A DNA stretch of 22,561 bases from a virus, in the IMG/VR virus record IMGVR_UViG_3300037300_000345, positions 1 to 22,561 of that record, one strand, 5' to 3'. A program made the position numbers and the translations under genes. The notes beneath the pieces were generated by a model, which was given only the letters and a program-made list of their open reading frames with translations, was not told the origin of the DNA and ran no database searches. Shown piece after piece: positions 1-22,561 of this stretch. Each line of letters starts with the position of its first letter. Position 1 is the first letter of the stretch.

Positions 1-126
1 AACCGCCAGCTATATGACAAGCGCGGCCGCCCGGATGCTGGCGCTCGTCTATACGCTGATTATCCCAACCCCAAAGTGGCAACATTTTGCGCTGCCTTTT
101 GGCTCACTTTTACTCTGCCGTTGACA
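1..126. mobile_element. Terminal part of an insertion sequence, probably IS21 family
   Basis: The last ~50 bases (about 76-126) are less GC-rich than the phage genes. Read on the minus strand they start TGTCAACGGCAG, then GTAAAAGTGAGCCA, then GCGCAAAATGTTGCCAC. A TG...CA terminus followed by GTAAAAGTGA-type subterminal repeats is what is known of IS21-family ends; the family call is from memory of such ends, not a search. The boundary is put at 126 because gpW-like coding sequence resumes at 127. No transposase is visible: bases 3-17 could be the last codons of an upstream gene ending in TGA, but this is too short to judge. The other IS end, and so any target duplication, lies outside the window. 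Orientation cannot be fixed. Confidence 0.5.
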
Positions 127-273
127 GTCAGTTACGATGGCAAGTCGATCAACTATGGCTCAGATGCGGAACTGGCGAATGCGATCAGTGATCTGGAAAG
201 CCGCATTGCCACCGCTACCACCGGCGCTCCTCGCCGTCGGCGCTGGGGCACCGTCGCCTCAAAGGGTCTGTGA
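127..273 (+). pseudogene. gpW-like head-tail joining protein, 5'-truncated by the IS
   Basis: The 48 remaining codons start VSYDGKSINYGSDAE and end in a basic stretch (PRRRRW) and VASKGL. This matches the C-terminal half of small (about 70 residue) lambda gpW-type head-completion proteins, which seal the head after packaging and make a platform for the tail. It sits directly before the portal gene, where gpW belongs in lambda-type head operons. About 20-25 N-terminal residues are missing and are replaced by IS sequence. The frame stays open back to base 1, with a possible GTG at 76 that would give a 65-residue hybrid whose first 17 residues come from the IS end. The N-terminal helix of the family is absent from that hybrid, so loss of function is more likely than a repaired start. 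Confidence 0.6.
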
Positions 274-276
274 TCC

Positions 277-1773
277 ATGGCGTTCGAGGCCTTTCGCCAG
301 CGCATTGGCTCGATCATCGGCGGGTTTGACGCAGCGCAGGCCCACCGGCGGCTTCGGGGTTTCCGGGCCAGCCGCGCCCATGTGAACACGCTGATCGCGG
401 CTTCCGGCGACACGATCACCGCCCGCGCCCGCTGGCTGGTCCGGAACAACGGTTATGCCGCATATGCCGTGGAAAGCTTCGCCAGCAACGTGGTCGGCGA
501 TGGGATCAAGCCTTCGTCCACCATTGCCGATGCCGAAAAGAAAGAAGAGCTGCAGGCGCTGTGGCTCGCTTGGACGGATGATGCGGATGCCGAAGGTCTG
601 ACGGACTTCTACGGGCTGCAGCGCCGGGCGGCGCGCGAGGTGTTCCTATCTGGTGAGGTCTTCATCCGGATCCGGCCCCGCCGCGCGGAGGACGGTCTGA
701 CCGTTCCCCTCCAATTGCAGATGCTGCCCGCCGAAATGCTGCCTCTAGACATGAACCGGACCCTACCGGGCGCAGGGCTGATCCGCCAAGGCATCGAGTT
801 TGACGGCATCGGCCGCCGCGTGGCCTATCACTTCCTGCGCCGCCACCCGGGCGATCTGACCGACCCGGGGCTGCTTGGGGAAACGATACGGGTGCCCGCC
901 GCAGATGTGATCCACGTGCTGGACCCGGTCGAAGCGGGCCAGCTGCGCGGCGTGTCGCGCTTTGCAGCCGCCATCGTCAAGCTGTTCACCCTCGACCTCT
1001 ATGACGATGCCGAGCTGGAGCGGAAGAAAATCGCGGCGATGTTCGCGATGTTCATCACTTCGCCTGCCCCGGAAACGCCGCTGGAACCGACCGAGGAAGA
1101 TCTCGAGGTCGAACCCGGGCAAGTGGTGCGGCTCGATCCGGGCGAGGATGTGTCGACCCCAGCCACGCCAGACTCGGGCGGCACCTACGAGCCATTCCAG
1201 TATCGCACCCTGCTGCAGATCGCGGCGGCGCTGGGCGTGCCCTATGGCTACCTGACCGGCGACACCGCCAAGGGCAACTTCTCCAACACGCGGATCAGCC
1301 TGATCGAATTTCGGCGCCGCATATCGGCCTGGCAGCATGGCGTGCTGGTCTATCAGCTTTGCCGGGCGGTCTGGGTGCGCTGGATGGACACCGCAGTCCT
1401 GTCGGGCGCGCTGGACCTGCCGGGCTATGAGAGCCAGCGGCGCCAATACCAGACCTGCGCCTGGCTCCCGACCAAATGGGACTGGATCGACCCGATGAAG
1501 GACGCCTCGGCCGAAATCCTGCAGATCGAAGCGGGTCTAAAATCGCGCACCCAAGCGTTGGCGGAGCGGGGATACGACGCCGAGCAGGTGGATCGGGAAA
1601 TCGCTGCAGAGCGCAAACGCGAATTGGCGCTGGGCCTCGACTTCCGGCGGCCGGGATCCCCGGCGCAGGGGCCAGGCGAAGGCGGCAAGACGGATGAGGA
1701 TCCCAACGCCGAAGATGACGGCGAGGCCGACGACACTGGCGATGAAAAACCCGACCCCAAGGAGGGCGCATGA
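277..1773 (+). CDS. Lambda-type phage portal protein
   Basis: This 498-residue protein fits the lambda gpB portal family (PF05136, usually 450-550 residues). Twelve copies form the ring at one capsid vertex through which DNA is packaged and ejected, and to which terminase and the neck bind. Family features seen are the N-terminal arginine-rich segment with RARWLVRNNGYA (about residues 49-60), the acidic clip region near residues 265-290, and the conserved segment VPYGYLTGD...NFSNTRISLIEFRRR (about residues 322-349). The last ~40 residues are rich in D, E, P and G and probably disordered. The start codon lies 3 bases after the gpW-like stop, and the 3' end overlaps the protease start (ATGATG at 1770). 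No proteolysis site can be recognised. Confidence 0.93.
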   Translation: MAFEAFRQRIGSIIGGFDAAQAHRRLRGFRASRAHVNTLIAASGDTITARARWLVRNNGYAAYAVESFASNVVGDGIKPSSTIADAEKKEELQALWLAWTDDADAEGLTDFYGLQRRAAREVFLSGEVFIRIRPRRAEDGLTVPLQLQMLPAEMLPLDMNRTLPGAGLIRQGIEFDGIGRRVAYHFLRRHPGDLTDPGLLGETIRVPAADVIHVLDPVEAGQLRGVSRFAAAIVKLFTLDLYDDAELERKKIAAMFAMFITSPAPETPLEPTEEDLEVEPGQVVRLDPGEDVSTPATPDSGGTYEPFQYRTLLQIAAALGVPYGYLTGDTAKGNFSNTRISLIEFRRRISAWQHGVLVYQLCRAVWVRWMDTAVLSGALDLPGYESQRRQYQTCAWLPTKWDWIDPMKDASAEILQIEAGLKSRTQALAERGYDAEQVDREIAAERKRELALGLDFRRPGSPAQGPGEGGKTDEDPNAEDDGEADDTGDEKPDPKEGA

Positions 1774-3083
1774 TGCACCACGCGCAAGTCGCCCAGCGCG
1801 CCTTCAACACGCCCTTGATGGTGGACCCGGCCAAGGCGCTGGCATTTTTGTCCGGGCTTGGGCCGCGCATCGCCGGGCAGGAGATCACCTTCCAAGGGCT
1901 GGAGGTCGACGCTTTGGATCAGGCAGCGGCCGCCATCCCCACCCGGGCGTCTCTGTTCGGCAATGACCTTGCGCAGCGCCATCAGCGAAATGGAAGCCAG
2001 CCCTACGCGGTGGTGGATGGCATTGCCGTGATCGAAATCGCGGGTACACTTGTGCACCGGGGTGCATGGATCGGGCAATCTTCTGGCCTGACCTCCTACG
2101 AGGGGATCGCGGCCCAGCTTCAGGCGGCCGTCGCCGATCCCGGCGTGCGGGGCATCGCGCTGGACATCGACAGTTTCGGCGGCGAAGTCGCTGGGGCTTT
2201 TGATCTGGCGGATCGCATCCGGGCAGCGCGGGTGCAGAAGCCAGTGCAGGCGTTTGTGGCCGAACATGCCCTGTCCGCTGGTTACGTCCTGGCCTCTCAG
2301 GCCGACCGGATCATTCTGCCCCGCACCGGCGCTGTCGGTAGCATTGGTGTCGTGGCGTTGCACACGGATATGAGCGGCGCTCTGGATCAGAAAGGGATCG
2401 CCGTCACGCTGATCCATGCTGGCACGCACAAGATCGACGCGAACCCGTATAAGCCCCTGCCCGAAGCGGTGCACAACCAGATGCAGCGCGAATTGGAGGT
2501 TGTCCGCTTTCTCTTCGCGGAAACCGTCGCCGCCGGTCGCGGAGATCGTCTCAGCCAAGCGGCCGCACTGGCCACCGAAGCTGCCGTGTTCCGCGGTGCG
2601 GATGCCATCACTGACGGTCTGGCCGACGATCTCGCCGATCCTGTCACCGCTTTCCACGCCTTCGCCGCCGCGCCTCGCGGCACAACTTCCCCAAGCAGAA
2701 AGGGCCCACAGATGACCACCACTCCTGAAATTTCCACCGACACGACGGCACCCATTGCAACACCGCCAGTCGAGGCTGTTCCAGAAGCTCCGGCTGCTGC
2801 AAATGCAGCGCCCTCGACAATGACCGCCGACGCCATTCGCGCCGAGGCGGCCGAGGTGGCGCAGGTTTGCGCGCAGGCAGCCCGGCTCGGCGTGACCATC
2901 GACGCCGCTGATGCCGTCACCAAGGGCCTCAAACCTGACGCCCTGCGGGCCCGGATTCTGGCCGATCTTGCCGCCCGGAGCGATGCGGCAGGCATCATCG
3001 CGACCGCCCCAGCCGCAGCCGCGGCAAAAGACAGCCCGATCATTGCCGCAGCGAAGAAGGCTGCGACTGACGCCAAGCGCTGA
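1770..3083 (+). CDS. S49 (SppA/ClpP-like) prohead protease with C-terminal scaffold region
   Basis: This 437-residue protein matches the phage S49 serine peptidases (lambda gpC type) that cleave portal, scaffold and themselves during procapsid maturation. Residues about 80-300 hold the fold: the LDIDSFGGEVAG segment (131-142), the predicted nucleophile Ser169 in HALSAGYVLAS, GAVGSIGVV (187-195), and the predicted general base Lys221 in AGTHKIDANPYKPL. The Ser-Lys dyad is assigned by motif. Residues about 315-437 are alanine-rich, helical and low in complexity, as expected for scaffold. A strong AAGGAGG at 1759-1765 serves the ATGATG start; the second ATG (1773) is better spaced. The start overlaps the portal stop, so translation is probably coupled. 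Confidence 0.9.
   Translation: MMHHAQVAQRAFNTPLMVDPAKALAFLSGLGPRIAGQEITFQGLEVDALDQAAAAIPTRASLFGNDLAQRHQRNGSQPYAVVDGIAVIEIAGTLVHRGAWIGQSSGLTSYEGIAAQLQAAVADPGVRGIALDIDSFGGEVAGAFDLADRIRAARVQKPVQAFVAEHALSAGYVLASQADRIILPRTGAVGSIGVVALHTDMSGALDQKGIAVTLIHAGTHKIDANPYKPLPEAVHNQMQRELEVVRFLFAETVAAGRGDRLSQAAALATEAAVFRGADAITDGLADDLADPVTAFHAFAAAPRGTTSPSRKGPQMTTTPEISTDTTAPIATPPVEAVPEAPAAANAAPSTMTADAIRAEAAEVAQVCAQAARLGVTIDAADAVTKGLKPDALRARILADLAARSDAAGIIATAPAAAAAKDSPIIAAAKKAATDAKR
2698..2704 (+). promoter_or_regulatory. Internal ribosome binding site for the nested scaffold
   Basis: GAAAGGG lies 7 bases before an in-frame ATG at 2712, inside the protease gene and exactly at the join between the peptidase domain and the scaffold-like tail. 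Its place and spacing support a separate internal start. It is a moderate rather than perfect Shine-Dalgarno match. Confidence 0.5.
2712..3083 (+). CDS. Nested scaffold protein (Nu3-like), in frame within the protease gene
   Basis: The last 123 codons of the protease gene can be read on their own from ATG 2712, preceded by GAAAGGG. In lambda, scaffold Nu3 is made this way from an in-frame start in gene C, so that scaffold is produced in excess over protease. The product starts MTTTPEISTD, has a Pro/Ala-rich linker of about 35 residues, then Ala-rich predicted helix (IRAEAAEVAQVCAQAARLG), and ends with a basic, Ala/Lys-rich tail (AAAKKAATDAKR), the usual capsid-binding kind of end. The arrangement is seen in the sequence. 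Independent expression is inferred from the lambda parallel. Confidence 0.55.
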   Translation: MTTTPEISTDTTAPIATPPVEAVPEAPAAANAAPSTMTADAIRAEAAEVAQVCAQAARLGVTIDAADAVTKGLKPDALRARILADLAARSDAAGIIATAPAAAAAKDSPIIAAAKKAATDAKR

Positions 3084-3126
3084 CCTAGCGCTCGTTTCCC
3101 CCACCCCAAAACATGGAGACTGACCA

Positions 3127-3507
3127 ATGCCCGTCCTGACGGAAAAGCCCAGCATGGGCGATGTCCTCAAATATGAGGTCAACCCAAACTACACCCGCGA
3201 AGTCATCACCCTGTTGATCGGCATGCCCTATCCGGTCGGCTCGGTCCTCGGGCGCATCACGGTCAATGGCAAATATAAGCTGGCGACCAGCGGTGGCACT
3301 GATGGCGCCCAGATCGCCAGCGCCGTGCTGCTTTATGCCGTTGATGCCACTCTGGCGGATGCCACAGGCATCGTGGTCGCGCGTGGTCCTTCAATCGTGT
3401 CGCGCGCAGGTCTGGTCTACGACGCCACCGTCGATGACGGCGCGAAGATCACCACCAAACTCGGCCAGCTTGCCGCTGTCGGCATTATCGCCCGCGACGG
3501 CGTCTGA
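3127..3507 (+). CDS. Head decoration protein (lambda gpD family)
   Basis: This 126-residue protein matches the HDPD family (PF02924; lambda D is 110 residues), trimers of which cement the expanded capsid at the threefold positions. Signature features are the N-terminal LTEKPSMGDVLKYEVNPNYTRE, the segment PVGSVLGRITVNGKYKL (about residues 37-53), ASAVLLYAVDA (about 64-74) and the C-terminal LAAVGIIARDGV. It stands between protease/scaffold and major capsid gene, as in lambda, and is preceded by GGAG about 8 bases before ATG. Confidence 0.9.
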   Translation: MPVLTEKPSMGDVLKYEVNPNYTREVITLLIGMPYPVGSVLGRITVNGKYKLATSGGTDGAQIASAVLLYAVDATLADATGIVVARGPSIVSRAGLVYDATVDDGAKITTKLGQLAAVGIIARDGV

Positions 3508-3539
3508 CCTCACATCCCCTTCATCCCCCGGAGCATCCT

Positions 3540-4562
3540 ATGACCCTTGTCCGCAATCCCTTTGACGCTGGCGGCTATTCGCTGGCCGAGATGACGCAGG
3601 CCATCAATATCCTGCCCAACCTTTACACCCGCCTTGGCCAGATCGGCCTGTTCCGTTTCGAGGGCGTCAGCCAGCGGTCTGTGATCATCGAGCAATACGA
3701 GGGTGTGCTGAACCTGCTGCCCTCGGTCCCGCTCGGCGGCCCGGCCACAGTCGGCACCCGCGAGGGGCGGTCGATGCGCAGCTTCGCCCTGCCGTGGATC
3801 CCGCATGATGACGTCATTCTGCCCGGCGACATTCAAGGCCAACCCGCGCTGGGCGTCTTCGATGGGGCCGACCCTCTGGTCGAGGTGATGAACCGCAAGC
3901 TGCAGTTGATGCGGCGCAAGCATGCCCAGACCCGCGAATACATGGAGATGAATGCCCTGCGCGGCATCGTGAAGGACGGTGCGGGCACTACGCTCTATAA
4001 CTACTTCACCGAGTTTGGTCTCGCACAAATTTCGGTGGATTTTGTCTTGGGCACGGCTGGCACCAACGTGCAGGGCAAGGTACGCGAGGTCTTGCGGTCG
4101 ATGGAGGACAACCTGCTGGGCGAAAGCATGTCGGATGTGCATGCCCTCGTCAGCCGCGAGTTCTTCGACAAGCTGATAGCGCATCCGAAAACGGAAGAGG
4201 CCTACAAGTTCTACGCGGCCACCGGTGCTCAGCCCCTCCGTCAGGATGTGCGCCGGAACTTCCCCTTCGCGGGCATCGTGTTTGAAGAATACTCGGGCAC
4301 CGTCACGCTTTCCACCAAAGCGACCGAACGCTTGGTCCCCGCCAGCGAGGGCATCGCCTTCCCGCTGGGGACCATGGACACCTTTACCACCTATGGCGGC
4401 CCGGCCAACCTGCTGGAGGCGGCCAACACCATGGGCCTGCCACTCTATGCCCGCCAGCACCTCGACGAAAAGGGGCGCTGGATCGACCTGATGACCGAGG
4501 CCTCGATCCTGCCAGTGAACAAGCGGCCGCGCATCGCGATCCGCATTCATACCTCGAACTGA
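3540..4562 (+). CDS. Major capsid protein (lambda gpE family)
   Basis: At 340 residues it is almost the same length as lambda gpE (341) and fits PF03864, which has the HK97 fold and forms the icosahedral shell. Recognisable segments are the N-terminal NPFDAGGYSLAEMTQAIN, LPWIPHDDVILPGDIQG (about residues 85-101), the helical MRRKHAQTREYMEMNALRG (about 124-142), and the C-terminal TEASILPVNKRPR and AIRIHTSN. CGGAG at 3529-3533 is well spaced from ATG 3540. There is no N-terminal prodomain, in keeping with a separate scaffold supplied by the upstream gene. Confidence 0.93.
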   Translation: MTLVRNPFDAGGYSLAEMTQAINILPNLYTRLGQIGLFRFEGVSQRSVIIEQYEGVLNLLPSVPLGGPATVGTREGRSMRSFALPWIPHDDVILPGDIQGQPALGVFDGADPLVEVMNRKLQLMRRKHAQTREYMEMNALRGIVKDGAGTTLYNYFTEFGLAQISVDFVLGTAGTNVQGKVREVLRSMEDNLLGESMSDVHALVSREFFDKLIAHPKTEEAYKFYAATGAQPLRQDVRRNFPFAGIVFEEYSGTVTLSTKATERLVPASEGIAFPLGTMDTFTTYGGPANLLEAANTMGLPLYARQHLDEKGRWIDLMTEASILPVNKRPRIAIRIHTSN

Positions 4563-4574
4563 CGGGCACCTCCG

Positions 4575-4889
4575 ATGAACGCCTTCGCCGCCGCCATGGA
4601 CCGGATCTATGCCAACCCGTCCATGGCGGCGGCCGCTGTCTGGATTTCCGCCAACACCTCAGAGGAACGACCAATCCGCGTCATCCGCCGCGCCCCTGAC
4701 CGGATCACCGAATTCGGCGCTGGGCGGTTTGTCAGCGATACCATGATGGTGGACGTCCGCGTCGCAGACCTGCCCGATCCCCGCCCCGGCGATCTGATCG
4801 TGATCGGGACCGACAGCTTCACCATACAGGGTGAGCCAGTGCGCGACCGCGAACGCCTGATCTGGTCGCTGGACCTGAGGCCAACATGA
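4575..4889 (+). CDS. Head-tail joining protein, lambda FII-like
   Basis: A 104-residue protein directly after the capsid gene, in the place of lambda gpFII (117 residues, PF05354). FII binds the sealed neck and receives the tail. Visible features are an N-terminal amphipathic helix (residues 1-20), a beta-rich middle and the segment DPRPGDLIVIGTDSFTIQGEPVRD (about 67-90), the type of short beta-barrel core seen in the family. The stop overlaps the next start by 4 bases (ATGA at 4886), so translation is probably coupled. The Shine-Dalgarno before ATG 4575 is weak. The assignment rests on position, size and general sequence character. Confidence 0.65.
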   Translation: MNAFAAAMDRIYANPSMAAAAVWISANTSEERPIRVIRRAPDRITEFGAGRFVSDTMMVDVRVADLPDPRPGDLIVIGTDSFTIQGEPVRDRERLIWSLDLRPT

Positions 4890-5515
4890 GGCTCAGGATC
4901 GCGTTCGATCCGGACATCGCCGCCCTGATGCAGGCCGAAATCGCGGCTGGCGAAAAGGCAGTATCCGCCGCCATGCGCGAGGCGGGCACCTCCCTGAAAT
5001 CTGCCTGGCGCGGCCAAATCACCGGCGCGGGGCTTGGCACCCGACTGGGCAACTCCATCCGCCTCGCCAGTTTCCCCAAATCCGGCGACAGCCTGAACGC
5101 GGCAGCGCTGGTCTGGTCGAACGCCCCGGTCATCATCGGCGCGCATGACACCGGCCCGCTGATACGGTCCAAGGACGGGTTTTGGCTGGCTATCCCGACG
5201 CCCGCTGCAGGGAAGAGCAGCAAAGGCGGTCGCATAACGCCGGGCGAATGGGAACGCCGCACCGGATTGCGCTTGCGGTTCATCTATCGGCGCCGTGGGC
5301 CGAGCCTGCTGGTGGCCGAGGGGCGGCTGAATTCGAAAGGCCGCGCGGTGGCGAGCAGATCCAAGACCGGGCGCGGGTTGGCGACCGTACCAATCTTCCT
5401 GCTGGTGCCGCAGGTCAAGCTGCGCAAGCGGCTCGACCTGGCGCGGGACGCAGAGCGTGCAGTGGACGGCGTGCCGAGGTTGATTGTGGCGAATTGGGGC
5501 AGTCAAAGGCTCTGA
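4886..5515 (+). CDS. DUF6441 family phage protein, probable neck or tail-completion component
   Basis: This 209-residue protein resembles the DUF6441 proteins of alphaproteobacterial prophages, which stand between head-joining and tail-terminator genes. It starts with a charged helix (residues about 8-45, EIAAGEKAVSAAMREAGTSLK), followed by TRLGNSIRL and APVIIGAHDTGPLIRSKDGFWLAIP (about 86-110), and a strongly basic second half (FIYRRRGPSLLVAEGRLNSK, then KLRKRLDLARDAERAVDGVP). HK97 gp10 and lambda gpZ-type tail-completion proteins hold the same gene place and have a similar size, so a role at the head-tail or tail-end interface is inferred from context. No enzymatic motif is seen. It is coupled to the preceding gene by ATGA. 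Confidence 0.7.
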   Translation: MRLRIAFDPDIAALMQAEIAAGEKAVSAAMREAGTSLKSAWRGQITGAGLGTRLGNSIRLASFPKSGDSLNAAALVWSNAPVIIGAHDTGPLIRSKDGFWLAIPTPAAGKSSKGGRITPGEWERRTGLRLRFIYRRRGPSLLVAEGRLNSKGRAVASRSKTGRGLATVPIFLLVPQVKLRKRLDLARDAERAVDGVPRLIVANWGSQRL

Positions 5516-5554
5516 CTGCCGCCAGATTATTTATGAACGCTTGAGAACATGAAT

Positions 5555-6421
5555 TTAGTTTGCGCGTTCCACTGGCTGCAAACGTTCAAAATTAAACTGG
5601 ATGAACTGATCGAACAGGGCTGTTTTCTTGTACAACAAACCCTGAACATTCGCATCGCTTGCTTCGACGGTTTGCGTTTCCAGCAAACCAAGCCAAGTAA
5701 GCGGGGCCAGAAAAACGGAACGCATGTAAATGTCGAGCGTGCTCAGTCGGTGATCGAAAAACTGCTTTGGGGGAACAAAACAATACCTGGTCAGTTCTTT
5801 TGCACTGCGAGGCTTGTCTGCCGTGATCGACAGCGCCCAGAGCATAACGCCACTCTGTTCTTGCACCCAAGGATGCGCCAGTTTTGTTAGGGTGCGTGGA
5901 TTCACTTTGGAAAAAATCGCCTCGAATACACGCCGCACAAGGGCAACATCGGTCTGGTTCATAAGGATGCGAAGCCCGTTGTCACAAATGTCGATGCGAC
6001 CCTCTTCAATCTGGATCAGGTCGCATTCGAAGGCGAGTGCTTTCAAGAAGTCCAAGGGGCCGATGATACCTTCGTGGAGAGGCCGTGAAACTCCCTTGAT
6101 CAGCTCATAGTCATAATTCGGCCAATGCGTCGCCTGTAAAAGCAGTTCAAGGCTATCAGAGGTCAGGGTGGAATCAGGATCCACACAAACCCACCCCTCA
6201 GAAATAAGGGTCAGGAACACATTCAGATTTGCAAAAACATGGGATCGGCCAATTTCTGCGGCGTGTTCTGAATATTGAATTTGGATTGGGGATTCAGCCG
6301 CGTTGAACGGGATCATTTTGTAAAAGGCTTCTTGCGGCAGTTGAAGCCAGGCCGGAAACACATCGCCCAGCCAATCCGTTAGCTCAGGCGGGAGTGGCAT
6401 CGAGAGTTTGATTCGGGACAT
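5555..6421 (-). CDS. Uncharacterised cargo ('moron') protein with winged-helix-like segments
   Basis: The 288-residue product is not confidently recognised. It runs against the late genes at the head/tail border, and hand counts of three 60-base rows give 50% G+C against 65% in a neighbouring tail row, which points to separate acquisition. Visible are an N-terminal region (1-60), a segment LNVFLTLISEGW...LELLLQATHWPNYDYELIK (about 66-109), then DFLKALAFECDLIQIEEGRI and DICDNGLRIL, and near the C-terminus LDIYMRSVFLAPLTWLGLLE and LYKKTALFDQFIQF. The last two pairs look like winged-helix units (helix, then GLL or DLI, then a strand, then a 'T.LG'-like element). The arrangement recalls segments that accompany pRiA4b ORF-3-like domains; this is a weak memory-based resemblance. 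No signal peptide, membrane helix or nuclease motif is seen. Upstream on its strand are AAGG before the start and a TAATAT box about 30-35 bases before ATG, without a good -35. Confidence 0.7.
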   Translation of the reverse strand: MSRIKLSMPLPPELTDWLGDVFPAWLQLPQEAFYKMIPFNAAESPIQIQYSEHAAEIGRSHVFANLNVFLTLISEGWVCVDPDSTLTSDSLELLLQATHWPNYDYELIKGVSRPLHEGIIGPLDFLKALAFECDLIQIEEGRIDICDNGLRILMNQTDVALVRRVFEAIFSKVNPRTLTKLAHPWVQEQSGVMLWALSITADKPRSAKELTRYCFVPPKQFFDHRLSTLDIYMRSVFLAPLTWLGLLETQTVEASDANVQGLLYKKTALFDQFIQFNFERLQPVERAN

Positions 6422-6462
6422 GGCGATCTGCTTACCTTGATATGGATGGACAATATTACCCC

Positions 6463-6885
6463 ATGCCCACCACCCGCGAAACCATCCTCGCAGCCCTGCA
6501 CGCGCGGCTGCAGCCGCTTGCCGCCCTCACCTTGCGTGACGAGGTTCTCCCCGAACGCATCCCGCCTGCGGGGCTGATCATCCTGCGCGACGGCCAACCC
6601 GGTGAGCCGGAGGTCACGCTGTCGCCGCTGCGCTATCACTATGAGCACCGGGCAGAGTTGGAGGTTGTCGTCCAAGCCCCGAATGGCAGGGCCAGTACCT
6701 TCGACAACCTGATCGCCGCCATCGGCACCGCGCTTGAAGCCGACCGCACCCTCGGCGGCCTCTGCGACTGGATCGAGGCGGAAGCCCCAGCTTCGGTTGA
6801 TCTGCCGGTTGAGGGCGCAGTCACCCTGAAAGCCGCGGTGATCACCGTCGTTTTGCACTACACCACCACAGGCCCGCTGGCCTGA
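6463..6885 (+). CDS. Tail terminator / tail completion protein
   Basis: The product is 140 residues from ATG 6463, starting MPTTRETILAALHARL, the usual start of this Rhodobacterales prophage family. An upstream in-frame ATG at 6442 would add seven residues (MDGQYYP) not expected from the family and lying in moron-border DNA. Conserved parts are LPERIPPAGLIILRDGQPGE (about residues 30-49) and EVTLSPLRYHYEHRAELEVVVQ (about 51-72). It stands just before the tube gene, the place of lambda gpU/gpZ, so it probably caps the finished tube. Homologues are sometimes mislabelled 'acyl-CoA transferase', for which nothing here speaks. No good ribosome binding site precedes ATG 6463, perhaps because the inserted cargo gene ends only 41 bases before. 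Confidence 0.75.
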   Translation: MPTTRETILAALHARLQPLAALTLRDEVLPERIPPAGLIILRDGQPGEPEVTLSPLRYHYEHRAELEVVVQAPNGRASTFDNLIAAIGTALEADRTLGGLCDWIEAEAPASVDLPVEGAVTLKAAVITVVLHYTTTGPLA

Positions 6886-6909
6886 AACCCCGACAATTAG
6901 GAGAACGAT

Positions 6910-7848
6910 ATGGCACGAGCGCAAGGCGCCCGGGCGCAGATGGCGCTTGGCTTTGAGACGGTTTATGGCACCCCGCCGGTGAGTGGGTTCCGGCTGATGC
7001 CCTTCGCCCGGGCGACGCTCGGGGCGGAACAGCCGCTGCTGGAATCCGAACTGCTGGGCTATGGCCGCGATCCGCTCGCCCCTATCAAGGACGCGGTGAC
7101 CGCCGACGGCGAGGTCGTGATCCCCATCGATGTTGAGGCCTTCGGCTTCTGGCTGAAGGCCGCGTTCGGACAGCCCACCACGTCTGGCACGACGCCCAAG
7201 ACCCACACGTTTCAGTCAGGCAACTGGACGCTGCCGAGTATGTCGATCGAGACAGCGATGCCCGAGGTGCCTCGCTTTGCGATGTATTCCGGCTGTGTGC
7301 TGGATCAACTGTCCTGGCAGATGCAGCGCTCTGGCCTGCTGAAAGCGACGGCCCGTCTTATCGCCCAAGGCGAAACCATCGCTGCCACGACTGCCGCTGG
7401 CACACCCACCGCGTTGGCTCTGCAACGCTTCGGCCATTTCAACGGTACGGTCAAACGCAATGGCACGGCGCTGGGCAACGTGGTCTCCGCCGAGATCACC
7501 TATTCCAACAACCTCGACCGCATCGAAACCATCCGGGGTGATGGGCGCATTGATGGGGCGGACCCGACCATGGCCGCACTCACCGGTCGGATCGAGGTGC
7601 GGTTTTCTGACACCACGCTGGTGACGCAAGCCATCGACGGCAGCCCCTGCGAGCTGGAGTTCAATTACAGCCTCGGAGCCAACGCCAGTTTCACTTTCAC
7701 TGCCCACGCCGTCTATCTGCCGCGCCCGCGCATCGAGATCGCCGGGCCTCAAGGCGTGCAGGCCAGCTTTGACTGGCAGGCGGCGAAAGCTACCAGTCCC
7801 GCCCACATGTGCACCGCCGTCCTTATCAACACTCTTACAGGATACTGA
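6910..7848 (+). CDS. Major tail tube protein
   Basis: The 312-residue product fits the Phage_tube_2-type family (PF18906) that polymerises around the tape measure to form the siphovirus tail tube. Features are the start MARAQGARAQMALGFETVYG, the middle GEVVIPIDVEAFGFWLKAAFG (about 65-85), repeated beta-rich segments (KATARLIAQGE; GNVVSAEITYSNNLDRIETIRGDG, about 194-217), TMAALTGRIEVRFSD (about 220-234) and a final beta segment around FTFTAHAVYLPRPRIEI. Two similar beta modules are suggested, typical of tube proteins. AGGAG at 6899-6903, 6 bases before ATG, is one of the best ribosome sites in the window, in keeping with high expression. Confidence 0.88.
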   Translation: MARAQGARAQMALGFETVYGTPPVSGFRLMPFARATLGAEQPLLESELLGYGRDPLAPIKDAVTADGEVVIPIDVEAFGFWLKAAFGQPTTSGTTPKTHTFQSGNWTLPSMSIETAMPEVPRFAMYSGCVLDQLSWQMQRSGLLKATARLIAQGETIAATTAAGTPTALALQRFGHFNGTVKRNGTALGNVVSAEITYSNNLDRIETIRGDGRIDGADPTMAALTGRIEVRFSDTTLVTQAIDGSPCELEFNYSLGANASFTFTAHAVYLPRPRIEIAGPQGVQASFDWQAAKATSPAHMCTAVLINTLTGY

Positions 7849-7850
7849 TC

Positions 7851-8288
7851 ATGATTCGATTGAACCTGACCGCCACCCCTGAATGGCTGGACCTCGCTCC
7901 AGGCCTGCGCCTGCTCGTCTCCCCGCTCACCACCGCGCTGATGGTGTCGGCCCGCGCCGATCCCGCCATCGAGGCCATGCCGGATACCGCCACGACCGAG
8001 GAACTGGCGCTTGCAATGGCGAAATCCGTCGCCCGCCGCGCTGTGCTTGATTGGGAGGGTATCGGTGATGACGCTGGCAATCTGCTGCCGGTCACACCCG
8101 ATGGTATCGACGCCCTTCTGGAGATCTGGCCGGTCTTTGAGGCGTTCCAGACCCAATACGTCGCGCGCGGGCTGATCCTGGACGCAGAAAAAAACGTCTC
8201 CGCGCCCTTGCCGATTGGTCCTTCGGCGGGGGCGACAGGTATTGCGCGGCGTGCGAAGGGCGCTGCCCGGACTGCCCGGCAAGGCTGA
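7851..8288 (+). CDS. Tail assembly chaperone, zero-frame product (gpG-like)
   Basis: This 145-residue protein between tube and tape-measure genes holds the place and size of lambda gpG (140 residues), the chaperone that coats the tape measure before tube polymerisation. ATG 7851 is chosen as start; the frame extends upstream to a possible ATG at 7809, but that would overlap the tube gene by 40 bases. The sequence has the short N-terminal beta part (MIRLNLTATPEWLDL), a helical body (EELALAMAKSVARRAVLDW) and a conserved DGIDALLEIWPVFEAFQTQYV (about 84-104). The last ~30 residues, after the slippery site, are Ala/Gly/Arg-rich (GIARRAKGAARTARQG) and look like an unselected tail read in place of the GT extension. 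Confidence 0.82.
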   Translation: MIRLNLTATPEWLDLAPGLRLLVSPLTTALMVSARADPAIEAMPDTATTEELALAMAKSVARRAVLDWEGIGDDAGNLLPVTPDGIDALLEIWPVFEAFQTQYVARGLILDAEKNVSAPLPIGPSAGATGIARRAKGAARTARQG

Positions 8289-8518
8289 ACCGGCCGCAAA
8301 CACAGGACGGCTGGCAGGTCTGGGATCTGGTCGGTCGCCTTGGCGGGCAGCTGCGGGTGATCCCCGGCGCTGTGCTCGGCTGGGACATGGGCGCGGCCTT
8401 GGCCCTCGCACAGGCGCTGGGCATCGACACCCTGATCGCCGCCGAACTGCTGCCCGAGATCGAGGCTGTGATGGTGCGCAAAGTAAACGAACAGATGGAA
8501 GGAAGCCGTGATGGCTGA
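7851..8518 (+). CDS. Tail assembly chaperone frameshift product (gpGT-like), -1 shift at 8189-8195
   Basis: Translation of bases 7851-8195, a shift of -1, then 8195-8518 gives a 222-residue protein: 115 residues shared with the G-like form plus 107 new ones. The new frame is open from the slippery site to TGA 8516 and reads convincingly as protein: DWSFGGGDRYCAACEGRC, then QDGWQVWDLVGRLGGQLRVIPG, LGWDMGAALALAQALGIDT and AAELLPEIEAVMVRKVNEQM. It has no good start codon of its own before about 8357. Four cysteines (residues 132, 135, 139, 142; C-x2-C-x3-C-x2-C) suggest a zinc knuckle. In lambda, GT is made by a -1 shift in ~4% of passages and its T part recruits tail tube subunits. The extension overlaps the tape-measure start by 8 bases. 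The reading frame and heptamer are seen; the frameshift itself is inferred. Confidence 0.75.
8189..8195 (+). promoter_or_regulatory. Slippery heptamer A AAA AAC for programmed -1 frameshifting
   Basis: The zero frame reads GCA GAA AAA AAC GTC, so the heptamer is in the correct X XXY YYZ phase. A -1 slip leads directly into the open frame that encodes the GT extension. AAAAAAC is a known efficient -1 site type. A small hairpin can form downstream at 8210-8227 (GCCGA / TCGGC, 8-base loop), 14 bases after the heptamer, rather far for a stimulator. Confidence 0.75.
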
Positions 8519-10958
8519 AAAACGCGTCTCCGTCCGCCTCGTCGCCGAGGGCGGCCGACAAGTGCGCGCCGAGCTGGAGGGTGTGGGTGAGGCAGGCGCG
8601 CGGGGGTTCGGGCGACTGTCGCGTGAGATGGACCTCGCGAACGCGCGCGTCGCTGCATTTGCCGGTCGTGCGACCCTTGCTGCGGCTGCGGCCATCGCGG
8701 CACTGGCCGCAGCGGGTGCTGCAATGGTCGGTTCCGGCCTGCAAACGGTGGATGCGCAGGCCAAACTGGCGCAGTCGCTCGGTACGACAGTGGCTTCGAT
8801 CCAGACGCTGGAGCGCGCGGGTGAACTGGCCGGTGTCTCCATGTCCGGGATCGAGCAGGCCACGAAGGATCTGACGCGGCGGCTGAGCCAGGCGGCGGCC
8901 GGGACCGGGCCAGCCGCCGATGCACTTGACCGGTTGGGCTTGTCGGCCGCCGACCTGATCGCCCTTCCTCTGGATCAGCGCGTTGGTGCGATCAACGCGG
9001 CCATTGAAGATTTCGTTCCCGCTGCCGCACGTGCCGCCGTTGCGGGGCAGCTTTTTGGCGAGGAAGGCTCTATTGCTATGAGCCGGATCGACACGGCGAC
9101 GCTGCGGCAGGCGACAGAGGATGTCCTTGCCTTCGGCGTGGTTGTCTCCGAGCAGGACGCCGATCAGATCGAGCGGACCAATGACGCGATCTCCCGGCTT
9201 GGGTTGATCTGGCGCGGTGTGTCGAACCAGCTGGCGGTCGCGGCGGCCCCAGCCCTGGAAGCGGTCGCAAATGCGCTGGCCAGCGTTGCGCGCACGACCG
9301 GCCCGGTCGGCATCGCGATCACGGCGCTGTTCGACAACATCGGACGCCTCACCACCTACGCCGCGACCTTTGCCGCCATGATGGCAGGTCGCTGGGTCGC
9401 CGGAATGGCTGTAGCCGCGCTCTCGGTACGCGGGCTCGCCACAGCCCTCGTCTTCCTACGCGGCGCGCTGATCCGGACAGGCATCGGCGCGCTGATCGTC
9501 GGCGCGGGCGAGTTGGTCTATCAGTTCACACGACTTATGGCCGGTGCCGGTGGCTTTGGTAACGCCATGGGTTTGCTCTCCGACCTTGCCTCCGAGGTGT
9601 GGGGCCGGATTGGTCTCGCGGTGGATACCGCCCTGGCGCGGATGGCGGCGGGCTGGGAGGGGATGAAAGCCACCGCGCTGACGGCGCTGGACGGTGCCAT
9701 CACCGGCGTGTTCAGCTTTGGCGATCGCTCGGTGGCGGTGTTTCAGGGCGCATTCGATGCGATGAAGGCGATCTGGGGGAGGCTCCCCGGTGCCATTAGC
9801 GACTTCGCGTTTCAGGCTGCAAACGGGCTGATCAGCGGTGTGGAGTCGATGCTGAACGGCGTTGTCACCCGGATCAATGGCTTCATTACGACGCTGAACG
9901 CAGCGCTGGACCTGCTCCCTGAATGGGCAACGCGTGAAGGCGGCGTGCAGATCGGGACCTTGGACCCGGTGGCACTTGGCGGGATCGATAACCCTTTCGC
10001 GGGGGCGGCCGAAGCAGCCGGTGCTGCCGCAGCCGATGCGTTCTCGGCGGCACTGGGGCGAACTTACGTCGATACGCCTGATCTGGGACTTGGCGCGGCG
10101 GCCGACGATGCCAGCGCCCGGGCCGACGGCTACCGCGAGGCGGCAGGCATGCTGGCGGATGCTGCCAACCGTCCTTTGACAAGCTGGCAGGCGCTGCGCG
10201 ACGCGATGACCAGCGCTGGAACCGAGGCGGAAACAGCCCTTGCTGATGCTGCCACCTCGGCGGATGCGCTTGGTCTCGAACTGGATGGCACAGCCGCCGC
10301 TGCGGGTGGCGCTGGTGCTGCCGCGCGCGCAGCCGGGACAGCCGCCGCCGAGGGTGCGGACCAAGCTGCCACTGGCTGGGGCGCGGTTACGGCTGCTCTT
10401 GCTGACTATGCCACCAAGGCCCGCGACATCGGTGGCGATATCGGCCAGACGCTGGTCGGGGCGTTCCAGAGCGCCGAGAATGCCGTGGGCGACTTCGTAA
10501 AAACCGGCAAGCTGGACTTCAGCGGCCTCGTCACTTCGATGATTGCTGATCTGGCCAAATTGGCCGCGCGGCGCTTCATCCTCGGCCCTATCGCCGATGC
10601 CTTGTCGGGCGCGTTTGGCGGCGCGGGCGGACTGTTTGCGAACATCCTGCATTCAGGCGGCACAGTTGGCATGGCGGGTAGCAGCCGGATGGTCCCTACC
10701 ATGGCTTTCGCCGGTGCCCCGCGTATGCACTCCGGAGGCTGGGCCGGTTTGAAGCCTGACGAGGTGCCCGCAATCTTGCAACGCGGCGAGCGGGTTCTGT
10801 CGCGCAGGCAAGCTGCTGGCTATGGTCAGGGCCAAGGTGCAGCGCCCACCGTCAACGTCACGATCATGTCGCGCGACGCCGAAAGCTTCCGGCAATCCCG
10901 CACACAAGTTGCGGCTGATATCGCCCGCGCCGTTTCTCTCGGTCGGAGGGGCATGTGA
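8511..10958 (+). CDS. Tail tape measure protein
   Basis: This protein of about 815 residues is the longest in the tail-shaft module. It has the typical make-up: an Ala-rich, helical N-terminal part (MAEKRVSVRLVAEGGRQVRA..., hydrophobic stretch near 55-80), a further hydrophobic region around residues 285-345 (RGLATALVFLRGALIRTG, then GALIVGAGELVYQFTRLMAG), and Ala-rich repeats around 490-620. The C-terminal segment FANILHSGGTVG...PRMHSGG...GLKPDEVPAILQRGERVLS (about 705-765) is the lambda tape-measure C-terminal pattern (PF09718-like). It sets tail length and enters the host envelope during DNA ejection. At about 0.15 nm per residue a tail near 120 nm is expected, much longer than a GTA tail. 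ATG 8511 is preferred over GTG 8508 because AAGGA at 8499-8503 is well spaced. Confidence 0.92.
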   Translation: MAEKRVSVRLVAEGGRQVRAELEGVGEAGARGFGRLSREMDLANARVAAFAGRATLAAAAAIAALAAAGAAMVGSGLQTVDAQAKLAQSLGTTVASIQTLERAGELAGVSMSGIEQATKDLTRRLSQAAAGTGPAADALDRLGLSAADLIALPLDQRVGAINAAIEDFVPAAARAAVAGQLFGEEGSIAMSRIDTATLRQATEDVLAFGVVVSEQDADQIERTNDAISRLGLIWRGVSNQLAVAAAPALEAVANALASVARTTGPVGIAITALFDNIGRLTTYAATFAAMMAGRWVAGMAVAALSVRGLATALVFLRGALIRTGIGALIVGAGELVYQFTRLMAGAGGFGNAMGLLSDLASEVWGRIGLAVDTALARMAAGWEGMKATALTALDGAITGVFSFGDRSVAVFQGAFDAMKAIWGRLPGAISDFAFQAANGLISGVESMLNGVVTRINGFITTLNAALDLLPEWATREGGVQIGTLDPVALGGIDNPFAGAAEAAGAAAADAFSAALGRTYVDTPDLGLGAAADDASARADGYREAAGMLADAANRPLTSWQALRDAMTSAGTEAETALADAATSADALGLELDGTAAAAGGAGAAARAAGTAAAEGADQAATGWGAVTAALADYATKARDIGGDIGQTLVGAFQSAENAVGDFVKTGKLDFSGLVTSMIADLAKLAARRFILGPIADALSGAFGGAGGLFANILHSGGTVGMAGSSRMVPTMAFAGAPRMHSGGWAGLKPDEVPAILQRGERVLSRRQAAGYGQGQGAAPTVNVTIMSRDAESFRQSRTQVAADIARAVSLGRRGM

Positions 10959-11584
10959 TGGCGTTCCATGAGGTTCGGTTTCCCGACAACATCAGCCGGG
11001 GTGCGCGCGGCGGGCCGGAGCGACGCACCCAGATTGTCGAACTGGCCTCGGGCGACGAAGAACGCAACGCCAGTTGGGCCAACTCCCGCCGCCGGTACGA
11101 CGTGGCCTACGGTGTTCGCCGGGCCGATGATCTGGCAGCGGTCGTTGCCTTCTTCGAGGCACGGAACGCTCGCCTGCATGGTTTCCGCTACAAGGATTGG
11201 GCGGATTACAAATCCTGCCTGCCGTCGCAGGCGATGGCCCCCACAGACCAGCCCATTGGCACCGGCAATGGTGCCGTCACTACCTTCGCCCTGCTTAAAC
11301 GCTATACCTCCGGTACCCAAAGCTGGACCCGCGCGATTGCCAAACCTGTCGCGGGCACAGTCCGCGTTGCTTTGAACGGGGTCGAGCAGATGACTGGTTG
11401 GAGCGTCGACATCATGACCGGCAGCGTCACGTTCAACACTGCACCCGGTGCGGGCGTCGCAATCTCTGCAGGCTTCGAGTTCGATGTGCCCGTTCGCTTC
11501 GACACCGACACGCTTGATGTCACGCTCGATATCGAGCGGCTAGGCTCAATCACGTCCATTCCGCTGCTGGAGATCCGCAGATGA
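10958..11584 (+). CDS. DUF2460 distal tail protein (GTA ORFg12-like)
   Basis: The 208-residue product starts MAFHEVRFPDNISRGARGGPERRT, the signature of DUF2460 (PF09343). In the Rhodobacter capsulatus gene transfer agent the homologous protein forms the distal tail ring that joins tube and tip. Further conserved parts are SRRRYDVAYGVRRADDL (about 43-59), FFEARNARLHGFRYKDWADYKS (about 64-85) and VPVRFDTDTLDVTLDIERL (about 178-196). TGATG overlaps the tape-measure stop and start, with GGAGGGG just upstream, so translation is coupled. An inverted toxin-antitoxin pair follows after 4 bases instead of the expected DUF2163 gene. Confidence 0.9.
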   Translation: MAFHEVRFPDNISRGARGGPERRTQIVELASGDEERNASWANSRRRYDVAYGVRRADDLAAVVAFFEARNARLHGFRYKDWADYKSCLPSQAMAPTDQPIGTGNGAVTTFALLKRYTSGTQSWTRAIAKPVAGTVRVALNGVEQMTGWSVDIMTGSVTFNTAPGAGVAISAGFEFDVPVRFDTDTLDVTLDIERLGSITSIPLLEIRR

Positions 11585-11588
11585 GGTG

Positions 11589-12113
11589 CTATGCCTCGCC
11601 CAGCATCGCTTTCACGTCCTTGATGCGGGCGAACAATGTCATCGGCTCAGCGGCCGTCTCGGTAAATCCAGCATCGAGATAGAATGCCTTGGCCCGGTCA
11701 TTCAGGGCGTGGACAAGGATGGCCGCAATGCCAACCTCATGGGCTGCCGCGCTGATCCGCAGCACCGCGTCGCGCAGCATTGCGCGGCCAAGACCGTTGC
11801 CCTGTTCAGACGCATCAATCGCCAGACGTCCAAGTACGATCACCGGGATCGGATCGGGCATATTCTGCTTCAGCTTACGCGGCACCAGATCATGGCTCAC
11901 CGATCCCGCCGCCAAGGCATAAAAGCCGACCACCCGCGCGCCCCGGCAAAGCACAAAGGTCCGCGATGCGCCCGACGCCTGATTGGCCTGCGCCTTACGG
12001 TTCAGCCAAGCATCGAGCGTCTCTGCGCCGGACGCGAAAACTTCGACCTGATGGGTGTCGTTAAGCGGTTCGGGTGCTGTCAGTGGCCCTTTACCCGGTG
12101 TTACTTGTCCCAT
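11589..12113 (-). CDS. GNAT acetyltransferase toxin (TacT-like)
   Basis: This 174-residue protein fits the GNAT toxins of TacAT/AtaRT-type modules, which acetylate the amino group of aminoacyl-tRNA and stop translation. Visible motifs are FASGAETLDAWLNRKAQANQ (about 26-45), VVGFYALAAGSVSH (61-74), IPVIVLGRLAIDASEQGNGLG (89-109) with the acetyl-CoA pyrophosphate loop Q104-G-N-G-L-G109, and the predicted catalytic Tyr145 in AFYLDAGF. All expected motifs are intact, so activity is plausible. The start overlaps the end of the DUF1778 gene by 13 bases, the usual antitoxin-toxin order. It is transcribed against the tail operon and its stop lies 4 bases from the DUF2460 stop. Confidence 0.9.
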   Translation of the reverse strand: MGQVTPGKGPLTAPEPLNDTHQVEVFASGAETLDAWLNRKAQANQASGASRTFVLCRGARVVGFYALAAGSVSHDLVPRKLKQNMPDPIPVIVLGRLAIDASEQGNGLGRAMLRDAVLRISAAAHEVGIAAILVHALNDRAKAFYLDAGFTETAAEPMTLFARIKDVKAMLGEA

Positions 12114-12394
12114 GGGGCGGGTGTGGCCAGCAGCTTGCGCAGGCGTTCGTTCGGCGCAGGCGGTGCGTCCAGCTGGGCCATGAAGGCTCCAAACTGATCA
12201 GCGTCCAGCCGAAACGCTGTGCGATCCAACAACGCATCCTCGGCGGCCTGCCGACTGGCCTCCATCATGAACTCCGAGCGGTTCTTGCCAAGAGCGGCCG
12301 CCGCGCGGTCGATCAGATCACGGTCACGCGGGGTGACGCGCAAATTGATCAGCGACCGGCGCTGGGGATCCTGATTGGGGGTCGCTGCGACCAT
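12101..12394 (-). CDS. DUF1778 ribbon-helix-helix antitoxin (TacA-like)
   Basis: The 97-residue product fits DUF1778 (PF08681). The N-terminal ribbon-helix-helix has the strand SLINLRV (14-20), the helix TPRDRDLIDRAAAALGKNRS (21-40) and EFMMEASRQAAEDALL. The C-terminal part (FRLDADQFGAFMAQLDAPP to residue 80, ending LLATPAPWDK) is the typical toxin-wrapping segment. The start at 12394 is chosen because AGGAG lies 8 bases upstream; a longer reading from 12424 would add ten residues without a ribosome site and extend to the edge of the operator palindrome. It should neutralise the GNAT toxin and repress its own promoter through the palindrome at 12426-12448. Confidence 0.88.
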   Translation of the reverse strand: MVAATPNQDPQRRSLINLRVTPRDRDLIDRAAAALGKNRSEFMMEASRQAAEDALLDRTAFRLDADQFGAFMAQLDAPPAPNERLRKLLATPAPWDK

Positions 12395-12425
12395 GGCCTG
12401 CACTCCTGTGATGACGAAATTCAAT

Positions 12426-12448
12426 ATGTAAAGACAAGAGCTTTACAT
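12426..12448. promoter_or_regulatory. Palindromic operator and promoter region of the toxin-antitoxin pair
   Basis: ATGTAAAG (12426-12433) and CTTTACAT (12441-12448) form a perfect 8-base inverted repeat around 7 bases, 31 bases upstream of the antitoxin start. On the minus strand a TTGAAA box overlaps one arm, and 17 bases later a TACATA box overlaps the other arm, so bound antitoxin would cover the promoter. TA antitoxins of this fold bind such repeats; the link here is by position. On the + strand ACTATAGAAT (12453-12462) could be a -10 for the downstream tail-tip gene. Confidence 0.6.
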
Positions 12449-12473
12449 TTCAACTATAGAATGGACGCCAATC

Positions 12474-13358
12474 ATGAAATTCCTCTCTCCAGCGCTGCAG
12501 GCCCATCTGGACGATGGCACCACTACGTTGTCATGGTGCTGGCGGATTTCGCGGACGGATGGCATGGCGCTGGGTTTCACCGATCATGACTGCGCCCTCA
12601 GTTTCGATGGCACTGAGTTTGAGCCCGAAAGCGGGTTTGCCGCCTCAGAAATCCGCTCGGGCTCCGATCTGGCCGTCGATGCGCAGGATGCGAGCGGAGT
12701 GCTGACCTCGGACAGGATCACCGAAACCGACATTCTCGACGGGCGCTGGGACAATGCGGCGGTGGAGCTGTGGAGGGTGAACTGGGCCGACACCAGCCAG
12801 CGGGTTCTATTGCGGCGCGGGGCGGTCGGGCAAATCCGGCGCGGGCGGATGGCTTTCGTCGCGGAAGTGCGGTCACTGGCGCATGTGTTAGGCCAGACCG
12901 TTGGGCGGACGTTTCAGGCGGGGTGCGATGCTGCGCTGGGCGATGTGCGCTGTGGGATCGATTTGGATAACGCTATCTACGAGGGTGCGGGCGTGATCAC
13001 CGACCTGTTGCGTGACCGGGCGTTCCTGGCCTCGGGGCTGTCGGCGTTCGAGGCGGGCTGGTTCACATCCGGAACCCTGACATGGACCAGCGGCGCCAAT
13101 ACCGGGCGCATCACCGAAGTGCTGGCCCATGGATTGGCCGATGCTATCGCGACACTTACCCTGCTGGAAGGGCCGGTGCGTGCCATAGCCGAGGGCGACA
13201 GCTTCACTGCGCGGGCTGGTTGCGACAAGCGGATCGTGACGTGTGGCGCGAAGTTCGCCAACACGGCCAACTTCCGGGGTTTTCCTAACATACCCGGCCA
13301 AGATACCGTGCTGCGCTATGCCAGCCAGGACGGCAGCCATGAAGGCGGCGTGCTTTGA
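12474..13358 (+). CDS. DUF2163 tail-tip hub protein (GTA ORFg13-like)
   Basis: The 294-residue product starts MKFLSPALQAHLDDGTTTLS, the signature of DUF2163 (PF09931) with the phage_BR0599 C-terminal domain. In gene transfer agents it forms the hub at the tail tip between the distal tail ring and the megatron. Conserved parts are WCWRISRTDGMALGFTDHD (about 21-39), the acidic IRSGSDLAVDAQDASGVL segment (62-79), QTVGRTFQAGCDAALGDVRCG (about 141-161), and the C-terminal CDKRIVTCGAKFANTANFRGF and PNIPGQD. Four cysteines in the second half (C151, C160, and the pair in CDKRIVTC) are typical and may bind a metal or cluster. No strong ribosome site precedes ATG 12474, where the TA insertion broke the usual contact with the DUF2460 gene. 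Confidence 0.9.
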   Translation: MKFLSPALQAHLDDGTTTLSWCWRISRTDGMALGFTDHDCALSFDGTEFEPESGFAASEIRSGSDLAVDAQDASGVLTSDRITETDILDGRWDNAAVELWRVNWADTSQRVLLRRGAVGQIRRGRMAFVAEVRSLAHVLGQTVGRTFQAGCDAALGDVRCGIDLDNAIYEGAGVITDLLRDRAFLASGLSAFEAGWFTSGTLTWTSGANTGRITEVLAHGLADAIATLTLLEGPVRAIAEGDSFTARAGCDKRIVTCGAKFANTANFRGFPNIPGQDTVLRYASQDGSHEGGVL

Positions 13359-13801
13359 TTGCCGCCGCCGATCCTAACCTCGTCATCACTACCGCGCGCT
13401 TATGGCTCGGCACACCCTATCACGATCAAGCCAGCCTGCGCGGGGTGGGCTGTGATTGCCTCGGACTTGCGCGTGGCGTCTGGCGCGAGGTGTTCGGGAA
13501 CGAACCGTTCCCGATCCCGCCCTACAGCCGAGATTGGGGCGAGACCGGCCCCCACGAGGTGCTGGCGGACGGGGCACGACGGATGATGATCGAGGTTATT
13601 CCCTCCGAGGCCGGTCCCGGCGCGCTGATCCTGTACCGCATGAGGCCCCGCGCCATCGCCAAGCACGTCGGCATCGTGACCGCGCCTGACCGCTTTATCC
13701 ATTCCTACGAGCGGCTGGGCGTCGTCGAGGAAGTCCTGACCCCTGTCTGGCGGCGGCGCATTGCCTTCGCCTTCCTGTTCCCGCCCTCCGGCAATATCTG
13801 A
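13355..13801 (+). CDS. NlpC/P60 family cell-wall peptidase of the tail tip (GTA ORFg14-like)
   Basis: A 148-residue NlpC/P60 cysteine peptidase of the phage_BR0599/GTA type, expected to cut peptidoglycan peptides during DNA entry. The motif GVGCDCLGLARGVW gives predicted nucleophile Cys35 (usual DCSGL motif, here DCLGL). His104 in AKHVGIV is the predicted base, and His116 in RFIHSYE lies at the third catalytic region. The start is read as TTG 13355, overlapping the DUF2163 stop by 4 bases (TTGA), which suggests coupled translation; there is no nearby ATG that keeps the family N-terminus. The megatron gene follows after 10 bases. Confidence 0.9.
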   Translation: MIAAADPNLVITTARLWLGTPYHDQASLRGVGCDCLGLARGVWREVFGNEPFPIPPYSRDWGETGPHEVLADGARRMMIEVIPSEAGPGALILYRMRPRAIAKHVGIVTAPDRFIHSYERLGVVEEVLTPVWRRRIAFAFLFPPSGNI

Positions 13802-13811
13802 AAGTCCTGAC

Positions 13812-16800
13812 ATGGCATCGCTTGTACTCGGCGCGGTTGGCGCCACGATCGGTGGCTCCATCGGCGGCACCCTGCTTGGTGTCAGCGCGTTCAGCATTGG
13901 TGGTTTCATTGGCTCGACCGTGGGATCCATGGTCGACAATTGGATCGGGTCGTCCCTCGCGCCCGCCCAACGCATCGAGGGCGCGCGACTGGACGGGTTG
14001 CGCATCACGTCTGCGACCGAAGGCGCCGTGATCCCACGCCTGTTTGGCCGGATGCGCATCGGCGGCAATATTATCTGGGCCACGGATTTCCGCGAAGCGA
14101 TCAAGACCACGACCCAAGGCGGCGGCAAGGGTGGCGGGGGCGGCGCTAAGGTCACGACGACCGAGTATCTTTACTACGCCAGCTTCGCTGTGGCGCTTTG
14201 TGAGGGCGAGATCACCGGCATCGGCCGGATTTGGGCCGACGGCAAACCAATGGATATGACCGGCGTCACCTGGCGCTGGTATCCCGGCAATGAGACGCAA
14301 ACCCCCGATCCGTTTATCTCCGCCAAGATGGGCGCGGCCAACACCCCCGCCTATCGCGGCACGGCCTATGTCGTGTTTGAGGAGCTGAACCTCAGCGGTT
14401 TCGGCAACCGCCTGCCTCAGATCAGCTTCGAGGTGTTCCGACCGCTGGCCGACCCCGACACGGCTGAAGGTCTGGTCAAAGCCGTCACGCTGATCCCGGC
14501 TTCGGGCGAGTTCAGCTACGCAACAACTCTGGTCAAGCGGCCCTTTGGCGCGGGTGGTGCGACGGTTGCCGAGAACCTGAATGCGATCTCCGACACTGCC
14601 GATATCGTCGTGGCGCTGGATCGGCTGCAATCCATGGCACCGGCCGTGGAAAGCGTCAGCCTCGTCGTGGCGTGGTTCGGCGATGATCTGCGTGCAGGCA
14701 GCTGCAAGCTGCGCCCCGGCGTCGAGCTGGCAGTGAAGATGACGACACCCTCGTCTTGGGTCGTGAACGGCGTCAGCAGGGCCAGTGCGGCTCTTATCAG
14801 CCGCGATGCCGAGGGCCGCCCGGTCTATGGCGGCACCCCGGCGGATTTTGCGGTGGTGCAGGCGATCAGAGAGATAAAGGCACGCGGTCTGCGTGTGACC
14901 TTCTATCCGTTCATCCTGATGGATGTGCCGTCCGGCAATGCCAAGCCCAACCCCTACAGTGCCAACGCCTTAGCAATGGGTCAGCCCGCATTCCCGTGGC
15001 GCGGCCGGATCACATGTTCCCCGGCGGCAGGCTTTGCCGGGACCGTCAATAAAACTCCAGCCGCGGCCGCGCAGGTATCGGCCCTGTTTGGTGCTGCGAC
15101 GCCTGGCAGTTTCGGCGTCTCAGGGGAGAGCGTCAGTTGGACCGGCCCCGCTGGCGATTGGGGTCTGCGCCGCATGGTTCTGCACTACGCCCATCTTTGC
15201 GCTGCGGCGGGAGGCGTCGATGCGTTCCTGATCGGCACAGAGATGCCGGGCCTGACGACGATCCGCAGCGGACTTGCGACCTACCCGGCAGTGCAAGCTT
15301 ACCGCGATCTGGCTGCCGTCGTGCGGTCGATCCTCGGGCCGGGTACCAAAATCAGCTATGCAGCTGACTGGTCGGAGTATTTTGGTCACCAGCCGGGCGA
15401 CGGCAGTGGGGATGTGTTCTTCCACCTAGATCCGCTCTGGTCCGACGCCAACATCGATTTTATCGGCATCGACAACTACATGCCGCTCTCGGATTGGCGC
15501 GACGGGTTCGATCATGCGGATGCCGCCCTAGCTCCGGCGATCTATGACCGGGATTATCTGCAATACAACATCACTGGAGGTGAGGGGTTTGACTGGTTCT
15601 ATGCCAGCTTGGCCGACCGGGCGGCGCAGGTCCGCACGCCGATCACCGATGGTGCCGCCGCGAAACCGTGGGTCTACCGCTTCAAGGACCTCCGCGCCTG
15701 GTGGTCCGAGCCGCATTTCAACCGGCCGGGGGGTGTGGAAAGCAGCACGCCCACGGCATGGGTGCCGCAGTCAAAGCCGATCTGGTTCACCGAGCTGGGC
15801 TGCCCGGCAATTGATCGCGGCACCAATCAGCCGAACGTGTTCTTCGATCCGAAGTCGTCCGAGAGTTTCACGCCGCACTTTTCGCGGGGCTGGCGGGATG
15901 ATGCGATCCAGCGCGCCTATCTCGAAGCGACCTATCTCCACTGGGGCAATCCGGCCAACAACCCGGTCTCGGCGGTGACCAGCACGCGGATGGTTCATCT
16001 GCCAGAATGCGCAGCCTGGACTTGGGATGCGCGGCCCTATCCGTTCTTTCCTGGCTTGACGGACGTCTGGACCGACGGCCCGAATTGGCGGCTGGGTCAT
16101 TGGCTGACCGGACGGCTGGGCGCGGTGTCGCTGGCCGCGCTAGTGCGACACCTGTGCCTGCGCGCCGGAATGCCGGAAGACCAGATCGACGTCTCACGCC
16201 TCTGGGGCGCTGTCGAGGGCTACGTCATCTCAGCCTTGGAAGCACCGCGCGCCTCGATCTCGACGCTGGCACGACACTTTGGCTTCGATGCCGTGGAAAG
16301 CGAAGGTCGGGTCCGCTTCCTCATGCGCGGTCGGATTGCCGGTCTGAACATCACGCCCGACAGCATGGTGGCCGCGTCATCATCGCAAGGCGACGTCATG
16401 GAACTCACCCGCGCGCAGGAAACCGAACTGCCTCAGGCCCTGAAATGGCAGGTCGCGCGGGCTGATGAGGATTATGACGCAGCCCAGGTCGAAGCCCGAC
16501 GCATCACCGTCGATACCACGAGGATCGCCTCCGAGGCCTTCCCGATGGCAGTGCCGCCGGAGGAAGCTGAACGCCGCTGTCGTCGCGCGCTGATGGAGGC
16601 ATGGATCGGTCGGGAAACTGCGGTGTTCCGCCTGCCACCCTCAAAGCTGGCGCTGGATCCCTGCGACGTGATCCTGCTCGATCATGATGGCCGCCTGACG
16701 GAGCTGCGGCTGGTTTCCATCGCGGACTCGGACCTACGCAGCATCGATGCCGTGCGCCAGGACCGTGCCGTCTACGATCTGCCGCCCGGCGATCCACGCC

Positions 16801-17789
16801 CCGCATCATTGTCGACGCCCGTAGTATTCGGGACGCCTGATGTGGTTCTGCTCGACCTCCCGCAGCTGCGCGAAGATCAGCCTGCCCATCGCCCCTTTGC
16901 CGCTGTCCACACCAGGCCTTGGCCCGGCGCAATTGCTGTTTACCGCAGCGCCGTGACGGATGGATTTGAGCTGCTGACCACTTTTGGCGGCCGCGCGCGC
17001 ATAGGTGTGTTGGCGGCAGACTTCTTTTCCGGACCTGTATCACGTTTTGATCTTGGCAACGCGCTGGTCATCGATCTGTTCTCGGGAACGCTGGAGAGCG
17101 TCACCGATATCACCCTGCTGGGCGGTGCCAACGCGCTGGCCGTGGAAACCGGCGCTGGGCAATGGGAGATCGTACAGGCAGGTGCGGCTGAGTTAATCGC
17201 ACCAGGACGCTATCGCCTGACGCGACTGCTACGCGGCCAGCGTGGGACGGAAGGCGCAGTCGTGGATGTCGTCCCGACCGGTGCGCGCGTTGTCGTGCTT
17301 GATCCCGCCTTGGCAGTGCTGCCCATCGCCGAGGCCGATCTGGGCCTGCCGTGGAACTGGCGCATCGGCCCGGTGCAGCGCCCGGTCAGCGATGACACCT
17401 TTGTCGCGACCAGCTTCACGCCCGAAGGCGCTGGGCTGCGGCCGTTTTCTGTTGCCCATATCGAACAGCCGTGGCGAACAGCGCGCAGCGCGGGCGACCT
17501 GACCATCCGCTGGACGCGTCGGTCGCGCTCCCTTGCAGCCGATAGCTGGGGCTTGGGCGATGCTCCTTTGGCAGAGGACAGCGAGGCCTATGAGATCGAC
17601 ATTCTGGACGGGTCAGGTGTCAAGCGATCCTTGACGACTGTCACGACCACGGCCCTCTACACCGCCGCCCAGCAGACCACCGATTGGGGCGCACTGCTCG
17701 GCCCCGGCCAAACCCTCTCGATCCGCATCTTTCAGCTCTCCGCCCTGATCGGCCGGGGCGCGGCAAAATCCGTCACCCTCACATTCTGA
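13812..17789 (+). CDS. GTA-type megatron tail-tip protein with TIM-barrel-like domain
   Basis: The 1325-residue product is the homologue of R. capsulatus GTA ORFg15, the trimeric central tail-tip protein. ATG 13812 is the start; upstream in-frame codons overlap the peptidase gene. Residues 1-45 are a glycine-zipper hydrophobic stretch (GATIGGSIGGTLLGVSAFSI). About 350-760 is the GTA_TIM domain (PF13547): FLIGTEMPGL with Glu477, YAADWSEYFGH, IDFIGIDNYMPLSDWRDG, and WFTELGCPAIDRG with Glu661. The two Glu stand where glycoside-hydrolase-like barrels keep acid/base and nucleophile; activity is not shown. About 790-1010 fits the Phage-tail_3 (PF13550) region (RFLMRGRIAGLNITPD). The end (about 1120-1325) has RYRLTRLLRGQRGTEGA and is the conserved C-terminal domain. 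It follows the peptidase gene by 10 bases. Confidence 0.93.
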   Translation: MASLVLGAVGATIGGSIGGTLLGVSAFSIGGFIGSTVGSMVDNWIGSSLAPAQRIEGARLDGLRITSATEGAVIPRLFGRMRIGGNIIWATDFREAIKTTTQGGGKGGGGGAKVTTTEYLYYASFAVALCEGEITGIGRIWADGKPMDMTGVTWRWYPGNETQTPDPFISAKMGAANTPAYRGTAYVVFEELNLSGFGNRLPQISFEVFRPLADPDTAEGLVKAVTLIPASGEFSYATTLVKRPFGAGGATVAENLNAISDTADIVVALDRLQSMAPAVESVSLVVAWFGDDLRAGSCKLRPGVELAVKMTTPSSWVVNGVSRASAALISRDAEGRPVYGGTPADFAVVQAIREIKARGLRVTFYPFILMDVPSGNAKPNPYSANALAMGQPAFPWRGRITCSPAAGFAGTVNKTPAAAAQVSALFGAATPGSFGVSGESVSWTGPAGDWGLRRMVLHYAHLCAAAGGVDAFLIGTEMPGLTTIRSGLATYPAVQAYRDLAAVVRSILGPGTKISYAADWSEYFGHQPGDGSGDVFFHLDPLWSDANIDFIGIDNYMPLSDWRDGFDHADAALAPAIYDRDYLQYNITGGEGFDWFYASLADRAAQVRTPITDGAAAKPWVYRFKDLRAWWSEPHFNRPGGVESSTPTAWVPQSKPIWFTELGCPAIDRGTNQPNVFFDPKSSESFTPHFSRGWRDDAIQRAYLEATYLHWGNPANNPVSAVTSTRMVHLPECAAWTWDARPYPFFPGLTDVWTDGPNWRLGHWLTGRLGAVSLAALVRHLCLRAGMPEDQIDVSRLWGAVEGYVISALEAPRASISTLARHFGFDAVESEGRVRFLMRGRIAGLNITPDSMVAASSSQGDVMELTRAQETELPQALKWQVARADEDYDAAQVEARRITVDTTRIASEAFPMAVPPEEAERRCRRALMEAWIGRETAVFRLPPSKLALDPCDVILLDHDGRLTELRLVSIADSDLRSIDAVRQDRAVYDLPPGDPRPASLSTPVVFGTPDVVLLDLPQLREDQPAHRPFAAVHTRPWPGAIAVYRSAVTDGFELLTTFGGRARIGVLAADFFSGPVSRFDLGNALVIDLFSGTLESVTDITLLGGANALAVETGAGQWEIVQAGAAELIAPGRYRLTRLLRGQRGTEGAVVDVVPTGARVVVLDPALAVLPIAEADLGLPWNWRIGPVQRPVSDDTFVATSFTPEGAGLRPFSVAHIEQPWRTARSAGDLTIRWTRRSRSLAADSWGLGDAPLAEDSEAYEIDILDGSGVKRSLTTVTTTALYTAAQQTTDWGALLGPGQTLSIRIFQLSALIGRGAAKSVTLTF

Positions 17790-17797
17790 AGGCCATC

Positions 17798-19756
17798 ATG
17801 TCCGACATCACCACCCATCTCCTGCTGCCCTATATCCTAGCATCGCAGGCGCAAAAGCACGTTACCCACAATGAGGCGCTTCGGCTGCTGGACGCTATGG
17901 TGCAGCTGAGTGTCCTCGACCGCAGCCGCACCACGCCACCTGCAAGCCCGGCGGACGGCGACCGGCATGTCGTGGCTTCTGGTGCCACCGGTCTTTGGGC
18001 CGGTTGGGACTTGAACGTCGCCTTCTGGGTCGATGGCGTCTGGTTGCGGCTGGTCCCACGCCCGGGCTGGCTGGCCTGGATCGCCGCAGAACAAGCCTTC
18101 GTCGTTTGGGATGGGTCCGCCTGGGAGCCGGTCGGCGTACCACAGGATGTATCAGACGCGATCTTCAGTCTGGTGAATGCCGTCGATCCGACGAAGCGGG
18201 CCCTATTCTCGCTCGCCAGCATCAGCACCGGCACCACGCGCAGCTTCATCCTGCCCAACACATCCAGCGAGCTGGCGATCCTCGCGGGTACCCAAATCTT
18301 CAGTGGCAACAAGACGTTTTCGGGCACGCTGACCGCATCAGGCGCAGTTTCCGTCACGGGAACACTATCAGCCTCGGGCACCGTTACTGTGTCGGCGGCC
18401 GCAGCTACCATTGGCACGGCGGCGACGACCGCCACCTATGGCATGGGGACCGGAGCGACGCCCAATGGCATCTCCAAAACCCTGAATCTCGGCACCGGCG
18501 GCGCGTCTGGGTCCAACACGGTCATCAATATTGGTTCGGCCACCGCAGGCGCGGGTGGGTCCACAGTGGTGAACACCCCGACGGTCACTTTTGCCAATGC
18601 CGTGACGCAGGTGGGGATGCCGCAAGCGAACCTCACAGCGCAGCTGCTGAGCCTCGGCGGAGCCACGGCCGACAGTTTCAACCGGCTCTCGGTCAACACC
18701 CCGGCCATGCTGTTCAACAACGCGGGTGCCGGGATCGAGGCGACGGTCAATAAGGCCGCGCCTGCAAACGATGCGGCCTTTGCGTTCAAGACGGGGTTTT
18801 CTGTGCGGGCGCTGATCGGGCTCTTGGGCAGCGATGATTTCAGTTTCAAGGTCAGTCCGAACGGCTCCGCGTTCTTTGACGCCATCGTCGTTGACCGCAG
18901 CAACGGGCAGGTTGAACTGCCGCAGCCTACAATCCTGCCCGGGTTGAACACCGCGCCATCGCCGCCGCCTGCCGACAAGATCGCGGTCTATGCCCGCAAC
19001 CGCGCCGGGGCGCCTTGGGTCGATGTCATGCGCCCCTCCGGGCGGGACTTTCCATTGCAGCCGCATTTCGGCGTGAACCGCATCGCCAACTGGTCGCCAT
19101 CGGTCAGCACAACGATCACCACCGAAGGCCTACCAATCACATCGGTTGGCACAATCGCAACACCGACCTTGGCCGCCACCAACCTTGCCGCGAGCATGCG
19201 CCGCTGGCGGGCGACATCGGGGGCGACGATCGATGCGGCCGCAGAACAGCGTTCCGCCGGTTGGGCCTGCTGGCGCGGCAATGCGGCAGGCCTTGGTGGC
19301 TGGACGGTGGTCACCCGGATCTCCCTGACCACCTTGCAGGCAACCGGAATGGGTTTCTTCGGGCTGCATGGCTCAACTTCGGCGCTGGCCACAAACCTCA
19401 CCCTTGCGGCAGTGATAAATGCTATCGGCATCGGCTTCCAGCGCGGCACCCATGCCAACTGGCAAGTTGTGAACAATGATGGCACCGGCGCGCCAAGCCT
19501 GACCGACATGGGGGCGAGCTTTGCCATCGCGACCGGCGGCGTACTGACCCTGTTCATCGCCGCCGCCCCGAACGCCACATCCGTCTGGGTCAGGGCGGTT
19601 AATGAAGTCACGGGCACCGTGTTCGAGCGGGAAATCACCAGCGATCTGCCCGCCAGCACGCAATTCCTCTCGCCACGCCTTTATCTCAACACCGGCGCCA
19701 CTGCCGCTGCCGTCGCCTACGACTGCGCGGGGCTCTACCTCGAAACCGATTACTGA
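17798..19756 (+). CDS. DUF2793 domain protein, probable tail fibre or receptor-binding subunit
   Basis: This product has 652 residues from ATG 17798; the frame is open further upstream but there overlaps the megatron gene. Residues 1-110 are DUF2793 (PF10983): LLLPYILASQAQKHVTHNEA, GDRHVVASGATGLWAGWD and WVDGVWLRLVPRPGWLAWI, the part that joins the tip in related prophages. Residues about 165-300 are Thr/Ser/Gly/Ala-rich with a repeated pattern (SGTLTASGAVSVTGTLSASG, GTVTVS), as in trimeric beta-helical fibres. After that come SFKVSPNGSAFFDAIVVDRS (about 350-370), a linker, and a C-terminal beta-sandwich-like region of about 230 residues, probably receptor binding. No chaperone gene follows. 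Confidence 0.8.
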   Translation: MSDITTHLLLPYILASQAQKHVTHNEALRLLDAMVQLSVLDRSRTTPPASPADGDRHVVASGATGLWAGWDLNVAFWVDGVWLRLVPRPGWLAWIAAEQAFVVWDGSAWEPVGVPQDVSDAIFSLVNAVDPTKRALFSLASISTGTTRSFILPNTSSELAILAGTQIFSGNKTFSGTLTASGAVSVTGTLSASGTVTVSAAAATIGTAATTATYGMGTGATPNGISKTLNLGTGGASGSNTVINIGSATAGAGGSTVVNTPTVTFANAVTQVGMPQANLTAQLLSLGGATADSFNRLSVNTPAMLFNNAGAGIEATVNKAAPANDAAFAFKTGFSVRALIGLLGSDDFSFKVSPNGSAFFDAIVVDRSNGQVELPQPTILPGLNTAPSPPPADKIAVYARNRAGAPWVDVMRPSGRDFPLQPHFGVNRIANWSPSVSTTITTEGLPITSVGTIATPTLAATNLAASMRRWRATSGATIDAAAEQRSAGWACWRGNAAGLGGWTVVTRISLTTLQATGMGFFGLHGSTSALATNLTLAAVINAIGIGFQRGTHANWQVVNNDGTGAPSLTDMGASFAIATGGVLTLFIAAAPNATSVWVRAVNEVTGTVFEREITSDLPASTQFLSPRLYLNTGATAAAVAYDCAGLYLETDY

Positions 19757-19766
19757 AGGACACCCC

Positions 19767-20075
19767 ATGACCGAACGCACCACGATTTTGCAGGAGGTCG
19801 GCCAAGCGCTCCGCGACCATGGCCTGACGGCTGCCATCACGGCCCTGATCGGCGGCATCATCGCCTTGCTGGCCTCGGTGACGCGCAAGGCGTTCACCAA
19901 TGACGCCATGCTTGCCCGGCTGGATCGCGAATTGCTGGCTGAGCGCACGCGCGTCGACCGCCAGCGTGCCGATGATCGCGAAACCGAAGCCGACCGCCTT
20001 GAGCGCATCGAGGCCGACATTCGTGCCATGCGCGATCTGATGTTCGAGGCCTTCCAGCGCGGCCGAACTGACTGA
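19767..20075 (+). CDS. Small membrane protein with coiled coil, probable holin
   Basis: A 102-residue protein from ATG 19767, with AAGGA 6 bases upstream. One hydrophobic segment (about residues 20-36, AAITALIGGIIALLASV) is followed by a long charged helix (about 48-95, RLDRELLAERTRVDRQRADD and on), a predicted coiled coil. A single-span membrane protein directly before the endolysin is a probable holin, which would form lethal membrane lesions that set the time of lysis. A spanin-like or assembly role cannot be excluded from topology alone. It is separated from the endolysin by a terminator-like hairpin. Confidence 0.6.
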   Translation: MTERTTILQEVGQALRDHGLTAAITALIGGIIALLASVTRKAFTNDAMLARLDRELLAERTRVDRQRADDRETEADRLERIEADIRAMRDLMFEAFQRGRTD

Positions 20076-20110
20076 ACGACAGCTAAACCAATACTAAATC
20101 CACCACCCCA

Positions 20111-20131
20111 CCCGCCCCAGAGGCGGGTTTT
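20111..20131 (+). terminator. Rho-independent terminator-like hairpin before the endolysin
   Basis: CCCGCC (20111-20116) pairs with GGCGGG (20122-20127) around a 5-base loop; A20110 with T20128 extends the stem to 7 pairs. TTTT follows at 20128-20131. The T-run is short, so termination may be partial, allowing read-through into the lysis genes. Confidence 0.6.
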
Positions 20132-20150
20132 GCATTTCTGGAGACTGATC

Positions 20151-20825
20151 ATGCCGACCACGACCTACGCCCATTTCCGCGACGTCCCCGAAAGCGCCTG
20201 GCGCTGGCCCAGCTTTTCCCCGGCCGAGATCGCCTGCCGCGGCACTGGTGCGATCAAGATCAACACCGAAGCGATGGACAAGCTGCAGTCCCTGCGCAAC
20301 CGCCTCGGCAAACCGCTGATCGTCCGTTCAGGTTATCGCAGCCCCAGCCACAACCGCGCGGTTGGCGGTGCCCCGGCGTCGAAGCACATGCTAGGCACGG
20401 CGTTTGATATCGCCATGTCGAACCACGACCCGGCCACCTTTGCCGAGTCCGCCCGCGCGGTGGGCTTTCTCGGTTTCGGCACTTATCCGCGCTCGGGTTT
20501 CATGCACATCGACCTCGGGCCCGCGCGCAGCTGGGGCGAACCCTTCCCCGTCCGCGCTACGCCCTTTGTGATCGAAGTGGCTCCTACCCGCGAAGTCTTG
20601 GCCGACAGCCGCACTCTGAAGGGCGGCGGGGCAGCCGGGATTGCCACGGTCGGCGCGGCCGGGGTCGAGGTGGCGCAAGACGTCTTGGCAGAAACCCAAA
20701 CCGCTATCCTGCCTCTGGTGCCCTACCTCGACACCCTGCGCTGGGTGTTCATCGCCGTGGCGCTGATCGGCATCGCCGTCGCTATCCATGCCCGGATCGA
20801 TGACTGGAAGCGGGGCCAGCGGTGA
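20151..20825 (+). CDS. Peptidase M15A endolysin with C-terminal membrane anchor
   Basis: The 224-residue product starts at ATG 20151, preceded by GGAG at 20140-20143; the in-frame ATG 20130 lies inside the terminator hairpin. The M15A (PF08291) zinc site is complete: SGYRSPSHNRAVGG, then SKHMLGTAFDI with His79 and Asp86, and FMHIDLG with His119. It should cut D-Ala peptide bonds in peptidoglycan at the end of infection. Residues about 140-195 are a linker, and 196-214 (LRWVFIAVALIGIAVAIHA) form one membrane helix with a basic tail (RIDDWKRGQR). A membrane-tethered M15 enzyme is unusual among soluble endolysins and suggests control by membrane state or holin. Confidence 0.88.
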   Translation: MPTTTYAHFRDVPESAWRWPSFSPAEIACRGTGAIKINTEAMDKLQSLRNRLGKPLIVRSGYRSPSHNRAVGGAPASKHMLGTAFDIAMSNHDPATFAESARAVGFLGFGTYPRSGFMHIDLGPARSWGEPFPVRATPFVIEVAPTREVLADSRTLKGGGAAGIATVGAAGVEVAQDVLAETQTAILPLVPYLDTLRWVFIAVALIGIAVAIHARIDDWKRGQR

Positions 20826-21078
20826 TGGCTTGGAGCATGGCAGCCCCCTTGCAAGCGGCCCGGCGCGTAAAACGCTGGGCCTCGTGCTGGCAGCTCTCAC
20901 CATCGCTTTGTTCCTGCTGAACCTCCGCCGCGCCGGAGAACGCACGGGGCGGTTGATTGAACGCCTTTCAACATCGGAGAAGAGCCATGAAATCCAACGT
21001 CAGATGCTGGACGCCGCCAGCCGCCGCCCCGCTGATCGCGATGCTCTGGTTGAGTGGCTGCGCGATGGTCAGTTCTGA
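20788..21078 (+). CDS. Inner-membrane spanin (Rz-like)
   Basis: The product is 96 residues from ATG 20788, or 82 from TTG 20830, which just clears the endolysin stop. No candidate has a good ribosome site, so the start is uncertain; a short N-terminus before the helix is the Rz habit. One membrane helix (TLGLVLAALTIALFLLNL) is followed by a charged periplasmic helix (RAGERTGRLIERLSTSEKSH, then EIQRQMLDAASRR). The outer spanin gene starts inside it in another frame. Inner spanins span the periplasm and fuse inner and outer membrane after endolysin action. The call rests on topology, place, and the embedded lipoprotein gene. Confidence 0.72.
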   Translation: MPGSMTGSGASGDGLEHGSPLASGPARKTLGLVLAALTIALFLLNLRRAGERTGRLIERLSTSEKSHEIQRQMLDAASRRPADRDALVEWLRDGQF

Positions 21079-21232
21079 TGCATCGACTGTCTGTTCGCCC
21101 ATTGTGGACTATGACCGCACTGATCAGGCAAGTGCTGCGATTGAAGTCGAACCGCTATCAGAAACATCGATGGTGGTGCGAATGCTCAGCGATCATGCCG
21201 TCCTGCGCGAGCAAGCGCGGGCGTGTACGTGA
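20987..21232 (+). CDS. Outer-membrane lipoprotein spanin (Rz1-like)
   Basis: The product is 81 residues from ATG 20987, with GGAG 7 bases upstream. It overlaps the last 92 bases of the Rz-like gene in the +1 frame, the classic Rz/Rz1 arrangement. The N-terminus is a lipoprotein signal: basic start (MKSNVRCW), hydrophobic core and lipobox LSGC with predicted lipidated Cys25. The mature 57 residues (CAMVSSDASTVCSPIVDYDR to VLREQARACT) contain two further cysteines that could form disulfides between subunits. No proline-rich region as in lambda Rz1 is seen, but many outer spanins lack one. Confidence 0.78.
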   Translation: MKSNVRCWTPPAAAPLIAMLWLSGCAMVSSDASTVCSPIVDYDRTDQASAAIEVEPLSETSMVVRMLSDHAVLREQARACT

Positions 21233-21833
21233 AAGACGGGCCGGGCAATAGCCATGCAGGAAGAGCCAAACGCCTCGACCGTGGCGGCAAGCCCAGCCCG
21301 TTCCATAGGTTTACGATTTCAAAGAGCGGCAGGGATGCGCTGCCCTGAGATGATGACATGCAACAGCACCGTCTGTCGCGATTCGAAAAGGGCACAATTG
21401 TGCACCTTTGGCCGATTGAGAGTGGTGGTTGGCCATCTTGCCATCGACCTTCGATGTTACCGGCCATTCGCCACAGTTTGTCCCAAGGTCTGTAACGCGG
21501 GCAAACCCGACTTGTGCAGGTGCGGCTATTACTGAGGCAGCATTCACTCGCACCCGCAACGGCGAATTATCGGCGATGCAGCGGATTTCACCGAAGCGGC
21601 CATTTGACTGGGCGAATTTAGGCAAAATCTTAACCGCGCCTTCGCTGTAATCAGCCCCGATTTGCAGGTGCAAAGAGTAACTTAAACTACTCGGAAGCCT
21701 GTCCAAACATTGGGGAGTAGATCAATGGGCTGAAAATTGGCGGCACAACTTGTTAGACGTCAGTCGTATTTTCAAACGCTCGTGCCTTATGCTATGGTGA
21801 TAAAACAACTGAAGGACGCGGGAGGCGGATATC
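21233..21833. other. 601-base interval without a convincing gene; contains a 12-base perfect palindrome
   Basis: Frames open here on both strands (21254-21535 +, 21311-21706 -, 21186-21467 -) overlap one another, lack ribosome sites and give proteins without recognisable folds, so none is accepted. The 131-codon minus-strand frame is the best of them. GCACAATTGTGC (21392-21403) is a perfect 12-base palindrome. The sequence does not look like phage late genes and may be a host intergenic or dispersed element. Toward its end are GGGAGG and a TATGCT box before the AraC-type gene. No tRNA or obvious att repeat is seen. Confidence 0.5.
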
Positions 21834-22493
21834 ATGTTGGAGAACGCCTTACTATTGGACTCGAATGGGAAACCGATTCGGCATGAGGGGCTCACTCAGT
21901 CAACCGACTGGGACGAAGTTCAAGAGTTTTGCCGTGCCACATACATGCCGTATCGGGTGCGGCCCTTGGACCCACTATCGAGCCCAAAGTCCACTATGCT
22001 GTCGGCTAAAGCTGGACGGGTTATGGCATCACGATTCTCCTACGGAACCGGAATTTATCTGGATAAATTCGACCCTGATGCAGGTAATATTCTCTTCCTG
22101 AACACCCTGTGCGGCAAGGTCAATCATATGTTCGAACATGAACCAACGTCGACTGGAGCAGGCGAGAGTTTTGTTGTTGATTGTCCTCGCACGGATTACT
22201 GGCTAGAAGGCGATCCAAATCATATGCAATTCAACCTGACGATACCTCATCATGTGATGGAGGAAACTGCGGAAAAGTGGTTCGGCTTTATTCCTGACAA
22301 TGCACTCTGGACGCGAAGGGTGAAATTTGGCGGGCCGAATTCGCGCTGGATGGCGCTTCTCGAATATATGTCCCGCACCTTAAGTGCTGACTTGCCCCTT
22401 ATGAAGAACGGCACCATGAGCCGCCATCTTGAGGAAATGGTTTGTCTTGAGCTGTTGCAAGAATGGGCTGGGGAATGTCCCGAAGAATGTTGA
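21834..22493 (+). CDS. AraC-type regulator sensor domain lacking the HTH domain
   Basis: This 219-residue protein is preceded by GGAGG 8 bases before ATG. It resembles the AraC_binding_2 (PF14525) sensor domain: GRVMASRFSYGTGIYLDKF (about 61-79), ILFLNTLCGKVNHMFEHEP (about 85-103), GAGESFVVDCPRTDYWLEG (about 108-126), FNLTIPHHVMEETAEKWFG (about 132-150), then helices and RHLEEMVCLELLQEWAG. Full members are about 300-330 residues with a C-terminal AraC HTH of ~100 residues; here the frame ends at TGA 22491 directly after the sensor domain, and no HTH coding is seen in the last 68 bases. One row counted gives 45% G+C, unlike the phage genes. It may be a truncated host gene at the prophage edge, or a stand-alone sensor or dominant-negative form. 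Confidence 0.6.
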   Translation: MLENALLLDSNGKPIRHEGLTQSTDWDEVQEFCRATYMPYRVRPLDPLSSPKSTMLSAKAGRVMASRFSYGTGIYLDKFDPDAGNILFLNTLCGKVNHMFEHEPTSTGAGESFVVDCPRTDYWLEGDPNHMQFNLTIPHHVMEETAEKWFGFIPDNALWTRRVKFGGPNSRWMALLEYMSRTLSADLPLMKNGTMSRHLEEMVCLELLQEWAGECPEEC

Positions 22494-22520
22494 AACTTTA
22501 ATTTAGGGTGGCGTTGCTTC

Positions 22521-22541
22521 CCCTGAGCCGTAGGCTCTGGG
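22521..22541 (+). terminator. Hairpin after the AraC-type gene, possible terminator
   Basis: CCCTGAGCC (22521-22529) pairs with GGCTCTGGG (22533-22541) with 8 of 9 pairs (one T-T mismatch) around a 3-base loop. It is followed by TGTTTAATC, only a weak T-run. It starts 28 bases after the stop of the AraC-type gene. Confidence 0.4.
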
Positions 22542-22561
22542 TGTTTAATCGCAAAAGGAAG

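Follow-up and report, generated by a model that had tools for sequence, protein, structure and literature searches.

The locus analysed here raises the question of why one reversed gene of low G+C content stands exactly where the head genes of a phage give way to its tail genes, and what its product might do there. The window, by which we mean the whole stretch of 22,561 bases of an IMG/VR virus record, encodes in this order a portal, a head protease, a decoration protein, a major head protein, a head closure protein (Phage_attach), and a DUF6441 protein, followed by the reversed gene, here called ORF288, and then by the tail terminator, the tail tube, a chaperone-like gene, the tape measure, and distal tail genes.

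A Reversed Cassette at the Head/Tail Border

ORF288 occupies positions 5555–6421 of the minus strand, starts with ATG, and encodes 288 amino acids with two predicted winged helices; its length, its reverse orientation, and its place between head and tail modules were exactly as claimed in the original prediction. It is enclosed by the head-tail gene DUF6441 (4886–5515, plus strand; PF20039, 5.3e-45; phrog_6367, 1.5e-83) on its left and by the tail terminator (6463–6885, plus strand; phrog_4204, 3.3e-43) on its right, the longest ORF of the latter beginning at 6442 and its conserved start, an ATG kept across slots, being at 6463. These two genes, whose junction corresponds to a head/tail border like that between Z and U of lambda, are thus the walls of a slot located at 5516–6462. 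The G+C content of ORF288 is 50.3% versus 63.7% for the remaining window, with a value of 49.9% for positions 5516–6441; the low content that had been claimed was therefore found, and only the 65% assigned to the surroundings was slightly high.

A comparably low G+C content was detected in the window only at its right end (~21.3–22.5 kb). Positions 21300–22561 include an ORF (21834–22493) without Pfam match and no recognised phage gene. This combination of deviating composition and lack of recognised phage genes suggests a prophage/host edge, and the right ~1.2 kb of the window is probably host DNA beyond it.

ORF288 is organised as a reversed cassette made of a start region, the ORF, and a 3′ hairpin. 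The hairpin (5495–5524), located where the 3′ ends of ORF288 and DUF6441 converge, spans the stop codon of the latter and is terminator-like, without a T-run (−19 kcal/mol and z −4.2 for the minus strand). It is kept in close relatives, among which one compensatory pair varies between A-U, G-U, and G-C. At the other end, by-eye comparison across relatives delimited a divergent start region of 41 bp (6422–6462, minus strand), which separates ORF288 from the ATG conserved in the tail terminator and contains a Shine-Dalgarno-like AAGG for ORF288 and a candidate −10 element picked by eye (TAATAT, 6453–6458; TAATAT or TACTAT in the close group). A promoter consensus scan of this region produced only chance-level matches.

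A second reversed cargo cassette was observed at 11589–12424 (minus strand), between two distal tail genes, encoding a TacA-type antitoxin and a GNAT protein (TacAT-like). This cassette is 92–93% identical in Antarctobacter (L012), and the corresponding junction is closed (−3 bp) in two other loci (L003 and L009) and shows a 314-bp gap in a third one (L002).

One Slot with Different Cargo in Related Phages

A survey anchored on DUF6441 recovered at least 80 related viral contigs, 71 of them with both flanks. In the 71 listed contigs, the junction was filled without exception by inserts of 427 to 3212 bp (median 1109), while inserts larger than 300 bp at the other eight junctions were found in 1/43, 0/50, 0/54, 1/68, 1/78, 5/65, 2/53, and 7/44 of the listed contigs. 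In all 71 cases, the slot was poorer in G+C than the DUF6441 side; homology between the contigs is lost within the final codons of DUF6441 and regained from the start ATG of the tail terminator onwards. Only one of these slots holds ORF288 (L086, the same contig as L006), the other 70 being occupied by other cargo. The slot proteins of at least 100 amino acids formed 71 clusters among the matches listed, some of them antisense artefacts of the mechanical choice of ORFs; the longest ORF of the slot was on the minus strand in 39 contigs and on the plus strand in 32. As a separate observation, the secondary inserts above 300 bp at the tail terminator/tube (5/65) and chaperone/tape measure (7/44) junctions, detected in loci L024–L103, possibly correspond to additional cargo sites.

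An empty version of the site was found in the five cultured Rhodobacter capsulatus phages examined (RcKemmy, RcKvothe, RcHotPocket, RcOceanus, and RcMeacham), in which DUF6441 and the tail terminator overlap by 4 bases (ATGA). The same ATGA overlap was present in two phage records from cyanobacterial hosts; in these and the five cultured phages, the tail terminators are 49–62% identical to that of the window over the aligned part. Both genes abut in one faecal record. A tblastn search of cultured phages detected no ORF288 homologue. PMC8601537 lists the lifestyle of the RcC phages as not determined. The overlap in the cultured phages indicates that the insert splits a gene pair that overlaps elsewhere. 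It is also worth recording that the slot is filled in all 71 listed loci, although the cultured phages show an empty site; a filled slot could conceivably be needed, for example, for starting the transcription of the tail genes.

Domain scanning of 48 slot proteins revealed a heterogeneous collection. The slot of L090 (4785–6888) encodes a prokaryotic viperin (PADLOC pVip, 1.6e-84) adjoining a coiled-coil protein with a match to NYN-type RNases. Other defence or toxin-like cargo included a RiboL-PSP HEPN protein (HEPN_RiboL-PSP, L059), Abi_C (L050), and HipA with its HTH partner (HipBA, L092), in addition to ParDE (L099), PIN_10, HNH_5 (L088), PDC-S31 (L089), and DUF1828/PDC-M24B (L062). Non-defence cargo was also present, consisting of a UbiE-like methyltransferase, QueC, a polysaccharide lyase, GNAT, an HWE histidine kinase, an HxlR regulator, and secreted proteins. 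Overall, defence, toxin–antitoxin, or nuclease domains were recognisable in around one quarter to one third of the slots, a by-eye estimate made with no control set.

ORF288 thus shows the traits of a moron, namely insertion between conserved genes, absence in relatives, and deviating base composition, and the slot shows those of a prophage cargo or defence hotspot, with fixed flanks and diverse, partly antiviral cargo. We consider it nearly certain that lambda-like phages and prophages of Rhodobacteraceae have a slot dedicated to cargo at this junction, and that ORF288 is what it holds at present in the window. Since the passenger differs from one related phage to the next, antiviral genes being among those found, the slot, and probably ORF288 with it, would provide the host with extra traits, such as resistance.

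Distribution and Selection of ORF288

Copies of ORF288 were found in 14 viral contigs and in the genomes of Antarctobacter heliothermus DSM 11445 and Phaeovulum veldkampii DSM 11550. All the phage copies with neighbours on their contig were reversed and located in the same slot, where the cargo changes from phage to phage, as the original prediction proposed should be checked, and never as conserved structural genes. The identities of the copies fall into one group of 94–100% and another of 53–60%, the copy of A. heliothermus (L012) being 94% identical.

Within the close group, the dN/dS of ORF288 was 0.11–0.14. Among full-length copies, dS was 0.19–0.23 versus 0.47–1.34 for DUF6441, the tail terminator, the tube, the chaperone, and the tape measure, a gap that codon-usage bias in the lower-G+C ORF288 could exaggerate; such a low dS compared to that of the flanks implies that the cargo was swapped after the flanks diverged. 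In two contigs (L007, 2227–2499; L008, 5727–6005), a truncated second copy of the tail terminator lies beside ORF288, which is the scar of cargo exchange by flanking recombination. Frequent inactivation in relatives was not what we found, as an internal stop was detected in only one (L008) of the 13 other full-length copies from phage contigs or prophages, the reading frames being intact in the others, down to 53% identity. In addition, a transposase-like gene, of IS5 type by eye, adjoins ORF288 in L013. These sequence comparisons show that ORF288 is under purifying selection and that its exchange between phages outpaces the divergence of the structural genes on either side. The view of this gene as a moron at the head/tail border has in this way been borne out by its foreign composition, the variable and partly antiviral cargo of the slot in relatives, the empty site in cultured phages, and purifying selection.

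Predicted Structure of the Product

Searches with ORF288 in Pfam, PHROGs, NCBIfam, PADLOC, and PDB sequences gave no family match, and no PADLOC profile matched it at E ≤ 1. An AlphaFold2 model built with 14 relatives (pLDDT 86.4, pTM 0.88) contains an N-terminal, mostly helical part, a winged helix at residues ~105–155, and a second one at ~187–276, each predicted unit consisting of helices followed by a beta-hairpin wing, in agreement with the two winged-helix-like units proposed at the outset. The model of a remote homologue from Acetobacteraceae (~27% identical) repeats the order of the elements. With Foldseek, two models were compared to PDB and one to BFVD, and nothing was retrieved at E ≤ 0.001; generic winged helices, MarR and PadR regulators among them, were prominent among the weak top matches, together with spurious long alignments.

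The invariant columns of the alignment consist mainly of W, P, L, F, and G and include no cluster of polar residues, consistent with the previous claim that the protein lacks a known catalytic motif. As the invariant residues are mainly hydrophobic, tryptophan, proline, or glycine, an enzyme is unlikely, and the product is probably a non-enzymatic protein of two predicted winged helices. The phage clade is acidic (pI 4.8–5.6, compared to 5.4–9.7 in remote members), and thus DNA binding should not be assumed.

A Wider Family in Alphaproteobacteria

Full-length remote homologues (21–27% identical) are encoded as stand-alone genes in Methylocystis, Acetobacteraceae, Asaia, and Hyphomicrobiales MAGs or plasmids, and some of the cellular relatives are found alone in chromosomes. 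In addition, a short form of ~245 amino acids, covering residues ~53–280, was identified. Matches were found in 28 of the 296 genomes of the Antarctobacter family, nearly all of them to the short form, Antarctobacter itself having both long and short forms, and in 9 of the 299 Pseudomonadota genomes, again mostly to the short form. When the short form was used as query, 228 plasmid records matched, 140 of them conjugative. The short form was repeatedly convergent with an ISNCY transposase (L165, L166, L169, L171, L172, and L174), and this short winged-helix homologue may be an IS passenger gene. At several Rhodobacteraceae loci, it adjoins an S24/HTH repressor.

PADLOC profiles matched 9 out of 10 neighbours of the family, which were picked by eye, including PD-Lambda-4_A (2.6e-126), type III restriction (1e-107), type IIG (5.6e-69), a SIR2-annotated candidate (PDC-S25, 4e-178), and SoFic (6e-103); as these neighbours were hand-picked and hence biased, the association with defence is suggestive only. 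PD-Lambda-4_A was present in 3 of 28 carrier genomes and in none of 20 non-carriers, within ~6 kb of the family in two genomes and 225 bp from a family member in one. A conserved multi-gene system was looked for around the cellular homologues, and none was found. Separately, the possibility that the short family is PD-Lambda-4_B was rejected, with no match in 15 genomes. Within what was searched, the remote homologues, carried by plasmids and chromosomes of Alphaproteobacteria, appear to make up a family that has not been described.

Possible Functions of ORF288

The other occupants of the slot and the chromosomal neighbours of the remote homologues are the reasons for considering a role in defence. 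According to this reading, ORF288, being reversed and outside late control, would have a leftward promoter of its own that drives its transcription in the lysogen; its product would bind to DNA or else to a protein of phage or host origin, and this binding would stop competing phages at some step of their development, in such a way that the lysogen would be protected and the prophage retained. Upon induction, the late operon would read through ORF288. By analogy with the moron Tab and with known prophage defence hotspots, both compared below, ORF288 could be a non-enzymatic winged-helix factor protecting the lysogen from other phages, a reading that we hold with somewhat less than even confidence. 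It has against it that ORF288 itself has no PADLOC match, that the promoter scan revealed no clear promoter, and that most slots lack a recognisable defence, toxin–antitoxin, or nuclease domain, and the acidic phage clade speaks against simple DNA binding. The broader proposal that it belongs to an undescribed stand-alone family of tandem winged-helix anti-phage proteins, spread among the phages of Alphaproteobacteria, their conjugative plasmids, and their insertion sequences, and housed here in an unreported slot, is rather doubtful.

Winged helices are commonest in transcription regulators, and the weak structural matches to MarR and PadR, the S24/HTH repressors next to the remote short family, and the HxlR regulator, histidine kinase, and methyltransferase of other slots would also fit a lysogenic-conversion regulator, that is, a winged-helix transcription factor altering the expression of the host or of a resident element to a benefit other than phage resistance. 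This is a real, if minority, possibility, since the phage clade is acidic, no regulator family was matched significantly, and many of the slot companions are antiviral or toxin–antitoxin genes. The frequency of remote relatives on conjugative plasmids (140 of the 228 records) and next to convergent ISNCY transposases could instead point to a factor for the maintenance of mobile elements, through transposition, conjugation, or stability, picked up by phages as a passenger; we regard this as unlikely, given that neither a transposase nor a relaxase accompanies the phage copies, which invariably sit in one phage slot, and that several cellular relatives are alone in chromosomes. That ORF288 is a decaying passenger without selected function, as the internal stop in L008 and the IS adjoining the gene in L013 could be taken to mean, is very unlikely in view of its dN/dS, a strong argument against decay, and of the frames kept intact in the other full-length copies. 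Finally, its position at the head/tail border would suit a gene for the structure or assembly of the head-tail joint, an explanation made highly improbable by the reversed strand, by the homologues outside phages, by its replacement with unrelated genes in nearly all relatives, and by its absence from the cultured ones.

Comparison with Known Systems

Morons of the HK97/HK022 type were reportedly described by Juhala et al. in 2000 as promoter–ORF–terminator cassettes of deviating base composition between late genes. Those belong to another phage group, and what is found here differs in being one slot with very high turnover and in having only a candidate promoter. Tandem winged-helix DNA-recognition modules, such as those of Nt.BspD6I and the recognition domain of BpuJI, resemble ORF288 in having several winged helices in ~280 amino acids; the Foldseek TM is nevertheless weak (0.27–0.30, with no significant E-value), and ORF288 has no nuclease domain or sequence similarity to them. 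The resemblance to the plasmid pRiA4b ORF-3 family (PF07929) put forward in the original prediction was not sustained, as ORF288 had no Pfam match at E ≤ 10 and no sampled PF07929 locus of Pseudomonadota encodes the ORF288 family as well.

The tail assembly blocker Tab of Pseudomonas phage JBD26 is a minus-strand moron of the late operon that has its own promoter and blocks phage assembly (PMC10884400). Tab and ORF288 are alike in lying on the minus strand inside the late structural operon and in having no family matches. Tab is a transcription unit of its own, expressed from the prophage, whereas for ORF288 expression in the lysogen is inferred; Tab also differs in its location between terminase genes, its 83 amino acids, and its partner anti-Tab, shows no sequence relation to ORF288, and has an activity that for ORF288 is a proposal. 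The antiviral hotspots of P2/P4 and K139-like prophages (PMC9122126) share with the slot a fixed locus and an ever-changing cargo rich in antiviral systems. However, those of Vibrionaceae and Bacillus (PMC9122126) are near the repressor or the integrase, and the slot described here splits two overlapping head-tail genes in phages of Rhodobacteraceae. Our literature search, outside whose reach many subscription papers lie, found no report of this slot. Prophage cargo hotspots are thus a known kind of locus, and this slot and protein family appear to be undescribed in what was searched.

Two easily recognised flanks, DUF6441 and the tail terminator, therefore enclose a gene that changes with almost every phage of the group, and part of this cargo corresponds to known or suspected immunity. 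ORF288 itself represents a widespread, unnamed protein family outside all the libraries searched. A survey of the slot across the Rhodobacterales, an abundant group of marine bacteria, would provide a list of candidate genes for defence and lysogenic conversion.
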